The notes under the pieces were generated by a model. That model saw only the letters and a program-made list of their open reading frames with translations. It ran no database searches and was not told the DNA's origin. From NCBI GenBank assembly GCA_025934735.1, contig JAICWP010000018.1:1-64000 (forward strand): a DNA stretch of 64,000 bases. Reading direction: 5' to 3'. The position numbers and the translations under genes were made by a program. Below, in pieces: positions 1 to 64,000 of this stretch. Source of the stretch: Terriglobales bacterium (GTDB taxonomy: Bacteria > Acidobacteriota > Terriglobia > Terriglobales > Acidobacteriaceae). Positions within the stretch are counted from its first letter, which is position 1, and every line of letters starts with the position of its first letter.

Positions 1-4
1 CCTC

Positions 5-55
5 GGTGATCACTGCAAAAGCGGCCAACGATTATCACTGCAAAACCGGCCAACG
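5..55. repeat. IS21 left-end repeats, two tandem units
   Basis: There are two imperfect 25-base units, each made of an ATCACTGCAAAA block followed by (G/C)CGGCCAACG, at about 5-30 and 31-55. IS21-family ends usually carry such multiple repeats, which the transposase is thought to bind. The same unit recurs inverted at the right end and inside istA. Confidence 0.8.
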
Positions 56-83
56 GAAGTAGCCGTTCCGGGACCAGTTTGTT

Positions 84-839
84 CTACCCTGCCGCCTCTT
101 GTGGAGGCAAGTCGGTTTTAGTGCGCCAGCTCCGCGGACCGCATTTGAGCACATGTCCGTGGTGCAGCAGGCGGTCGAGCATGGCGCTGACGGCGGCCGC
201 GTCGCCCAGCAGTTTGCCCCAGTCTTCCACCGGACGGTTGGAGGTCAGCATGGTGCTGGCGCGTTCATAGCGGCGCATGATGATCTCCAGCAGTTCCTCG
301 GCGGCGGTGAGCGCCAGCTTGCGCATTCCCAGGTCATCGATGATGAGCAGGGGCACGGTCACCAGGAACTCCATGTGCTCTTTGCGAGTGCCATCGAGCG
401 TGGCATCGGCCAGGTCATCGAGCAGCGTGTGGGTTTCGCGGTAAAGCACGCGATAGCCCTGTTGGATCGCGGCCTGCCCGATGGCTTGCGCCAAGTGACT
501 TTTGCCGGTGCCGGGTGGACCTAGAAACAAGGCGTCTTCGTGGCGGCCGATGAAAGCGCCGGTGGCGAGGTCGAAGATCAGACTGCGATTCATTTTCTTG
601 TTGAAGTTGAAGTCGAAGTTGTCGAGAGATTTCTGCGGATCGCGGAACTGGGCTTGTTTTTTCCGCCGCTCCAGCAAGCGCTCGCCGCGACGGGCGAGTT
701 CGTCGGAGACCAGACAGGAGATGAGGTCGATGGGGGCGAGCGGTTCGCTTTGTGCCTGGCGCAGGCGGGTCTCCAGCACGGCGGCCATGCCGCCCAGGCG
801 AAGTTGTTTGAGCGCACGATCGAGTTCGATGAGATTCAT
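84..839 (-). CDS. istB: IS21 helper ATPase IstB
   Basis: This is the AAA+ ATPase partner of the IstA transposase, which in IS21 elements assembles on target DNA and stimulates strand transfer. The 251-residue product has Walker A GPPGTGKS at about residues 107-114 and Walker B LLIIDDLG at about 164-171. Its N-terminal region (about residues 1-80) is the helical IstB domain, and the length is typical. The ATG at 839 is chosen because it overlaps the istA stop as ATGA, implying translational coupling; the frame stays open further upstream only as a shadow of istA. No broken motif is seen. Confidence 0.93.
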   Translation of the reverse strand: MNLIELDRALKQLRLGGMAAVLETRLRQAQSEPLAPIDLISCLVSDELARRGERLLERRKKQAQFRDPQKSLDNFDFNFNKKMNRSLIFDLATGAFIGRHEDALFLGPPGTGKSHLAQAIGQAAIQQGYRVLYRETHTLLDDLADATLDGTRKEHMEFLVTVPLLIIDDLGMRKLALTAAEELLEIIMRRYERASTMLTSNRPVEDWGKLLGDAAAVSAMLDRLLHHGHVLKCGPRSWRTKTDLPPQEAAG

Positions 840-2566
840 TCTTCCAGCTCCTTGGTTCGGTGGTTGATGAGGTCGCGGTACTGCACGAGTTCGCGGATCA
901 GGGGATCGACTTGCTGCAAACTGAGCGGGGCTTGGGGACAGCGTTCCAGATAGCGACGAACGAAGCGGTATTCCTGAACTCCCATCTCCAGCGCGGCGGC
1001 GCAGGCTTCGTCGGCGGCAGCGGCGCCGTACTTCTTCGCTAAGGAGAGAACGCCGAGGATGCGGCGGATGCCGACTTCTCCCTGTTGGCGGTGGATGGCG
1101 TCGCAGAGGGCGCCGATGTGGGCGCCGGCGCGGCCCGCACGCCACAGCAGTTGCGAAGTGCGCAGTGGTGTGCGCTTGGGGTGATCCTCGGATTTGATGC
1201 GGTACCAGCCGCGTTTCTGGCGCACGTGCTCGCGCAGCAGTTGGCCGGTCTTGGGATCGAGCAATCGGACGAACAGTTCGTCCCACTGCACGCGCACCAC
1301 ACGCCCGATCCAGCCCGGCGGCGCGCCGTAGTAGGCGGCTTCGACTTCGACGCAGCCATCTAGATGCACAACGCGTTCGCCGTACTGGTAGTAGCGGAAG
1401 GGTTCGACGGGCAGCGGAAGCAGAAACGGTTTTTCCTCAGCGAACATCGCCGCCACTTGCCGTTTGGTGGTGCCGTGGATGCGGGTATCGGCCCAGCGCT
1501 CTTCCCACCGATCCAGATAGGCTTGCGCTTCTTGCAGGCTCTCGAAGCGCAGTCCTTTCAGGGGCGTTTTCTGCGTGTGGCCGATGCCCGATTCGACTTT
1601 GCCCTTGCGATCTGGATCCTGGATGCGGCACGGCATAGCGACGGCGCCGTAGTGGGCGAGCACATCGCGGTAGAGAGGATTCAAGGCGGGATCGTAGATG
1701 TCGGGGACGAGCACGCCTTCGCGCAGATTGTCGAGAACGACGATACGAGTAGCGCCGCCCAGTCGACGGAACGCGCGCTCGTGCAGCTCGGCCCAGGTGC
1801 GGGCGCTGGAGCGGAAGACGAGCAGACGAACCGCCTTGCGGCTGCAGCCTAGCGTCAGGACGAACAGCCGCGTGCGCCGATACTTGCGGGTCTCGGGATC
1901 GCGCACCATCGGGCCGGTGCCGTAATCGACTTGCGCTTCCTGGCCGGGAGCGGTGACGATCACTACGCGGGCTTCCGGCGTTTGCGTGCCGCGTAGTTTG
2001 CGCACGAAGCGCTGCACACTCTGGTAGCTGCTGGCGAAGCTGAACTCATCGACCAAGTCTTGCCAGATGGCCCTGGCATTGCGGCCTCGGCTGAGGCCCA
2101 ACTCGATGGCTTCCCGATACGCGGTGCAAGCGCTGGCGCTGGGACTGCGCTGTGGATGTGGTGCGGGTTCCGGAAGAAGAGCGCCCACTTCGTCTGGTTG
2201 GGATGGGTTGAGGTCGGTGATCACCTCAGAGTCGGTAATCACCTCGTTGGCCGGTTTTGAAGTTGCTTTTGCTTTTCCCTTCGTGGAAGGGTTTTCGCGG
2301 TTGGTTTTGGGGTTGCAGTTGGGGTCGCGAATCACCGGAATGGCCGGTTTTCCCGCGCCAAAGTCGGTGATCACTTCGTTGGCCGGTTTTGCCGCCCGCC
2401 GCCCCCAACCGCCGGGCGGACGCACGGCAATCCCCGCCGCTTTCAGGTACTGACTGGCGGTTTCACGACGGATGCGAGTGGCTTGCTGAATTCGCCGCAG
2501 CGACCAGCCCAGCCGTCCCAGGGCTAAGACTTGCTGTTTCTTCTCTTCGCTCAAGACATTGGCCAT
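836..2566 (-). CDS. istA: IS21 transposase IstA
   Basis: This DDE recombinase cuts and joins the element ends. The 576-residue product begins with a helix-turn-helix at about residues 8-45. A low-complexity linker follows at about 58-125, in which the peptide KPANEVITD occurs twice (60-68 and 104-112). The catalytic core has D214 (in QVDYGTG), D279 (in VVLDN) and E325 (in GKVESGIGH). It is coupled to istB by a 4-base overlap. The linker is odd because its codons are copies of the terminal repeat of the element. The product is slightly longer than many IstA proteins, in line with the extra linker. Confidence 0.93.
   Translation of the reverse strand: MANVLSEEKKQQVLALGRLGWSLRRIQQATRIRRETASQYLKAAGIAVRPPGGWGRRAAKPANEVITDFGAGKPAIPVIRDPNCNPKTNRENPSTKGKAKATSKPANEVITDSEVITDLNPSQPDEVGALLPEPAPHPQRSPSASACTAYREAIELGLSRGRNARAIWQDLVDEFSFASSYQSVQRFVRKLRGTQTPEARVVIVTAPGQEAQVDYGTGPMVRDPETRKYRRTRLFVLTLGCSRKAVRLLVFRSSARTWAELHERAFRRLGGATRIVVLDNLREGVLVPDIYDPALNPLYRDVLAHYGAVAMPCRIQDPDRKGKVESGIGHTQKTPLKGLRFESLQEAQAYLDRWEERWADTRIHGTTKRQVAAMFAEEKPFLLPLPVEPFRYYQYGERVVHLDGCVEVEAAYYGAPPGWIGRVVRVQWDELFVRLLDPKTGQLLREHVRQKRGWYRIKSEDHPKRTPLRTSQLLWRAGRAGAHIGALCDAIHRQQGEVGIRRILGVLSLAKKYGAAAADEACAAALEMGVQEYRFVRRYLERCPQAPLSLQQVDPLIRELVQYRDLINHRTKELEE
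2213..2391. repeat. End-repeat units embedded in the istA coding region
   Basis: Copies of the terminal unit lie inside istA at about 2213-2260, 2327-2352 (degenerate) and 2363-2391. On the plus strand they read GGTGATCAC(C/T)TC, a short gap, then GTTGGCCGGTTTTG, in the same orientation as the right-end copies. They encode the repeated KPANEVITD peptide of the IstA linker. Confidence 0.75.
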
Positions 2567-2615
2567 GCCCCCGGAGGCTACAAGCCCCCGCGGGCGTCAA
2601 TGTCCCGGACGCTAT

Positions 2616-2668
2616 TCTCGTTGGCCGGTTTTCAGGTGATAACCATTGGCCGGTTTTGGGTGATCGCT
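2616..2668. repeat. IS21 right-end repeats, two tandem units
   Basis: Two copies of CGTTGGCCGGTTTT followed by a GGTGAT block occur at about 2619-2640 and 2645-2665. They are inverted relative to the left end and lie just upstream of the istA start, so transposase binding here could also affect the istA promoter. Confidence 0.75.
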
Positions 2669-2670
2669 GA

Positions 2671-3321
2671 GGCTGCTGTTCAGAGATTCGCAGGACATTG
2701 CCGTGAACGGTGGAATACCTCATTCCGTCTTGGCAGGCACCGCCCGGAGCAGAGAGGCTTCAAGGAGACCGACAACGGAGCTACCGCGCAAGCGGCGCGC
2801 AGCGTTCCCGTTCTGCTCCCTCAAATCGCAACTTACTGCCGGACAGCAGGCAGGCCTTTGACTTGCCGGATTATGGCGGGCTTGTACGCCGACTGTGTGC
2901 CATCTTACAATCGTGACCCTCGGCCGCACTGTCTGAACGAGATATCGCTGCTGTATGCTCATTTCGCGGTTGCTGTGATTAGCCGGATTCCGTCCAGCCC
3001 GTCACCCCTGGGTTCACCCTCTAGGGCGGCTCCCTGCAGTACTCGGCCAGCGTGGCCTGTGGGCCTCCCGGCGGCGGTGCGATCGAGACCTGCCGACGAC
3101 TGCAACCACAGCGGTGCAGGCGAAAGGTAACGACCAACAGACCCCCTGATCGGGCGTGGTCAGCGTTCACCAGAAGCTCTGTGGTACGTCGTAATGCTTC
3201 ATCAATGCGAGGATTGCACACGTCTTGTTACCTTGGCTCATTGAATCGTCATCCCTTCTGCCTGCACTGCTGCCATGATATGAAACGCCAACCCAGATTT
3301 GCTGCGGCTTCGCCCTTTCTC
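2671..3321. other. Intergenic stretch without a convincing gene
   Basis: Only short open frames with no recognisable motif are visible on either strand of these roughly 650 bases. A minus-strand 24-codon frame starting near 3240 has a plausible ATG but cannot be supported as a gene. The stretch separates the IS21 right end from two broken small genes and probably belongs to the same decayed island. Confidence 0.4.
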
Positions 3322-3728
3322 CTATTGTTTCTCGTCGCTGATGACGTTCTCGTCGAGTGCAGCTCGCTGAAACTTCGCGGGCAACTCGGCTTCGAGTTCA
3401 GCAGGCAAGTCCCCGTCACTATCGACAGGCGTCTCGCCAGCATAAGCGAGGTCGAGATAGTCGTCTCGATTCTCGGTAGCCCCGTAATGTTCAGGACAGA
3501 AATGATTGGGTCTTCCATTTGTTCCTCCTCAGCTAATGATTCGCCTCGAGCTTCTATCTCGTCATCGGTGCCTAGCTTCCGAGCCGCTTTCAACTTCGGC
3601 CCGTACTTCTGACGAACACTAGCAACCGCTGCAAGGAGTTGATCCAGAGACGGCATCTTCCCCTCTTCAAGAAGTTGCTGAGCGTCAGCCCGGAGGTCGG
3701 ATGGAGAAATTAGTTTGTCCCTGACCAT
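3322..3728 (-). pseudogene. Hypothetical small gene with a likely one-base frameshift
   Basis: From the ATG at 3728 the first 70 or so codons give a normal acidic, helical protein ending near LAEEEQ. After that the same frame becomes serine/arginine-rich and unlike a protein. The neighbouring frame then reads GRPNHFCPEHYGATENRDDY and continues acidic and protein-like (LDLAYAGETPVDSDG) to a TAG at 3322. An upstream TGA and the lack of a start codon mean the second half cannot be a separate gene. Restoring one A in the AAA run before the TGG would join both halves into a 135-residue protein. The family is not recognised. It could be true decay or a sequencing error. Confidence 0.5.
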
Positions 3729-3962
3729 TGTTCAATCTCCTCGATTGGAATGAAGAAGTCGATAATCGGACGACTCATCAACTCACAGAGAGCGTCCTTC
3801 GTCCTTCGCCGCTTCACTGAGAGGCGGCAGCTTCTTGAGTTCCTCCCACGGGTTCATCGGGTCACCTGCCTGACGAAGTGAATCGCCGCAGCAATCAGCC
3901 TGCGCCACGTCGGGTGTAGGTTTCTGAGAAGCAGGGACTGACTTCTTTGCTGGTGATTTCAC
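3710..3962 (-). pseudogene. Hypothetical small gene frameshifted by a 7-base tandem duplication
   Basis: A GTG at 3962 follows a strong ribosome binding site (AAAGGAG). The frame encodes a lysine/proline-rich N terminus, then NPWEELKKLPPLSEAAKD, and stops early at 3783 after 59 codons. The sequence GAAGGAC is present twice in tandem just before this point. Removing one copy restores a continuous 81-codon frame that goes on ALCELMSRPIIDFFIPIEE and ends at 3710, overlapping the start of the downstream broken gene by 19 bases. The protein-like quality after correction and the overlap suggest an operon of two small genes that has decayed. No family is recognised. Confidence 0.5.
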
Positions 3963-4263
3963 GGAGTCTCCTTTGCGGTTTTACCGCCGCATCTGGCTGG
4001 TGCCGAACCAATGTGGAGATGCCCTAGCACCCCTCATCTGGTGGGCCAGCAGCGTGCGCTGACCGCTCTTGATACTGTCTAAATTCTAGTGACCCGTTGT
4101 GCCCTGAACAAATACCACTTCCGTGTCGCACGGTAACCAATGCGAAAGTGGTTGTTGCCTAGGATACGTGCATCCCATGAATCCGTAAGTCAATGATTCT
4201 CATGGGACGTCTCAAGTCTGCTCGTGTCTCGAAAGTGCTTGAAAAGTCTGGGGAGAAGAGCGT
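3963..4263. other. Non-coding stretch with an inverted repeat next to a cut tRNA
   Basis: No gene is visible. An inverted repeat lies at 4174-4206 with arms CCCATGA and TCATGGG, extended by ATC/GAT inside. Given the truncated tRNA immediately to the right, this may be an arm site or remnant of an attachment region, but no integrase gene is present in the window. Confidence 0.3.
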
Positions 4264-4301
4264 TTACGAATCAGCTGCTCTACCAACTGAGCTATCTCGG
4301 C
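4264..4301 (-). pseudogene. Truncated tRNA-Thr(CGT), 5' half only
   Basis: The minus strand shows a tRNA 5' half of 38 bases: acceptor strand GCCGAGA, a full D arm (GCTCAGTTGGTAGAGC), the 5' anticodon stem GCTGA and the loop TTCGTAA with anticodon CGT. The expected 3' stem TCAGC is replaced by ACGCT, and no T arm follows. The break falls exactly after loop base 38. Recombination at the anticodon loop by tyrosine integrases is a known way to split tRNA genes, so this probably marks an old element boundary. Confidence 0.65.
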
Positions 4302-4355
4302 CCAGGCCCATTTTACACTACGCTTTTTGCGTGTCCGCTGCGCCAGGCTCTCGCT

Positions 4356-6209
4356 TCAGTACCCCGGCGCCTTCTCCAGATTCCAGTCACACGTTCCTCC
4401 ATTCGGAGGCTGAGGCTGTGTCGGAAGCGAAGGCGGGGTCTGCCAGGCCGGCGAGGAGAAGTCAAAGAATTCCATCATGTCGTCGGCGGCAGCGTCGCGC
4501 GCGGTCAGCGAGGGCACGTTAAAACGCACCTCAATCAGGCGCAGGATAGAAGTCAAGTCCCGCCACGTGTGCGATACGTAATGAGGCTTCGCCCACGGCG
4601 AAATCACCACCAAGGGAATCCTGAACCCGGAGTGGGCAAAATCGCCCGGCTGGTCGCCGGAATGGAGTTTCGGAGCAATATTATCCGGCTTGATTTCCAT
4701 CGCCGGCACCACATGGTCGTAGAGCCCGCCGCCCTCGTCGAAGCTCAGAATAAAAGCCGACGATCCCCACGATGGACTCTTCAGCAGCGCATTGATGATG
4801 TTGGCTGCATCAGCCGCGCCCTTCTGGATGTTCTGCCCAGGGTGCTCGTCCAGCCCAATCGCGGAAGCGCGCTCGATAAAAATAACCGAGGGCAGCGTGC
4901 TTTCATTCTGCAGGTCGGTGTAGTACTGCGAAATCGGCACCACCTTGCTTTTATCCCGCGAATACGTGGACCATTGCGTCAGATACGTGCTGCTGTCCTG
5001 ATAATAGTAACGCCAGCTCACGCCCGCCTGGTCCATGTGATCGAAAATGGTGGGCTTCGTCCATCCTCCGCTGGGCGGAGGGTCGGTATACACATGGCCG
5101 AATGACGTGCCCGCAAATAAGTACATCCGGTTGGGGATGGTGTTCGATTCCAGGGGTGAGAAGAACCGGTCACTGCTGCCGAAGTTGAATGCCAGCGAGT
5201 AAACGTAGGGCAGATCGGTCCAATCGTAATAGCCCAAAGCCCGCGTGTTGTAAGGGTCAATGTTCGATGGCAGCCCAGTTAACAGAAAGTTATTCATCAA
5301 CCCGCCGTTCACGTCCACGTGGCTTTCATTCCAGGATGGCGTAAGCCCTTCGGTGCATTCCGTCTGATAATGGAACGGCTGGACCGCACCGCCATTGCTG
5401 GTATAGAGCGTCGCGTTCAGTGGTATGCCATCCACATTGTTGCTGTAGCCCTGGTTCACCCGGTACTGCCCCAGCCGCCCCAGGTAGCTGTCGAATGACC
5501 TGTTTTCCTGCACGAGGTAAATGATGTGGCGCAAATTCGACAACCCCGCGTTATTGGTCACGTTGATGCTCATGCTCTGGCTGAACCACACGGACGAGGT
5601 GTCCTGGGCGGATATCTGGACCGTATGCTGCCCCGCGGCCAGGTTGGTTAAATAAACGTTCAAGATGTTCGTGCTTACCTGGTTGAGTTTTTTACCATCC
5701 ACCAGCACTTGCATGAGTTGCGTCGGAGTGGAGTCGTTCGCCGCCGCCACCAGATGTACCGGCGAGCTCACCGTTGCCGAAACGCCGGGTGTGCAAATCG
5801 TGACTGTCCGGTTGCTGGAATTCAGCACGCACGGCGGCTCCATGGCCACGTGAACCGCCTTGGAGAAATTGGCGCCGGTGCTGTCCCAGCCCTTTACCAC
5901 CACATAATGATTTCCCGGCGTAAGCGTGATATAGGTGTTCAGCGACGCCGCGTTCACCTGGTACACCAGCTTGCCGTCGACGTAAATCTGCATCGCCGTG
6001 ACCGTGTGCGAGTCGGTGGAAAGCGCCACTACGTGGGCCGGCGTCAAGACCGACGACTGGTTCGTTGGCGTGCAGATAGTCACCGAGGGCGAAACCGTGC
6101 CCGCCGTGCATGCGCCCGCCGGATGGGCGAAGACGAATAGCAATGACAGCAATAAGGTTCCCTGGAGTCCACGAACCAAAACGGTGGAGATTATTTGCCG
6201 GATATTCAT
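4356..6209 (-). CDS. Secreted phosphoesterase (phospholipase C / acid phosphatase-like) with two N-terminal Ig-like repeats
   Basis: The 617-residue product begins with a signal peptide (about residues 1-33, hydrophobic LLLSLLFVFAHPAGA). Two beta-rich repeats of about 90 residues follow; each carries a cysteine just before it and an ITICTP or VTICTP motif, with VDGK later in the repeat. The catalytic region (about 225-600) matches the phosphoesterase family (PF04185): HIIYLVQENRSFDSY near its start, then FAGTSFGH, SFDEGGGLYDHV and RIPLVVISPWAK. Family members hydrolyse phosphate esters outside the cytoplasm, often phospholipids, with metal ions; the substrate here is unknown. The gene ends near the broken tRNA and is divergent from the next gene. 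Confidence 0.85.
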   Translation of the reverse strand: MNIRQIISTVLVRGLQGTLLLSLLFVFAHPAGACTAGTVSPSVTICTPTNQSSVLTPAHVVALSTDSHTVTAMQIYVDGKLVYQVNAASLNTYITLTPGNHYVVVKGWDSTGANFSKAVHVAMEPPCVLNSSNRTVTICTPGVSATVSSPVHLVAAANDSTPTQLMQVLVDGKKLNQVSTNILNVYLTNLAAGQHTVQISAQDTSSVWFSQSMSINVTNNAGLSNLRHIIYLVQENRSFDSYLGRLGQYRVNQGYSNNVDGIPLNATLYTSNGGAVQPFHYQTECTEGLTPSWNESHVDVNGGLMNNFLLTGLPSNIDPYNTRALGYYDWTDLPYVYSLAFNFGSSDRFFSPLESNTIPNRMYLFAGTSFGHVYTDPPPSGGWTKPTIFDHMDQAGVSWRYYYQDSSTYLTQWSTYSRDKSKVVPISQYYTDLQNESTLPSVIFIERASAIGLDEHPGQNIQKGAADAANIINALLKSPSWGSSAFILSFDEGGGLYDHVVPAMEIKPDNIAPKLHSGDQPGDFAHSGFRIPLVVISPWAKPHYVSHTWRDLTSILRLIEVRFNVPSLTARDAAADDMMEFFDFSSPAWQTPPSLPTQPQPPNGGTCDWNLEKAPGY

Positions 6210-6511
6210 AGTCCGCTTGGAAGTTTCGCCGCCAGCGCGCGGCTCTGAAGAATCCTACTCAGAGATGCTGCCCGGGAAGGGCGAGGATGCCCCACTCCTC
6301 GGGAACGCGTGGTCTGATGCCGGCAGGTCTTGCCGGATCCCGTTTCCTTGTGCTGCGGTGGTCAACCATTCGGCCCTGCGCCTAACAGAGCCGCCAGGGT
6401 CCTTCTACCCTTGTCTCGCAAGGTTCTGATTTTCCACAACTAAGCTGAGTTCCCTATTGCCAAACCTGGGCTCGTCTCAACATAATACGCGCAGGAAGAA
6501 ACCTGATAACC
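6210..6511. other. Divergent intergenic region, no feature assigned
   Basis: About 300 bases separate two divergent genes and must hold both promoters. Several GC-rich inverted repeats are present (for example GGCAGGTCTTGCC near 6320). I could not match it to a known riboswitch. Confidence 0.3.
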
Positions 6512-7393
6512 GTGCACCGATACAGTCGAACTGACCTGCTGCGTATCCTGCGCTTGACCGCGCGACAGCTTGTGGGATGGGAAAAGGCCGGCCTCATCGC
6601 TCCCGGCAACACCTATTCATTTTTCGATCTTTTGCAGGTTAAAAAGGTCCGCGACCTTTGCGCCCGCCGGGTACGTCCGGCGGTCATCCGCGAGTCGCTG
6701 CAGGCCATGCAGAAGCAGGTGGCGGGCATGGAAAATCCCCTGCTGGAAGCCGGCGCCTACTCCACCGGCACACGCGTGGTGTTCCGCCATGACGGCAGAG
6801 CGCTGGAGCCCATCGCCGGACAGTTCGTCATGGATTTCGCTCCCGCTGAAAAGGTAGTGGCCACCACCAATGTGCGCTCGCTGGCTTCCGAGCAAGGCGT
6901 GGCCGAACTATTCGCCCGGGGCATCGCGCTGGAGGACGAGCCCTCTACCCAGACCGACGCCATCGCCATTTACCAGAAGGTGCTGGAACTTGAGCCCCAG
7001 CACGCTGCAGCCCACATTAACCTGGGCACCATCTTTTATAACCGGCAGGACTACATCAAGGCGGAGCTCCACTACCGCGCCGCTATTGAAGCCGATCCGC
7101 GTTACGCCCTGGCCTATTTCGATCTCGGCAACGTGCTCGATGAAACCGGGCGCGTGCCGGAAGCTATTAAGGCTTATAGCACTGCGCTTGTCCTGGCCCC
7201 CACCTATGGAGATGCCCACTACAACCTCGCCCTGGCCTACGAGAAGATGAAGCAGCCCCGCAATGCCCTAAGGCACTGGAAGGCCTATGTGCGCCTCGAC
7301 AGCTCCGGACCCTGGTCCATCCACGCCCGCAACCAGATTCGCCGCATTCTGACCAGCGATTCGCTCAAAATCGTGTATCGCGGCAAATCTTAG
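6512..7393 (+). CDS. MerR-like DNA-binding domain fused to TPR repeats
   Basis: The 293-residue product starts at a GTG behind a purine-rich GCAGGAAGAA site. Residues 1-70 resemble the winged helix of MerR regulators (YSRTDLLRILRLTARQLVGWEKAGLI, then YSFFDLLQVKKVRDL), with the GWEKAGLI turn typical of the recognition region. Residues about 135-265 form at least three tetratricopeptide repeats (for example AHINLGTIFYNRQDYIKAEL, AYFDLGNVLDETGRVPEAIK and AHYNLALAYEKMKQPRNAL). TPRs mediate protein contacts, so this is probably a regulator or scaffold responding through a protein partner. No ligand-binding MerR C terminus is seen. No operon partner is evident. Confidence 0.75.
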   Translation: MHRYSRTDLLRILRLTARQLVGWEKAGLIAPGNTYSFFDLLQVKKVRDLCARRVRPAVIRESLQAMQKQVAGMENPLLEAGAYSTGTRVVFRHDGRALEPIAGQFVMDFAPAEKVVATTNVRSLASEQGVAELFARGIALEDEPSTQTDAIAIYQKVLELEPQHAAAHINLGTIFYNRQDYIKAELHYRAAIEADPRYALAYFDLGNVLDETGRVPEAIKAYSTALVLAPTYGDAHYNLALAYEKMKQPRNALRHWKAYVRLDSSGPWSIHARNQIRRILTSDSLKIVYRGKS

Positions 7394-7627
7394 CCGATTG
7401 TCAGCGGGCCACCGGGAGACGTCATGCAGAGGGGCTTTAGGCCCGAAGCATCTCACGTGCATTGCCGGAAAATTGACTCTCAGCGCTTTGCTCAGGGCCT
7501 ACCCAGCATGTGTCATCCTGGAGCGTAGCCAGAACCTGCTTTTACGCCCGAGACGACGATTCCCACTAGCTCCGCTTAATTGGGTAAAATTCTAGGTTCT
7601 TACCCTTGCGCCGAAGGAAGTGCCCTC

Positions 7628-8803
7628 ATGCCCGAAACCACACTGCAAGCCGCCCCGGCCCCTCTCACCGCGCTGACCGACGATGAGGTCCTCTTCCGCG
7701 ACAACATCCGCCAGTTCGCCGAGGACAAGGTCCGCCCCCTGGTGCGCGAGATGGACGAAAAGGGCGTCTTCGACAAGGAGCTGATTCACCAGTTCTTCGA
7801 GCTTGGCCTGATGGGCATCGAGATTCCCGAGCAGTACGGCGGTGGGGCTGGCACCTTCTTCGAGGCCGTTCTTGCGGTGGAAGAGATGTCGCGGGTGGAC
7901 GCCTCTGCCGGCGTGGTGGTAGACGTGCAGAACACACTGGTCAACAACGCCCTGCTGCGCTGGGCCAGCGAAGAGCAGAAGAAGCGCTATCTGCCGCGCA
8001 TGGCCAGCGAGTGGGTGGGCGCCTACGCGCTCAGCGAGGCAGGCTCAGGCTCGGACGCTTTCGCGCTGCAGACCAAAGCGGAGCTGCGCGGCAGCGACTA
8101 CGTCCTGAACGGGCGCAAGCTCTGGATCACCAACGCCAAGGAAGCCGGCCTGTTTGTGCTCTTCGCCACCGTGGATCCCACCGCCGGCTACCGCGGCATC
8201 ACCGCCTTCCTGGTGGAGCGCGATTTCCCCGGCTTCTCCGTGGGCAAGAAAGAAGACAAGCTGGGCATTCGTGCCTCCAGCACCTGCGAGCTCATCCTGG
8301 AAGACTGCCGCGTGCCCAAGAACAACGTGCTGGGCGAGGTGGGCAAAGGCTACAAGATCGCCATTGAGACCCTGAACGAAGGCCGTATCGGCATTGGCGC
8401 GCAGATGGCAGGCGTGGCCCGTGGCGCCTGGGAATACGCCGCCAGGTACGCCCAGGAGCGTAAGCAGTTCGGCAAATCCATTGCGGATTTCCAGGGCATT
8501 CAGTTCCAGCTGGCGCAGATGGCCACTGAGATCGAGGCTGCCCGCATGATGGTTTACAACTCCGCCCGCATGAAGGATGCGGGCATGAACTTCGTCAAGG
8601 AAGCGGCTATGACCAAGCTCTTCTGCTCCCAGGTAGCCGAGCGGGTCACCTCACTGGCGGTCGAAATCTACGGCGGCTACGGCTTCACCAAGGATTATCC
8701 GGTGGAAAAGTATTTCCGCGATTCCAAGATCGGCAAGATCTACGAAGGCACATCCAACATGCAGCTGCAAACCATCGCCAAGCTGGTGCTGGGTGGCAAA
8801 TAG
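7628..8803 (+). CDS. Acyl-CoA dehydrogenase (short/branched-chain type)
   Basis: This FAD enzyme catalyses alpha,beta-dehydrogenation of an acyl-CoA, passing electrons to ETF. The 391-residue product has the usual N-terminal helical domain, the middle beta domain (YALSEAGSGSDAF at about 140, KLWITNAKEAGLF at about 170) and a C-terminal helical domain with RKQFGKSIADFQGIQF and YGGYGFTKDYPVEKYFRD. The final IYEGTSNMQLQTIAK carries the glutamate used as catalytic base in short-chain members. The ATG at 7628 is preferred because GAAGGAAG lies just upstream; a longer frame from 7580 adds residues not seen in the family. The gene stands alone, so the substrate is not set by context. Confidence 0.92.
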   Translation: MPETTLQAAPAPLTALTDDEVLFRDNIRQFAEDKVRPLVREMDEKGVFDKELIHQFFELGLMGIEIPEQYGGGAGTFFEAVLAVEEMSRVDASAGVVVDVQNTLVNNALLRWASEEQKKRYLPRMASEWVGAYALSEAGSGSDAFALQTKAELRGSDYVLNGRKLWITNAKEAGLFVLFATVDPTAGYRGITAFLVERDFPGFSVGKKEDKLGIRASSTCELILEDCRVPKNNVLGEVGKGYKIAIETLNEGRIGIGAQMAGVARGAWEYAARYAQERKQFGKSIADFQGIQFQLAQMATEIEAARMMVYNSARMKDAGMNFVKEAAMTKLFCSQVAERVTSLAVEIYGGYGFTKDYPVEKYFRDSKIGKIYEGTSNMQLQTIAKLVLGGK

Positions 8804-8846
8804 TTCTGGTTTTGGAAGGGAGCCCCATTCCGCGTGGATGGGGCAG

Positions 8847-9084
8847 GTGGCCCATTCAAGCCCGCTTTTGGCTTGAGTGGGCTAACCCGCAGCTTCGATT
8901 GATTGTGGAAGCCCCGGACTTCAGTCCGGGGAATGGAATACAGCGACGATCTGGGCTCTAGCCCCTGAAGCCTCTCCTCACACCCACTCAAGCAAAAGCC
9001 GCTTGAGTGGGCCACCGGCAGCACTTTTAGCCTCTGAGGCCTCTCATAACACTGCCCCACTCAACCAAAACACGCTTGAGTGGG
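8847..9084. repeat. Cluster of three related hairpin repeats
   Basis: Three copies of an inverted repeat with arms of the type CCCACTCAAGC and GCTTGAGTGGG lie at 8850-8882, 8982-9012 and 9055-9084. Copies two and three are also direct repeats over about 60 bases, including a preceding AGCC(C/T)CTGA(A/G)GCCTCTC block and a trailing CACCGGC. A further perfect hairpin, CCCCGGACT with AGTCCGGGG, lies at about 8913-8932. These fill the space between two convergent genes and look like REP-type elements that may also stop transcription. Confidence 0.7.
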
Positions 9085-9095
9085 CACCGGCCGCA

Positions 9096-9977
9096 TTAAT
9101 GCGCAAAACTCATGACTGCATCCAGATCGTGCACCAGTCGCTCCGGCTCGCGGTGGCCAAGAAATACTTCGCCATCCCACAGGTGAATGCGCACGCCTTT
9201 CTTGCCCCAAACGTACGCCCGGGTTTTGCCCACTCCGCGAATGCCGTACCCTCCTGCCGGGCCCCAGCTATCCACTGCATAGTCCCGGATCTGGGACGCC
9301 GGAATGGTGCGCAGGCGGAAGCCCAGGGTGCGGATCTCCAGGCCGGAATTGCTGAAGATGTAATGAAAACCGCTCCAGGCCATGATCACGGCCATCAGCA
9401 GCAGCAGCATGGGGACGCCCAGCACCAGGCGCACCACCAGGTTGGGAGCGGAAACGGCCAGCCCCGCCATCAGCACAATCGGCAGCGCCATCACCAGCGC
9501 CCACAGACGCGACCCGTGAACCTCGTCGGCGATCAGTTCTTCGGCCGGTAGCTGCGGACCGCGCCGTGTGCCCACGTAAACCACCAGCACCACGAACAGG
9601 GAGCCGAATCCCGCGACCAGGTACGGCAGCACGTGCACGCCGTGCCCGTACAGGTTGTAATTAACAATTCCATCGGTGGCGCCATACAGAATTCCGGTCA
9701 CTACATAGAAGAATCCGAGCAGGGTCCAGGCCGCCAAATCCGGCTGCGACGCGCGAATCATGACATAGGTGGAAATCCCCGCGGTTGTCGCCGTGGAAAC
9801 CAGGATGAAAATTAAGAAGGCGTTGGGCTGCATCCAGCCATTGGGCCGGCTGGCTAAATCAAAATGCGTCGCCAATCGCGCCGGCAACTGGTGCCATACC
9901 GTGAACAGCCGCAGGGCCGCTACCGGCACGGACAGCCAGAGCAAACAACTGAACAGCCGATACAAGCTGCGGCTCAT
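9096..9977 (-). CDS. Membrane protein with DUF1648-like N terminus and PH-like C terminus
   Basis: The 293-residue product has about six hydrophobic segments. An early loop, HFDLASRPNGWMQPNAF at about residues 36-53, is typical of the DUF1648 domain. After the last membrane segment (about 170-200) the soluble C terminus (about 205-293) is beta-rich (GLEIRTLGFRLRTIPASQIRDY), like the bacterial PH-like domain. Function is unknown; related proteins sit in the cytoplasmic membrane. It is convergent with the acyl-CoA dehydrogenase gene across the hairpin cluster. Confidence 0.6.
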   Translation of the reverse strand: MSRSLYRLFSCLLWLSVPVAALRLFTVWHQLPARLATHFDLASRPNGWMQPNAFLIFILVSTATTAGISTYVMIRASQPDLAAWTLLGFFYVVTGILYGATDGIVNYNLYGHGVHVLPYLVAGFGSLFVVLVVYVGTRRGPQLPAEELIADEVHGSRLWALVMALPIVLMAGLAVSAPNLVVRLVLGVPMLLLLMAVIMAWSGFHYIFSNSGLEIRTLGFRLRTIPASQIRDYAVDSWGPAGGYGIRGVGKTRAYVWGKKGVRIHLWDGEVFLGHREPERLVHDLDAVMSFAH

Positions 9978-10358
9978 CAGGCGAAGCCCACCACAAAGCA
10001 GACAAGATATGCATTTTCCCAGGTCATACCTCTCGTCTCCCCTGCGCCTGGCTGACCTCCACTAGGCGGCGAAAACGCCAGGCGCAGTTGATCAGCCACA
10101 AGCCGAGTTGCATTGCCCCATTTTTTCAAGCCATTGTAGCGCCATGGACCGGGAACCACATCCGGCACGGGGCTTCTCTCGGGTAACCACGTCCCGTGCG
10201 GACGGGCCGTAACTCTCTGATAACACACGTCTTTTCTTATTTTTTAGCGGCGCGGATCCGAGTTTCCCTGGTGCCGCTTTGGGAAAACTGTCGGCGCGAC
10301 GGCGCTTTCGAATGTTGCTGCCGGGCTCGCGCACTCATCTAAGCAACAGTAGGTACGT
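9978..10358. other. Intergenic region with an 11-bp inverted repeat and two direct repeats
   Basis: A perfect inverted repeat (CTGCGCCTGGC and GCCAGGCGCAG) spans 10042-10087. Two near-identical motifs, CGGGAACCACATCC at 10150 and CGGGTAACCACGTCC at 10180, are spaced 30 bases, about three helical turns, which would suit a DNA-binding regulator. The region lies upstream of a histidine kinase gene. Confidence 0.35.
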
Positions 10359-11789
10359 ATGCGTCCCTGGCTTCGAAACCGGCCGGTCCTGGCTTATCTG
10401 TTCGCCTTCCTGGTGGGCGGGGTAGCGCTGGGCGTGGTGGTGGGCCTCGAACAGGTTGTGGGTTACATCCCCCTGCTCTTCCTCGCTTTTGTGGCCCTGG
10501 TGGAGGCCTATGCCGGCTGGGGACCAGCCCTGCTGTCCATGGGCATCTGCATTGCCGGGTCGTTCTGGTTCATGAACGCCCAGGTCATCGTCAACGAGCA
10601 CCTGCACAATTATGCCAAGCTGGCGATCTTCCCTGTGGTCGCGGTGGCCATCATCTATTTGATGGAGACTCGCCGCCGCGAGCGGCAAGCCGCGCGAGAG
10701 CAACTGCTCGAGCTCTCCACCCTGCTGGAGGGCATGCCGGAAGCGGTGTTCATCTTTGACCGCAACGCTCGCGTGGTGGACGTAAACCGCGCCGCCGAGC
10801 AGATTTCCGCTTGCACCCGCGAAGAATTGACCGGAGCGCATGTAAACTTCCTCGCCCGCCATCTGGGAGTGCAAAAGCACGATCAGCCGGCGCAGGTCTC
10901 CAGCCTGGCGGTCACTCGTGCCTTGCGTGGCGAAACCGTGCAGAACGAAGCCCGCACCTTTTCCAATCCGGCTGACGGCTCCGCCGTTGATGCCCTGGTC
11001 TCCGCCAATCCCATGCGGGGCAGCGAAGGCGAAATCATCGGTGCCCTTCTGGTGGTGCGCGACGTCACTGAAATTAACCAGCTGCAGCGCCGCGTTTCCG
11101 ATACCGAGCGCCACCTGGCCATCGGGCAGATGGCTTCCGGCATTGCCCATGATTTCAATAATGTGCTCAACACCATTACCCAGGCCACGGCCCTGCTGCA
11201 GACCCGGCCCGAGCAGACGGAAGAGCAACGTTTTTACCTGAGCATGATTGACAATTCCGCCCGCCGCGGCGCGGAGATCATTAAACGGGTGCGGGAGTAC
11301 ATTCGCGGCGGCAGCGGCGAGACCGCGCCGGTGGATGTTCGCCAGCTTATGCAGGACGCCTTGGAATTGACCCGCCCCATGTGGCGCGGCGTCAACAACC
11401 TTTCTGTTATCACGCAGTTCCAGCCGGTCAGCCCGGTGGTTGCCAACGCTGCCGACCTGCGCCGCGTGTTCACCAACCTGATTGTGAATGCCATCCAGGC
11501 CATGCCGGAGGGTGGGCAGTTGACCTTGCAATGCGAGGAGCGCGGCGGCAAAGTCTATGCCAGCGTGCAGGATACTGGGTCCGGCATACCTTCCGAGCAG
11601 CAAAAGAAGGTGTTTCTACCCTATTTCACTACCAAGCCCACCGGCACCGGCCTGGGCCTCTCCACCGCGCAGAAGATGCTGCTGGCGCAGGGCGGCGATA
11701 TCAGCTTCCACAGCGAGCCCGGCAAAGGCTCCACCTTCACCGTGCAACTTCCCGCCGGCAGCCGACATGAATTGGGAAACGTCGCGTAG
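10359..11789 (+). CDS. Membrane PAS-domain sensor histidine kinase
   Basis: The 476-residue kinase has four predicted membrane segments in residues 9-101, resembling the KdpD-type DUF4118 module. A PAS domain follows (about 120-235; GMPEAVFIFDRNARVVDVN), then a HisKA domain with phospho-accepting H264 in ASGIAHDFNNVLN. The C-terminal HATPase (about 360-470) has the N box LTNLIVNAIQAMPEGG and the G boxes DTGSGIP and GTGLGLST. It probably autophosphorylates in response to a signal sensed by the PAS or membrane domain. No response regulator is adjacent, so it is an orphan kinase. Confidence 0.9.
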   Translation: MRPWLRNRPVLAYLFAFLVGGVALGVVVGLEQVVGYIPLLFLAFVALVEAYAGWGPALLSMGICIAGSFWFMNAQVIVNEHLHNYAKLAIFPVVAVAIIYLMETRRRERQAAREQLLELSTLLEGMPEAVFIFDRNARVVDVNRAAEQISACTREELTGAHVNFLARHLGVQKHDQPAQVSSLAVTRALRGETVQNEARTFSNPADGSAVDALVSANPMRGSEGEIIGALLVVRDVTEINQLQRRVSDTERHLAIGQMASGIAHDFNNVLNTITQATALLQTRPEQTEEQRFYLSMIDNSARRGAEIIKRVREYIRGGSGETAPVDVRQLMQDALELTRPMWRGVNNLSVITQFQPVSPVVANAADLRRVFTNLIVNAIQAMPEGGQLTLQCEERGGKVYASVQDTGSGIPSEQQKKVFLPYFTTKPTGTGLGLSTAQKMLLAQGGDISFHSEPGKGSTFTVQLPAGSRHELGNVA

Positions 11790-12033
11790 ACCGCCCCGAA
11801 CCAGATGCTTCTGATTCCACCGCCATCCTGAGCTGGAGCCTGATAAGTTACTTGCCCGCGACATGCTTCTCGTGCATCCAACCTTCCAATTATGTGCACG
11901 CAATTGCACTCCCGGGTACGCCGTGGGCTTATAGCTCACGGTTAAGTCTTGCAAACACAGCGACATACAAAGCTTTCCCCGCTGGCTGAGCAGGTGCTCA
12001 AAAGAAAATGTCGGCTGTAAAACGAGGTGCTTC

Positions 12034-12372
12034 TTGAGCGAGAACAGCACAAATTCCCCTAAGCGGAAACACACCCTGCTGCCCGTACTCGTAGTGCTGT
12101 TCCTGGTCGCGTACGGCATGATGACCATGCTGATCGTGGAGCAAGGGAACACCATCGAATCCCAGCGTTTGCTCATCAAGCAACTGTTCAGCGACAGCGC
12201 AGAACTCAGCGCGATGAAGGGACACGAGGCGCTAAAGCGCCATGCGCCGGCCCGTCCCAAAACCTATGCCCAGCGTCCACCGCAGCCCAGGGTCCGCCCC
12301 CATCAGACCGAGCCGCGGGTGGATTCTCCGCAAGCCCCAGCTGATCCGCAGCGCTCGGCCATATCCCTGTAA
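12034..12372 (+). CDS. Small single-pass membrane protein, unknown function
   Basis: The 112-residue product starts at TTG behind ACGAGGTG. A basic N terminus is followed by one membrane helix (about residues 14-36, LLPVLVVLFLVAYGMMTMLIV). A short coiled-coil-like stretch (about 38-60) and a proline/arginine-rich tail follow (RPPQPRVRPHQ). It lies about 240 bases downstream of the kinase gene on the same strand. No family is recognised. Confidence 0.55.
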   Translation: MSENSTNSPKRKHTLLPVLVVLFLVAYGMMTMLIVEQGNTIESQRLLIKQLFSDSAELSAMKGHEALKRHAPARPKTYAQRPPQPRVRPHQTEPRVDSPQAPADPQRSAISL

Positions 12373-12384
12373 CCGCTGCAAGAA

Positions 12385-13659
12385 CTAGCTCTTACGCGAG
12401 CCGGCAAGCGCCTTTGAGCCGCGCCCGCTGCGCACTGGGGTTCCCGCCAACTCCACCCGGTTTCTGCCGCCAGCCTTCGCCCGATACAAAGCTCTATCGG
12501 CAGCGGCGATCACCTGCTGAACCGAACGCTGCTTCAGTTCCGGCTCCGCCACGCCAATGCTCACCGTCACCGAGGTAATTTCCCCCGCATCCACCGGTTC
12601 CAGCTTGAGTTGGCGCTGGCGGGAGTTGCGGCGCTTTGCATCGCGGCGGTCCGGCCCGCGCGTCTGGCGGCGACGGTCAGCACCCCGCACACAAAAGACC
12701 GACTCCTCAATCGCCCGCCTCAACTCCTCCAGATAAGGCAGGGTTTCCCCCGCGGACAGGTTACGGAATAAAATCGCGAACTCCTCGCCGCCGCAGCGAA
12801 ACGCCTGGCCACCCCCGCGCACCCGCTCCAGGCGAGCCGCCACCATGCGCAGCACCTCGTCGCCGGTATCGTGGCCGTACAAATCGTTAAAAGATTTGAA
12901 GTGGTCAATATCCAGCACGGCGATGCTATAGGGTGCCGCCAGTGACGCAACCGATTCGTTGAAAGCGCGCCGGCTGGACAGGCCGGTAAGCTCGTCGTGG
13001 TAGGCCATGAAATAGAAGTTCTCGATCAAAGAAGCGCCCAGAATGAGCGCACCCGTGCCCAGATAAGCGGTGGCGGCCACGCCCACGCCGCTATGGCGCA
13101 AGGCCAGCCAGGCCGCCAACGTACCCCAAAAGAAGCCGCTTTCCAGGCTCCTGCGCCGCAACAAGGCACGCAGCAGGAAGACCAGAACGGATGCGGCGCA
13201 TAGTCCCATTGCGGGCCAAGGCAGATTGAAAGCGCGGTTGATATGCAATTCGCTGCTCACGCCCAGCGCCACAAAATCAGTCAGCAGCAGGGCGGCGCGA
13301 GGAACCAACGCGTCCAGGCTGAAACCCCGTTCCGGCAGGAAGGAAAACGCCAGCAGATTAATGGGAATGAGAAAAGCGGCAATCACCACCCGCACCGGGT
13401 CAGCACTGAGGTGGGAAGGACCAAACGCGGTCTCCTCAATCAGGAGAAGTGCCAACAGCGAAAACAACACCCGGGTAGAGCGAAAGCGCCAGGCCAGCAG
13501 AACTCCGGCGCCCAGCACCAGATAAAAACCGAACTGCACCCGCACATAGCTGGAGGCCGTGAGGGGAAAAGAATTCAGCAGCAACGCCGCGGCGAGCAGC
13601 AAAAGGCCGCCCGGCAGCAAAGCTAGCACCGGCGCTCTGCTCGAGGAAGTCACGCTCAA
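12385..13659 (-). CDS. Membrane diguanylate cyclase (GGDEF)
   Basis: The enzyme makes cyclic di-GMP from two GTP. The 424-residue product has about six to eight membrane segments in residues 9-215, then a GGDEF domain starting YHDELTGLSSRRAF, with the active loop GGEEF at 290-294 and YGHDTGDEVLR upstream. The end of the domain shows SIGVAEPE and ADRALYRAK. The inhibitory RxxD site normally five residues before GGEEF is absent, so product inhibition is unlikely. A very basic insert (RRRQTRGPDRRDAKRR) lies within the domain. The start is TTG; a GTG six bases further in is an alternative. It is convergent with the small membrane protein. Confidence 0.9.
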   Translation of the reverse strand: MSVTSSSRAPVLALLPGGLLLLAAALLLNSFPLTASSYVRVQFGFYLVLGAGVLLAWRFRSTRVLFSLLALLLIEETAFGPSHLSADPVRVVIAAFLIPINLLAFSFLPERGFSLDALVPRAALLLTDFVALGVSSELHINRAFNLPWPAMGLCAASVLVFLLRALLRRRSLESGFFWGTLAAWLALRHSGVGVAATAYLGTGALILGASLIENFYFMAYHDELTGLSSRRAFNESVASLAAPYSIAVLDIDHFKSFNDLYGHDTGDEVLRMVAARLERVRGGGQAFRCGGEEFAILFRNLSAGETLPYLEELRRAIEESVFCVRGADRRRQTRGPDRRDAKRRNSRQRQLKLEPVDAGEITSVTVSIGVAEPELKQRSVQQVIAAADRALYRAKAGGRNRVELAGTPVRSGRGSKALAGSRKS

Positions 13660-13766
13660 GCCCCTAGGAAGTGGCTGTTTCGAGCGTATCTTGCAAACTT
13701 GCCCAAGGGGAATGACATCTTGGATTCAGATTACCGTGGTAACCAGCCGACATGAGCCAGCAGTTG

Positions 13767-13812
13767 GCAATAAATAAGGGGCTGACGCCCGAAAGCGTCA
13801 ACCCCGGTTGCC
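13767..13812. terminator. Strong stem-loop between two minus-strand genes, probable terminator
   Basis: The stem GGGGCTGACGC / GCGTCAACCCC has a loop CCGAAA and is extended by an outer GGCAA / TTGCC pair. On the minus strand it is followed by a T-rich stretch and would end transcription of the fibronectin-like gene before the diguanylate cyclase. Confidence 0.55.
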
Positions 13813-13831
13813 AAAAAAAATCTTCAGCCGT

Positions 13832-14833
13832 TCAGCGCATCGTTTCCTCGCTTTGCACGAAGGCTTTCGGATTCTGCGCCAGTTGCTGTTTCACTCCGGG
13901 GTGGGTTTGCAGGAACTGAGTGAAGCCGGGATGCTGCACCATGTACCGGCCATTCCTGGCTAACTCCGGATTCTTCTGCAGGTCCGCTTTGATGTTGGGG
14001 TGGGTCACCAGGAATTGACGGAAGTTGTTCAGCGCCACATTGCGAGGTGAGGTCTTGGCGGCTTGGGCGGGAACTGCGGCTGCGTTGCCCTTTGTCTGGA
14101 ACTGTTCCACGCCGCTAACCGCCTGCGTGCCCGTGCCCTGCGCCTGCGTGGACTCCACCCGGTAGTAGTAGGTGGTGCCGGGCTTCAGGCTACGCAAGTA
14201 AACCCGGTGCGTCAGCCCGCCCCAAGGGGCCTCGGCTGTTTGATTCAACGCCTGGGGTGTGGTCCCATATTTCAGAATCGTGCTGGAATTGTCATTCGTG
14301 GACCAAGCGATAGTCGCGGTGGTTGGCTTAACCGACTCGACTACCGGCCCGTGAGTGAGCTTCACAGCGGCAGGCTTGGTCGCGCCGGCCGGTGCTGCCG
14401 CCTTGGCGGGCGTTCCACCCTGAGTGCGGAACTGCTCCACCCCGCTCAGGACTTGCGAACCGCTGCCCTGCGCTTCCGTGGACTCCACACGGTAGTAGTA
14501 AGTGGTGCCCGGCTTCAAGCCACGGAGGTAAACCCGGTGCGTCGGCCCTCCCCAGGGCGCCTCGGCTTTTTTGTTGAGATCCTTGGGATCGGTGCCGTAC
14601 TTCAGAATGGTACTGGCCTTGGCGTTCGTGGACCAGGCAATGGTCGCGATGGTGTCCTTGGCCGATTCCACCACTGGCGCGTGGATGATCTTTAGCTTTT
14701 GAGCTTTTTGCGCGTGCTTGGCCGGGGTGTCCTTATCTTTGTCCTTGTCCTGCGGCGAGCGACTGCTGGCCTGGGCGCAAGTGGCAAGCCCCAGGGCGAG
14801 ACAAACTGCGAGGGTTGCAAAATGCTTTCTCAT
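13832..14833 (-). CDS. Secreted protein with two fibronectin type III / purple acid phosphatase N-like repeats
   Basis: The 333-residue product begins with a signal peptide (about residues 1-23) and a lysine/aspartate-rich linker. Two near-identical repeats of about 90 residues follow, each with TIAWSTN, TILKYGT, EAPWGG, THRVYLR and LKPGTTYYYRVES. This is the fold used as an N-terminal module in purple acid phosphatases and in fibronectin III domains; here there is no catalytic domain. The C terminus (about 270-333) is helical (LNNFRQFLVTHPNIKADLQK) with short repeats rich in HP. The ATG at 14833 is chosen because GGAGT lies seven bases upstream; the ATG at 14839 is too close to it. A role in surface binding is only a guess. 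Confidence 0.75.
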   Translation of the reverse strand: MRKHFATLAVCLALGLATCAQASSRSPQDKDKDKDTPAKHAQKAQKLKIIHAPVVESAKDTIATIAWSTNAKASTILKYGTDPKDLNKKAEAPWGGPTHRVYLRGLKPGTTYYYRVESTEAQGSGSQVLSGVEQFRTQGGTPAKAAAPAGATKPAAVKLTHGPVVESVKPTTATIAWSTNDNSSTILKYGTTPQALNQTAEAPWGGLTHRVYLRSLKPGTTYYYRVESTQAQGTGTQAVSGVEQFQTKGNAAAVPAQAAKTSPRNVALNNFRQFLVTHPNIKADLQKNPELARNGRYMVQHPGFTQFLQTHPGVKQQLAQNPKAFVQSEETMR

Positions 14834-15165
14834 GGTCATACTCCGTTCGTAAGTGCGTACTTACTGACAAAGGGCGTGTTTGCTGAGATGCTAGCCAGGG
14901 CGCCGCAGTGGCCAGATGGACCCCAGAACCGGCCCGCCAGAGCAGCTGGGTTCGCTTAGTCTCTACGGCAAAACCGGATACCGTCGTTCGCGAACGGGTA
15001 GCTCAAAGAGTCACTAATTAAAGTGAGACACGATATGCTCGGTCTGGTATATATTTGGCGGACGAGACGTGTCGGTACCTGTGCTGCCTTCTCGACACTC
15101 TCGTTCATAGCATCGGAGTTGCAGGCCACCAGCTATCAATCCATCCCGGTAACGGAAAGACGCGT
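14834..15165. promoter_or_regulatory. Divergent promoter region with a palindrome
   Basis: A perfect inverted repeat TCACT-AATTAA-AGTGA lies at 15011-15026, about 20 bases before a TATATAT stretch (about 15048-15054) that could be a -10 box for the XRE gene. This spacing would suit an autoregulatory operator. No further gene is seen. Confidence 0.3.
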
Positions 15166-15423
15166 ATGGCATACATGAACAGAAAAGCAGGACGGGGGAT
15201 GCGCGACCTCCGCGATGAGTTGGGCCTTACCATGCGCGATGTACATCGCTTGACCAAGAAGTTCGGTAAACAACGGCGTAACAGCGACTACATTGTGTCC
15301 CCCAGCCGTCTGTCGGATATCGAGAAGCACGGGCACACTCCCAATCTGTACCGCTTGCATGCGCTGGCGCTGGCCTACCGCAGCAAAACAGGAAAGCTGC
15401 TGAAGCTGTACGGAATCAGCTGA
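15166..15423 (+). CDS. XRE-family helix-turn-helix regulator (small)
   Basis: The 85-residue protein has an N-terminal helix-turn-helix (RDLRDELGLTMRDVHRLTKK) followed by YIVSPSRLSDIEKHGHTPNL, the usual XRE pattern in which SRLSDIE forms the last contact helix. The ATG at 15166 follows ACGGAAAGACGC; the frame is open upstream to 15055, but the cysteine-rich extension is not part of the fold, and a second ATG lies nine bases further in. No toxin or partner gene is adjacent. It may repress itself through the palindrome at 15011. Confidence 0.65.
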   Translation: MAYMNRKAGRGMRDLRDELGLTMRDVHRLTKKFGKQRRNSDYIVSPSRLSDIEKHGHTPNLYRLHALALAYRSKTGKLLKLYGIS

Positions 15424-15462
15424 TCGCCCCGGCATTGCGGCGGGGTGGCCTAGAATAGGCGC

Positions 15463-16188
15463 TTGCCGCATAACGCCCAATTCAACCGCCTGTGCATTGT
15501 TCTTGTGGCGACGCGCAACCCGCTTAATTTGGGGGCGGCCGCTCGCGCCATGAGCAATTTCGGTTTTCTGCGGCTGCGGGTGGTGAATCCCTACGAGCTG
15601 GCATTTCGCGAGGCGCGCTCCGCCGTGGGGGCGCAGCCGGTGCTGGCCCAGGCGGAAGAGTATAAGAGTGTGGCCGAGGCGGTGGCCGACTGCAGCCTGG
15701 TGGTGGGAACCACTGCCGGCGCCCGCCGCCAGCCGCAACTTGCACTGCGACGCCTGGCCGAGGCTGCGCCCGAGCTTCGCCATCACCTGCAGTCCGGTCA
15801 GGTGGCGCTTCTCTTTGGCTCTGAGAAACGGGGCCTCTCCAACCAGGACTTCAGTCATTGCCAGTGGCTGATGCGTATCCCGACACGCGTAGAGCACCCC
15901 TCCATGAACCTCGGCCAGGCGGTAGCCGTCTGCCTGTATGAACTGGCGAGGACGGAACACGCGTCCCCACCCATCGCCAGGCCGAAGCCAGCCACAGCGG
16001 AAGAACTCGAGCGGATGAGCGCCTTGCTGTTGCAGACTCTCCGGGCCAGCGGCTATGTAAAGCCGCGGACCGGCGCCTCCGGTGAGGAGAAGGTACGGCG
16101 GCTGGTGCGCCGGCTAAACCTCCAGGCAGCAGATGCCGAGGTCTGGCTGGGCATGCTGCGCCAGATTTTGTGGAAACTGAGTGCCTGA
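15463..16188 (+). CDS. trmJ: tRNA (cytidine/uridine-2'-O-)methyltransferase, TrmJ type
   Basis: This SPOUT enzyme transfers a methyl group from S-adenosylmethionine to the ribose 2'-O at position 32 of tRNA in the TrmJ family. The 241-residue product shows the three knot motifs in order: VATRNPLNLGAAARAMSNFG near the N terminus, LLFGSEKRGLSN at about 110-122, and RIPTRVEHPSMNLGQAVAV at about 138-156. The C terminus is the helical extension typical of TrmJ. The TTG start is the only one that keeps the full first strand; its ribosome binding site is weak, so the exact start is uncertain. It is not in an operon. Confidence 0.88.
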   Translation: MPHNAQFNRLCIVLVATRNPLNLGAAARAMSNFGFLRLRVVNPYELAFREARSAVGAQPVLAQAEEYKSVAEAVADCSLVVGTTAGARRQPQLALRRLAEAAPELRHHLQSGQVALLFGSEKRGLSNQDFSHCQWLMRIPTRVEHPSMNLGQAVAVCLYELARTEHASPPIARPKPATAEELERMSALLLQTLRASGYVKPRTGASGEEKVRRLVRRLNLQAADAEVWLGMLRQILWKLSA

Positions 16189-16297
16189 AGAACCGCCCCG
16201 GTGGCGGAATACCGGCGTTTAGATGTAGAATTCCTCCCCATTGTCTGAAGCACCCACGCGCCATAATCTACGGGCTTCAACTAGGAGGTTGGTTTAA

Positions 16298-17623
16298 ATG
16301 ACAAGAAATTGCTCGGTTGGTTTACTCCTGACACTGGCGATGGTGATCGCGACCGCGCTCTCCCCATCAGCATCCGCCGCCAGCGGCGCAGCGACGGTGC
16401 AGCCACAGGTGATCAGCGACTCGCAGCTACAGGCGATGTCCACCACCCTCGGCGGCGCCAGCGTGCTGCCCACCACCCGCACTATCGCGCACTGGTGGGG
16501 ATCCACGCTCAACCCTGACAACGGAGTCGTTTACGGTTACAACATGGTGGGAGCTAACCCGAATACCTGCTCGGGCTCGAGCTGCTCGGTGACCATCCAG
16601 GCGGACATCACCCCGGTGATTGTGAACTTTCGCGGGCTGACGTTCAGCGGCAATGATGTGCTCGCCGCCAGCCTCAGCTCGCCGCAATTCGCCACCAATG
16701 ACTACGGCACCACGCCGGCGGCAACCGCGGCCGGCGCATTCCCGCTGGCTCCCGCTCTCATCGAAGGGCCGGGCGGTGCGCTCTCGCAGGGAGATGCGGG
16801 ACAACAACTGCAACTGCAGGACGCGACCATGCGGGCGCTTTTCAACAAGACAGGTTCGAGCTCTTATCACGTGATCCTGCACCCGAACCTGCTGCCCGCG
16901 GTGACGATCAACGTGCCCAGCAATCAGGGGGTACTGCTGCAGAGCGGACGCGGCGTAATCTTCGCCGATATTAGCATCAGCTGGTGGGCGGCGCAGATCC
17001 AGAATCTGGAAACGGCGGCCGACCCGACTCGCCTGGCGATATACCTCACCAATAACGTCTTGCTGCATGTGGGCCAGAACGTGCTTAACTGCTGCGTCAT
17101 CGGTTTCCACGGAACGAGAGCGGCGGGAGCCGGCGGAGGCAGCAACAACAGCAATGCCAACGCCAAAGTGCAAACGTTCGCCTGGGCTTCGTGGATCCAG
17201 CCCGGCATCTACGCGCGGCCGAGCGGCGGCACCGACTGGGCGGTGCAGGACATCCACGCGCTCAGCCATGAGATAGCTGAGTGGGCGGAGGATCCGTTCG
17301 TGAACAACACGGTGGAGCCTTGGCGAACGCCGACGGCGCCACAATACGGGTGCAGCGGCTTTATGGAGTCGGGCGATCCGGTGGTCGGGATCGGCTTCGC
17401 TATGGGAACCAATACCTTCGAGCAGGGCCCTAACCCGAACGGTTCGCAGAGCGCCGACGGGTATTACCACCCGGAGGACGAGGTGTTTCTCCCATGGTTC
17501 ATGCGGACGTCTCCCAATAATATCTCGGAGCCGACCCAGAGCATGAGCGGGGGGCGCTACACATTCATGGGCGATCTCAACCCCTTCCCGGGCTTCCGCC
17601 AGCCGGCCACGGGCTGCAACTGA
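16298..17623 (+). CDS. Secreted protein of unknown function with a SHEIAE motif
   Basis: The 441-residue product has a strong ribosome binding site (AGGAGG) and a clear signal peptide (about residues 1-28). The body is rich in Ala, Ser, Thr and Asn, as in exported proteins. Residues near 325 read HALSHEIAEWAEDPF. Such a His-Glu motif with a following Glu and Asp-Pro resembles loops in secreted proteins of the SHELxExxTDP type, some of which bind metal, but a catalytic role is not established. Four cysteines are spread through the protein (near 86, 90 and, as a CC pair, 265). It has its own terminator, so it is transcribed alone. Confidence 0.65.
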   Translation: MTRNCSVGLLLTLAMVIATALSPSASAASGAATVQPQVISDSQLQAMSTTLGGASVLPTTRTIAHWWGSTLNPDNGVVYGYNMVGANPNTCSGSSCSVTIQADITPVIVNFRGLTFSGNDVLAASLSSPQFATNDYGTTPAATAAGAFPLAPALIEGPGGALSQGDAGQQLQLQDATMRALFNKTGSSSYHVILHPNLLPAVTINVPSNQGVLLQSGRGVIFADISISWWAAQIQNLETAADPTRLAIYLTNNVLLHVGQNVLNCCVIGFHGTRAAGAGGGSNNSNANAKVQTFAWASWIQPGIYARPSGGTDWAVQDIHALSHEIAEWAEDPFVNNTVEPWRTPTAPQYGCSGFMESGDPVVGIGFAMGTNTFEQGPNPNGSQSADGYYHPEDEVFLPWFMRTSPNNISEPTQSMSGGRYTFMGDLNPFPGFRQPATGCN

Positions 17624-17638
17624 ACTTACTGTGCAGAA

Positions 17639-17668
17639 GGGGCCCGGGCGACCGGGTCCTTTTTTTTT
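17639..17668 (+). terminator. Rho-independent terminator after the secreted protein gene
   Basis: A GC stem (GGGCCCGG with CCGGGTCC, loop GCGA) is followed directly by nine T residues. Confidence 0.85.
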
Positions 17669-17805
17669 CGCGATACCGGTTCCGGGATAAGCGTGAAGGG
17701 ATTACTGCGCTTGATCAGCACGGGGTCGTTCGGCTCGGCCACCGTTCGGTATGGCGCGCCTGCTCAGGATGGCAGTCGGCTATGGTGGCGGGGAATGCCG
17801 TAGAG

Positions 17806-17882
17806 TGGTAGGCGCGGCAGGGATCGAACCTGCAACCCTGGGATTAGAAATCCCATGCTCTGTCCAATTGAGCTACGCGCCC
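17806..17882 (-). tRNA. tRNA-Arg(TCT)
   Basis: The minus strand folds as a full cloverleaf: acceptor GGGCGCG with CGCGCCT, D arm GCTCAATTGGACAGAGC, anticodon loop TTTCTAA flanked by TGGGA/TCCCA, T arm with GGTTCGATCC, discriminator A and an encoded CCA. The anticodon TCT reads AGA/AGG. Confidence 0.95.
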
Positions 17883-18129
17883 ATTTCTTTCTAAATACTA
17901 CCGCACGCTCGACTTTTTGGTTTCGCCTCTTTCCGGCAGCGGAAGGAACCCAGCGGGCGCATAGCCACCTACCAATCGCAAGGGCAAGTTCGCCGCTTGA
18001 TGTCTCTCCCAATATCACGTGCGTGTGTGACCAATATCACCGAACCATGTGCCTCGATTGCAATACAAGGGCGAGTGTGGCTGCTGAATGGCCGATCTTA
18101 TATTCGTCGCACGTGGGAGGTGGAAATCC

Positions 18130-18495
18130 GTGAGTTCCATGGCGCACCGCCGCTCGGTTGTACTCTGTCCCAAGGCGAACTTGCCCGCCGAAGTCGGAAT
18201 TGACCAGTCCCTCGGGATTAAAGCCTGCTCGCGCCTGCCTGCCCTCCAGCAGTGTCAGGAGGACTGCGCCTTGCAACTCCACTTCTGCTCTGAGGAATTG
18301 CAAGATTTTCTTACCCACGCGCCAGGATGGTGTTCGGTCTGCGGCACTATGTTGACCGGGGATGACTGGTACGCAAGCAGGATGGCAGCGGCTACCATGA
18401 ACGACTCAGGCTATTTACAGGCTATTTCCAAAAACGGCCAGCCCATTTGCTGGAACTGCTTTAGGAACGCGGCGTCGCCATTGAACGGGCGATAG
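18130..18495 (+). CDS. Small cysteine-rich protein, possible zinc ribbon
   Basis: The 121-residue frame starts at a GTG placed eight bases after GGGAGGTGG; an ATG at 18139 is the alternative. The C-terminal half has CSVCGTMLTGDDWY and, about 33 residues later, CWNCF, a CxxC...CxxC pattern like a zinc ribbon. More cysteines lie in the N-terminal half. No family is recognised. Coding quality is moderate, and the gene has no clear partners. Confidence 0.45.
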   Translation: MSSMAHRRSVVLCPKANLPAEVGIDQSLGIKACSRLPALQQCQEDCALQLHFCSEELQDFLTHAPGWCSVCGTMLTGDDWYASRMAAATMNDSGYLQAISKNGQPICWNCFRNAASPLNGR

Positions 18496-18793
18496 CCGTT
18501 TGCGCGACTCGGCCATTTCTGTCATTACACGATCCATGCCCCTGCTTGACCATTGAAAGCGCCGGGACCTTTCCGCCTCCTGCTTGGCTCTCTTGTGTGA
18601 CCCGGATTAAGTGTGATGTTTCTAAGGCTTTGCGCCTATACCGGACGGAGATTCCACTGAATTCCAACAGAAGTGTTCCGCTTTGTACTCTGCTCTGCCT
18701 ATAATGCGCCAACTCCCTCCGTCACCTTCTGGGGTGGGTATCTTGGTGTGCGCGGGTCGCAGGGGCACGATTGCGCCGCGCTCGGTGTCCATA
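18496..18793. other. Intergenic stretch, nothing recognised
   Basis: No gene or clear signal is seen here. The receiver-domain frame remains open back to 18683, but that extension does not match the family. Confidence 0.3.
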
Positions 18794-19177
18794 GTGTCTC
18801 GCAAGCTAGTGTTATGCGTTGATGACCGGGCGACCTCGCTGGAGGTCCGCAAGCTGATCCTAGAGCGTGAGGGCTACGAGGTCCTGACGGCCAGCGATGG
18901 CGTGGCCGGGCTGGAACTGTTTGCCGCGCGGGCGGTGGACCTGGTGGTGCTGGACTACAATATGCCCGGGCTCAACGGTGCGGTGGTGGCGGAGAGAATG
19001 CGGACGCTGAAGCCCGACGTGCCGGTCATTATGCTCTCCGCATATTTTGAGCCGCCGGCGGACGCCGCGAAGCTAGTGGACGCCTACATTGCCAAGGGAC
19101 AAAACCCGCGTGTCCTGCTGGAACAAATCAGCCTGTTGGTGAATGGGAAAATCAGGCCGGGCGGGCGCAAACTCTAA
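18794..19177 (+). CDS. Single-domain response regulator (CheY-like receiver)
   Basis: The 127-residue core is a receiver domain: LVLCVDDR (acidic pocket), VVLDYNMPG with the phospho-accepting aspartate, IMLSAY, and AYIAKGQNP with the conserved lysine. There is no output domain, so it acts by protein contact. The GTG at 18794 is chosen because the fold begins right after it; an ATG at 18683 would add 37 residues of poor quality. Its cognate kinase is not adjacent. Confidence 0.8.
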   Translation: MSRKLVLCVDDRATSLEVRKLILEREGYEVLTASDGVAGLELFAARAVDLVVLDYNMPGLNGAVVAERMRTLKPDVPVIMLSAYFEPPADAAKLVDAYIAKGQNPRVLLEQISLLVNGKIRPGGRKL

Positions 19178-19431
19178 GAGCCGGTGCGGGCGGCGCCCAG
19201 CACGGCATCCATGAAATCGCGATCGTAGCCGATGTGTTCGATTTCTTCGGATTCATTCAGCGTCTGGGTGAATTCAAAGCGCACGGCAGCGGCACAAATC
19301 CGGCACAGGGGAAAGGTTTCGCCCTGCTGCAGGATGGAATTGTGGCTGGGACGGTGGCCCTGGTGATGCACGCGATATACGCCCGCGTGGCCTACCTTCT
19401 CCCCCGCCGACATTTGCATGCCATGCCTCAT
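19174..19431 (-). CDS. Small conserved protein, YjzC-like, with a CxxC and several His
   Basis: The 85-residue product has SAGEKVGHAGVYRVHHQGHR near the N terminus and GETFPLCRICAAAVRFEF in the middle. The G-x-Y-x-V pattern and one CxxC fit a small metal-binding beta protein. It overlaps the convergent receiver gene by four bases. Several ATG codons cluster at the start (19431, 19419, 19413), so the first residues are uncertain. Function is unknown. Confidence 0.55.
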   Translation of the reverse strand: MRHGMQMSAGEKVGHAGVYRVHHQGHRPSHNSILQQGETFPLCRICAAAVRFEFTQTLNESEEIEHIGYDRDFMDAVLGAARTGS

Positions 19432-19530
19432 TCGCTTAGGGACTGCACAATAACGGTTCGCACCGGAAAGCAGAATGGCACGGAGGTGCCACGCTTGAGG
19501 AAAACCGGACCCATAAGAATTCCACCGGAA

Positions 19531-20130
19531 TTACTGGCGGGAACGAGCGGATTCGGCGGCGGAGAGCTGCAGCAGCGCGTTGGCCACGAGCTGCAGCGCA
19601 ATGCTCCAGCGCTGCTGGGCTTGGGGCTCGTCCTCGCCGTAGCCGGAAAGATAAAAGGTGAGATAGAAGCCTTCGCGGGCCGGAGCCGGCTCAGCTTCCG
19701 GATGGTAATAGCAGCGGCGGACCACGAACTCAGCCGAAGCGAGAATTTCCGGGGCGCGCTGCAGCAGGCGGGCAAGCTTGCGGCCCAGATCCTCGATCTC
19801 CGCGAAGGAGTAGCGCGGGCCGTCAGCCACCGGAGCCAGATCAATGTAGGACTCGTACTTGAAAGCGGCGCCGAAAGGCTCGTCCTCCACATCCATCTGC
19901 TGCGAGCTCCAGGTGTCGCACTTAGCCGTTTGCACCACGGAATGCGGCGAATTAATGGCGGCGAGGAACTCAGCCAGCGGCTCGTTTTCCTGCGCCTCCA
20001 CAATCTGCGCCAGCAGTTCAGGGTGGGACTTCAGGTCGTAGTACTGAATGGTGGGGTCAGAGGACTTCCAGGGCAATTCCAGCGTGGGATCGTCCGCGCC
20101 CAATTCGACAGAGAATTCGGCCTGCACCAA
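19531..20130 (-). CDS. Conserved hypothetical protein
   Basis: The 199-residue product is acidic and soluble, without signal peptide or membrane segment. Recognisable stretches include DPTIQYYDLKSHPELLAQIV near the N terminus and WSIALQLVANALLQLSAA at the C terminus. The codon pattern is strongly coding, and the reading is preferred over an arginine-rich frame in the same place. It is co-directional with the hydrolase gene upstream, 35 bases away, so the two may be co-transcribed. No function is known to me. Confidence 0.65.
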   Translation of the reverse strand: MVQAEFSVELGADDPTLELPWKSSDPTIQYYDLKSHPELLAQIVEAQENEPLAEFLAAINSPHSVVQTAKCDTWSSQQMDVEDEPFGAAFKYESYIDLAPVADGPRYSFAEIEDLGRKLARLLQRAPEILASAEFVVRRCYYHPEAEPAPAREGFYLTFYLSGYGEDEPQAQQRWSIALQLVANALLQLSAAESARSRQ

Positions 20131-20165
20131 TCCATCCTAAACGAAAATCCGCGCTAAACGAGGCA

Positions 20166-21221
20166 TCAGAACTGGGCGAGGAACTCGACCACCGTACGCT
20201 CGGCCCAGCGACCGTCGTAGCCATCAGGATCGGCCAGAAAGGCGCAATGGCCGCCATGAGCGGTTTCAATGTAGCGCACGTGCGGGTTGGCCTGTAACCG
20301 GGATTTCGTTTGCGGCAGGATGTGGATGAAGGGATCGTCGGCCGAGTGGATAAGCAACGCAGGAACGGCAATGCGCTCCACCACGCGGGAGGCGCTGGCG
20401 CGGGCATAGTAATCGTCGACGCCGTCGAACCCGCAATAATGGGCGGTGATGCGGTCGTCAAACTGGCGCAGCGTCCAGACTCGCCGCAGGCGCTGCAGTT
20501 CGTAGCGGTTAGGATAGAGCCGAGACTTGCGCCGCAAGCGCCGGCGCAAGTTCCATAGGAAATATTGCTCGTAAAGCCAGTTGCCGGGACGATGCAGGGC
20601 GGCGGCGGAAGGGGCCAAGTCCACCGCCGGGGAAATCGCACACACGGCGCGCAATTGCGGCGGCGCTTCCCTGCCCCACTCGCCGGCCAATTTCAAAACC
20701 AGGTTGCCGCCCATGGAAAAACCAAGCAGCGCCAGGCGAGGAAGATTTTCTTTCGCCAGCAGCGCACGTGCCACCACGTCCACATCGGCAGAGAGGCCGG
20801 AGTGGTACAGCGTGGGACCCAGCGCTTCGGTCCCGCCGCAGCTTCGTACATTCATGCGCACCACATTCATGCCGGCGGCTAGCGCTTTGGCGGTGGTGCC
20901 CAGGACATATTGCGATTCGCTGGAACCCTCCAGGCCGTGAACAATGAGCAGCGTAAGCGCCTGCTGCCGTGATGGCTGCCAATGGCAGCGGCACAGCACC
21001 TGAACTTCGGGCTCCACCTGAAACAGCCGTTTCTCCGGCGGAGGAGAATGAAAGCGGCGGATGAGAAACTGAGCAGCCAAGGTTTGCCGGTGCGGGCCAC
21101 GCAAGCCGCGGCGGGGGCGGAAGGGGGTGGACGGCACATTTCCAGCGCTGGCCGCCACTAATGCGTGTTCGCGCGGCGAGTGCGGCAAATCGGACTGGAA
21201 CGCGCGCGGCACTTCATTCAT
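20166..21221 (-). CDS. Alpha/beta hydrolase, YheT family
   Basis: The 351-residue product has the cap-hydrolase layout of YheT/ABHD1-3 proteins: RGPHRQTLAAQFL near residue 42, LLIVHGLEGSSESQY (oxyanion region), the nucleophile elbow GFSMGGN, the acid in HSADDPF and the histidine in HGGHCAF. It is cytoplasmic with an unknown ester or amide substrate. It sits 35 bases upstream of the conserved hypothetical gene on the same strand. Confidence 0.87.
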   Translation of the reverse strand: MNEVPRAFQSDLPHSPREHALVAASAGNVPSTPFRPRRGLRGPHRQTLAAQFLIRRFHSPPPEKRLFQVEPEVQVLCRCHWQPSRQQALTLLIVHGLEGSSESQYVLGTTAKALAAGMNVVRMNVRSCGGTEALGPTLYHSGLSADVDVVARALLAKENLPRLALLGFSMGGNLVLKLAGEWGREAPPQLRAVCAISPAVDLAPSAAALHRPGNWLYEQYFLWNLRRRLRRKSRLYPNRYELQRLRRVWTLRQFDDRITAHYCGFDGVDDYYARASASRVVERIAVPALLIHSADDPFIHILPQTKSRLQANPHVRYIETAHGGHCAFLADPDGYDGRWAERTVVEFLAQF

Positions 21222-21268
21222 ATGTTAATTTCCGTCCTGCCCGCATAGAATATTAGTGGAGTTTGTTT

Positions 21269-21502
21269 ATGCCCATCTTCGAATACCTTTGCCGCGACTG
21301 CAACCAGCGATTCGAATCCCTGGTTTATGGATCGCGGAAACCGGAATGCCCGCATTGCGGCAGCCGCAAGTTGGAAACGCAGCTCTCGGTGTTCGCCGTA
21401 AGCAGCAAAAGCAGCGCGAGCGCGCAATCCGCGGGCGTGCCTTGCAGCACCTGCGGCGACCCGCGCGGGACGGGCGCCTGCTCGCTTCCCGATCTGGATT
21501 GA
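21269..21502 (+). CDS. FmdB-family zinc ribbon protein
   Basis: The 77-residue product begins PIFEYLCRDCNQRFE and continues with ECPHCGS, giving the CxxC...CxxC zinc ribbon of the FmdB regulatory family. The C terminus has CSTCGDPRG and one more cysteine. The ATG at 21269 follows GTGGAG at a good distance; a TTG two codons upstream is less likely. Members are small putative regulators; the role is unknown. Confidence 0.8.
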   Translation: MPIFEYLCRDCNQRFESLVYGSRKPECPHCGSRKLETQLSVFAVSSKSSASAQSAGVPCSTCGDPRGTGACSLPDLD

Positions 21503-21669
21503 CCGCCTTCGCCCGCAACTGCTGCTGGCACTTCGCTTTACTGGTGGTTACTGGTGTTACGCGGGCGCGATTCCGCGCGTAACTTTTCCCCTCCCGAGCG
21601 GCAGGTTACCATCCTTTCGCTACGCTCCCCAGAAGTCCGCTGTGTTCCTCCCCAGAAACGCAGGGCCTT

Positions 21670-21999
21670 ATGGATCGTCGTCGGGAACAACGGGTAACAG
21701 CCGCTCTTCCAGTACGCGTCTGGGGTATTGACGCCTACGATCAAGCCTTCACCCAGATTGTGTCAGCCCGCAATGTGAGCGCCGAGGGCGCGCTGCTGAC
21801 GGGCATGCGGCACCGCATTCGCCAGGGAGAAATCCTGGAAGTGCAGTATGGCGAGCGCAAAGCCGAGTTCCGAGTAGTCTGGGTTTCCGAATCGGTGGAC
21901 CATCTGCGGGCTCAGGTGGGCATCAAGGCTTTGCCTTCGGAAAACTGCATCTGGGACGTCAACCTGCAGCAATGCTGCGAGTTCGTCGGCAATGGTTAG
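21670..21999 (+). CDS. PilZ-domain protein (cyclic di-GMP receptor candidate)
   Basis: The 109-residue product contains one PilZ domain: RREQR at the N terminus and NVSAEGALL about 30 residues later match the R-x-x-x-R and (D/N)xSxxG loops that bind cyclic di-GMP. No other domain is present. The diguanylate cyclase at 12385 could supply the ligand, but there is no direct link. Confidence 0.82.
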   Translation: MDRRREQRVTAALPVRVWGIDAYDQAFTQIVSARNVSAEGALLTGMRHRIRQGEILEVQYGERKAEFRVVWVSESVDHLRAQVGIKALPSENCIWDVNLQQCCEFVGNG

Positions 22000-22096
22000 A
22001 GACAGTGGTCAGGGGTTAGCGGAGCTGGGTTGAGTGGTTGGTAGCTGCCAGTTGGAACTCCACCTGCATGCTCCATGTTTTCTGAAAAAAAACTGA

Positions 22097-24862
22097 TTAC
22101 TCCGCCCGCAGGGCCTGCATGGGGTCAATGGAGGCGGCACGGCGTGCGGGCACCAGCCCGGCTACTGCCGCGCACCCGGCAAGAATAACAACCGCAGCTG
22201 CCAGCACCTCCGGGTCGTAACTTTTCACTCCAAACAACTGGCTGGAGAGAGCACGCCCGCCAGCCAGGGCAATGGGCACACCGAGTATCAATCCAAGCGC
22301 CACCTGCCCAAGGGCGCTGCGCAGCACCATGCCCAGCACGTTTTTGCGGTCCGCACCCAGCGCCATGCGAATGCCAATTTCGTTGGTGCGGCGGGCAACA
22401 TTGTAGGCGGTTACGCCGTAGAGGCCGATGGAAGCCAGCACCAAAGCCAGCAGTCCGAACAATCCGGTAAGGCGCGCCAGCAATCGGTCCTGATTGAAGT
22501 TGCGAGCCACCTGCTCGTCGAAACTGTTCATGGAGAGCACGGTCAGGTTGGGATCAATTTCCGCCAGCGCACGCCGCACCTGGAACTCGAGATTCGCGGG
22601 ATGGCCGGCGACCAGTAGCTCTACATCCTGCAGGTAGTTAGAGCCATCAATGGCGTTCTGGGACGATTCGTCCTCGCGCGGGATGCGCTGCAGAAAGGGC
22701 AGAAAAAACATGGCATAGGCGGGGCCGCGCGCGTCCTGGTATTTGGTGTCTTCGACCACGCCCACAATTTCGTAGTCGCGGCTGTGATTGCTCTCACCGA
22801 TCCCGAAGTGCCTGCCAATGGGATCCTGCTTAGGAAAAAATTTGCGGGCAAAAGTTTCGTTGATCACCGCCACCGGGGTAGAGGTGGGCGTGTCCTGGTC
22901 GTTAATCATCCGGCCGCGCAACAGGCGAGTTCCGATGGTCTCGAAATAATGGGGACTGACGCGCAGCCAGGAGGGCGCAACCACCTTCGTGTAGTCCACC
23001 CGAGGCTGGCCTTCCACGCTAATCTCGCTCGACCAGTTGTCGCCGCGCATCGGACTGTAGCCGGAAAAGCTTGCGCTTAGCACGCCCGGGATCTGGGCCA
23101 GTTGCGTCCGCAATTGGCGGTAAAGGCCGGGAAGACGGTCCACGCTGTATCCAGCTAAGGAGGGGTCGACGCGAACGATATAGCGGCCGCGAGTCTGAAA
23201 ACCGAACTGCTGACCTTGCAGGTTCAGCAGTGAGCGGGTGAGCAATCCGGCTCCCGCCAGCAGCACCAGCGAAAGAGCTGCCTGCATCACGACCAGCGAT
23301 TTTTGCGGAAGGGCGGAGCGATCGCGGGTGGAGCGAGTGGCTCCATGCAGCGCTTCGGCGGGCTGTGACCGCGAACTAACCCAGGCCGGCACCACCCCGA
23401 ATAACACTCCCGTGGACAGTGCGAGGAAAAAGGCGAAGGCCAGTACGGACAGGGATGGAGTCGCGGAGATGGGAACGTATTGCGCCCCGCGGAACGCCAC
23501 CAGCAGGATCATGCGCGTGGCCAGAAAAGCCACTGCCACGCCGGCTGCGCCGCCGAGCAGGGCGAGCAACATGCTTTCTGTTAGCATCTGGCGAATCAGG
23601 CGGGCGCGGCTTGCGCCCAGCGCGATGCGCGCCGCCATTTGCACGCGGCTGCCGCTGCCTTTTGCCAGGAGCAGGTTGGCGAGGTTGGCGCAGGCGATCA
23701 GCAGCACCAGCCCGCCAAGCACCGTCAACAAGCGCAGCCCGCTGGCGTACTGGTCGCGCAACTCGGTTACACCCGACCCGCCGGGCGTCAAAATGATCCG
23801 TTGCTGAAAAATCTGCGGGCGATCATGCTCTTCCAATTTGGGCACGGTGCGGAGCCATTGCTGCAATTCGATGGTTAACTGAGCTTGCAGCGCTGCCAGC
23901 GAGGTGCCGGGCTTAGTCCGTCCGCTGATGTACAGCCAGAACTCTCCGGGGAGGCGGAGAATGGAGCCGGGACCGCTGAGCACCGGCTCGCTTCCCAGCG
24001 GCAGCCAGAAATCAGGCGGGTCGCCGGTTAACCGATCGCCAAAGAACCCGGGAGGCGTGATGCCGGCCAGCGTGAATGCCTTGCTGTTGATCACGAAGGT
24101 GGAGCCGATCACCGTGGGATCGCCGCCGTAGTGTTGCTGCCAGGCGCGGTAGCTCATCACCACTATCGGCGGCGTGCCGGAACGATCATCCGCCGGCGTG
24201 AGCAAACGTCCGGCATAGGGGTTGATTCCGAACATCTGAAAATAATTTCCGGAAACGAACTCGCCGCGGTAGGGCTGGGCGGCTTCCGCACCCCGGCTGC
24301 GGCGCACGACCAGCGGCATAGCACCCGCCTGGAAGGCGGCCAGTTGGGCGAACTGCGGGGTATGCTCCTGAAGCTCCTTGTAGAGCGCGTAAGAATAGAT
24401 GGTGAAGTTACCCTGCAGTCCGGTCATCTCGCAGCAGTTGTCGTCGGCACCCAGGCTGTAGAGTTGTTGCGGGTCGGTTACCGGCAGGGATTTGAGCATC
24501 ATCGTATCCACCAGGGTGAACACGGCAGTGTTGGCGCCAATGCCCAAGGCCAGCGTGAGCACCGCTACCAGGGTGAATCCGGGACTGCGGTGCAACTGGC
24601 GCAAGCCGTAGCGCACATCCTGCCAAACGGTTTCAACCGCATTCCAGCCCCAAGCCGCGCGGCTGTTTTCGCGCAACTGGAGAGTGTTGCCGAACTGGCG
24701 CTGCGCAGCTGGGGCCGCCTCGGCCGGAGGCACGCCGGCATCGCGCAGAGCCCGCGCTTTCATCTCCAGGTGGAACTTCATTTCTTCCTGCAGCTCTTGC
24801 TGGAAGCTTTCCCGGCGGAAGAGAAACATCAACCGTCGCCACAATTCGCTCAGGCGCTCCAT
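22097..24862 (-). CDS. ADOP-type ABC transporter permease (MacB/FtsX-like), long form
   Basis: The 921-residue protein begins with the helical N-terminal domain typical of long ADOP permeases (LWRRLMFLFRRESFQQELQEEM), then QDVRYGLRQLHRSPGFTLVA and a first membrane segment VLTLALGIGANTAVF. A MacB-type periplasmic domain follows, then FtsX domains with segments near 440-580 and, after a second periplasmic domain, near 810-910; the C terminus ends MQALRAE. No ABC ATPase gene is adjacent, as the name orphan permease implies. The ATG at 24862 is chosen for its AAGGAG site; the frame stays open further into the regulator gene. A PadR gene lies 14 bases upstream and probably controls it. The substrate is unknown. 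Confidence 0.9.
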   Translation of the reverse strand: MERLSELWRRLMFLFRRESFQQELQEEMKFHLEMKARALRDAGVPPAEAAPAAQRQFGNTLQLRENSRAAWGWNAVETVWQDVRYGLRQLHRSPGFTLVAVLTLALGIGANTAVFTLVDTMMLKSLPVTDPQQLYSLGADDNCCEMTGLQGNFTIYSYALYKELQEHTPQFAQLAAFQAGAMPLVVRRSRGAEAAQPYRGEFVSGNYFQMFGINPYAGRLLTPADDRSGTPPIVVMSYRAWQQHYGGDPTVIGSTFVINSKAFTLAGITPPGFFGDRLTGDPPDFWLPLGSEPVLSGPGSILRLPGEFWLYISGRTKPGTSLAALQAQLTIELQQWLRTVPKLEEHDRPQIFQQRIILTPGGSGVTELRDQYASGLRLLTVLGGLVLLIACANLANLLLAKGSGSRVQMAARIALGASRARLIRQMLTESMLLALLGGAAGVAVAFLATRMILLVAFRGAQYVPISATPSLSVLAFAFFLALSTGVLFGVVPAWVSSRSQPAEALHGATRSTRDRSALPQKSLVVMQAALSLVLLAGAGLLTRSLLNLQGQQFGFQTRGRYIVRVDPSLAGYSVDRLPGLYRQLRTQLAQIPGVLSASFSGYSPMRGDNWSSEISVEGQPRVDYTKVVAPSWLRVSPHYFETIGTRLLRGRMINDQDTPTSTPVAVINETFARKFFPKQDPIGRHFGIGESNHSRDYEIVGVVEDTKYQDARGPAYAMFFLPFLQRIPREDESSQNAIDGSNYLQDVELLVAGHPANLEFQVRRALAEIDPNLTVLSMNSFDEQVARNFNQDRLLARLTGLFGLLALVLASIGLYGVTAYNVARRTNEIGIRMALGADRKNVLGMVLRSALGQVALGLILGVPIALAGGRALSSQLFGVKSYDPEVLAAAVVILAGCAAVAGLVPARRAASIDPMQALRAE

Positions 24863-24876
24863 GCTTACACTCCTTA

Positions 24877-25203
24877 TCAGGCGGTCTGGATGACGCGTGC
24901 AATGGCCGCCATGACTTTCTGAAATTCGCTCAATTCCAGCCCCAGTTGCTTCCTGCCCGCAGGCGTGAGCCGGTAATAGCGGGCGCGCCGGTTGTTCTCC
25001 GACTGCCGCCACTCGCCGACGATCCAGCCTTTGATTAGCATGCGCTGCAGGGCGGGATACAGGGAGCCTTCTTCCACCGTCAGTACCTCATCGGAGAGCT
25101 GCTGGATGCGCTCGGCTATGCCGTAGCCGTGCCGGGTCCCGCTCTCCAGGGTCTTCAGAATCAGCAGATACAAGGTTCCGGGCGGTATTTCGGTACGAGC
25201 CAT
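24877..25203 (-). CDS. PadR-family transcriptional regulator
   Basis: The 108-residue winged-helix protein has PPGTLYLLILKTLESGTRHGYGIAERI at the N terminus, EEGSLYPALQRMLIKGWI in the recognition region and RYYRLTPAGRKQL in the wing. PadR proteins usually repress neighbouring genes until an effector binds. It is the first gene of a two-gene unit with the ADOP permease. Confidence 0.92.
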   Translation of the reverse strand: MARTEIPPGTLYLLILKTLESGTRHGYGIAERIQQLSDEVLTVEEGSLYPALQRMLIKGWIVGEWRQSENNRRARYYRLTPAGRKQLGLELSEFQKVMAAIARVIQTA

Positions 25204-25355
25204 AAGCTCACTCCCATAGTTAGACTAGGGAAGTGTACGGAGGTTAGCAGGAAAACGTCAATTCGCTTCTGTCCCGCCACAGGCCCACGTAACCTGCGTC
25301 ACAGCCGGTCCGGTCGCATCTGAAATAAAGTAGGGCCAGGTTTAGGAGGAGACGC

Positions 25356-26612
25356 ATGTCCACGCCCTGGGCGCACCGGTTTGCGCAGCGCACCAAAGCG
25401 GTCAAAAGCTCCACCATACGGGAACTGCTGAAGCTGACGCAGCGGCCGGAGGTGATTTCCTTCGCCGGCGGGCTGCCTGCGCCCGAGGTCTTCCCGGTGG
25501 AACGATTCGAGGATGCCTGCCACCGCGTGCTCGGGGCCAAGGGCGGCATGGCGCTGCAGTACAGCGCGTCAGAGGGCTACACGCCGCTGCGCGAGTACCT
25601 TGCGCAAAGGATGGCGCGCTACGGCATCATCGCCGGCGTGGATAACGTGCTCATCACCAGCGGGTCGCAGCAGGCGCTGGACCTGATCGGCAAGCTGCTG
25701 ATCAATCCCGGAGACCGCATCCTGGTGGAGGCGCCCACCTACCTGGGCGCGCTGCAGGCCTTTAACGTTTATGGCGCGGAATATGTGAGCGTGCCCATTG
25801 ACCATGACGGGCTGCGCACCGACCAGCTCGATCAAGCGCTGCGCTCCGGGCCCAAATTCATGTACATCCTTCCTAACTTTCAGAACCCGGGCGGGGTCAC
25901 GCTGTGCGAGCCGCGGCGCCATGAACTGGTGCTGCTGGCCGACAAGTACGGCATTCCCATCATTGAAGACGATCCCTACGGGCAGCTGCGCTATGAAGGC
26001 GAGCACCTGCCGCCGCTGCTGGTACTGGACCGCGAGAACCTGCGCCGCGATGACGGCAAACTGGGCAACGTGCTTTACCTGAGCACGTTTTCCAAAACGC
26101 TGGCGCCGGGCATACGCCTAGGCTGGATTGTGGCTCCGCCGGATGTGATCAGCAAGCTGGTGCAACTAAAGCAGGGCGCGGACCTGCACAGCAGCACCTT
26201 CGACCAGATGGTGGCGTATGAGGTGGTGCACGAGGGCTTTCTCGACGAGCACGTGAAGAAGATCCGCGCCGTGTATCGCGAGCGTCGCGACGTGATGCTG
26301 GCAGCGCTGGCCGAATACTTCCCGCCGGAAGTGACGTGGACCCATCCTGAGGGCGGCTTGTTCCTGTGGGTGGCCCTGCCCGAAGGCATGGACATGCAGC
26401 ATTTATTCCAGGCAGCGTTGCGGGAAAACGTGGCCTTCGTGCCGGGCGACTGCTTCTATCCCGGTGGCGACGAAGGCAGCCGCCACATGCGCCTGAACTT
26501 CTCGCACTCCAACCCGCAGCAGATCCGGGAAGGCATTCGCCGGCTGGGGTTGGCGGTAGCCCGTGAACTGGCAGCCCACCAGACCGGGGTGCTAGTCGGG
26601 GTGGAACGCTAG
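25356..26612 (+). CDS. PLP-dependent aminotransferase, class I/II (2-aminoadipate/aromatic type)
   Basis: The 418-residue enzyme has an excellent ribosome binding site (TTTAGGAGGAGA). The sequence ISFAGGLPAPEVFP near residue 31 and LQYSASEGYTPLR near 66 mark the LysN/2-aminoadipate aminotransferase subgroup. Later come ILPNFQNPGG, EDDPYGQLRY and STFSKTLAPGIRLGW, whose lysine should bind PLP. It transfers amino groups between 2-oxoglutarate and an aromatic, branched or aminoadipate partner; the exact substrate is not clear. It is monocistronic. Confidence 0.87.
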   Translation: MSTPWAHRFAQRTKAVKSSTIRELLKLTQRPEVISFAGGLPAPEVFPVERFEDACHRVLGAKGGMALQYSASEGYTPLREYLAQRMARYGIIAGVDNVLITSGSQQALDLIGKLLINPGDRILVEAPTYLGALQAFNVYGAEYVSVPIDHDGLRTDQLDQALRSGPKFMYILPNFQNPGGVTLCEPRRHELVLLADKYGIPIIEDDPYGQLRYEGEHLPPLLVLDRENLRRDDGKLGNVLYLSTFSKTLAPGIRLGWIVAPPDVISKLVQLKQGADLHSSTFDQMVAYEVVHEGFLDEHVKKIRAVYRERRDVMLAALAEYFPPEVTWTHPEGGLFLWVALPEGMDMQHLFQAALRENVAFVPGDCFYPGGDEGSRHMRLNFSHSNPQQIREGIRRLGLAVARELAAHQTGVLVGVER

Positions 26613-27000
26613 CCTAAGCACTCAGCATTCAGCATTCAGCATTCAGCCCATGACCTTGTTTTATTCGGTGCGGCCACGTTTTTTTTGGAAGAGTAGGATT
26701 CATTTCCCAGTCCGCGGGTTCCTCACGGCTGAGCGTGAACCCGCGTCCCGCAAGAACGCGCTGAAAGTAGCCCGCCCCTTCAGGGGCGGGAACGCTGGAT
26801 GGAAAGTATAGTCCCGCCAGGGACGACTGAACCTACTCCCCAACACTGCACGAGTTCCATAGACGGGGATCTGTCCCAGTCGTTCCTGACAGGACTCCGC
26901 ATTCGCGGATTGGCTTTCCCGAAAGTAAACTGGAGGGCTACTCCCATCCGGTCTCTACGAGACCAGATGCTAACCACCAATCTGAATCTGGGAGAAACTC
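26613..27000. other. Intergenic region with short tandem repeats and a hairpin
   Basis: Four near-tandem ATTCAGC/ACTCAGC units lie at about 26619-26646. A perfect hairpin, CCCGCCCC with GGGGCGGG (loop TTCA), lies at about 26771-26790. No gene is visible in this stretch of about 390 bases. Confidence 0.4.
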
Positions 27001-27762
27001 ATGAATGATTTTTCGCGGCGCAAGTTTCTGCGGAATGCGGCCTGGGCGCTGCCGTCGGCGGCGATTGCAGGAGCGGCGCCCGCCGAACTAACCGCTTCCA
27101 CCAAGGCGGAGCAGAAGAAACTCAAGGTGATCGTGGCGGGCGGCCATCCCGGCGACCCGGAATACGGCTGCGGCGGCACCGTCGTCCGCTATACCGAGCA
27201 AGGACACGCGGTCACCTTGCTCTACTTGAACCGCGGCGAAGGCGGCATTCCGGGCAAGAGCGGAAAAGAGGCAGCGGCCATCCGCAGCGCGGAGGCAGCC
27301 AAAGCCTGTGAACTGCTCAAGGCCAAGCCGCTCTTCGCCGACCAGATTGATGGCCAGTCCATTGTTGACAAGGCCCACTACGACAGCTTCGCTCGCATCA
27401 TTGAAGGCGAAAAGCCCGATGTGCTGTTCACGCAGTGGCCGATTGACGGGCATCCCGACCATCGCGCTACCTCCATGCTGTGCTACGAGGCGTGGCTACG
27501 CATGGGCAAAACCTTTGGCTTTTATTACTACGAAGTCTCCGATGGCGAGGACACCCTGATGTTTTCGCCGGCGGAGTACGTGGACATCACTGCTGCCGAG
27601 GCGCGGAAACATGCCGCATGTTACGCGCACGCCAGCCAGAGTCCTGACCGGTTTTACGCACTTCAAGAGCAGGTAGCGCGATTTCGTGGCGTGGAAAGTG
27701 GAGTGGGCCAGGCGGAAGCTTTCGTGCGCCACGTGCAGAGCCGGGGAGGGATGCTGCCGTAA
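27001..27762 (+). CDS. PIG-L (LmbE-like) deacetylase family protein with Tat signal
   Basis: The 253-residue product begins with a twin-arginine type signal (SRRKFLRNAAW, then a hydrophobic Ala-rich stretch), so it is probably exported folded. The zinc-site motif reads GGHPGDPEYGCGG at about residue 42, and WPIDGHPDHRAT at about 142 supplies the distal histidine. Family members remove N-acetyl groups from sugars. The first aspartate of the canonical HPDD motif, the proposed general base, is Gly here, so activity may be altered; a few exported subgroups may share this. The gene appears monocistronic. Confidence 0.8.
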   Translation: MNDFSRRKFLRNAAWALPSAAIAGAAPAELTASTKAEQKKLKVIVAGGHPGDPEYGCGGTVVRYTEQGHAVTLLYLNRGEGGIPGKSGKEAAAIRSAEAAKACELLKAKPLFADQIDGQSIVDKAHYDSFARIIEGEKPDVLFTQWPIDGHPDHRATSMLCYEAWLRMGKTFGFYYYEVSDGEDTLMFSPAEYVDITAAEARKHAACYAHASQSPDRFYALQEQVARFRGVESGVGQAEAFVRHVQSRGGMLP

Positions 27763-27802
27763 CGGCGGCTATTGACTCTTTGCTATTGGGCGAAGGACTG
27801 AA

Positions 27803-29308
27803 TTACGCTCCCGCGCCGGCGGCCTTCGCGGCTCCGCCTGAGAGCGCTGTCTGGGCTTCCTTGATGCCGGCCTGGATGTTGACTTCCAGGTCGAGGTGCG
27901 GAATGGCAGAAGCCGCTGCCGTCTGGAACAGCTGCAGCGCATCCTGGGGGCGGCCGAGCCGCTTCAGGCAAACGCGGGCCGCCGCCAACTGAGCCATGAG
28001 CGACTGCCGATCCGTGGGGTAGGCGCCGGCCAGGCTCAAATATTCCGTAAACGCGCGCTCGAAATCCTGCTGCTGCTCCAGAGCGCGGCACAACTCAAGC
28101 CAGAGGGCGGCAGGCAGATGGGTGCCGCCCGAGTTGAGGAACTCTTCATAATCCTGCCAGGCCGCATCAGGCTCGCGCAGCTTCAGGTGCAGGCCGCAAA
28201 GTTTTGCCGTGGCCTCGCTATAAGCGGGCAGGTCCTGTTTTTTCCAACACACGTCGCGGAGCAGTGCGCAGGCATCAATCGAGTCGGGCTGAGCGGTCAG
28301 GTGCTGCTTGAGCAGATCGCCGGCCGCATCCAGCTGGCCTTGCTCGATCAGTTCGTGGGCCTGGTCAATCTCGGGATGCGTGGTCCAGCTCACCTTCGAT
28401 TCCACCGCCGCATTGGCTTTTTGCTCCAATCCCGAATAGCGCAGGACCACCGCGCCCAGTGCGCCAAAGGCGAAGCCGCCAACGTGGGCCCAGTGGGCTA
28501 CGCCGCTGGAGCCGCCAAAAGCTGCGCCGTAGAACACCTCCATCAGCAGCCACAGGGGCAGCAGGGTGTAGGCGGGCGCATTAAAGCGGATGAGGCGAAA
28601 AGCGAACAGCCACGCCATTCGAATCTTCATCTTCGGGAAGCGCACCAGGAAGGCGCCCATGAGCGCCGCCACGGCGCCCGAAGCGCCCAGGGTGGGCACC
28701 AGGCTGCCGGCATTGGTCCAGGCATAGAATTGCAAAGCCGCGGCGCCGGCCACCAGGTAAAACACGGTGTACAGCGGGCGCCCCCAAACATCCTCCAGCA
28801 CAAATCCCGCCAGCCAGAGGAACCACATGTTGCCGATCAGGTGCAGCCATCCGCCATGCAGAAAGTTGGCGGTGAGATAGGCGACCGCTTTGGGATGCGC
28901 CGGAATGAAGGCGTACTGCGTGGTCAAGGCCGACGCAGAGAGGGTCGTGTACTGCGTGGTCAGCTCATCCATTTCTGCTTGCAGGACCGCCGGGTCCTCC
29001 TGCAGCCGCATTTTAGTGTCCCAGGCGTCCACCACATCGTGGTTGGGGCTCTGGATTTTCTTCCAGGCGGAGGGATGCTGCTTCTGAAAACCCGCCACTA
29101 GTTCCTGCGCTTCCGGGGCCAGCTTGAGTTCCGGGTGGGCGGCCGCGAGCAGCAGGATATGCGCCCTGGTCTTGCCCAGTTGCGGAGCTTCCGCTTCGAT
29201 GGTGGAGTAGGTGCCGAGGAACACAATTACGTTGAGGGCAATCAGCGCCAGGGTGATGACCGGCAGGCGCCGCGTGGACATGTTTTCGTGTTTGATGGGG
29301 AGAAGCAT
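27803..29308 (-). CDS. Rhomboid-family intramembrane serine protease with TPR-like C terminus
   Basis: The 501-residue protein has a first membrane helix (about residues 15-35), a long loop, then a rhomboid core: LIGNMWFLWLAGFVLEDVWG, the serine in GASGAVAALMG and the histidine in HWAHVGGFAFG. The soluble C terminus (about 320-490) is helical with TPR-like repeats (for example ALWLELCRALEQQQDFERAF). Rhomboids cut membrane proteins within the bilayer; the TPR part may recruit substrates. It is convergent with the PIG-L gene. Confidence 0.88.
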   Translation of the reverse strand: MLLPIKHENMSTRRLPVITLALIALNVIVFLGTYSTIEAEAPQLGKTRAHILLLAAAHPELKLAPEAQELVAGFQKQHPSAWKKIQSPNHDVVDAWDTKMRLQEDPAVLQAEMDELTTQYTTLSASALTTQYAFIPAHPKAVAYLTANFLHGGWLHLIGNMWFLWLAGFVLEDVWGRPLYTVFYLVAGAAALQFYAWTNAGSLVPTLGASGAVAALMGAFLVRFPKMKIRMAWLFAFRLIRFNAPAYTLLPLWLLMEVFYGAAFGGSSGVAHWAHVGGFAFGALGAVVLRYSGLEQKANAAVESKVSWTTHPEIDQAHELIEQGQLDAAGDLLKQHLTAQPDSIDACALLRDVCWKKQDLPAYSEATAKLCGLHLKLREPDAAWQDYEEFLNSGGTHLPAALWLELCRALEQQQDFERAFTEYLSLAGAYPTDRQSLMAQLAAARVCLKRLGRPQDALQLFQTAAASAIPHLDLEVNIQAGIKEAQTALSGGAAKAAGAGA

Positions 29309-29529
29309 GAAAAATCCCCTTCTATCGGTTCAATCGCGATTGGGCCAAAATTGCGCAAGCTTAGCGCGGTGGCGGGCAGGCGGCCAGATAACTGACAGGC
29401 CAGAGGCAATCTTTAGTAACGTTTGGTTGGGTTGTTGGTAGCTTGTGGTTGGTAGTTGGAGTCTCGCACGTGAGCCTCGCGACGTCCGGGATGGCTCGGC
29501 CAGTTCGGGTTGTAAAGAGTGCACTGAAT

Positions 29530-31983
29530 TCACTCCTCCCGTAACGTCTTGACCGGCTCCACCCGGGTGGCGCGGTAGGCAGGAATGATGCTGGCGGCCA
29601 GGGCCACCGCAGCCAGCAGCGCCGAAACCGCAGCGAAGGTGGCGGGATCGGCGGCGCTCACGCCATAGATGAGCTTCGACACCACACGTCCCAGCGCCAG
29701 CGCACCGGCCAAGCCGATGGCGAGGCCCAGCAGCGTGGGCTTCATGCCTTCTACGACAATCAGGCGGAGCACGTCGCCAATCTGCGCGCCCAGGGCCATA
29801 CGAATGCCGATTTCGCGCACCCGCCGGCGCACGCTGTAGGAAAGCACGCTGTAGATGCCCACCGCGGCCAGCAGCAGGGCCAGGGCGGCGAAGGCGGCCA
29901 GCAGCAGCATGGTGAAGCGCTGTTGCGAGATGGACTGGGCCACAATGTCGTCCATGGTTTCCACCTGCATGACGGGCTGCGCCGAATCCACCTGATGCAC
30001 GACCGCGGTAATGGCTGACGCGGCGCTGCTGGGCGCGGTGGCGGTGCGCACCACCAGCGACACAGAGAATCCGTGCCAAACCTCTCCCGGCGGGAGCGTC
30101 ATCTGCGCCAGGGGAACATAAACCATGGATTGTGGCTGGGACACGTTCAGTCCGTCCATCTTCACGTCGGCCACCACCCCTACTACCTCGCGCGCGATTC
30201 CGGGAGAGAAGGTGAGCGTCAAGTGTTTCCCGATGGGATCTTCATGCAGCCAGAACTGCCTGGCCATGCCGGCGCTGATGACGGTCACCGGCGGGCGGCC
30301 GGCCACATCGCCATCATTGATCATGCGCCCGCGCAGCAGCGGAACCCGCATGGCTTCCAGGTAGCCGGGGGTAAACATGCGGACGCCAACTTCCGGCTGT
30401 TCCGCCATGGGCAGCACCGGGCGGCCCTCCACGGTCACCGGCTGAGTGGAGCCGTCGCCGGAAAGAGGTAGCGCGTCGGTTGCGCCGGCATAGGTTACGC
30501 CCGGCACCGCACGCACCCGGGGCAGCACTCGGTCCCAGAACGCGATGTTCTGCTCCAGCGTGGGATATCGGGCCGCCGAAGTGGGCAGCACCATCGTGAG
30601 CACGTTGCCCGGGTTGAACCCGGGATCGGTGTTGCGCAGCGCCCACAAGCTGCGAATCATCAGCCCGGCGCCCACCAGCAGCACCAAAGACAGAGCCACT
30701 TCGGAAACTACCAGGGCGGCGCGGGTGTGGCTTCCTCCGGACTCCGTTTCCGTCCGGCTGGAAGCCTGCTTCAAGGCTTCATGCACATCGAAATCGTTGC
30801 GGGTGTAGCGCCAGGCTGGAGCCAGGCCGGCAATGAGGCCGGCGAGTATGGAGACGCCCAGCGTAAAGGCCAGCACCCAGCCGTCCAGACTGATCTCGGC
30901 CGCGCGGGGCAGCTGCGCCGAGAGGAAAGCCACAATCAATTCCATCCCGAAATGAGCCACCACCAGGCCCAGCGCTCCGCCGGCAACGGCCAGCAAAACG
31001 GTTTCCGCCAGCACCTGGCGCAGAATGCGGGCGCGGCTCGCCCCCAGGGCGGCACGGATGGCCAGTTCTTTGCGACGGCTCACCGTTTTGGCCAGCATCA
31101 GGTTGGCAACATTGGCGCAGGCAATCAGCAGCACGAAGGCTACTGCTCCAAGCAGCACCAGCAGCGCGGGCCGCACGTCCCTTACGATCTGGTCGCGCAA
31201 GGGCACGATCACCGCGCCCCAGCCCGCATCATCCACCGGGTACTGCTTCTGCAGGCGTGCGGAAATGGTGTTCATTTCAGCCTGTGCCTGCTGCATCGTG
31301 GCGCCTGATTTCAGTCGGCCAATGACCAGATAGTTGTGATTGCCGCGAACGGCGCGTTCCTGGTCGGTCCAGCCCAGCGGCGTCCACAGCTGCGCCCAAT
31401 CAGGGAATTTGAAATCCGGCGGCATCACCCCGACCACGGTGTAGGGCTGGTCGTCAAGACTAATGCTGCTTCCCACGATGTGGGGATTGCCGCCGAAGCT
31501 CGATTTCCATAAGGCATAACCGAGGATCACTACGTGGCTGCGGCCAGGCTGCTGCTCATCGGCGGTGAAGGTGCGCCCCAGCATGGGATGCACGCCCAGG
31601 GTGGAATAAAAGTCGTGCGACACGGCCGAAGCCTGCAGCGCCTGCGGCCGGTCGCTGCCGGTGATGTTGAAGCTGCGGAAGCCGTAAATGGCCATGCTCT
31701 GGAAAACATCGTTCTGATGCTCCCAGTCCAGGTAGTTGGCGGGCGAGACTGAAAACATGGTCATGCCGGGGAAGTTCTTCGGCGGAGGCACATGCCACAC
31801 CTGCATAAGGCGGCTGGGGTCGCGGTAGGGCAAAGGCCGCAGCAGGACCGCGTTCACTACGCTGAAAATGGCCGTATTGGCGCCAATGCCGAGCGCCAGC
31901 ACGATGACCGCGACCGCGGCAAATCCAGGGCTTTTGCGTAAAAGCCGCGCTCCGTACCGGATGTCCTGCATGAGAGTTCCCAT
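29530..31983 (-). CDS. ADOP-type ABC transporter permease (MacB/FtsX-like), short form
   Basis: The 817-residue protein starts QDIRYGARLLRKSPGFA, then a membrane segment VIVLALGIGANTAIF. It contains a MacB-like periplasmic domain, three membrane segments with a LLIACANVANLMLAKTVSRRKE signature, a second periplasmic domain and a final FtsX domain ending EPVKTLREE. Unlike the ADOP gene at 22097 it lacks the helical N-terminal extension and has no PadR gene next to it. No ATPase is adjacent. The start has a GGGGG site. The substrate is unknown. Confidence 0.9.
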   Translation of the reverse strand: MGTLMQDIRYGARLLRKSPGFAAVAVIVLALGIGANTAIFSVVNAVLLRPLPYRDPSRLMQVWHVPPPKNFPGMTMFSVSPANYLDWEHQNDVFQSMAIYGFRSFNITGSDRPQALQASAVSHDFYSTLGVHPMLGRTFTADEQQPGRSHVVILGYALWKSSFGGNPHIVGSSISLDDQPYTVVGVMPPDFKFPDWAQLWTPLGWTDQERAVRGNHNYLVIGRLKSGATMQQAQAEMNTISARLQKQYPVDDAGWGAVIVPLRDQIVRDVRPALLVLLGAVAFVLLIACANVANLMLAKTVSRRKELAIRAALGASRARILRQVLAETVLLAVAGGALGLVVAHFGMELIVAFLSAQLPRAAEISLDGWVLAFTLGVSILAGLIAGLAPAWRYTRNDFDVHEALKQASSRTETESGGSHTRAALVVSEVALSLVLLVGAGLMIRSLWALRNTDPGFNPGNVLTMVLPTSAARYPTLEQNIAFWDRVLPRVRAVPGVTYAGATDALPLSGDGSTQPVTVEGRPVLPMAEQPEVGVRMFTPGYLEAMRVPLLRGRMINDGDVAGRPPVTVISAGMARQFWLHEDPIGKHLTLTFSPGIAREVVGVVADVKMDGLNVSQPQSMVYVPLAQMTLPPGEVWHGFSVSLVVRTATAPSSAASAITAVVHQVDSAQPVMQVETMDDIVAQSISQQRFTMLLLAAFAALALLLAAVGIYSVLSYSVRRRVREIGIRMALGAQIGDVLRLIVVEGMKPTLLGLAIGLAGALALGRVVSKLIYGVSAADPATFAAVSALLAAVALAASIIPAYRATRVEPVKTLREE

Positions 31984-32247
31984 TGTTTTCCCCCACTCTG
32001 CTCAGATTACGAAAGCGACCGGGTGCAAGTTCACACGCCCGAGTTTGCGGAAAGTGTGGAAAGAGCACAGGGGCGTCGACGCTATATGTCACTGAAAAGA
32101 CGGGCGTGCCGGCATTTCGTTATCCCCGTAGCCGCACCGAACTGTCCGGTTTTGACGAAGGGCGTCCGATTTCAGACGGCCGGACGAGTGTCTGCTTGTC
32201 ATTGAACGGAAAGAGTAAGGGGGTTGGAGCGCCAGGCGGGTGCGCTC

Positions 32248-34119
32248 TCAGTGGGCAGCTTTCGGCGCGGCAAACACGAGCGTTTCTGTGGTGTGCACCT
32301 TCGGGCCCGGTAAGTAGAAGTCCAGAACCAACTCCTTCGGCGCATCGGCCTTGAATTCCGCATCGTAGGTTTCGCCGACAGTAATGGGCGTCTCGGCGGG
32401 TGCGGGCTGAATTGCCCCACCAGGTAAATCCGCGCCGTCCTTGGCAATGATTTGCCACTGCACGGGGCCGTGGCCATCATGCAGAGAAACCTGCAAGGCT
32501 ACATTGTTGGGCGCAATGTTGATGAGGCGCAGCCGGTATCGCTTACCAGTTTGCAAGTGCAGCGCCGGCAATTGGGGGCGCCCGTTGACAAGGAACATCG
32601 GCCCCAAGGTATCGAACTCGCCCTCGCTGAAGACGAACACCAGGTCGGATGTGGAATCGAATTTCTTTCCCGGAGGAAGAACGATCAGCGGTCCGTATAA
32701 GCCAAGGGTGAGCTGCGAGACGTCGTGCCAGTGGGTGTGGTAGATGAAAGTGCCGGCGCGCGGCGGCGCCATGCGCGCAACAAAAGAAGTGCCGGGAGCA
32801 ATGGGCGGAGTGATCTCGGTCGCCGCTCCTGACCAGCCGGGCACGCCGTCGTAGTAGCTCTCCAGCTCGATACCGTGCCAGTGAATGGCGGTCGGCTGAG
32901 GCAGATTGTTGACCACCTCAATGTCCACGGGCTCGCCGCGTGTGAGCACGATAGGAGGGCCCATCAATCCGGGCTTCGCCTTGCCGGCGGTCGCTTGCCC
33001 AGAGTCGCTCAGCTGCAAAGCATAAGGCTGATCGCCAGTGCCCGATTTGGCGATAACCAGCCGCAAATGCCGTTCGGCATGCCAGGGCGGCGGAGCTGCG
33101 TCGCCCGGCCGCGCCGGCACGGTGACGCCCAGGACCAGCTGCCCCATGCCCATGGCATCATGCCCGGCGTGCTCCTCTGAATGTGATGCTGTGGGCTTAA
33201 GCAGCGCATCGGGTGGAAGCATCGGCGGGACCATGTGGGCCACCATGTGACAATGAAAGAGCCAGCGTCCAGCTCGCTCCGGCGACCAGCTCATGTCGAA
33301 AGCCTCACCGGGGCGGATCTGCTGCGTGACCACACGCGGCCGCAAGTCTCCGCTGTAGTTCTCAATTCGGCCGTTTCGATTGAAAGCGTCAATACGGTAG
33401 TAAAAGCCGTGAAGATGCATGGCATGGCCCAGATCACTGGCGTTAATCCACCGCCAGCGCACCGGCTCGCCAACCGCGTATTGCAGGCGTTCGGTGTAGG
33501 GCCAGGATTTGCCGTTGATCGTGGCCACGAATTGGCTAGCGAATACGCTCGGACCATTTGCCCAGATGCTGATAAGGAAGATTTCATCTTTCGGACTGCC
33601 GCCCGGAGGATCCACGACCAAAGCGCCGTTCAGTTGCGAGTCCATGCCGTGGCGTGCGCTCAATTCGGTGGCGCTAGTCGCGCCCCAATAGAAGTACACT
33701 CCCGGTGTCCGCGCCTTGAAGGTGGCGCTTTGGGTGGCGCCCGGCGCCAGATGGAGCGCCTGGCGGTCTCCCGCGCCTGGATCCGCCAATCCATACACGC
33801 TGATTGGCACCGGAAGGGTATTGTGCATCGAGACATGAATCTCAGTGCCTTGCGGCACGCGGATCAGCGGCCCCGGATTCTGCAAAGCGTTGCCTGCCTG
33901 CCTAAACGCGTATATAGCCAAAGCAGCGCCATCTTCTCCCTCTGGATGCCAGATCCCCTTGCCAACCTCAAGCTGGAGGGTCAGTACTCCGTTGTGGAGT
34001 TCGCCGGCAGGATGGTGATTCTGGTTGGTCGCGATAGGGGCCAAGGATTCGGCGCGAGCCGCTCCCACGGCCGCGGCGGCAAGCCCCAAAAACACACATG
34101 CTAGACAAAGCCCCCTCAC
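32248..34119 (-). CDS. Multicopper oxidase with four cupredoxin-like domains and an unusual motif order
   Basis: The 623-residue protein has a signal peptide (about 1-23). Copper motifs occur in the order HAMHLHG (232-238) and HCHMVAHM (289-296) first, then HWHG (413-416) and HTHWHD (461-466). In ordinary laccases HWHG and HxH come first. The first domain (about 80-170) is homologous to the HWHG domain but has VYGL and YWGA where ligands should be. The last domain (about 490-620) matches the HLHG domain without ligands. So the type 1 and trinuclear sites are likely shared by the second and third domains. Such enzymes couple substrate oxidation to O2 reduction in the periplasm; the substrate is unknown. 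Confidence 0.85.
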   Translation of the reverse strand: MRGLCLACVFLGLAAAAVGAARAESLAPIATNQNHHPAGELHNGVLTLQLEVGKGIWHPEGEDGAALAIYAFRQAGNALQNPGPLIRVPQGTEIHVSMHNTLPVPISVYGLADPGAGDRQALHLAPGATQSATFKARTPGVYFYWGATSATELSARHGMDSQLNGALVVDPPGGSPKDEIFLISIWANGPSVFASQFVATINGKSWPYTERLQYAVGEPVRWRWINASDLGHAMHLHGFYYRIDAFNRNGRIENYSGDLRPRVVTQQIRPGEAFDMSWSPERAGRWLFHCHMVAHMVPPMLPPDALLKPTASHSEEHAGHDAMGMGQLVLGVTVPARPGDAAPPPWHAERHLRLVIAKSGTGDQPYALQLSDSGQATAGKAKPGLMGPPIVLTRGEPVDIEVVNNLPQPTAIHWHGIELESYYDGVPGWSGAATEITPPIAPGTSFVARMAPPRAGTFIYHTHWHDVSQLTLGLYGPLIVLPPGKKFDSTSDLVFVFSEGEFDTLGPMFLVNGRPQLPALHLQTGKRYRLRLINIAPNNVALQVSLHDGHGPVQWQIIAKDGADLPGGAIQPAPAETPITVGETYDAEFKADAPKELVLDFYLPGPKVHTTETLVFAAPKAAH

Positions 34120-34273
34120 GGTTGGGGCGGATTATAAGCTCCTATTTGGTGGTCGACAAAGACAATACTGCAGTCGGAGTCGGCTGGGTGAAGGTAAAGC
34201 GCGCACGGGAGTGCCTGTATAGGGGGCTTCAGCCCAGCGTCCTCGGCGCCATAAGAAGGCCCAGCGGCAAACA

Positions 34274-34302
34274 TTACTGGGAACCAGAAATCCCTCTATA
34301 AT
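34274..34302 (+). promoter_or_regulatory. Candidate sigma-70 promoter for the Rieske oxygenase gene
   Basis: TTACTG (34274-34279) and a perfect TATAAT (34297-34302) are separated by 17 bases. Expected transcription starts near 34309, leaving a leader of only about nine bases and no room for a good ribosome binding site. Confidence 0.6.
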
Positions 34303-34317
34303 CTCGCTGAGACACTC

Positions 34318-35430
34318 ATGAGCGCCCAAGCCATATCTGTCACCAGAACGCTGCCCCAGCGCTATTACACCGATCCGGAAGTCTTTCGGGAGGAAATGGA
34401 GCGCTTCTACTGCCAGACGTGGATTTGCGCCGGGCGCGCCGACCAGATTCCCCATCCCGGCGACTACTTTCTGCGGGAGGTGAGCGGCGAAAGCATCATC
34501 GTCACCCGCGACCAGAGCGGAAAGATTGGCGCGTTCTACAACGTTTGCCGGCATCGCGGCACGCGCATGTGCAGCCAGCCGCAGGGCAGCTTTGCCGGGC
34601 GCATCCAGTGCCCGTATCACGGCTGGACCTACGGGCTGGACGGGCGACTGATTGGCGCACCGCACATGGAGGAGGCCGGCAGCTTCTGTCGCGACGAATA
34701 TCCCCTGAACCGCGTGGCGGCTGGAGTGTGGGACGGCAATATCTTTATCAACCTAGCCGCCCGGCCCGAGCCGCTGGAAAAACAACTGGCGGAGCTGCCG
34801 GAGAAGTTCGCCGCCTGGCGCATGCAGGACCTGCGCCTGCACAAGCGTCTGGTCTATGACGTAAAGGCCAACTGGAAGCTCATCATCCTGAACTACAACG
34901 AGTGCCTGCATTGTCCGGTACTGCATCCCACGCTGAACCGCCTGACCAACTACCTGGGCGCGGACAACGAGACGCCGCAACCCACCTACGTGGGCGGGGC
35001 GATGGGCTTCAAGGGTGACGCCGAAACCATGAGCATTGACGGCAAGCGGCGCCGCGACTACCTTCCCGGCCTGAACGAAGACGAGCGGCACAAGGTCTGC
35101 TATTACGCCATCTATCCCAACTTCCTGCTCAGCCTCCATCCCGACTACATGATGGCCCACACGCTGTGGCCGAAGGCGGTGAATCACACCCAAGTCATTT
35201 GCGAGTGGCACTTCCACCCGCAGCAGATGGCCAAGCCGGATTTCCAGGCCAACGATGCCATTGATTTCTGGGACCTGACCAACCGCGAGGACTGGGGCAT
35301 CTCCGAGCTTTCGCAGCTCGGGATCAGCTCGCGGGCCTACAAACCCGGGCCCTATTCCACCCGCGAACAACTGCTGCACGCCTTCGATGAGGTGGTGCTG
35401 GCCAGGGAGCGGGAGGCGAAGAGAACATAG
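34318..35430 (+). CDS. Rieske non-heme iron oxygenase, alpha subunit
   Basis: The 370-residue protein has a Rieske [2Fe-2S] site: CRHRG at about residue 77 and CPYHGWTYG about 20 residues later. The catalytic domain has NYNECLHCPVLHP with the two histidine iron ligands, and a C-terminal aspartate region (FWDLTNREDW). This layout fits single-component alpha subunits such as those acting on quaternary amines or aromatic acids. A reductase partner is not in the window. The following same-strand gene is an aminotransferase about 100 bases away, so a role in catabolism of an amine or amino compound is possible but unproven. Confidence 0.9.
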   Translation: MSAQAISVTRTLPQRYYTDPEVFREEMERFYCQTWICAGRADQIPHPGDYFLREVSGESIIVTRDQSGKIGAFYNVCRHRGTRMCSQPQGSFAGRIQCPYHGWTYGLDGRLIGAPHMEEAGSFCRDEYPLNRVAAGVWDGNIFINLAARPEPLEKQLAELPEKFAAWRMQDLRLHKRLVYDVKANWKLIILNYNECLHCPVLHPTLNRLTNYLGADNETPQPTYVGGAMGFKGDAETMSIDGKRRRDYLPGLNEDERHKVCYYAIYPNFLLSLHPDYMMAHTLWPKAVNHTQVICEWHFHPQQMAKPDFQANDAIDFWDLTNREDWGISELSQLGISSRAYKPGPYSTREQLLHAFDEVVLAREREAKRT

Positions 35431-35450
35431 CAGTGAGGATGCCTGTGTAG

Positions 35451-35498
35451 GGACGGGTCTTCGACCCGTCCAGGCGGAGCAGAGCCCCGCCTCCACAC
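35451..35498. repeat. Double-hairpin repeat, copy 1
   Basis: Two hairpins stand side by side: GGACGGGTC with GACCCGTCC, then GGCGG...CCGCC around AGCAGAGCC, followed by CCACAC. A related unit lies at 36698 in the same orientation, so the aminotransferase gene is bracketed by them. They resemble REP/BIME elements. Confidence 0.65.
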
Positions 35499-35531
35499 GC
35501 TGCTACATTGCCGCAATTGAGGAGATCACGT

Positions 35532-36695
35532 ATGCGCATTGAAACCTTCCGTATGGAGCGAATGCAGTGCACCTATGAGAACGAGGTGGACTACAACCTG
35601 TCCGAAAGCGGCGTACTGCCGCTGAAGATTGAGGAACTGCTCGGCCCGGAGGAGATGAAGGAACTTGGCTCCTATAGCCTGAAGTACGCGTCAGCCAACG
35701 GCTCGCCGGAACTGCGGGGGAATATCGCGCAGTGGTATCCCGGGGCCACGGCCGACCACGTGACGGTGGTGAACGGCGGCGCCGAAGCCAACTACATGGT
35801 GCTGTGGTCGATGCTGGAGAAGAGCGACCGTGCGGCCGTCATGCTGCCGAACTACCTGCAGACCTGGGGGCTGGCGCGCGCCTACGCCGGACGAGCGGAC
35901 GCCATCTGGCTGAAAGAGCGCCGCGAAAATGGCAAGCTGCGCTGGGCGCTGGACCTGGAGAGCCTGGAGCGCGCGGTCACGAAAAAGACGAAGCTGATCG
36001 TGATCACCAATCCCAACAATCCTACGGGCGGCGTGCTAACCGACACGGAAATGGACGCGGTGGTGCGGACCGCGCGCCGGGCTAATGCCTGGCTGCTGGC
36101 CGATGAAATTTACCGCGGCGCCGAACTGCAAGGCGCGCTTACGCCGTCCTTCTGGGGACGTTATGACAAGCTGCTGATCACTTCCGGCCTGTCGAAGGCG
36201 TTCGGCATGCCGGGGCTGCGCATTGGCTGGATCGTCGGACCTCCCAAGGCGATTGCAAATCTGTGCTCCTACCACGATTACCTCACGCTCACGCCCAACT
36301 ATGTTTCTGAGCGGTTGGCGCGCCTTGCCCTGGAACCGGCGCGCCGCGACCAACTGATCGAACGCACGCGCACCATCCTGCGGCGCCAGTTGCCACGCCT
36401 GGAAGCCTGGATTCACAGGCACGACGATATCTTTACTTATATTCCGCCGGTCGCCGGCGCGATCGCCTATGTGCGCTATAAGCTGCCGATTTCCTCGACC
36501 GCGCTGATGAACCGGGTGATGAAGGAGCAGTCGGTGCTCATCATGCCGGGCGAGTTTTTCGGCATGGGCAAGTATCTGCGCCTGGGCTATGGCTATGACC
36601 TGGATTACACGCTCCGCGGACTGGCGAGAGTGGAGCAGGTGCTGAACGCGCTGAAAAAGCCGCGGATGCAAGCGGTGCGTAGCGGAGCAGCATGA
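35532..36695 (+). CDS. PLP-dependent aminotransferase, class I/II
   Basis: The 387-residue enzyme starts at an ATG behind TGAGGAGA; the frame from 35508 is only an upstream extension. Key parts are VVNGGAEANYMVLW (cofactor phosphate region), VITNPNNPTGG, DEIYRGAEL with the pyridoxal aspartate, and TSGLSKAFGMPGLRIGW with the PLP lysine. It belongs to the fold-type I aspartate-aminotransferase superfamily; the substrate is not determined. The downstream convergent gene is ornithine cyclodeaminase-like, and the upstream gene is a Rieske oxygenase. Confidence 0.87.
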   Translation: MRIETFRMERMQCTYENEVDYNLSESGVLPLKIEELLGPEEMKELGSYSLKYASANGSPELRGNIAQWYPGATADHVTVVNGGAEANYMVLWSMLEKSDRAAVMLPNYLQTWGLARAYAGRADAIWLKERRENGKLRWALDLESLERAVTKKTKLIVITNPNNPTGGVLTDTEMDAVVRTARRANAWLLADEIYRGAELQGALTPSFWGRYDKLLITSGLSKAFGMPGLRIGWIVGPPKAIANLCSYHDYLTLTPNYVSERLARLALEPARRDQLIERTRTILRRQLPRLEAWIHRHDDIFTYIPPVAGAIAYVRYKLPISSTALMNRVMKEQSVLIMPGEFFGMGKYLRLGYGYDLDYTLRGLARVEQVLNALKKPRMQAVRSGAA

Positions 36696-36697
36696 GA

Positions 36698-36743
36698 GCG
36701 GGGCTACGCCCCGCCTGGACGGGGCAGAGCCCCGTCCCCACAC
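36698..36743. repeat. Double-hairpin repeat, copy 2
   Basis: GCGGGGC with GCCCCGC, a CTGG spacer, ACGGGGC with GCCCCGT, then CCCCACAC. It matches copy 1 in layout. It lies between two convergent genes and could end transcription from both sides. Confidence 0.65.
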
Positions 36744-36749
36744 ATCTAT

Positions 36750-37745
36750 CTAAAGCGCCAACTTTTCGCCAACGCCGACGGCCAGCGCACGTTCCATGAC
36801 CAGAGAGGCAGCGGCTACGTCCTGCACGCCTACGCCGGTCAGATCACAAACGATCAGCTCCTCGCCGCTTTGGCGGCCAGGCTTGAGGCCAGCGGCAATC
36901 TCGCCCAACTCGGCGCTGACCTTTTCTTTGCGGATTGCGCCCTGCTCCACGGCATGATGGATTTCGCCCAAGCGCAGGCATTGCGGCAGGCTATCAGCCA
37001 CAATGCGAGCGGCACGCGCCAGCACTCCGACGTCGAGCTCTTGTTTGTCGGGACCGTCGGAGCCCACAGCAATCACGGTGGCGCGGGGAGCAAGCCACTC
37101 GGCGCGCACCAGCGGCTCGCGGCTGGCGGTCACGGTAATGATGAGATCAGCTCCCCGCACCGCCTGCTCGACAGACTCAGCCACTGAAAACGCGCTGGGA
37201 ATGCCGGCCCGCCGCAGATCTTCAACACAGGCCTCCGCCTTGTTTCGGTCACGGCCCCACACGCGCGCTTGGTGGAAATTCCGCACCAGAGGGAGCAGTT
37301 GCAGCTGGTAGCGCGCTTGCGCGCCTGATCCGATCACGGCGACGGCATTGAACTGCGTGCGGGCCAGGTATTTGGCGGCCAGGGCGCCAGCTGCCGCGGT
37401 GCGCAGGTCGGTGATAAAGCCGTTGTCCAGCAGCAAGGCTGCGGGCGCTCCGGTACCAGCGTCAAAGACCAGCACCATGCCACTGCTGCTGGGCAGGCCA
37501 AGCGCGGCATTGCCATAGAACCCAGAAGCAATTTTCACCGCGTAGTAAACGCCGCCGCTAAGGTGGCCAGTTTTAACGTGCACTTCGCCGCCGTGCTCCG
37601 GCACCTCCAAATTGATGACCGGAGGCAGCTGCGCCTTGCCGGTTGCATACGCGGCAAACGCCCGTTCCATGGCCTGAATACAGGCGGCGGGATCGAGCAG
37701 GGCACGAATTTCCCCTTCGCGCAGAACCAGCAATTCGCGTTTCAT
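36750..37745 (-). CDS. Ornithine cyclodeaminase / mu-crystallin family protein
   Basis: The 331-residue protein has a Rossmann motif VAVIGSGAQARYQLQLL at about 135-151, GLPSSSGMVLVFDAGTGAP in the substrate half and TDLRTAAAGALAAKYL before the NAD site. Members include ornithine cyclodeaminase, lysine cyclodeaminase, alanine dehydrogenase and ketimine reductase, so the exact reaction is open. It is convergent with the aminotransferase gene, which suggests but does not prove a shared amino acid pathway. Confidence 0.85.
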   Translation of the reverse strand: MKRELLVLREGEIRALLDPAACIQAMERAFAAYATGKAQLPPVINLEVPEHGGEVHVKTGHLSGGVYYAVKIASGFYGNAALGLPSSSGMVLVFDAGTGAPAALLLDNGFITDLRTAAAGALAAKYLARTQFNAVAVIGSGAQARYQLQLLPLVRNFHQARVWGRDRNKAEACVEDLRRAGIPSAFSVAESVEQAVRGADLIITVTASREPLVRAEWLAPRATVIAVGSDGPDKQELDVGVLARAARIVADSLPQCLRLGEIHHAVEQGAIRKEKVSAELGEIAAGLKPGRQSGEELIVCDLTGVGVQDVAAASLVMERALAVGVGEKLAL

Positions 37746-37777
37746 ACTGAATGAAATTGTAGCGGCTGGCCAGTCCC

Positions 37778-39517
37778 CTACTGCGGCTTCTTCTTGCCCA
37801 AAATGTTGCCCAGCAGATCCTGCACGCCTTTGGCCGGATTTTGCTGCAGCTGTCCGGCGCCGATTTTGCCGGCCAGCATGCCTTTGACGTCAGGCACAAT
37901 GATGGGCCGCGAAGTTGTGCCTTGGACCAAGAACGGAATGCCCTGGGCCGCGGCACCTTTGCCTAAGCCGGCGCGCCCGGCAAGGTTGCTGAGCGCGGTG
38001 CCGGCCCCTCCCTGGAGCAGCATTTTGAAATTCACTACGCTGTTGGAACTAATGGTGCCTGAGCCCGTCAGGTTGCCAATGCCGGCCACGATCAGCTTCA
38101 GATTGTCAGCAGTAATCCCAGCGGGCGCGATGCGCAACGCGGAACTCAGAGTCTGGATAACCGTGTCGCTAGCGGTTTTGTTGATGCCGGACAAAGCGGA
38201 CAAGGCCGCCAGCTTGGACCCCAGGCTGAAGCCGGCAAGGCGGGCGTTGTTAAGCCCCACGTTGCCCGTGGTGACTAAGTTGCTCACCGGCCCATCCACC
38301 GACATGTGAGCGTCGCCGCTGCCGCTCTGGAAGGATGCGCCTTGGGGCAGAATTACGCCCATGGCGGGCAATAGCGCCTGCACATCCTGCACCGGGATGC
38401 TGGGGGCATTCGCTTTCATGTGCAGCACGGGTGAAGCGCCGCGCAGGTCATAGGTGCCGGCCAGGTTCACCGCGCTTTTGCCGGTCACAATGCGGGTGTT
38501 ATCCACGGTGCCGGTTTGCCGCGCCAGATCGTAGTCGGAAGCGTAATCCACGGTGACAGGCTCACTGGCGGGGTGGCAGCCCTTAACCAGGCAAAGCTTG
38601 TTGGCGGTGATCATGCCTTTGGTCTGGGCGTGGTTGCCGTCGGATTTCAGATTGCCCTTGAAGTCCACGACGCCGGCGATTCCAGCGCCCGGATCCACAA
38701 AGCCGCTGGAGGCCAGGTCCAGGCGCGTGATGTTAGCTTGCGCGCTGAATGGAGTGCGCGAGGCGTCGCTGCGGTCCACCGGGCCTGCCTGGCCTTTGAC
38801 GTCCATCTTGCCGCCGCCGGGCATGTTGGCTGAAAGTGCGAAGGGGAAACTGGATTCGTAGGACACATTCTTGGCGCTGAGGTTGACCGCGTCGTAAGCC
38901 TGGGGACGGCGGCCTGGCGTGCCCAGCAGAATGCGGCCGTTCACCACCTCCAGCTTCTGAACCTGAATATCGGACATGGCGCCGCGGCTGGGGGAACTGC
39001 TACCGCTGCCGCTGCTGGAGGGGTTCGCGGGCGCTTGCGTCTTCTTGGGCGCAGGATTTTTGGCGGCAGGATTTTTGGCAGCAGGAGGAGTTCCCTTGCC
39101 CGGGCTGTTCGCCGGCAGATTGCCCTTGGCTTGCCCGATACTGGAAAAATTCCAAGTGCCGGCGGCGGAGCGGATCAGCGCCACCTGCGGCTGCTCCAGA
39201 GTAAGCGACTGCACATGCACGGCGCGGTTGAAGATCAGCGGCATGATTTCCACGCTGATATCCAGCGCCTTGGCCTGAACAAAAGGATTGCGGCTAAAGG
39301 CGGGATCGTCGGCAATGGAAATGTTGTCGGCGCCCAACTTGCCGCGTATCAAAGAAAAGCTCAGATTGCCGATTTTCACCTGGCGCCCCAGCGCATTGGT
39401 TAACTGCGTTTCCACCGTAGGACGGAACTGGTTGGCGTCAATGAAAAAGGGGATTGCGACGGCCACTGCCACCAGCACCACGATAACGATCCCAATAATG
39501 ATCAGAGCTTTTTTCAT
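37778..39517 (-). CDS. AsmA-family protein
   Basis: The 579-residue protein has one N-terminal membrane anchor (KKALIIIGIVIVVLVAVAVAIPFF without the last residues being charged) followed by NQFRPTVETQLTNALGRQV, the AsmA signature. A low-complexity Ala/Pro/Lys/Ser linker lies at about 135-175. The rest is repetitive beta structure, ending in a helix with GKGAAAQGIPFLVQGTTSRP. AsmA-like proteins are tied to lipid transport or outer-membrane assembly. The ATG at 39517 follows GAGGTGG; an upstream GTG/ATG adds five residues. It lies 32 bases upstream of the cyclodeaminase gene on the same strand. Confidence 0.85.
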   Translation of the reverse strand: MKKALIIIGIVIVVLVAVAVAIPFFIDANQFRPTVETQLTNALGRQVKIGNLSFSLIRGKLGADNISIADDPAFSRNPFVQAKALDISVEIMPLIFNRAVHVQSLTLEQPQVALIRSAAGTWNFSSIGQAKGNLPANSPGKGTPPAAKNPAAKNPAPKKTQAPANPSSSGSGSSSPSRGAMSDIQVQKLEVVNGRILLGTPGRRPQAYDAVNLSAKNVSYESSFPFALSANMPGGGKMDVKGQAGPVDRSDASRTPFSAQANITRLDLASSGFVDPGAGIAGVVDFKGNLKSDGNHAQTKGMITANKLCLVKGCHPASEPVTVDYASDYDLARQTGTVDNTRIVTGKSAVNLAGTYDLRGASPVLHMKANAPSIPVQDVQALLPAMGVILPQGASFQSGSGDAHMSVDGPVSNLVTTGNVGLNNARLAGFSLGSKLAALSALSGINKTASDTVIQTLSSALRIAPAGITADNLKLIVAGIGNLTGSGTISSNSVVNFKMLLQGGAGTALSNLAGRAGLGKGAAAQGIPFLVQGTTSRPIIVPDVKGMLAGKIGAGQLQQNPAKGVQDLLGNILGKKKPQ

Positions 39518-39795
39518 AATTCCACCTCGCACGCGAACGTTTACCGTGCGCGTCGGCAGCCGGGGCTACGTGAAAACTCTAGTCCTTGCCTCCCGCAGCC
39601 CGCAACCATTTGATTGCAAAGCAGCAAAGCAGTGTTGCCGATAAGGGACGCAGAATGCGAAGCGGGGGCAGTTTTCGGCGGCTCGGCTGAAGCCGCGCCC
39701 TTGGGAATATAAAAACTGGATTCAATTCTGACGCATGATTAGGTACGAGCCAGTAGCGGGGCCAGGCAGTAGCTACTCCGTCCTGAGAACTGCTT

Positions 39796-40398
39796 TTACG
39801 CCGGTATGGCCTTCGCCAACTGGCCCAGGACGCCAGAGGCGAACTCCGCCAGGCCGCTGATGGCGTCAACGTCAGTCTGGTCAAAATTGCGGTGTTCTTC
39901 GTGAGACACCACCCAGAGAGTGCCCCAGGGAATGCCGTTCACGAAAATAGGCACGACCAGGCTTTCCACAATGGCAGGCTCGATCTTATGCAGGTAATGG
40001 AAACAGCGGGCGGGATAAAGGAAAAGCTGAGGTGACTTGCAATCCAGTGTAGTGCCGGAAGGGCTCCAGTCACGCGGACTGGTAGCGCCGGCGTGCCGGG
40101 CCAATGCGCCCGCAACGGTTTCCCAGCGAATGAGTGGAGGGCCCTGGAGGGACGGCTCTACCCGGCTCACGCCAGCGGCGCTAGCGTTTGAGACCTCCCG
40201 GGCGGCCCGAGCCAGCGCCTCTAAAAGTTCATGGGTAGAGGCGTTCTTAGCGGCCAGTTCCTTAAGGAAGCGCTCCTTGGACCGAGCTTTGGCCACAAAA
40301 TCACTGTTTTTGGGGATGCGATAGCGCAACTCCCCGGTGATCAGCACATCCTCAACTCGCGCACGCCACAGCGGGACCGCAGTATCGTGCAGGGCCAT
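39796..40398 (-). CDS. GAF-domain protein
   Basis: The 200-residue cytoplasmic protein has a helical N terminus (about 1-60) and a GAF fold (about 65-195) with ESLVVPIFVNGIPWGTLWVVSHEEHRNFDQTD, the usual end of the domain. There is no output domain, so it may sense a small molecule and act through a partner. The ATG at 40398 follows GGAGAG; a further 17 upstream codons are open but less likely. No operon partner is seen. Confidence 0.75.
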   Translation of the reverse strand: MALHDTAVPLWRARVEDVLITGELRYRIPKNSDFVAKARSKERFLKELAAKNASTHELLEALARAAREVSNASAAGVSRVEPSLQGPPLIRWETVAGALARHAGATSPRDWSPSGTTLDCKSPQLFLYPARCFHYLHKIEPAIVESLVVPIFVNGIPWGTLWVVSHEEHRNFDQTDVDAISGLAEFASGVLGQLAKAIPA

Positions 40399-40721
40399 AT
40401 GCCTAGTCTCTCCAGCGACCTGGAAGCAGCCGCTTGTCTGGATGAACAAGGTGAGTTTTGCGTTGTACTGACGCGCATGGGTGTGAGCTGCGGAAACGGA
40501 GCCCAGCGTTCAATGGGAGCACTTTTTATCTTACTCCAAAACGCCCGCGACAGAGGCGGCTTTCGTATTCCCATGCTGCCAGGGAGATGCAGGTAGTCAG
40601 GGACTGATTGGTTCAACAGTTAAACAACTGAATATTCCGTTGCAGGCTTTACACCAAGCTAGAAGCACAGGCATCCTGTATTGTCCTGAGCTGTTCAGGC
40701 GGTGAACCCGCCGCAGAAAAT
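40399..40721. other. Divergent intergenic region before the TonB receptor gene
   Basis: A short palindrome, CAGTT-AAAC-AACTG, lies at 40617-40630 and might be an operator. No further element is recognised. Confidence 0.3.
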
Positions 40722-42962
40722 ATGTGCCCTGCGCAAAAGATTGTCGCCTCCCTCTTTCTTCTGGCCTGCAGCCTGGGCGCGCTGGCCCAGTCGGTGGTGG
40801 AAGGTCGCATTACAGACGACCACGGTAATCCGGTGCCAAACGCCGAAATCACGCTGAAGCACAACCAGAGGGAACAGCGGCTGGCCACCGATGCCGAAGG
40901 AAAATTCCGCTTTCTGGGAGTGGAGCCGGGAGAGTATGAGATCACCGCTTCGGCTGCCGGCTTCTACAATGCGGAATACGAGTTTGCAGCGCGGCCTCGC
41001 CAGCCAATCGTGGTAGAAATGGAACTGGTGGCGCAGACGGTGCGCAAGGAAGAAGTTGAGGTACGCTCGGCCGACATCAGCATGGGCGAAACCGGGGCCT
41101 CGCGGCTGCTTACCCATTCCGAAATTTCAGCGCTTCCTATCCCGCTCAAGCGCGATCTCCCCACTTTGGCGCTTTTTACATTTCCCGGGGCCACGCTCAG
41201 CCACGACAACTTTGTTCACGTGCGCGGCAATGAGGTCTCTCTGCAGGAATTCATTGACGGGGTCTCGTTTCTGGAGAACCCGCAGGAACAGTTCAGCCCG
41301 GGGCTGAGCCCCGACCTGTTCGAGACCATCAACATGGTTTCCGGTATTTTCCCGGCCGAGTTCGGTAACCGCTTCGGCGGAGCGCTGGACGTGACAACCC
41401 GCTCCGGCTTTGACCTGCAGGGGCACGGCTCGGTGAGCATCGGCGGGGGGACCTTCAACACCAATGACGCGACCGCCGAGTATGGCGGCACGGCAGGCAA
41501 GTTCGGCTACTACTTCTTCGGCGATGGATTTACCAGCGACTGGTATCTGAACCCGCCGGAGCCGCAGGCATTGCATGATTACGGATTCGGCCTGCGGGGC
41601 GCTGGCCAGTTCGACTACCGGCTGGGTAAGAACGCGTTCAGCCTGTTCCTGACCGGCGGGGGCACCAACGCTGAACTGCCAAACTTAACGGAAGATCAAC
41701 TGCAGGGCCGCAACGCCGCGCGCCGCCTGCGCTCCCAGACCGGCATTCTGAACTGGCAGCACACCGCTTCCGCCAACCTGCTGGTCTCAACCGCGGTGTA
41801 CGACCGCACGCTGGACGACCGCCTGGCGCCCACGACCGACCTGTTCACGCCCTTTGGCGACGGCCAGCGGGATAGCCTGACGGCGGGCATCAAGTCCGAC
41901 CTGACCTGGTCGCATGGCAAGCACATCGTGAAGGCGGGCGTGGACCTGACCCGGCTGCAGGAGAACGAGAGCTTTGTCTTCAATCCGCGCGAAACACCAC
42001 CGCCGCCCTCGGACCCGCCCGCGTTCTCTTTTCACCACAGCATACCCGGCGGGCAGGCCAGCCTCTACCTCCAGGACCACGTGATGCTGACGCCCAACTG
42101 GAGCGCGGATTTGGGCTTGCGCTGGGACTATTTCGACCTGACCGGAACCTTCGCCCAGGTCAGCCCGCGGGTGGCGATTGCCTATCATCTGCCTTCCAGC
42201 CGCAGTACGCTTCACTTCGCCTACAACCGGTTCTTCTCGCCTCCGCCATTGGAGTACGTGCAGCTGGCAAACTTCTTTGGCACGGCGGCGCCGGATCCTG
42301 GCGACCGCGTGGGCACGGTGCAACCCTATCGCCAGCACTATTTCGAGGGCGGCCTGGAGCAGGAAATCAACCCCAAGGTGGATTTGGAGGTCACCGGCTT
42401 CTATCACCGCGGGACCACGCCGTTTGAGTACCGGGAGATCAGCATTACGCACCTTTTTCTGCCTATCAATTCCTCGCGCGGGCACTCCTACGGCGTGGAA
42501 ACTGGCGTGACCTTGAAGCAACTGGAAAAGCTAGGATTGAGCGCGCGGCTGCAATACGCGTATCAGCGCACATTTTTCTTAGGGCCGATTGCCGGAGGCT
42601 ATGCCGTGGGCGAGGACATCGCGCCGGGGCAGAAGTTCCTGCCAGCCTTTGACGAGCCGCACAGCGGCACCGCCAGCCTGATGTACAACAACAAGTGGCG
42701 GAACCTGTTCGGCGGAGTCAACCTGCGCTACGGCAGCGGCACTGCCGCGTTCGACGGGGCCGTGCGCCTGCCCGGCCACACCACTGCCGACATCACCGCC
42801 AGTTTTGACCTGTGGCGGCGGGAGGCGAAACGCGCAGCGGTGGAGTTTAACCTGATCAACATCAGCGACAACCGGTACCAGATCGCGAAAGAAAGCGAAG
42901 ATATTCCTGTCCAGTACGCCACTCCCCGTATTGTTGCCGGGCATATTCTGTTCTATTTTTAA
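40722..42962 (+). CDS. TonB-dependent receptor with carboxypeptidase-regulatory-like domain
   Basis: The 746-residue outer-membrane protein has a signal peptide (about 1-22), a carboxypeptidase-regulatory-like beta domain (VVEGRITDDHGNPVPNAEIT through GEYEITASAAGFY, about 24-90), a plug (about 130-240; LPTLALFTFPGATLS, MVSGIFPAEFGNRFGG) and a 20-plus-strand barrel ending IVAGHILFYF with a terminal aromatic. It probably imports a large ligand using TonB energy. Ligand unknown. The PadR gene 41 bases downstream on the same strand may control it. Confidence 0.87.
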   Translation: MCPAQKIVASLFLLACSLGALAQSVVEGRITDDHGNPVPNAEITLKHNQREQRLATDAEGKFRFLGVEPGEYEITASAAGFYNAEYEFAARPRQPIVVEMELVAQTVRKEEVEVRSADISMGETGASRLLTHSEISALPIPLKRDLPTLALFTFPGATLSHDNFVHVRGNEVSLQEFIDGVSFLENPQEQFSPGLSPDLFETINMVSGIFPAEFGNRFGGALDVTTRSGFDLQGHGSVSIGGGTFNTNDATAEYGGTAGKFGYYFFGDGFTSDWYLNPPEPQALHDYGFGLRGAGQFDYRLGKNAFSLFLTGGGTNAELPNLTEDQLQGRNAARRLRSQTGILNWQHTASANLLVSTAVYDRTLDDRLAPTTDLFTPFGDGQRDSLTAGIKSDLTWSHGKHIVKAGVDLTRLQENESFVFNPRETPPPPSDPPAFSFHHSIPGGQASLYLQDHVMLTPNWSADLGLRWDYFDLTGTFAQVSPRVAIAYHLPSSRSTLHFAYNRFFSPPPLEYVQLANFFGTAAPDPGDRVGTVQPYRQHYFEGGLEQEINPKVDLEVTGFYHRGTTPFEYREISITHLFLPINSSRGHSYGVETGVTLKQLEKLGLSARLQYAYQRTFFLGPIAGGYAVGEDIAPGQKFLPAFDEPHSGTASLMYNNKWRNLFGGVNLRYGSGTAAFDGAVRLPGHTTADITASFDLWRREAKRAAVEFNLINISDNRYQIAKESEDIPVQYATPRIVAGHILFYF

Positions 42963-43003
42963 GGCTGTTGACGCAGCCAATCCTACATAGCTAGAGTTCC
43001 TGC

Positions 43004-43288
43004 ATGAGCGTTCGCTTGCGCCGCTCGCCCCAGATCCTGGCTGTGCTCTCGGCGCTGCTGCGCCGCGCGCAATCCTGGCATTACGGGTACGACCTGCTGA
43101 AGAAAACCCCGCTGAAGTCGGGCACTCTTTATCCCATTCTGGCGCGCTTGCTCCAGGGCGGGTGGCTGGAGCAAAAATGGGCGAAGGCTTCTGCGCCCGG
43201 CCGTCCGCCTCGGCATTTGTACCGTTTGAGCCGGAAGGGCAAGGGCGCCGCGCGCGAGTATTGCTCAGGAGCTAAAGCCCAGAGTTGA
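43004..43288 (+). CDS. PadR-family transcriptional regulator (small)
   Basis: The 94-residue winged-helix protein shows SPQILAVLSALLRRAQSWHYGYDLL, then KSGTLYPILARLLQGGWLE and PPRHLYRLSRKGKGAAREY. The layout matches the PadR DNA-binding domain without the C-terminal dimer helix, typical of short members. It is likely co-transcribed with the TonB receptor gene. Confidence 0.85.
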   Translation: MSVRLRRSPQILAVLSALLRRAQSWHYGYDLLKKTPLKSGTLYPILARLLQGGWLEQKWAKASAPGRPPRHLYRLSRKGKGAAREYCSGAKAQS

Positions 43289-43345
43289 GAAAACACTTGT
43301 CGGCACGCCTGAGGGCGTGCCCTGATACGAGTCTGCTATCGGCGC

Positions 43346-44029
43346 TCAGTTCTGCATTACTCTTAATGTCGGGCTGATGAGGAGGGTGGGTTCGGTGGCG
43401 GCCTGCACATCGCCGGCAGTGAGGCCGGGAGCCACTTCTTCAAGCACCAGGCCGGTTGGGGTCACGCTGATGTAGGCCATTTCGGAGACGATGGTGTCCA
43501 CCACCCTCACCCCAGTGAGCGGCAGCGTGCACTTCTTCAGAATTTTGGGATTGCCTTCGCGGGTGGTGTGCTCCATGGCGATAATCACGCGCCGCGCTCC
43601 CGCCACCAGATCCATGGCGCCGCCCATGCCTTTAACCATTTTGCCGGGAATCATCCAGTTGGCCAGATTGCCCTGTTCATCCACTTGCATGGCGCCGAGA
43701 ACGCTCAAGTCAATGTGACCGCCGCGGATCATGGCGAAGGAGTCGGCGCTGGAAAAATAGGCGGTCCCGGGAATTTCGGTCACGGTTTCTTTGCCGGCGT
43801 TGATCAGGTCGGGGTCTTCCTGGCCTTCCAGCGGATAAGGGCCGATGCCCAGCATGCCGTTCTCGCTTTGCAACACCACATCCATGCCCTTAGGGACGCA
43901 GTTCGCCACCAGGGTGGGCATGCCGATGCCCAGGTTGACATAGAAGCCATCGCGCAGTTCCCGGGCGATGCGGCGCACAATGCGGTCGCGCTTTTCGGTG
44001 TCTTTGCCCAACTTGGGTGGAGTAGCCAT
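43346..44029 (-). CDS. scoB: 3-oxoacid CoA-transferase subunit B
   Basis: The 227-residue subunit has [21 protein letters not shown] near the N terminus, [12 protein letters not shown] with the catalytic glutamate, and [18 protein letters not shown]. With subunit A it moves CoA from succinyl-CoA or another donor to a 3-oxoacid such as acetoacetate. It is the last gene of the scoA / small gene / scoB unit. Other CoA-transferase substrates in the same family are possible. Confidence 0.9.
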
Positions 44030-44133
44030 TCGCCCCCGCTTCGACTAGCAATCCGCGCTCAGCAGTCAGCCATCAACTTCTGCATCCATTCTCAATCCAA
44101 AAGAAACTCAGTACTTCCATGGCCGTTCATTTT

Positions 44134-44418
44134 TTATTCCCATGCAGCTTCGGTGCGACGAAAATGAGTGAGCACGCGCTCCAGTTCTTCATACGAGGTG
44201 CGGGCATCGGCGGCGGACTGGGCGCGATACTTGTAGGCCGTTTCCAGCAACTCGCCAAAATGATCGGCGATGCCGCCCATCGCCTCGTCGTAGGCGGGTG
44301 CCAGGGTGCTCAACTCGGCTGCCAGGTCCCCCAGCGTGAGGTTGCCCTGCTCGTACAAGCGTAGGTAGTGCAGCACGCTGGCCCGCACTTCCTGCACGGT
44401 ATTGTCCGGCGCCGGCAT
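44134..44418 (-). CDS. Small helical protein between CoA-transferase subunit genes
   Basis: The 94-residue protein is almost all helix (VQEVRASVLHYLRLYEQGNL and TSYEELERVLTHFRRTEA). It starts three bases after the subunit A stop, so it is surely co-transcribed and probably translated with it. No cysteine, signal or membrane segment is seen. The function is unknown; a role in assembling or regulating the transferase is an inference from position. Confidence 0.65.
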   Translation of the reverse strand: MPAPDNTVQEVRASVLHYLRLYEQGNLTLGDLAAELSTLAPAYDEAMGGIADHFGELLETAYKYRAQSAADARTSYEELERVLTHFRRTEAAWE

Positions 44419-44421
44419 AGC

Positions 44422-45117
44422 TCATGCTTTTCGCACAGTGCGCTTCTCAATGCGTTTCTCGTACAACTCGCCCTGAAAAATGCGTTTCACGAAAACACTG
44501 GGCGTGTGCACGGAATCGGGCTCCAGTTCCCCAACCTCCACCAACTGCTCGACCTCCGCAATGGTGACGCGCGCGGCCGTGGCCATCATGGGGCTGAAAT
44601 TGCGCGCGGTTTTGCGATATACCAGATTGCCCCACTTGTCGCCCTTCCAAGCTTTCACAAAAGCGTAATCGGCGCGCAGAGCCCGCTCCATCACGTAGGT
44701 GCGGCCATCGAAATCGCGAGTCTCCTTGTTCTCCGCCACCATGGTGCCTACCCCTGTAGGAGTGAAGAAGGCGGGAATGCCGGCGCCGGCGGCGCGAATG
44801 CGCTCGGAAAACGTTCCCTGGGGCACCAACTGCAGTTCGATCTTGCCGCTCAGCACCATTTGCTCCAGCAGCTTATTTTCGCCCACGTAGGTGCCGATGT
44901 GGCAGCGGATCTGCCCGGCGGCCAGCAGCAGGCCGACGCCAAAGCCGTCCACGCCGGCGTTGTTACTGATGGTGGTAAGGTTCTTCACACCTTTTTTGAC
45001 CAGCGCGCGGATCAGGTTCTCCGGGTTGCCGCACAGGCCGAAGCCGCCAATCATAATGCTGGCGCCGTCGGCGATGTCGCGCACCGCCTCCTCGGCGCTG
45101 GCCACCACTTTGTTCAT
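44422..45117 (-). CDS. scoA: 3-oxoacid CoA-transferase subunit A
   Basis: The 231-residue subunit has the CoA-binding motif IMIGGFGLCGNPENL near residue 21, ISNNAGVDGFGVGLLL, and FFTPTGVGTMVAENKE. It pairs with subunit B encoded 400 bases downstream to form the ketone-body type transferase, which links acetoacetate to acetyl-CoA metabolism. It begins the three-gene unit. Confidence 0.9.
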   Translation of the reverse strand: MNKVVASAEEAVRDIADGASIMIGGFGLCGNPENLIRALVKKGVKNLTTISNNAGVDGFGVGLLLAAGQIRCHIGTYVGENKLLEQMVLSGKIELQLVPQGTFSERIRAAGAGIPAFFTPTGVGTMVAENKETRDFDGRTYVMERALRADYAFVKAWKGDKWGNLVYRKTARNFSPMMATAARVTIAEVEQLVEVGELEPDSVHTPSVFVKRIFQGELYEKRIEKRTVRKA

Positions 45118-45259
45118 AAGAGGGGGATTCTACTTTCCGGCGTCAGTCAACGCAAACACAACCCCTTCACCACAAAGAATAAGAAGCTACACAAAGAAAA
45201 TTGACGATCTTCGATTGAGATTGATGAGTGTGCAGCGCACTCATCCTGAATTGTAATCA

Positions 45260-46129
45260 TCAATCCTTTGTGTCCTCTGTGGTTAAGGCTTTTCGAAAAT
45301 TATTGGCCAGGTCGAACTCGGCGGCCAAATCGCGAGTGCTGAGGTTCTCCCGCAGGTGGCCCAAACGCTGCTCCAACTGCAGCAGGGCCTCCTGGAGATT
45401 GCCGCGGTTAGTGAGCGCGATATCGCGCCACATGGCGTAAGGGCTGGCGGCGGTGCGCGTCATGTCCCGCAGTGCCGGCCCGGCAAGTTCGAGCGCCTGG
45501 GGATCATCGCTGAATTCCTCGGCTAAGCTGGCGGCCAGAGCGGTGGCGACCATCTGGGGCAGGTGGCTCAGCCAGGCGCAAAGGCGGTCATGCCGCTCCG
45601 GTTCCAGGGCGAGCACGCGCGCTCCGATGCCTGCAATCATTTCGAGGAAAGCGGCGGCCGCAGAAGAGGTCTCGCCCAGAGGCGTGGTGATCCAGGCCGC
45701 GCCGCGAAACAATTCAGCGTCGGCGTGCTCGATTCCGCCCTGCTCCCTTCCGGCCATGGGATGTCCGGGAAGAAAACGTTGCCCGGCCTGCTGGCCAAAA
45801 ACGGCTCGCGCCCGGTCCGCAATTTCCATCTTGGTGCTGCCCACATCCGTGAGCAGCGATTGCGGCGGGACGGTGGGACCAATGCGTTCGATCAGATCAA
45901 TGATGGAGCCTACCGGGGTGGCCAGCAGGATCACGTCGCTGCCACGGGCCGCCTCGGCAGGGTCGGCAAAGCCGGCGTCAATGGCGCCGCGTTCTCGCGC
46001 CTGCTGCAGCACCGGCTCGCGATCGCAGCCCATCATGCGGCTCGTGAAGCCAGCCTTCCGCACGGCCAATGCGAAAGAACCTCCGATCAGCCCGGTGCCG
46101 ATGACCGTGATTTGACGAATCGAGTTCAC
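45260..46129 (-). CDS. tyrA: Prephenate dehydrogenase
   Basis: The 289-residue enzyme oxidises prephenate to 4-hydroxyphenylpyruvate using NAD(P)+, the step to tyrosine. The Rossmann motif is VIGTGLIGGSFALAVRKAG. Further family motifs are TDVGSTKMEIADRAR, RFLPGHPMAGREQGGIEHA with the conserved histidine and arginine, and HLPQMVATALAASL. The GTG start overlaps the DAHP synthase stop as GTGA, so the two are translationally coupled. It is the last gene of the aromatic supraoperon. Confidence 0.92.
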   Translation of the reverse strand: MNSIRQITVIGTGLIGGSFALAVRKAGFTSRMMGCDREPVLQQARERGAIDAGFADPAEAARGSDVILLATPVGSIIDLIERIGPTVPPQSLLTDVGSTKMEIADRARAVFGQQAGQRFLPGHPMAGREQGGIEHADAELFRGAAWITTPLGETSSAAAAFLEMIAGIGARVLALEPERHDRLCAWLSHLPQMVATALAASLAEEFSDDPQALELAGPALRDMTRTAASPYAMWRDIALTNRGNLQEALLQLEQRLGHLRENLSTRDLAAEFDLANNFRKALTTEDTKD

Positions 46130-47145
46130 GCGATGGTGCGGCCTACGGCGGGAGCAATGATGCGCAGCTCGTCCATCAGCTTGCGGAACTGCTCGGGATA
46201 GAGCGACTGGGCGCCGTCAGAGAGGGCATGGTCGGCATCGTGGTGCACTTCGATGAGCAGCGCATCACAGCCCGCGGCGACGGCGGCGCGCGCCATGGGC
46301 GCAACTTTATCGCGGCGCCCAGTGCCATGCGAGGGATCGGCCGTCATGGGCAGGTGGGAAAGCTTGTGGATTATGGGAATAGCGGAAATATCCATGGTGT
46401 TGCGGGTGTAGGTTTCAAAAGTGCGAATTCCGCGCTCGCAGAGGATCACTTCATAATTGCCACCCGCCATGATGTATTCCGCCGAGAGCAGCAGCTCCTC
46501 CAGGGTGGCGGCGATGCCGCGCTTGAGCAGTACCGGCTTGCGCACTTTGCCGAGCTCGCGCAGCAGATTGAAATTCTGCATGTTGCGCGCGCCTACCTGC
46601 AGGATGTCCACGTAGGCCGCCATGACCGGGATCTGGGATATCTCCATGACCTCGCTGATCACCAGCAGCTTGAATTTGTCCCCAGCCTCGCGCAGCAGCT
46701 TGACCGCTTCTTCGCCCAGCCCCTGAAACGAATACGGAGAAGAGCGCGGCTTGAACGCGCCCCCGCGCAGCACCCGCGCGCCTGCGTTGGCGACCTGCTC
46801 GGCGGCTGCAAAGAGCTGCTCGCGCGATTCCACCGAGCATGGCCCCGCCATTACCACCACCTTGTTGCCGCCAATTTCCACGCCATTGGGCAGCTTGACG
46901 ATGGTGCCCTCCGGGCGGAAGCTGCGCCCCGCCAGCTTGTAAGGCGCACTTATCCGGTGCACCTGGTCCACGCCGCTGAGCAGCTCCAGTTCGCGAATAT
47001 CGAAGTCCGCGCGCGCGCCTACCGCCCCCAGCACCGTCTGGCGCACTCCGGTGCTGCGGTGCACTTCGAAGCCCATCTTCACCAGGTGCTCGATGACCTG
47101 CTGAATCTGTTCCTCGCTGGCCGATTCCTGCATGGCGACGATCAT
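46126..47145 (-). CDS. aroF: DAHP synthase (3-deoxy-7-phosphoheptulonate synthase), type I-beta with N-terminal ferredoxin-like domain
   Basis: The enzyme joins phosphoenolpyruvate and erythrose 4-phosphate at the start of the shikimate pathway. The 339-residue product starts MIVAMQES, followed by a ferredoxin-like regulatory domain to about residue 75 as in the Thermotoga enzyme. The barrel has VVMAGPCSVESREQ, LRGGAFKPRSSPYSFQGLG, ILCERGIRTFE and DPSHGTGRRD. The N-terminal domain implies feedback control by tyrosine or similar. The ATG at 47145 is chosen by homology; the frame is open upstream to 47217 without family match. Confidence 0.93.
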   Translation of the reverse strand: MIVAMQESASEEQIQQVIEHLVKMGFEVHRSTGVRQTVLGAVGARADFDIRELELLSGVDQVHRISAPYKLAGRSFRPEGTIVKLPNGVEIGGNKVVVMAGPCSVESREQLFAAAEQVANAGARVLRGGAFKPRSSPYSFQGLGEEAVKLLREAGDKFKLLVISEVMEISQIPVMAAYVDILQVGARNMQNFNLLRELGKVRKPVLLKRGIAATLEELLLSAEYIMAGGNYEVILCERGIRTFETYTRNTMDISAIPIIHKLSHLPMTADPSHGTGRRDKVAPMARAAVAAGCDALLIEVHHDADHALSDGAQSLYPEQFRKLMDELRIIAPAVGRTIA

Positions 47146-47260
47146 AGGTAGCTGATTAGCTGCCAACAGTTGGCTGTCGGCCTTTGGCATTAGCTCTTGG
47201 CTCCGCATTAGCGCCACGATCAGAAGCTAAGAGCCAAAAGCTGGAGCCAACCGCTGTTTC

Positions 47261-47581
47261 TCAGTCATTTACCTCCGATTCCAGTTCGGTATCGCCGGGC
47301 GCGGTGCTCCCCTCCGGCACAATCTCCTCTTTCTGAATTTTGCGCATGACGTCAATCAGGCGCTCATAAACCGCGATCAGGTCCTGATGATTGAGCGGCC
47401 CCTGGTTCAATTGGCGCACATTGTCAAAGATGATCTTCTCCCGCTCCGGTTCGTAAATTGGCAGGTTGGTGTTGCGCTTCAGGCGGCCGATGGCGCGCGC
47501 CGCCTCCGCCCGCTGGTTGATCAGTTCCACCAGCTTGCGGTCAATCTCGTCAATTTTCTTGCGCCACTCAGCTATGTCCAT
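47261..47581 (-). CDS. Chorismate mutase (AroQ type)
   Basis: The 106-residue helical enzyme converts chorismate to prephenate. DIAEWRKKIDEIDRKLVELINQR carries the N-terminal helix with the active-site arginine, followed by AIGRLKRNTNLPIYEPERE with lysine and the glutamate region, and VYERLIDVMRKIQKEE. It is a stand-alone mutase placed between trpA and the DAHP synthase gene. The ATG at 47581 is chosen because the fold starts there. Confidence 0.9.
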   Translation of the reverse strand: MDIAEWRKKIDEIDRKLVELINQRAEAARAIGRLKRNTNLPIYEPEREKIIFDNVRQLNQGPLNHQDLIAVYERLIDVMRKIQKEEIVPEGSTAPGDTELESEVND

Positions 47582-47621
47582 GACGGTCAAAGAATAGTAA
47601 GCGAAGCCGGGCAATTTGTAA

Positions 47622-48419
47622 TCAGGCGGGCGTGGCCGAGGTGCGCCGGTGCGCCGCGCGGCTGCCGCCTAGCAAGCCGGAAACGAACTCCCGCACCGCG
47701 GCCGCTTCCCGGCCTGGGTTGCGCTCTATGGTGTGCACGATGGCGCTGCCCACTACCGCGGCATCCGCATATTCGCCCACTGCGGCACATTGCTGCGCCG
47801 TGGAAATGCCAAATCCCACGGCGACGGGCAAGCGAGTGTATCTTCGCAGGCGCCGCACCAGTTCGCGCGCATCCTGAGGAGCCTGGTCGCGCTCGCCGGT
47901 CACGCCGGTGCGCGACACGGCGTAAACGAAGCCGGCAGAAGCCTCCGCAATCTGCTTCAGCCGGCCATCGGTGCTGGTGGGGGCCGCCAGAAATACAGTT
48001 GCCAGCCCCCGCGCACGCATGGCCCTCAGGTAAGCGCCCGCTTCCTCCACCGGAAGATCGATGACCAAGGCGCCATCGAGCCCCGCCTTAGCGGCGGCAT
48101 CACAAAAGCGCTCCAGGCCGAACTGCAGGAGCGGGTTGAGATAGGAAAAAACGATCATGCCGGCGTTGGTTTGGCGGCGCAGGTCGCCGGCTAATTGCAG
48201 GACGTCAGCGAGGCTGGTGCGATGGCGGAGGGCACGTTCGCTGGCCCGCTGGATTACGGGACCGTCGGCCACCGGGTCGCTGAAGGGCACTCCTAACTCG
48301 AGCACCGCGGCGCCCGCTTCCACCGCGGCCAGTGCCACTTCGCGGGTGGTGGCCAGGTCGGGATCGCCGCAGGTCAGATAGGCGACGAGGGCCGGACGAG
48401 CTGAAAAGGTGAGCGGCAT
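47622..48419 (-). CDS. trpA: Tryptophan synthase alpha chain
   Basis: The 265-residue TIM barrel cleaves indole-3-glycerol phosphate to indole. It has LVAYLTCGDPD, VLELGVPFSDPVADGPVIQRA with the catalytic glutamate and aspartate region, and GVTGERDQAP in loop 6. The phosphate-binding GFGIS is followed by VGSAIV. It works in complex with TrpB encoded 100 bases upstream. Confidence 0.95.
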   Translation of the reverse strand: MPLTFSARPALVAYLTCGDPDLATTREVALAAVEAGAAVLELGVPFSDPVADGPVIQRASERALRHRTSLADVLQLAGDLRRQTNAGMIVFSYLNPLLQFGLERFCDAAAKAGLDGALVIDLPVEEAGAYLRAMRARGLATVFLAAPTSTDGRLKQIAEASAGFVYAVSRTGVTGERDQAPQDARELVRRLRRYTRLPVAVGFGISTAQQCAAVGEYADAAVVGSAIVHTIERNPGREAAAVREFVSGLLGGSRAAHRRTSATPA

Positions 48420-48519
48420 CGGATATTGTTAATTTAACTATTTGTAATTGGCAATTTGAGACCCGCGAGCAAACCGCGCAACAACCCACAGCACCCAGCG
48501 AAGTTTACAACTCACATAA

Positions 48520-49749
48520 TTACAAATTTTTCAGGTGTTCCCGCAGGATGCCCATATCCTTGTCGCCCCGGCCGGAGATGTTAACGATCATCACTTCGGA
48601 GCGCTTCATTTTGGGTGCGCGCTTGATGCATTCCGCTACCGCGTGCGCCGATTCCAGCGCGGGAATGATCCCCTCGGTGCGGGCCAGCACGGAGCAGGCT
48701 TCCAGCGCTTCCGTATCGGATGCGGAAACATATTCCGCGCGACCGCTCTCCTTAAGCCAGGCATGCTCCGGACCAACGCCCGGGTAATCGAGTCCGGCAG
48801 AAACCGAGTGCGTGGTAGCGATCTGCCCCGCCGCATCCTGCAGCACGTAAGAATAAGTTCCCTGCAGGACGCCGGGGGCTCCGCCGTGAAAACGCGCCGC
48901 GTGCTCTCCCAAGCCGGTGCCCCGGCCTCCGGCTTCGACGCCGATCAAGCGCACGCCGCGATCAGCCAGGAACGCGCTGAAAATGCCGATAGCGTTCGAC
49001 CCGCCCCCCACGCAGGCAATCACCGCAGCGGGCAGCTTGCCGGCCTGCTTGCGCACCTGGGCGCGGGCCTCGCGTCCGGTCACCGAATGAAAATCGCGCA
49101 CCATCTGCGGATAAGGATGCGCGCCCAGGACGCTGCCCAACAGGTAGTGGGTGGTACGCACGTTGGTGACCCAGTCGCGCATGGCTTCGTTGATGGCGTC
49201 CTTGAGGGTGCGAGAGCCCGCCTCCACGCTCCGCACTTCGGCGCCCAGCAGGCGCATGCGGAAAACGTTGAGTTCCTGGCGGCGCATGTCTTCCGCGCCC
49301 ATGTACACCACGCACTGGAAGCCGAGCAGGGCGCAGACCGTGGCCGTGGCCACGCCGTGCTGGCCGGCGCCGGTTTCGGCGATCACGCGCTGCTTGCCCA
49401 TGCGCCGCGTAAGCAGCGCCTGCCCCAGGCAGTTGTTGATTTTGTGCGCGCCGGTATGCAGCAGGTCTTCACGCTTCAGGTAGATCCGCGCGCCGCCGAG
49501 TTTTTCCGTGAGCCGGCGGGCGAAGAACAGAGGAGTGGGGCGGCCCGCGTAGTGGCGCAGCAGGCCGCTGAATTCCTCCTGAAATTTTTTATCGCGCCGC
49601 GCCTCGCGATAGACGCGCTCCAGTTCTTCCAGGGCGGCCATCAGCGTTTCAGGAACATAACAGCCGCCAAAGGGCCCGAAACGGCCCGGAACGGCGATCT
49701 TCCCCGGCGTGCCAAAAGGCTTCTTGCGCGAGATGGTGGTGGTCGCCAC
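48520..49749 (-). CDS. trpB: Tryptophan synthase beta chain
   Basis: The 409-residue PLP enzyme condenses indole and serine. Key parts are [16 protein letters not shown] near the N terminus, [19 protein letters not shown] with the PLP lysine, [13 protein letters not shown], and [10 protein letters not shown] for the cofactor phosphate. It starts with GTG 18 bases after trpF, so it is co-transcribed. It is the TrpB1-type chain paired with TrpA. Confidence 0.95.
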
Positions 49750-49767
49750 GTTCTTCAGACGCGAAAT

Positions 49768-50481
49768 CTACTTCCGAGTTACAGCATTCTCCTGGCGCAG
49801 CGGTACGGTGACAGATTCGGCTCCGTGCACCGCGGCAATGAACGCCCGCAACTTTGCCGGATCCTTTTTCCCTGGAGCCTGTTCCACTCCTGAGACCACG
49901 TCCACGCCCCAGGGATGGAAAATCTGCAAAGCCTTGCCAACATTCTCCGGATTGAGGCCGCCGGCGATCACCAAGGGAAATTTCTTTGCCAGCAACCGCG
50001 TCATGGGCGCCGCCTCCTGCCAATCGAAGGGAAGGCCGGCTCCTCCACGCTTGCCCTTGGCTCCGGAATCGAGCAGCAGGCCACTGAAAACCGCGGCAGC
50101 GCCTTCCGCCGCGGCGACCGCAAAAGTCTTGCCTTTGGCTTCGCCAACTTCACGCAGGGAAACGGCTTTCAGCAGCCGCAGCTTCGGCCTCGCCTCCTGC
50201 AGCAACCGCTGCCCGAACGACCGATCCTCGTCACCGTGCAACTGCACGCCGGTAAGCCCCGCCTTCTCCACGGTATCGAGCACCAGTTCCACGGTTTGAT
50301 TCACGAACACGCCGATCTTCTCCATCGCAGCCGGTAACGCAGCCGTGATCCTGGCGGCATCGCGCGGACTGATGCGGCGGGGGCTGGGCGCAAAGACGAA
50401 GCCGAGTGCGTCCGCACCCGCCTCCACCGAGGCCAGCGCGTCTTCAACATTCGTGGTGCCGCAAATCTTGATCCAAGTCAT
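49768..50481 (-). CDS. trpF: Phosphoribosylanthranilate isomerase
   Basis: The 237-residue barrel carries out the Amadori rearrangement in tryptophan synthesis. It begins WIKICGTTNVEDA, with the catalytic cysteine, then GADALGFVFAPSPR and GVQLHGDE. The catalytic aspartate region LLLDSGAKGKRGGAG and the phosphate loop VIAGGLNPENV follow. It lies 51 bases after trpC. Confidence 0.93.
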   Translation of the reverse strand: MTWIKICGTTNVEDALASVEAGADALGFVFAPSPRRISPRDAARITAALPAAMEKIGVFVNQTVELVLDTVEKAGLTGVQLHGDEDRSFGQRLLQEARPKLRLLKAVSLREVGEAKGKTFAVAAAEGAAAVFSGLLLDSGAKGKRGGAGLPFDWQEAAPMTRLLAKKFPLVIAGGLNPENVGKALQIFHPWGVDVVSGVEQAPGKKDPAKLRAFIAAVHGAESVTVPLRQENAVTRK

Positions 50482-50532
50482 AGAGAGCAGTTGCCAGTGG
50501 CCTGCTTTGCGCTGGTGTCGTCCTGAGGGGCT

Positions 50533-51372
50533 TCAGCCGCGAAGGATCTCGCGCGCACTCCGCGCGATTTTTTTTCCTGAACACCCGCTCTGCGCCAGCA
50601 ACTCCCGCAGCGCGTCGCCGGGATGAGGCGCCTTCATCAGAGACTCGCCGACCAGAAACGCCTGATACCCCGCCGCACGCAGTTCCTGAATATCTTTTCC
50701 AGAATGAATACCGCTTTCCGCGACCGACAGCACACTCACCGGAATCATGCTGGCCAGGCGCAGCGGCGTTTGCAAATCAACATCAAAGGTGCGCAGGTTG
50801 CGGCTATTGACGCCGATGATCTCGCATCCAGCGGACAAGGCCCGCCGCAACTCGCTCTCGTCATGCACCTCCCAAAGCACGTCCAGGCTCAGGCGGCGAG
50901 CGCCGGCGTGTAGGTTGCGGAGTTCGGAATCCGTGAGCGCCGCCACGATCAGCAGTACCGCATCAGCGGAGTGGGCGCGCGATTCCAGCAACTGGAACTC
51001 GTCGACGATAAAGTCCTTCCGCAAGCAAGGCACCGGAGCGCTGGCCGAAGCCGCACGCAGGTTGCCCAGCGATCCCTGGAAGAACTCTTCATCAGTCAGG
51101 ACGGAGAGCGCCGCCGCTCCGGCAGCCTGCAACTCGGCAGCCAATTGCGCAGCATGGAAATCGGCGCGAATGGTGCCGCGCGAAGGCGAGGCTTTCTTCA
51201 ATTCCGCAATCACCGCGGTCGCAGAGCGCGCCACATCCCGGAGTTGCTTTCCGAACCCACGCGGGATGTGCGCCTCCGCCTGCCGCTCCAATTGGCGCAG
51301 GTCCGCTTCGGCTTTGGCGCGAGCAACACGCCTGCGGGTGGCGGCCAGAATGGAATCCAGGGTAGCCAACAT
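50533..51372 (-). CDS. trpC: Indole-3-glycerol phosphate synthase
   Basis: The 279-residue barrel forms indole-3-glycerol phosphate. ELKKASPSRGTIR holds the catalytic lysine, CLRKDFIVDEFQLLES the next conserved lysine, and GVNSRNLRTFDVDL and VAESGIHSGKD the later active-site elements. It is the first gene of the operon. The ATG has no ribosome binding site and lies 11 bases from a TATAAT box, so the transcript may be leaderless. Confidence 0.94.
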   Translation of the reverse strand: MLATLDSILAATRRRVARAKAEADLRQLERQAEAHIPRGFGKQLRDVARSATAVIAELKKASPSRGTIRADFHAAQLAAELQAAGAAALSVLTDEEFFQGSLGNLRAASASAPVPCLRKDFIVDEFQLLESRAHSADAVLLIVAALTDSELRNLHAGARRLSLDVLWEVHDESELRRALSAGCEIIGVNSRNLRTFDVDLQTPLRLASMIPVSVLSVAESGIHSGKDIQELRAAGYQAFLVGESLMKAPHPGDALRELLAQSGCSGKKIARSAREILRG

Positions 51373-51383
51373 GGATAGGTTCG

Positions 51384-51389
51384 ATTATA
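51384..51389 (-). promoter_or_regulatory. Candidate -10 box of the aromatic supraoperon
   Basis: A perfect TATAAT on the minus strand lies 11 bases before the trpC ATG. No good -35 match is seen at 17-18 bases. Transcription would begin about five bases from the ATG. Confidence 0.4.
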
Positions 51390-51502
51390 CGATCTGGGGC
51401 TGCTGGCCTGCACTGAAGGAGGCAGTGGCAATTTCCCGCAAGTCGTGGAACCGCCGGCCCGATCGCACATCTAACTGACAGTACCAGACAGGATAGGCAA
51501 AC

Positions 51503-52495
51503 GTGCAAAGTCAAAACATTCAAGTCACTCCGTACGCAATAGACCAGGAAGCGATCAGGCGCGCGGAACACCTCATTCGAAAACACATTCGGCGGACGCC
51601 GGTGTTGGAACTGGAGGGAAGCGACTTCGGCTTGAACGGCAGTGCCTTGGTTCTGAAGCTGGAACTGCTGCAGCACTCCGGCTCCTTCAAGGCGCGGGGA
51701 GCGTTTACCAATCTGCTCATGCGCAAGGTGCCCACGGTGGGGGTGGTGGCCGCTTCGGGCGGCAATCATGGAGCGGCGGTGGCATTTGCCGCCATGAAGC
51801 TGACGATTCCGGCAAAGATTTTTGTGCCCACGGTATGCTCCCCGGCAAAAATGGACCGCATTCGCGGGTACGGGGCCGACCTGGTAATTACCGGCGAGCG
51901 CTATGCCGATGCCCTCGCGGCCAGTAAGGCCTGGACCCAGGAATCTGGCGCCCTGCCCATTCACGCCTACGACCAGCCAGAAACGCTGCTGGGCCAGGGA
52001 ACCGTGGGATTGGAATTGGAGGGCCAGGCGCCTCCACTGGATACGCTGCTGGTCGCAGTGGGCGGTGGCGGGCTAATCGGCGGCATAGCAGCGTGGTATT
52101 GCGGCCGAACCCGCGTTATCGGCGTGGAACCCGAAGCCGCTCCCACGCTTTATCGGGCCCTCGAGGCGGGCCGGCCGGTGGACGCGGAGGCTGGCGGAGT
52201 TGCCGCCGATTCCCTGGCGCCCCGGCGGGTAGGTGAACTCATGTTCCCCATCGCGCAGAAGTATGTTGAACGTGTCCTGCTGGTGCCGGATGCCGCCATT
52301 CTGCGGGCACAGGCGGCGCTATGGGACGTGCTGCGCGTGGTCGCCGAACCCGGCGGCGCCGCCGCTCTAGCTGTGCTCCTTTCCGGCGGGTACAAACCCC
52401 AGCCAGGAGAACGCGTTGGCGTACTGGTCTGCGGCGGCAACACTACGGCTGTGGACTTCACCCTGTTGAGCAAACCTGACTGTTCAGCAAAGTAG
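51503..52495 (+). CDS. Threonine/serine dehydratase-like PLP enzyme
   Basis: The 330-residue fold-type II enzyme has QHSGSFKARGAF with the PLP lysine, ASGGNHGAAVAFAA, and VGGGGLIGG for the cofactor phosphate. It deaminates threonine or serine, or racemises serine; the regulatory C-terminal domain of biosynthetic IlvA is absent, so it is a catabolic or racemase type. It starts at GTG behind GGATAGG and is divergent from trpC. Confidence 0.87.
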   Translation: MQSQNIQVTPYAIDQEAIRRAEHLIRKHIRRTPVLELEGSDFGLNGSALVLKLELLQHSGSFKARGAFTNLLMRKVPTVGVVAASGGNHGAAVAFAAMKLTIPAKIFVPTVCSPAKMDRIRGYGADLVITGERYADALAASKAWTQESGALPIHAYDQPETLLGQGTVGLELEGQAPPLDTLLVAVGGGGLIGGIAAWYCGRTRVIGVEPEAAPTLYRALEAGRPVDAEAGGVAADSLAPRRVGELMFPIAQKYVERVLLVPDAAILRAQAALWDVLRVVAEPGGAAALAVLLSGGYKPQPGERVGVLVCGGNTTAVDFTLLSKPDCSAK

Positions 52496-52513
52496 CGGCT
52501 TCGACATAGGAAC

Positions 52514-53164
52514 TTAGGCCGCTTTGAACTGGCCCTGGGTCTTCGCCTTTTTTTTCTTATAGCGCCGCCAGAAGTAGATTCCCAGCACCGCAATTCCGAC
52601 CATCATGGCGAGGTCGGCCTTCTCGAAAAAATCCACTAGGCTGCTGAACTCGTGGCCGAAAGCATAGCCGAGCAGCACGATACCCGTCACCCAGGTGGCG
52701 GCGCCCAGAAAATTGAACAAGGCAAAGCGCCTCCAGTCCATGCGCAGAACTCCGGCCAGTGGACCGGCGAGCGTGCGCAGTCCCCAGATGAACCGGGCAA
52801 TGTAAATGGTGAGGTCTCCCCGGCGTTTAATGAGGTGCTCACCGGCGGCAATATCCTCATCGTCCAGGTGGAAGATGTGTTTCCATTTGTTCAGAAAGCG
52901 GCGGCCCAGGGTGCGGCCGGCCCAATAACCCAGGTTGTCGCCGAAGGTGGCAGCCGCTACTCCAGCCACAATGATCCAGACATAGTGAAAATGTTGCTGC
53001 CTGAAGGCCAGAAAGCTGGCGAAGATGAGGATGGTTTCCCCGGGAAGAGGCACACCGGCATTTTCCCCCAGCAGCCCCACAACAATGGCCCAGTATCCCC
53101 AGGCGAGAAGGTAAGGCAATAATATACTTGACAAATCAGACGTGCTTTCGTATGCTTTACCCAT
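52514..53164 (-). CDS. DedA-family membrane protein, 5' end replaced by an insertion element
   Basis: The body is a normal DedA protein: WGYWAIVVGLLGENAGVPLPGE, GDNLGYWAGRTLGRRFL, RFIWGLRTLAGPLAGVL and a lysine-rich C terminus, with about four to five membrane segments. DedA proteins act in membrane lipid and polarity homeostasis. An IS1595-like element is inserted at its codon 12. The present frame uses an ATG at 53164 inside the element; 16 element-encoded residues and one hybrid codon are then joined in frame to native YLLAWGYW. No ribosome binding site precedes that ATG, so expression is doubtful. The native start is found on the far side at 55403. Confidence 0.85.
   Translation of the reverse strand: MGKAYESTSDLSSILLPYLLAWGYWAIVVGLLGENAGVPLPGETILIFASFLAFRQQHFHYVWIIVAGVAAATFGDNLGYWAGRTLGRRFLNKWKHIFHLDDEDIAAGEHLIKRRGDLTIYIARFIWGLRTLAGPLAGVLRMDWRRFALFNFLGAATWVTGIVLLGYAFGHEFSSLVDFFEKADLAMMVGIAVLGIYFWRRYKKKKAKTQGQFKAA
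53107..53114. repeat. Target-site duplication GAAGGTAA, left copy
   Basis: The eight bases directly outside the left terminal repeat equal those outside the right one at 55367-55374. Eight bases is the length typical of IS1595-family insertion. Confidence 0.95.
53115..53137 (+). repeat. Left terminal inverted repeat
   Basis: GGCAATAATATACTTG followed by ACAAATC. It differs from the right repeat at two positions only and contains the -35 box of the transposase-side promoter. Confidence 0.93.
53128..53156 (+). promoter_or_regulatory. Promoter of the element's plus-strand genes, probably leaderless
   Basis: A perfect TTGACA (53128-53133), a 17-base spacer and TATGCT (53151-53156) are seen. The expected start point, about seven bases on, is the A of the ATG at 53163, so the mRNA would be leaderless. 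The -35 box lies inside the terminal repeat, where a bound transposase could repress it. Confidence 0.65.
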
Positions 53165-53333
53165 GGCAGGAAAGAAGCCACACCCGGACGAGGTTAAGCG
53201 TAAGGCGGTTAAGCTGGCTGAGCGTTCATCAAAACTTTCGGCTCGTTCCGCTAGTCTGCTAAAGAAAAGCAACGACCTCCTGCATAAGTCTAGATCGTTG
53301 GTAGAGTCAATACGAAAGGGACGCCAACAATGA
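53163..53333 (+). CDS. Small basic coiled-coil protein of the IS1595-like element
   Basis: The 56-residue product is lysine/serine-rich and helical (DEVKRKAVKLAERSSKLSAR, then ASLLKKSNDLLHKSRSLVES). It ends overlapping the transposase start as ATGA, so the two are coupled. It may be an accessory DNA-binding or regulatory protein; no family is known to me. Its ATG overlaps, on the opposite strand, the ATG of the dedA fusion frame. Confidence 0.65.
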   Translation: MAGKKPHPDEVKRKAVKLAERSSKLSARSASLLKKSNDLLHKSRSLVESIRKGRQQ

Positions 53334-54307
53334 ACCATCCACGCACCCTGCAAGAAGCCATCCGATACTTCACTGACCCCGACAATGCGTTGGCCTATAT
53401 GGTCCGGCTGCGCTGGCCCGATGGTGTTGTCACCTGTCCCAAGTGCGGGCGCACTGATGTTGTGTTCCTGAAGAATCAGCGCAAGTGGCAGTGCAAGAGT
53501 ACCCATGACCACCGCCAGTTCTCCGCCAAAGTAGGAACCATTTTTGAGGACTCTCCCATTCCCTTGGACAAATGGCTTACCGCCGTGTGGATGCTCTCCA
53601 ACTGCCGCAACGGCATCAGCAGCTACGAGATCGGGCGCACCATCGGCGTGACTCAGAAGTCGGCATGGTTTATGCTGCATCGCATCCGATTGGCTATGCA
53701 GGGTAAATCCACAGTGAAACTCGGCGGTGGTGGTGGAGAAGTGGAAGCGGACGAAACCTTCATCGGCGGCAAGGCCCGCAACATGCACAAGAGCGTGCGG
53801 ATGCGCCGCATCCAAGGTCAAGGATTCAATGTGGAAGATAAAACCACTGTCATGGGCATACTGGAGCGCGGTGGTAAGATTCGCGCTCACGTTGTTCCCG
53901 ACAGGCGGAAAGAAACTCTGCAACCTATCGTGCGTGAACATGTCAATGCGGGCGCGGCGCTCTTCACTGATGAGCTGGTCGGGTATCAGGGACTCGCTGG
54001 CGAGTACGAGCACAAGATTGTTGACCATGCGACTCGCTATGTGGATGGGAAAGTGCACACCAACGGAATGGAGAACTTCTGGAGCCTGCTGAAGCGCGGA
54101 CTGGGCGGAACCTACGTCAGTGTTGAGCCATTCCATCTGTTTCGTTATCTGGACGAGCAAGTATTCCGCTACAACAATCGCAAGAACGATAACAACAAAC
54201 CGATTCCCGATGCTCAGCGTTTCGAGCTTGCCATGAGCAACATTCTCGGCAAGCGCATTACTTATGCTGCTCTCACTGGCAAGACTGACACTACGTCTAT
54301 CAACTAA
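53330..54307 (+). CDS. IS1595-family transposase
   Basis: The 325-residue protein has an N-terminal zinc ribbon (CPKCGRTDVVF near 36, then a Cys/His pair near 55-61). The helix-turn-helix is at about 95-125 (ISSYEIGRTIGVTQKSAWFM). The catalytic core has D141 (VEADETFIGG), D214 (LFTDELVGY) and E248 (HTNGMENFWS). The length and motifs are those of the ISXO2-like DDE domain. It is translated by overlap from the small gene upstream. Confidence 0.94.
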   Translation: MNHPRTLQEAIRYFTDPDNALAYMVRLRWPDGVVTCPKCGRTDVVFLKNQRKWQCKSTHDHRQFSAKVGTIFEDSPIPLDKWLTAVWMLSNCRNGISSYEIGRTIGVTQKSAWFMLHRIRLAMQGKSTVKLGGGGGEVEADETFIGGKARNMHKSVRMRRIQGQGFNVEDKTTVMGILERGGKIRAHVVPDRRKETLQPIVREHVNAGAALFTDELVGYQGLAGEYEHKIVDHATRYVDGKVHTNGMENFWSLLKRGLGGTYVSVEPFHLFRYLDEQVFRYNNRKNDNNKPIPDAQRFELAMSNILGKRITYAALTGKTDTTSIN

Positions 54308-54477
54308 GCCTTATCGACGCCTGAAGCGCGGCCCGAAGCGGAAGTCCTAAACTTCCGCTTTTTTCGCGCCTTTGCTGCTTTTTCCGCGTCTAGTTTAGCC
54401 TTGATGGCGCTGTGCGGAACGTGCATCAGTTGCCGCATCGTTCGGTCGAATCGGTCAAATTCGTCGTTTTTGCTCAC
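54304..54477 (-). CDS. 57-residue passenger protein coupled to the DUF3800 gene
   Basis: From the GTG at 54477, which overlaps the DUF3800 stop as GTGA, the frame reads SKNDEFDRFDRTMRQLMHVP, then a lysine-rich helix (KLDAEKAAKARKKRKF) and stops at 54304, overlapping the transposase end by two bases. Small proteins with an FDRFDxxMRxLMxVP type start accompany some transposons, as I recall from general knowledge. A role as antitoxin or regulator of its partner is only an inference. Confidence 0.6.
   Translation of the reverse strand: MSKNDEFDRFDRTMRQLMHVPHSAIKAKLDAEKAAKARKKRKFRTSASGRASGVDKA
54337..54364 (+). terminator. Rho-independent terminator after the transposase
   Basis: A perfect nine-base stem AGCGGAAGT / ACTTCCGCT with loop CCTAA is followed by a run of T. 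It lies inside the coding region of the minus-strand 57-residue gene. Confidence 0.8.
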
Positions 54478-55235
54478 TTTATTGCTCTCCTGCGTATCCG
54501 CTTTTTGGATGAGTGAAAAACAAATTCGATGTTGGCTGGAATCTCTCCACGCTTGGGGACTCCCATCATCTTGAGTCCCTCAAGCATATGTTTCTTATGG
54601 TATCGCCCTTCAATCAACTCCTTGGACTCGGAGAGGATTCGCTTTAATGTTCTCCTACGCGAGTTGTTCTCATAGAAGTGCCCAACTTCCCAGGAAAGCA
54701 TATCGGCTGGCTGCACCGCTGGAGTTGATTTCGGTACGGGCGTCGGAATTGGAAGCGCATCACGTTTGAATACTTCCTCCATGTCGCCTCTGTGGAGTGT
54801 CCCGTCCTCCACAAAAACCAGAAGTTCGTCCCGGTTCGGGTAAAAGAAATTTGTTTTCCAAAGATTGATGTTGCGTGCCACGCATCTGGCTGCGATAGCG
54901 AAAGGTTTTCCGATGCATTCCTCAAGAGGATAATCGCGGTTTACTGCCTTATAGTCGGTCATGTCTACGATGGCGATCAGGGTTGCTTCCGCGTGTTCCA
55001 TGATTACCGTGATGAGTTCATTCAAGATGTCCCACTTCTCTGGCTTTCCAGCGAACTTTCGCTCAAAATCAGCCATGTGAAACACGTCATCCTTCAGGTG
55101 ACACCGCTTGACCACGGCTCTCCATTTTGGCTCAAACCGTAGCCAGTTCTCCTCCCGGGCAAGGAAGCCGGAGGCGATGACCGCTGGACGGTCAGCGGGA
55201 TGACAGCCATCATCAACATAGGTGGAGTAATTCAC
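54474..55235 (-). CDS. DUF3800 passenger protein
   Basis: The product has the DUF3800 pattern: an N-terminal STYVDDG with paired aspartates, HMADFERKF, LIAIVDMTDY in a central strand, LLVFVEDGTLHRGDM, and VQPADMLSWEVGHFYEN with the last acidic residue. The family has an RNase H-like fold, is common on mobile elements and has no firmly known function. The GTG at 55235 is chosen because the fold starts at once; the frame is open to 55325 without family match. It is read toward the transposase and coupled to the 57-residue gene. Confidence 0.75.
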   Translation of the reverse strand: MNYSTYVDDGCHPADRPAVIASGFLAREENWLRFEPKWRAVVKRCHLKDDVFHMADFERKFAGKPEKWDILNELITVIMEHAEATLIAIVDMTDYKAVNRDYPLEECIGKPFAIAARCVARNINLWKTNFFYPNRDELLVFVEDGTLHRGDMEEVFKRDALPIPTPVPKSTPAVQPADMLSWEVGHFYENNSRRRTLKRILSESKELIEGRYHKKHMLEGLKMMGVPKRGEIPANIEFVFHSSKKRIRRRAIK

Positions 55236-55343
55236 GGATGCCACCCAAGCGTGCGCCGGATTATGATTGAGCAGCACGCCAACACAGATGTGCTGCAACA
55301 GGGAGTATTGGCCATCACTGGCCACGATACACCCCGTATATTT

Positions 55344-55366
55344 GATTCGGCAAGTATATTATTGCC
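55344..55366 (-). repeat. Right terminal inverted repeat
   Basis: Read inward it is GGCAATAATATACTTG followed by CCGAATC. The two changes from the left repeat turn the TTGACA box into TTGCCG, so the strong promoter is present only at the transposase end. Confidence 0.93.
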
Positions 55367-55374
55367 GAAGGTAA
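55367..55374. repeat. Target-site duplication GAAGGTAA, right copy
   Basis: It is identical to 53107-53114. Confidence 0.95.
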
Positions 55375-55403
55375 TGATGGACTGTGTTGACGATCCAATG
55401 CAT
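55367..55403 (-). pseudogene. Native 5' stub of the interrupted dedA gene
   Basis: On the minus strand an ATG at 55403 begins HWIVNTVHHYL. Removing the element and one target copy joins this in frame to LAWGYWAIVVGLLGEN at the other side. This restores an ordinary DedA N terminus of about 209 residues in total and shows where the gene started. Confidence 0.85.
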
Positions 55404-55546
55404 GGAGTGGGCCCGGCAGTAACCTGCGCTGTCAATTCGATGCCCGGTACAAGCACGGGGCGGGATGGTGAGCGGTTATTGCATCATTCGAGAGCGGCAG
55501 TAGGCGGAAAACTCGGGCCAGCACGTTCGCGCCGCTCATTTGCAAG

Positions 55547-56964
<1,418 letters not shown>

Positions 56965-56968
<4 letters not shown>

Positions 56969-57366
56969 GGCACCTTCCCGATAGTCTTTTGCACCACCTC
57001 AAGCAGTTGTTGCACGCGAAAAGGCTTTTCCACGCAGGGCGCGCCGGTTTTCTGCAGCGTAGCCACGGTTTCCTCATTGGCTATGTCGCCGGTGATGAAA
57101 ATTAGGCGCGTAGCCAGTTCGGGACGGTGGCCGGCGATCCAGGCGTGCACATCAGCGCCGTCCACCCCGCCCGGGGTGCGCATGTCGGAAATAACGCCCA
57201 GGAAAGAGCCTCCGGCCAGCAGGCGCAACGCCTCAGCGCCGGAGTTGGCCGCCACCACCGGGTAACCGCTTCGTTCCAGGGCAGCGCGCACGTAGGCCAT
57301 CACCGAAGGCTCATCTTCAATGAGCAGCAGCGGCAGCCGGGCGCCGTTCGCCAAAGGGTTGGTCAT
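56965..57366 (-). CDS. Single-domain response regulator
   Basis: The 133-residue protein is a receiver: LLLIEDEPSVMAYVR, VISDMRTPGG with the phospho-aspartate, FITGD and CVEKPF with the conserved lysine. It lacks an output domain and lies between the kinase and the NtrC-type regulator genes, overlapping both by four bases. It may act as phosphate sink or relay. The ATG at 57366 is set by the overlap with the kinase stop. Confidence 0.9.
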
Positions 57367-60300
57367 GATTGCAGCGCTCCTGCAGCGGCGGCGATTTCCG
57401 CCGTCTCTGCGGCCAGCGGCAGGCGCACAATAAAGGTTGCGCCCTCCCGGCCCACGTTGTTGTGGCAAAGAATCTCGCCCCCGTGCTCCCGTACGATCCC
57501 GTAGCAGATGCTCAGCCCCAGTCCGGTCCCCTTGCCCACTTCCTTGGTGGTGAAGAAGGGATCGAAAATACGCTCAGGATTGGTAATGCCGTTGCCGTTA
57601 TCGCGAAACACCACCTGCACCCAGCCATCCAGGGCCGCTGTTTCGGTTTCGATACGTGCCGGCCGCCCCGTGTTCCGTACAGCGTCGTAAGCGTTGTTCA
57701 TAATATTGAGGAACACCTGCTGCAGCTGCTGAGAGTCGCCCACCACTTCAGGCAGAGGTTCGTTGAGACGCTCGCTCACCTCCACCCCGTGGCTGCTGAA
57801 ATCGTAGGCGCGCAGCTGCAGGGTGCGCCGCAGGATGGAGTTGACCTGCACCGGCTTGCGCTGTGGCGGCATCTGGCGGGCGAAGCTGAGCAGGTTCTGC
57901 ACAATCTGCTTGGTGCGCTGCGCCTCCTGCAGAATCACCCGCAGATCCTTGTGCGCCGATTCCGGCAGCTCGGGATTTTCCATGAGCAGGTCGGCAAATC
58001 CCAGGATCGCGGTCAGGGGGTTGTTCACTTCGTGCGCGACGCCCGAGACCAACTGGCCCACGGCCGCCATTTTCTCGGCGTGCATCAGCTTGGATTGCAT
58101 CATGGCTGTATCCGAAACATCGGTCATGACCACCACTACGCTGCTCACTTCGCCCTGCTCGTCGCGCATGGGACTCAAGTTCACGGAAAACTGCCCTGCC
58201 CGCCCGTCGCCCCGAGTGATGGGCAGTTCCAAGTTGTCCACTTGCTGCCCCGCCAGCGTCTCTTCCAGGGCGGTGCGTAAGGCGGAACGGCGCGCCGGCA
58301 CCACCATTTCCAGCAGCGGCTCCCCAATCCACTTTTGCGGGTTGTAAGCTCCGCTCTCGTACCAGCGGCGGTTGGCATAAGTGATTTGGCCGGCAGTATC
58401 GGTGACCAGAATGATGCTTTGCGTGTTGTTGAGAATCTTGTTATTGAAATCGCGCTCGCGCTGCAGTTCAGCTTGCGAGTTCTTCAGCTCGGTGATGTCC
58501 AGAATGAGGCCGCGATACTGCGTCACCTTCCCGTGTGCGTCGCGTACCGCGAAGGCATTCTGCAGCGTATTGATGGGAGCCCCGTCCTTGCGCCGCAAAG
58601 TCTCTTCATAATTGCGCACCACCCCGGTTTGCTCCATGCGGGTGCGGAAGTGCTCCCGACCCTCGGGGTCAAAGTAGACCTGGTGGGGAATATCCACCTG
58701 CAGCAACTCGTCGCGGCTGCCGTAGCCCAGCATTCGCACCAGGGCGTCATTAACTTCAATGAAGCGCCCTTCCGGGCTGGTGAAATACAGGCCCTCATGG
58801 ATGTTGTTAAAAAGCTCGCGATAGCGCCGCTCGGCCTCGCGCCGGTCGGTGATGTCCTTGAGCACGTGAATGGTCTGCAGTCCCTCATTGGTAGGGCCGT
58901 GAATGCGCGAGGTGGAGACCAGATACGTACGCTCCAGGAAGGGGTGGACAAACTCGTCGTTGTGTTCTCCACCCTGGCGGCAAAAGGGGCAGGGGTGCGG
59001 TCCGGCCTGCGCGGTCGCCTCCAGCAGGGCGCGCATGCTGATGCCAATCAGTTCGGCCGGACGCACGCCAATAAATTCCGCCATGGAGCGGTTGACGCGC
59101 AGCACCTTGTGCTGGGCATCGTGCACCACAATGAAGTCGCTGATTGCGTCAAACAGCTCCATCCAGTGGCGGTTGGCCTGGTCCATGCGGGTAAACAAAC
59201 GGGCCTTTTCCAGTGCGACGGAGGCATGCCCGGCCAGGACCTTGAGCAGGTTCTGGTCGGCGGTGGTAAGCGGTCTCCCCCGGTTGGCGAGGCACAGGAT
59301 GCCGATGAGCTCGCCGTCACTGCCGTGCAGGCAGGCCAGCACCACGTCCTGCCACTGCAAGGCAGAAGCCACGTGGCCTAGCAGTTCGGTAGCTTGCCCG
59401 GCGATGATGGTTTCGCGGCGATCGGCCATTAAATCGCCCAAAGCGACCGCCAAGCGCCGGGACACCGTGTTATCGGGAGCAGGATCGGGGCCGCGCAGGG
59501 CCACAACCTCCAGGCGCGCGAGCTGGGCAAGAGCCAGGGCCGCCGAACCCGCGCCAAGCATCTCCGCCGCTCGCCCGGTAAAGCTCTGGACGAACTCGGG
59601 GAGGCGCAGCAGGGAATTCAGCTCCAGCGCCATCGCAGTAAGGTCTTCGGCGCGCCGGCGATGCTTAAGGGAGAGGTCGAGGTTCCGGGCGGATTCCAGG
59701 GCCACGGCCACGGGCGCTGCCAAGGCGCGCGCGCGGCGAATATCCTCGGGAGAAATTCCAGCCTGATCGAGCCGGTCGAGTACGCCGAACATGCCCAGGG
59801 TGCGGCCTTCGGAGCTGAGCAGAGGCACGGTCAGCACCTGGCGCACGTCATGGCGAGCAGCACTCTCCTGGTCGGCTTCCGGTACCTGGCGGATGTCGTC
59901 AGTCCAGAAGACTTCTTTGGAACCCAGCACGCGGGCCGCGGCTTCCGCCGAGAAACTCACCTCCAGGGGATGAGCTTCGCCGTTCTCGCCCACCCAGCGC
60001 ACCTGGCACGTGTCGTCTTCCAACAGAGCGATGTAGGAACGGGCAAAGCCGAGAAACTCAGCCGCGCGCACCACAAATTTCTTTAAAAATTCATCCAGCT
60101 TGCTGCTGCTGCCCAGTTCAGAGGAAATCTCCAGCAGTTGGTGCAACTCGTTGGCATGCGCGTTGGCCGCGGCGTAGAGCCGCTGTGCTTCCAGCAGGCT
60201 GCCCAACTGGCGCGCCAGGATGGTGGCCTTGGCAGCCAGATCATCGTTGAAGAATTGGGGATCGCTGGTGTGCAGAAAGACGACCGAACCAATTGCTTCG

Positions 60301-60701
60301 CCGGCAACTACCAGAGGCGCGGCCATGAGCGAGCGCACCTGGAAACGCTCGGCCATGGGATAGCGCTGGTGGTCTATGTCATTAACGAATACGGTCGTGC
60401 CGGTGCGCACTGCTTCGGCGGTCACGGCGCTTTCATCACTTTTCAGCCGCAGCCCACGGAATTGCTCGGCGACATAGCCGTCCGCTTCCTCACCCACCAG
60501 CACATCGGAGGCGGTCTTGCGCCAGAAATAGGCGCCCTGTACTGCAAAGAATTCGCGGGTGGAACGCAGAAACAACTGGATCAACGAAGCAGGGGTGCTG
60601 CGCAGGGAGCCGGCGAGAGAAAAATCCAGTAGCAGGCGCTGAAAAGAGTCCTGCAACGGGGGAACAGAACCTCGAGGCACAGTCGTCTTCCCTGGCTGCA
60701 T
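57363..60701 (-). CDS. Soluble multi-GAF/PAS sensor histidine kinase
   Basis: The 1112-residue kinase has no membrane segment. Three GAF domains occupy about 15-165, 190-335 and 355-495, then three PAS domains about 505-625, 630-750 and 755-875. The first PAS carries HPCPFCRQGGEH, a cysteine pair that might bind metal or sense redox. HisKA has the phospho-histidine in VSGVAHEVNNPLTAILGF, and the HATPase has NIMNNAYDAV, DNGNGI and GKGTGLGLS. It is the first gene of the operon with two response regulators. Confidence 0.93.
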   Translation of the reverse strand: MQPGKTTVPRGSVPPLQDSFQRLLLDFSLAGSLRSTPASLIQLFLRSTREFFAVQGAYFWRKTASDVLVGEEADGYVAEQFRGLRLKSDESAVTAEAVRTGTTVFVNDIDHQRYPMAERFQVRSLMAAPLVVAGEAIGSVVFLHTSDPQFFNDDLAAKATILARQLGSLLEAQRLYAAANAHANELHQLLEISSELGSSSKLDEFLKKFVVRAAEFLGFARSYIALLEDDTCQVRWVGENGEAHPLEVSFSAEAAARVLGSKEVFWTDDIRQVPEADQESAARHDVRQVLTVPLLSSEGRTLGMFGVLDRLDQAGISPEDIRRARALAAPVAVALESARNLDLSLKHRRRAEDLTAMALELNSLLRLPEFVQSFTGRAAEMLGAGSAALALAQLARLEVVALRGPDPAPDNTVSRRLAVALGDLMADRRETIIAGQATELLGHVASALQWQDVVLACLHGSDGELIGILCLANRGRPLTTADQNLLKVLAGHASVALEKARLFTRMDQANRHWMELFDAISDFIVVHDAQHKVLRVNRSMAEFIGVRPAELIGISMRALLEATAQAGPHPCPFCRQGGEHNDEFVHPFLERTYLVSTSRIHGPTNEGLQTIHVLKDITDRREAERRYRELFNNIHEGLYFTSPEGRFIEVNDALVRMLGYGSRDELLQVDIPHQVYFDPEGREHFRTRMEQTGVVRNYEETLRRKDGAPINTLQNAFAVRDAHGKVTQYRGLILDITELKNSQAELQRERDFNNKILNNTQSIILVTDTAGQITYANRRWYESGAYNPQKWIGEPLLEMVVPARRSALRTALEETLAGQQVDNLELPITRGDGRAGQFSVNLSPMRDEQGEVSSVVVVMTDVSDTAMMQSKLMHAEKMAAVGQLVSGVAHEVNNPLTAILGFADLLMENPELPESAHKDLRVILQEAQRTKQIVQNLLSFARQMPPQRKPVQVNSILRRTLQLRAYDFSSHGVEVSERLNEPLPEVVGDSQQLQQVFLNIMNNAYDAVRNTGRPARIETETAALDGWVQVVFRDNGNGITNPERIFDPFFTTKEVGKGTGLGLSICYGIVREHGGEILCHNNVGREGATFIVRLPLAAETAEIAAAAGALQS

Positions 60702-60926
60702 GCGAAAGGTTGCCGCTGCGTTATCGGTACAAATCTTTGTCTGGCTTAGACTTAAGGTGGAAAGTACCTTGGAATCTCATTTTGAGTCAAGCAAATTGCG
60801 CAAGCGGTCTCAAACTGTAAACTTCGGCTGCCAGCCGTATCAACCTGACACGCCTACAACCCTGGAGCCGTTCCGAACCAGCACCGGAGGAGGGTCAGCC
60901 CCCTCAGTTATCTGGCACGCACCATA

Positions 60927-60985
60927 GTTACCTTTGTAAGTTGCTGGTAACAAACCAAGGTTGCGATGATGCTCCCAAGGGTAAC
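60927..60985. promoter_or_regulatory. Candidate activator binding sites (GTTACC / GGTAAC repeats)
   Basis: GTTACC at 60927-60932 and GGTAAC at 60946-60951 form an inverted pair; a further GGTAAC lies at 60980-60985. They are 15 to 73 bases upstream of the sigma-54 box, where an NtrC-type regulator could bind. Confidence 0.4.
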
Positions 60986-60999
60986 CAGCGCCCTCGAAC

Positions 61000-61015
61000 T
61001 GGCACCGGCCTTGCA
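61000..61015 (+). promoter_or_regulatory. Sigma-54 promoter of the chemotaxis operon
   Basis: TGGCACCGGCCTTGCA matches the consensus TGGCACRNNNNTTGCW at all fixed positions but one, with the GG and GC doublets ten bases apart. Transcription should start near 61027, about 110 bases before the MCP ATG. Confidence 0.7.
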
Positions 61016-61138
61016 CAACCGTTTCTCCCGGGGAACGCGTCTTCGGCGGCAGCACCGCTTCCCGGTCTGGACAATGGAGCGCGCCCAGCAGATGGTTGCC
61101 ACGAGCCGAGAAACAGGCCGGCAAGCAAGGAGTATGGA

Positions 61139-63109
61139 ATGACGATCGGCAGAAGGCTTTACACCAATTTCGGCGCGATCCTGACTCTAGTGCTGATGCT
61201 TTTCCTGGTCAACATGATCGCGGTGCAGCGCGAGCACGCCGCCAAGAACGCCGCCGCGCAATCACTCGCCATGGCCGAAGCCACCGACTCGGTGCGCTTC
61301 CAGATGATGCAGAACCGGCTTTTTCTGGGCAATTACCTGCTGAGCGGCGACACCCGCGAGATGGACAAGATGAATGAGGGGATCAGCAAGCTACAGGAGC
61401 TGATCAACGATGCCAGGTCGAAAGCCAACTCCGACCAGCAACGCTATGCCCTGGCCAAGGTGCAGCAATTCGAGCACGACTGGGGCCTTCAGTTCGCGCA
61501 GCCCCTGGTGAATAAGCGCAAGGAAGTGGATGCCGGCAACGCCACCGTGGCCGAGCTGCAGATCTTCTATTTGCAAAAGGACGCAGGGGCCTGGATCAAG
61601 AATTCCAGCGGTGCTCTCGATGTAGCCGATGGTGAGAACCGCAAAGTGGTGGAAGAGCGGCGCAAATCGGATGAGACTGCCGCCGCCGCCACCTCCGCCG
61701 TTGCCATTACTGGCACGCTATTGGCGCTGCTGCTGGGCATTGCCATCGCCTACCGCACGGCCAAATCCATCACCGACCCGCTTAATGATCTGATGTCAGT
61801 AGTCAACCAGATTGCCGACGCAGGCGAACTCGATCACAAGATTGACATTCAGCGCGATGACGAAATCGGCGCTCTGGCCCGCACTTTCAACAAGATGGTG
61901 AAGTATCTGCGGGAGATGGCGGGAGTGTCAGAGGCCATTGCCGGCGGCGATCTTACCGTCAAGATAACGCCCCGGTCGCGCCATGACATGCTGGGCAACG
62001 CCTTTGCCAGCATGGTGGACGGCCTGCGCACTCTGGTGCGCTCGGTGCGCGACGGCGCTTCCCAGGTGGCCAGCGGCTCCAACCAGGTGGCCAGCGCCTC
62101 CGATGAATCGGCCAAGATCAGCCTACAGGCTTCCTCCGCCATTGATGAAGTCACCAGCACCATGCACGAAATGAGTATCAACGTGCAGAACATGGTGAAG
62201 AACACGCAGGTGCAGGCTTCCAGCGTAAGCGAGACTTCCGCCTCCATTGACGAGATGGTGGCCTCCATCCAGCGCGTGGCCGATACCGCCCGCGTGCTGC
62301 TCGACATTTCCAACCGCTCGCGCGAGGAAGTACACAACGGAATTGCCACCATGGATAAGGCCACCGACGGCCTGAACCGCATCAATCTGGCCATCCGCTC
62401 CTCCGGCGACATCATTGACGTGCTGGGGCAGCGCGCCGACGACATCGGCAAGATCATCGAGGTGATTGACGATCTGGCGGAGCAGACCAACCTGCTGGCC
62501 CTCAACGCGGCCATCGAAGCCGCGCGCGCCGGCGAGCACGGCCTGGGTTTCGCGGTGGTGGCCGATGAAGTGCGCAAGTTGGCGGAGAAGTCGGCGCAAT
62601 CCACCAAGGAAATTTCCGACCTCATCCAGAGCATTCAGCGCGAAGCCCGCAAGGCAGTGGACAACATGGACCGCAGCACCGCCATTGTCAATGAAGGCCT
62701 CACTCTGGGCCAGGAACTCAATGGCGCGCTGAAGAAGATTTCCAACGTGGTGACCGAGGTCTACAAGTTCGCGCAGGAGATCGGCGCCGCCACCAACGAG
62801 CAGTCGCACGGCTCTTCGCAGATTGCCAAGGCTACCACCCGGCTGAATGAAATCACGCATGAAATCAGCTCCTCCGTGGAGGAGCAGGCGTCCGGAGCGC
62901 AGGCGGTGGTGAAAGCTATGGAGCGCATGCGCGAACTGGTGCAGCAAAGCACTTCCGGCTCCACCGAACTGGCGGCCTCGTCGGAGCAGATGTCGAAGAT
63001 GGCGCGCTCGCTGCTCGAGGCCATGGACCGCTTCGTGCTGGAGGCCATTCAGGAAGCCGCCAAAGGCGCTATCGAACGGCGGGTGGCAGCGGCAGCCTCC
63101 CGCGCCTAG
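61139..63109 (+). CDS. Methyl-accepting chemotaxis protein
   Basis: The 656-residue receptor has membrane segments at about 10-28 and 185-205, enclosing a helical four-helix-bundle-type sensor domain. A HAMP domain follows (about 206-258) and probably a second one (about 264-305). The signalling hairpin tip reads IDDLAEQTNLLALNAAIEAARAGEHGLGFAVVADE, split here as EQTNLLALNAAIEAARAG and FAVVADEVRKLAE, the CheA/CheW contact. The ATG at 61139 follows AAGGAG; the frame is open upstream without match. It heads an MCP-CheW-CheR operon. Confidence 0.94.
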   Translation: MTIGRRLYTNFGAILTLVLMLFLVNMIAVQREHAAKNAAAQSLAMAEATDSVRFQMMQNRLFLGNYLLSGDTREMDKMNEGISKLQELINDARSKANSDQQRYALAKVQQFEHDWGLQFAQPLVNKRKEVDAGNATVAELQIFYLQKDAGAWIKNSSGALDVADGENRKVVEERRKSDETAAAATSAVAITGTLLALLLGIAIAYRTAKSITDPLNDLMSVVNQIADAGELDHKIDIQRDDEIGALARTFNKMVKYLREMAGVSEAIAGGDLTVKITPRSRHDMLGNAFASMVDGLRTLVRSVRDGASQVASGSNQVASASDESAKISLQASSAIDEVTSTMHEMSINVQNMVKNTQVQASSVSETSASIDEMVASIQRVADTARVLLDISNRSREEVHNGIATMDKATDGLNRINLAIRSSGDIIDVLGQRADDIGKIIEVIDDLAEQTNLLALNAAIEAARAGEHGLGFAVVADEVRKLAEKSAQSTKEISDLIQSIQREARKAVDNMDRSTAIVNEGLTLGQELNGALKKISNVVTEVYKFAQEIGAATNEQSHGSSQIAKATTRLNEITHEISSSVEEQASGAQAVVKAMERMRELVQQSTSGSTELAASSEQMSKMARSLLEAMDRFVLEAIQEAAKGAIERRVAAAASRA

Positions 63110-63118
63110 CAGGACGAT

Positions 63119-63631
63119 ATGGAGAAAGACCTGCAGATCGTCGGATTCCGGGTGGGTCGCGAGACCTACGGTGTACCCATCACCGCGGTGCACGAAATCG
63201 TGCGTGTGCCCGAAATCACGGCCGTGCCCGACGCGCCCGAGTACATGGAAGGCGTCATCAATCTGCGCGGCAAAATCGTTTCCATCATTGACCTGCGCAA
63301 GCGTTTCGGTGAAGCCGCCGCTCAGCCCAGCAGGAAGAACCGCATTCTGGTCGCGGAAGTGAATGGCAAGCTGCTCGGCCTGGTGGTGGACTCCGCTTCC
63401 GAGGTGCTCAAGATAGCGGCGTCTGAAATCGAAGCTCCGCCCGCCCTGGTCCAGGAAGGCCGACTGAACTGCGTGTCCAGTGTGGGCAAGTTCAAGGGGC
63501 GTCTGATCATCTTGATTGACCTGGCGCGGCTGCTGCCCACGGCCGACGCGCAAAACGGAGGCGAGGCGAGAACTCGCTCCGTTCAAGATCCGCCGTTCGC
63601 CGCGTTGCGGGCGCAAGCGGGAGGCAAATGA
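63119..63631 (+). CDS. cheW: Chemotaxis coupling protein CheW
   Basis: The 170-residue adaptor links receptor and CheA kinase. It has FRVGRETYGVPITAVHEIVR, YMEGVINLRGKIVSIIDLRK and ILVAEVNGKLLGLVVDSAS, the standard CheW beta-barrel motifs. It lies nine bases after the MCP gene and overlaps cheR by four bases. A C-terminal tail of about 25 residues follows the fold. Confidence 0.94.
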   Translation: MEKDLQIVGFRVGRETYGVPITAVHEIVRVPEITAVPDAPEYMEGVINLRGKIVSIIDLRKRFGEAAAQPSRKNRILVAEVNGKLLGLVVDSASEVLKIAASEIEAPPALVQEGRLNCVSSVGKFKGRLIILIDLARLLPTADAQNGGEARTRSVQDPPFAALRAQAGGK

Positions 63632-64000
63632 CACTCGACAACTCCATGGGCGCGGCCACGGCTGCCGGCGGCCTCAGCGAAAGCGAACTCAAGCTGCTGC
63701 AGGTCTTGGTGTACCAGGAGTGCGGCCTCCACTTTGATGAGCGCCGCACCCACTTTCTGCAGGACCGTTTGCTGCGCCGCATGCGCGCCTGCCAGACCCC
63801 TTCCTTCTACAGTTATTACCGCCTGCTCACCAGCCATGACGGCAAGAGGGAAATGGCGGTGCTGCTGGAGAACCTGGCCATCCACGAGACCAGCTTTTTC
63901 CGCAACAAGGCGCAATTCGACCTGTTCCACAAAGTGATCATGGAGGAACTGCTCCAGCGCAAGCAGGAGCGCCGTGATTGCAACCTGCGGGTTTGGAGCG
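63628..64000 (+). CDS. cheR: Chemotaxis protein methyltransferase CheR (3' part outside the window)
   Basis: The visible 124 residues have the N-terminal helical CheR domain (VLVYQECGLHFDERRTHFLQ, RLLRRMRACQ), then IHETSFFRNKAQFD, the N-x-T-x-F-F-R-type motif at the start of the SAM domain. CheR methylates receptor glutamates. The ATG overlaps the cheW stop as ATGA. The gene continues beyond position 64000. Confidence 0.92.
   Translation, partial: MTLDNSMGAATAAGGLSESELKLLQVLVYQECGLHFDERRTHFLQDRLLRRMRACQTPSFYSYYRLLTSHDGKREMAVLLENLAIHETSFFRNKAQFDLFHKVIMEELLQRKQERRDCNLRVWS

Follow-up and report, generated by a model that had tools for sequence, protein, structure and literature searches.

A passenger-carrying IS1595-family element with a DUF3800-type gene in a probable exchangeable cargo slot

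The original papers on passenger-carrying IS1595 'transporter IS' (tIS) are reportedly Siguier 2009 and Lyras 2009, and tISCpe8 is said, in the title of its paper, to be a lincomycin-resistance element. The locus studied here shares with tISCpe8 and MTnSag1/tISSag10, as the relevant part of PMC5704250 presents them, an IS1595 DDE transposase, inverted ends and passenger genes between these ends. Both known elements are mobilizable, and in that part of PMC5704250 the tIS descriptions mention neither a small gene kept constant, nor a fixed slot for cargo, nor a cargo promoter borne by the ends. Tn3-family transposons likewise place toxin-type gene pairs, HEPN and PIN classes among them, beside their transposition genes; according to the sections of PMC7157771 on these pairs, they use a different transposase family and recruited whole toxin-antitoxin pairs in several independent acquisitions, whereas in our elements a small gene is constant and a large gene varies. 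Tn7-like transposons resemble our elements in their variable cargo rich in defence genes, as summarized in PMC8649781. Finally, a DUF3800 accessory protein with an RNase H fold, a predicted nuclease linked to defence, is found at some type V/VI CRISPR loci in the excerpts of PMC10910872 and PMC12669027 that concern it; our protein appears to share this fold and to be a diverged family member inside an insertion sequence.

The window, the whole stretch of DNA analysed (64,000 nucleotides), derives from what appears to be a soil-type bacterium, and positions 53107-55374 represent one complete IS1595-family element (Table 1). An earlier note, written from the letters alone, had claimed terminal repeats matching at 21/23 and an exact 8-bp duplication; both are real, the arms aligning at 22/24 and the duplication at 8/8, and 8 bp is the usual target duplication of the IS1595 family. 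By these ends and this duplication the element falls into the IS1595 family, and by its DUF3800-type passenger, unrelated to transposition and lying between the terminal inverted repeats (TIRs), it is a tIS. A transposase and two opposite-strand passengers do lie inside the repeats, as had been proposed. Insertion occurred close to the 5' end of a dedA-type gene, and joining the flanks with a single duplication copy yields a continuous open dedA/VTT frame reading ...MHWIVNTVHHYLLAWGYW.... Ends were accepted for 82 bounded elements in all (median size 2.5 kb, range 1.7-4.9 kb, mostly with one large cargo gene), in contrast to Tn7-like elements, which are large and targeted. This set excludes L135 (= L069), L121, L129, L130 and L134 and counts L041, yet the ends of L041 are probably spurious; 20 of the 80 relatives have no accepted pair of ends, partly from contig ends. 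Shuffled interiors of the 82 elements gave 0.05 matches overall at at least 17/22 to their own ends; from the scan against own ends two L010 rows were left out as an indexing artefact, and its L020 row is a neighbouring copy.

Table 1. Positions of the features in the window
Feature	Position	Strand	Basis or remark
Interrupted dedA/VTT-domain gene	52514-53114	-	VTT_dom 1e-18; remaining 5' end right of 55374
Left target-site duplication GAAGGTAA	53107-53114		exact 8/8 vs 55367-55374
Left TIR	53115-53138	+	22/24 vs right arm; contains -35 hexamer TTGACA
-35 hexamer TTGACA	53128-53133	+	in left TIR
-10-like TATGCT	53151-53156	+	17 nt after TTGACA; predicted promoter, transposase side
56-aa ORF (P0004)	53163-53333	+	overlaps transposase start (ATGA); this copy only
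IS1595-family DDE transposase, 325 aa	53330-54307	+	PF12762, PF12760, NF033547
57-residue lysine-rich small protein (FDRFD type)	54304-54477	-	profile in 71/80 relatives; dN/dS < 1
Cargo (P0002), at most 283 aa, DUF3800-type and RNase H2-like	54474-55325	-	relative L037 and predicted fold
-10-like TATCGT (4/6)	55324-55329	-	18 nt from TTGCCG; predicted, weak cargo promoter
Right TIR	55343-55366	-	22/24 vs left arm; contains -35-like TTGCCG
-35-like TTGCCG	55348-55353	-	in right TIR
Right target-site duplication GAAGGTAA	55367-55374		exact 8/8 vs 53107-53114

The transposase matches PF12762 (6e-41, 140 bits, cut-off 27), the N-terminal zinc ribbon family PF12760 (9e-11, 42 bits, cut-off 25.4) and NF033547 (3e-52, 177.5 bits, cut-off 75). 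The short ORF upstream of it had gone without mention in the earlier note. A tblastn search of the 80 transposase relatives with this 56-aa ORF returned no match, which rules it out as a conserved gene, and the nearest relative, L120, aligns with the window element at 1-24 and from 219 onward only. The four-gene layout whose recurrence had been proposed as a check does not recur with this ORF; a three-gene layout does.

The cargo protein has no Pfam row for PF12686 at E limits of 1 and 10, a search in which the HMMER filters drop most weak matches. It can be aligned with relative L037 (32% over 292 positions, E 4e-45 in a single comparison), which itself reaches 27 bits against a PF12686 gathering cut-off of 21, and the family is matched by 14 of 18 aligned relatives. 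D38, Q205 and D208 are invariant across 18 aligned sequences, and YxDDxG-type and Q-x-x-D motifs of DUF3800 proteins can be read off the alignment. The predicted model (pTM 0.76) gives RNase HII as its best VIA match (1uax_A, Z 9.5, 153 residues, rmsd 3.6), in line with the RNase H-like fold proposed before. A Foldseek search with this model found nothing at E ≤ 0.001 (best 1.9e-3), and the DUF3800 profile matched one chain only among solved structures, at E 0.071. The DUF3800 assignment thus holds by homology to a passing relative and by predicted fold, and not by a Pfam gathering score of its own. Residues 1-30 of the model have pLDDT < 50, and the predicted -10 element shares bases with the GTG at 55325; translation may really begin at a GTG close to 55244 (residue 28). 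No PADLOC, NCBIfam or PHROG family matched the protein at E up to 1, no match was found among plasmids, and a literature search for IS1595 together with DUF3800 found no paper. A link to DUF3800 RNA motifs was dropped, since Rfam gave none at threshold in the window or in the 18 DUF3800 loci scanned.

The small gene is packed tightly between its neighbors: its stop overlaps that of the transposase, and its start codon and the stop of the cargo share GTGA, the coupling noticed at first reading. Conservation of this frame had been named beforehand as a check, and it is conserved: a profile of the protein matches 71 of the 80 transposase relatives (weakly for L084, E 0.02) and 59 of 68 among those that gave no seed, and dN/dS is below 1 in all 11 pairs yielding a ratio (12 tried), indicating purifying selection. 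The profile alone, searched against genomes, found 34 places in 18 of 297 genomes; outside the window, 26 of 33 lie within 4 kb of an IS1595 transposase, the profile having been trained on IS1595 loci. The predicted structure consists of two helices (mean pLDDT 78, pTM 0.38); solved structures gave 0 matches at E ≤ 1, and PADLOC gave none for the window protein at E up to 1.

Comparison of the bounded elements revealed 26 DUF3800, 16 HEPN-like, 3 RusA-like and 37 other cargoes, among the last GmrSD, AbiU, RelA/SpoT and DUF4145; HEPN-like is our reading of an R-x4-H motif (L010 has no Pfam match), and the RusA-like (A4) and 'membrane-type' labels were assigned by eye. The best solved-structure match of the HEPN-like profile, 8fjg 'H12' (7e-5), lies beyond the R-x4-H stretch and was set aside. 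Close relatives have in common the DNA from the left end through the transposase into the small gene, and then the ∼25-bp right end only. L013 and L015, for example, are 89% identical over 1-1128, after which homology is confined to a 27-bp stretch at the right end, and their cargoes are RusA-like and HEPN-like, respectively; the same break pattern is seen for L023/L029/L031/L033, L072/L074 and L142/L145, and for L022/L024 in the left part only. Homology thus stops in the small gene and resumes at the right end, which argues for a constant chassis with an exchangeable slot. On an 81-row transposase tree, DUF3800 labels change as often as when shuffled (22 vs 22.0) and HEPN-like labels nearly so (13 vs 14.0), whereas the mixed 'other' label is clustered (18 vs 26.9) and all cargo classes together need 31 changes vs 36.8, so that cargo and chassis are linked to some degree.

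Both ends appear to carry promoter elements pointing inward. The family consensus for left ends has TTGAC at positions 14-18 of the TIR, and in 90% of scored left ends a -10-like hexamer (at least 4/6) follows at a spacer of precisely 17, and in 91% at 16-18 (control spacings 1-17%); at right ends the latter figure is 59% (control spacings 3-14%). The convergent orientation of cargo and transposase would follow from this arrangement, since both ends hold a -35 with a predicted -10 about 17 nt inward. Convergence had been recorded for the window passengers and extends to named cargo ORFs elsewhere. The cargo picking for the element set favoured the strand opposite the transposase; in an unselected ORF list all 18 DUF3800, 14 HEPN-like and 3 RusA-like ORFs are likewise antiparallel to it (the DUF3800 cluster had 19 members, of which the 131-aa ORF of L073 was dropped as spurious).

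When compared with PADLOC, 106 cargo ORFs matched 115 families vs 37 for 106 flanking ORFs, these being counts of families rather than proteins (one methylase matches many models) and the flanking ORFs having been picked with different length limits. Four of ten cargoes scanned singly had a match: AbiU (6.5e-155), PDC-S33 (1.6e-97), a pAgo system (1.6e-45) and PD-T7-4 (7e-8); for the other six, the HEPN-like and RusA-like ones included, no model was found at 0.001. Our best reading is that the slot often holds defence- or toxin-like enzymes.

We thus favour, at a probability of roughly 0.7, a passenger-carrying IS1595 transporter IS built of chassis and slot, which moves interchangeable, often defence- or toxin-like enzymes. 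This reading builds on what the sequences themselves display: the ends and the duplication, a constant small gene under purifying selection, replaced cargo and an inward-promoter pattern. The chassis would comprise the two TIRs (the right one ∼25 bp long), the transposase and the small lysine-rich gene, and the slot would reach from the small gene start to the right TIR, holding here the DUF3800-type, RNase H2-like gene. Transcription from the right-end promoter would cover the cargo and, after it, the small gene coupled to it in translation, and the left-end promoter would drive the transposase; as these promoters lie across the ends, transposase bound there would repress both. New cargo may be acquired by adopting a further right end (L146 has retained a copy of the right end in the middle of a tandem pair of DUF3800 genes). 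The DUF3800 product could be a nuclease that serves defence or, as an effector, arrests growth, and the small protein could be encoded by the chassis as a helper or regulator that binds nucleic acids.

From these sequences, the small protein may be a chassis helper or a cargo partner. A tentative alternative, to which we give somewhat less than even odds, makes it a transposition accessory (end-binding, target choice or regulation of the transposase), with cargo that is neutral or beneficial to the host and functionally unlinked. The near-universal presence of the gene in this transposase clade and its position within the conserved chassis DNA point this way, as do the correlation of small-protein and transposase sequences (r = 0.55, 59 elements) and the elements in which the gene directly follows the transposase on the same strand (e.g. 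L069, L076 and L081). Such a role sits poorly with a gene that in 66 of 81 rows shares the strand of the cargo (against 13 on that of the transposase), is fused to DUF3800 in three elements, and is kept in L131, where DUF3800 and small gene lie between ends without a transposase. Mean-score IS1595 controls (counted as five; those described are L154 and L155 from one genome and four distant plasmid records) also speak against it: the gene was not found at L154 and L155 or near three of the plasmid copies, and matched weakly (E 0.0065) at the fourth, so it seems dispensable for IS1595 in general. Two of the four plasmid controls have acceptable ends (14/18) and exact duplications around other cargo.

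Less favoured, and in our view unlikely, is a toxin-antitoxin-like or effector-immunity module, in which the DUF3800 nuclease would act as effector under restraint by the small protein, and addiction would keep the transposon. The GTGA coupling, the exact 4-nt overlap in 13 of 67 same-strand cargo-small pairs (gaps in set-2 loci derive from stop-to-stop frames, and that of L020 pairs the wrong small gene), the L131 element, a weak same-cargo effect on small-protein identity (p = 0.005) and the toxin-like nature of other cargo classes would fit such a module. So would the DUF3800::small fusions, which require three changes on the tree, but each retains the internal ATG and may therefore represent simple stop loss. 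One small-protein family accompanies unrelated cargoes (DUF3800, HEPN-like, GmrSD, RelA/SpoT, methyltransferase, AbiU-type and ClpP-type), tracks the transposase and lies on its strand in some rows, all of which argues against the module, although shared antitoxins would also give a small gene common to many cargo classes. The stable two-gene module of the earlier note survives in part: the layout recurs (26 of 82 elements, all 26 DUF3800-bearing ones having the small gene), with a conserved small frame and the fusions, but the pair is not dedicated, the small gene occurring with other cargo and following the transposase while cargo is swapped, and we rejected it as a unit. Improbable to us is the proposition that the clade forms a minimal vehicle into which effectors of anti-phage defence or abortive infection are plugged, a single swapped cargo gene sitting behind the right-end promoter; a constant protein of 50-60 residues, to which this gene is coupled, would serve unrelated nuclease, HEPN and alarmone-type effectors as universal partner (adaptor or promiscuous antidote). 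That these are ordinary insertion sequences which picked up passengers by chance, through decay or nested insertion, and have no organised slot is very improbable: passengers in IS1595 elements are known (in the part of PMC5704250 on tIS) and some long elements hold mixed or spurious ORFs, but exact 8/8 duplications in 50 of 61 first-set elements, the uniform orientation of named cargo, the recurrence of a few cargo families across unrelated chassis and similar breakpoints in independent pairs, which already disfavour this reading, speak against it.

Returning to the transporter IS with chassis and slot, passenger-bearing IS1595 elements as such were already known, and the slot, the constant small gene and the predicted end-borne promoters appear to be new. 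Elements with the same ends, transposase and small gene and a swappable third gene may serve as minimal vehicles by which defence genes are shuffled among bacteria. If true, a defence-gene carrier of ∼2-3 kb would exist, usual defence islands and Tn7-like carriers being far above this size. The slot would then be minable, genes between the small gene and the right end, a nameless HEPN-like class included, being candidate effectors. DUF3800, long without known function, would gain a candidate partner and a context open to testing, and a -35 placed within the end, with cargo convergent to the transposase, may constitute a simple rule by which insertion sequences switch on foreign genes.

The terminal inverted repeats of the window element match at 22/24 positions. 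As the earlier note had proposed, the element is complete and has an exact 8-bp target-site duplication. The element encodes a full-length IS1595 transposase and, convergent to it, a DUF3800-type cargo gene and a lysine-rich 57-residue small gene joined by a GTGA overlap, an arrangement that the same note had described correctly. The insertion point lies close to the 5' end of a gene of the dedA/VTT type, and the joined flanks give a continuous frame. Although the insertion replaced the first codons of this gene, the left end of the element does not close the frame and supplies an in-frame ATG (53164), from which the cell could still produce DedA with an altered N-terminus. The left end lies 215 nt from the transposase, compared with ≤75 nt in other elements aligned pairwise. 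A 56-aa lysine/serine-rich ORF, known from the window copy only, occupies this interval and shares an ATGA overlap with the transposase start.

Coordinates of the window element and of features in related loci (L numbers)
Feature	Position	Strand	Remarks
Window element	53107-55374
dedA-type gene	52514-53164	-
56-aa ORF	53163-53333	+
Transposase	53330-54307	+
Small gene	54304-54477	-
Cargo gene	54474-55325	-
L131	3028-4514		no transposase
L146, tandem DUF3800 genes	1875-3702		element positions
L146, internal right-end copy	2826		20/22
L155	3040-5010		same genome as window
L156	3418-6021		Roseomonas marmotae plasmid; ends 14/18, exact 8-bp duplication
L157	693-4105		Methylobacterium oryzae plasmid; ends 14/18, exact 8-bp duplication

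A direct Pfam scan returned no DUF3800 (PF12686) match for the window cargo, and no PADLOC defence model matched it. The DUF3800 label holds because the cargo is homologous to that of L037, which passes PF12686, because D38, Q205 and D208 are invariant in its alignment with DUF3800 relatives, and because its predicted structure is RNase H2-like (pLDDT 77.5, pTM 0.76; VIA Z 9.5 to 1uax_A, Foldseek best E 1.9e-3).

In total, 82 elements had acceptable ends (61 in a first and 21 in a second set), with 8/8 duplications in 50/61 first-set elements. By profile, their cargo is DUF3800 in 26, HEPN-like with an R-x4-H motif in 16, RusA-like in three and other in 37. The HEPN-like alignment (L010, L011, L012, L015, L017, L018, L022, L025, L041, L051, L059, L075, L076, L081) shows the motifs T-A-x-x-F-H and R-x4-H; its member L010, scanned singly, had no Pfam match. 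Among 25 of 29 Pfam families listed for 106 cargo ORFs, DUF3800 has 19 hits and GmrSD_N six, and DNA methylase, RelA_SpoT, DUF4145, AIPR, ClpP, Schlafen and others have 1-2 each. The cargo ORFs matched 115 PADLOC families (families counted, not proteins) versus 37 for 106 element-flanking ORFs, drawn from 134; the length limits used to select the two ORF sets differed. When ten cargoes were scanned individually, four matched defence models (AbiU, L123; PDC-S33, L021; PD-T7-4, L038; pAgo-system models, L136, also Schlafen-type) and six matched none. Five loci (L032, L036, L046, L052, L075) encode an additional zinc-ribbon-like protein of 94-115 aa between small gene and transposase; a profile added L054 (2e-8) and L125 (3e-9).

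Alignment of 13 element pairs at the DNA level locates the slot in which cargo is exchanged, as opposed to the shared chassis. Near-identical pairs are homologous from the left end across the transposase into the small gene, break at its start or within its first ~20 codons, and can be aligned again only over the terminal 25-27 bp; L022/L024 is homologous in the left part only, and L036/L045, L051/L052 and L146/L149 share further short pieces. L013 and L015 (89%) carry RusA-like versus HEPN-like cargo, L022 and L024 (85%) HEPN-like versus DUF3800, and the four comparisons made among L023, L029, L031 and L033 revealed no cargo homology. Mapped onto an 81-transposase tree, the DUF3800 label requires 22 changes (22.0 in shuffles) and the HEPN-like label 13 (14.0). 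Full independence of cargo and chassis is argued against by clustering of the mixed 'other' label (18 changes versus 26.9) and by the four classes together (31 versus 36.8, as low in 1/200 shuffles). Cargo may be acquired by adopting a further right end: internal right-end copies, expected by chance 0.05 times over all 82 elements, occur between the DUF3800 genes of L146, described as stacked cargo cassettes, and, weaker (17/22), close to the right end of L128, and would fit this route.

Both ends also resemble promoters. Repeat positions 14-18 read TTGAC in left and TTGAC or TTGCC in right ends, with TTG at position 14 in 77/82 and 73/82, respectively. A -10-like hexamer (at least 4/6 matches; 80 left and 76 right ends scored) follows at a spacer of 16-18 in 91% of left ends, with a spacer of exactly 17 in 90%, and in 59% of right ends, compared with 1-17% and 3-14% at control spacings. 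This excess suggests that each end brings an inward promoter, seemingly serving the transposase on one side and any gene in the slot on the other. The predicted right-end promoter of the window element is weak. Its -10 overlaps the GTG annotated as the cargo start, and residues 1-30 are poorly modelled, so translation probably starts near residue 28.

A profile built from 13 small-protein seeds detected the small gene in 71 of the best 80 of 392 transposase relatives (L084 weakly), or in 59/68 with 12 seed-giving relatives set aside; of the nine others, L082 and L087 are bounded elements, and no pair of ends was accepted for the remaining seven. Used alone, it found 34 places across 18/297 genomes. 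An IS1595 transposase lies ≤4 kb from 26/33 (window excluded; the exceptions are L126, L131, L137, L139, L144, L148 and L152), although its training on IS1595 loci may have biased the profile towards them. As the earlier note had expected, the frame is conserved. It evolves under purifying selection, with dN/dS ranging from about 0.05 to 0.5 across 11 pairs (in a twelfth pair dS could not be computed), and its product is predicted to form two helices. In 59 first-set elements, small-protein identity tracks transposase identity (r = 0.55, 0/2000 permutations as high), and shared cargo class adds a small effect (p = 0.005).

The small protein may have a chassis role, consistent with its constancy and linkage to the transposase. 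Alternatively, it may be a partner of the cargo, as suggested by operon coupling, by three DUF3800::small fusions (L016, L019, L045) that each keep an internal ATG, and by its retention in L131, where ends matching at 22/24 and a 7/8 duplication enclose both genes together with an additional ORF that looks membrane-type. A second relative in the window genome (L129, contig C46) appears decayed, with transposase residues 3-281 (66-70% identical), one recognizable end and the small gene ~1.4 kb away.

The small gene was not found at the distant IS1595 copies L154 and L155 of the window genome, nor at three of four distant plasmid copies examined. L155 (35-38% identical; ends 18/18, exact duplication) carries a convergent 277-aa gene that matches a Proteasome model only at E 0.098. 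The ends of L156 and L157 (about 39% identical) enclose a PIN/VapC-type gene read in the same direction as the transposase; their annotation places a hypothetical gene, this gene and a 61-62-residue ORF after the transposase, all on its strand. Given these contents, toxin-like cargo extends beyond the clade of the window element and the small gene does not.

Our literature search found no paper combining IS1595 and DUF3800, and the titles, abstract openings and passages returned by broader searches held no description of this element design. Passages of PMC5704250 already describe passenger-carrying IS1595 elements as tIS. Passenger-bearing IS1595 elements are thus known, and the design itself, as read from sequence, would be what is new.
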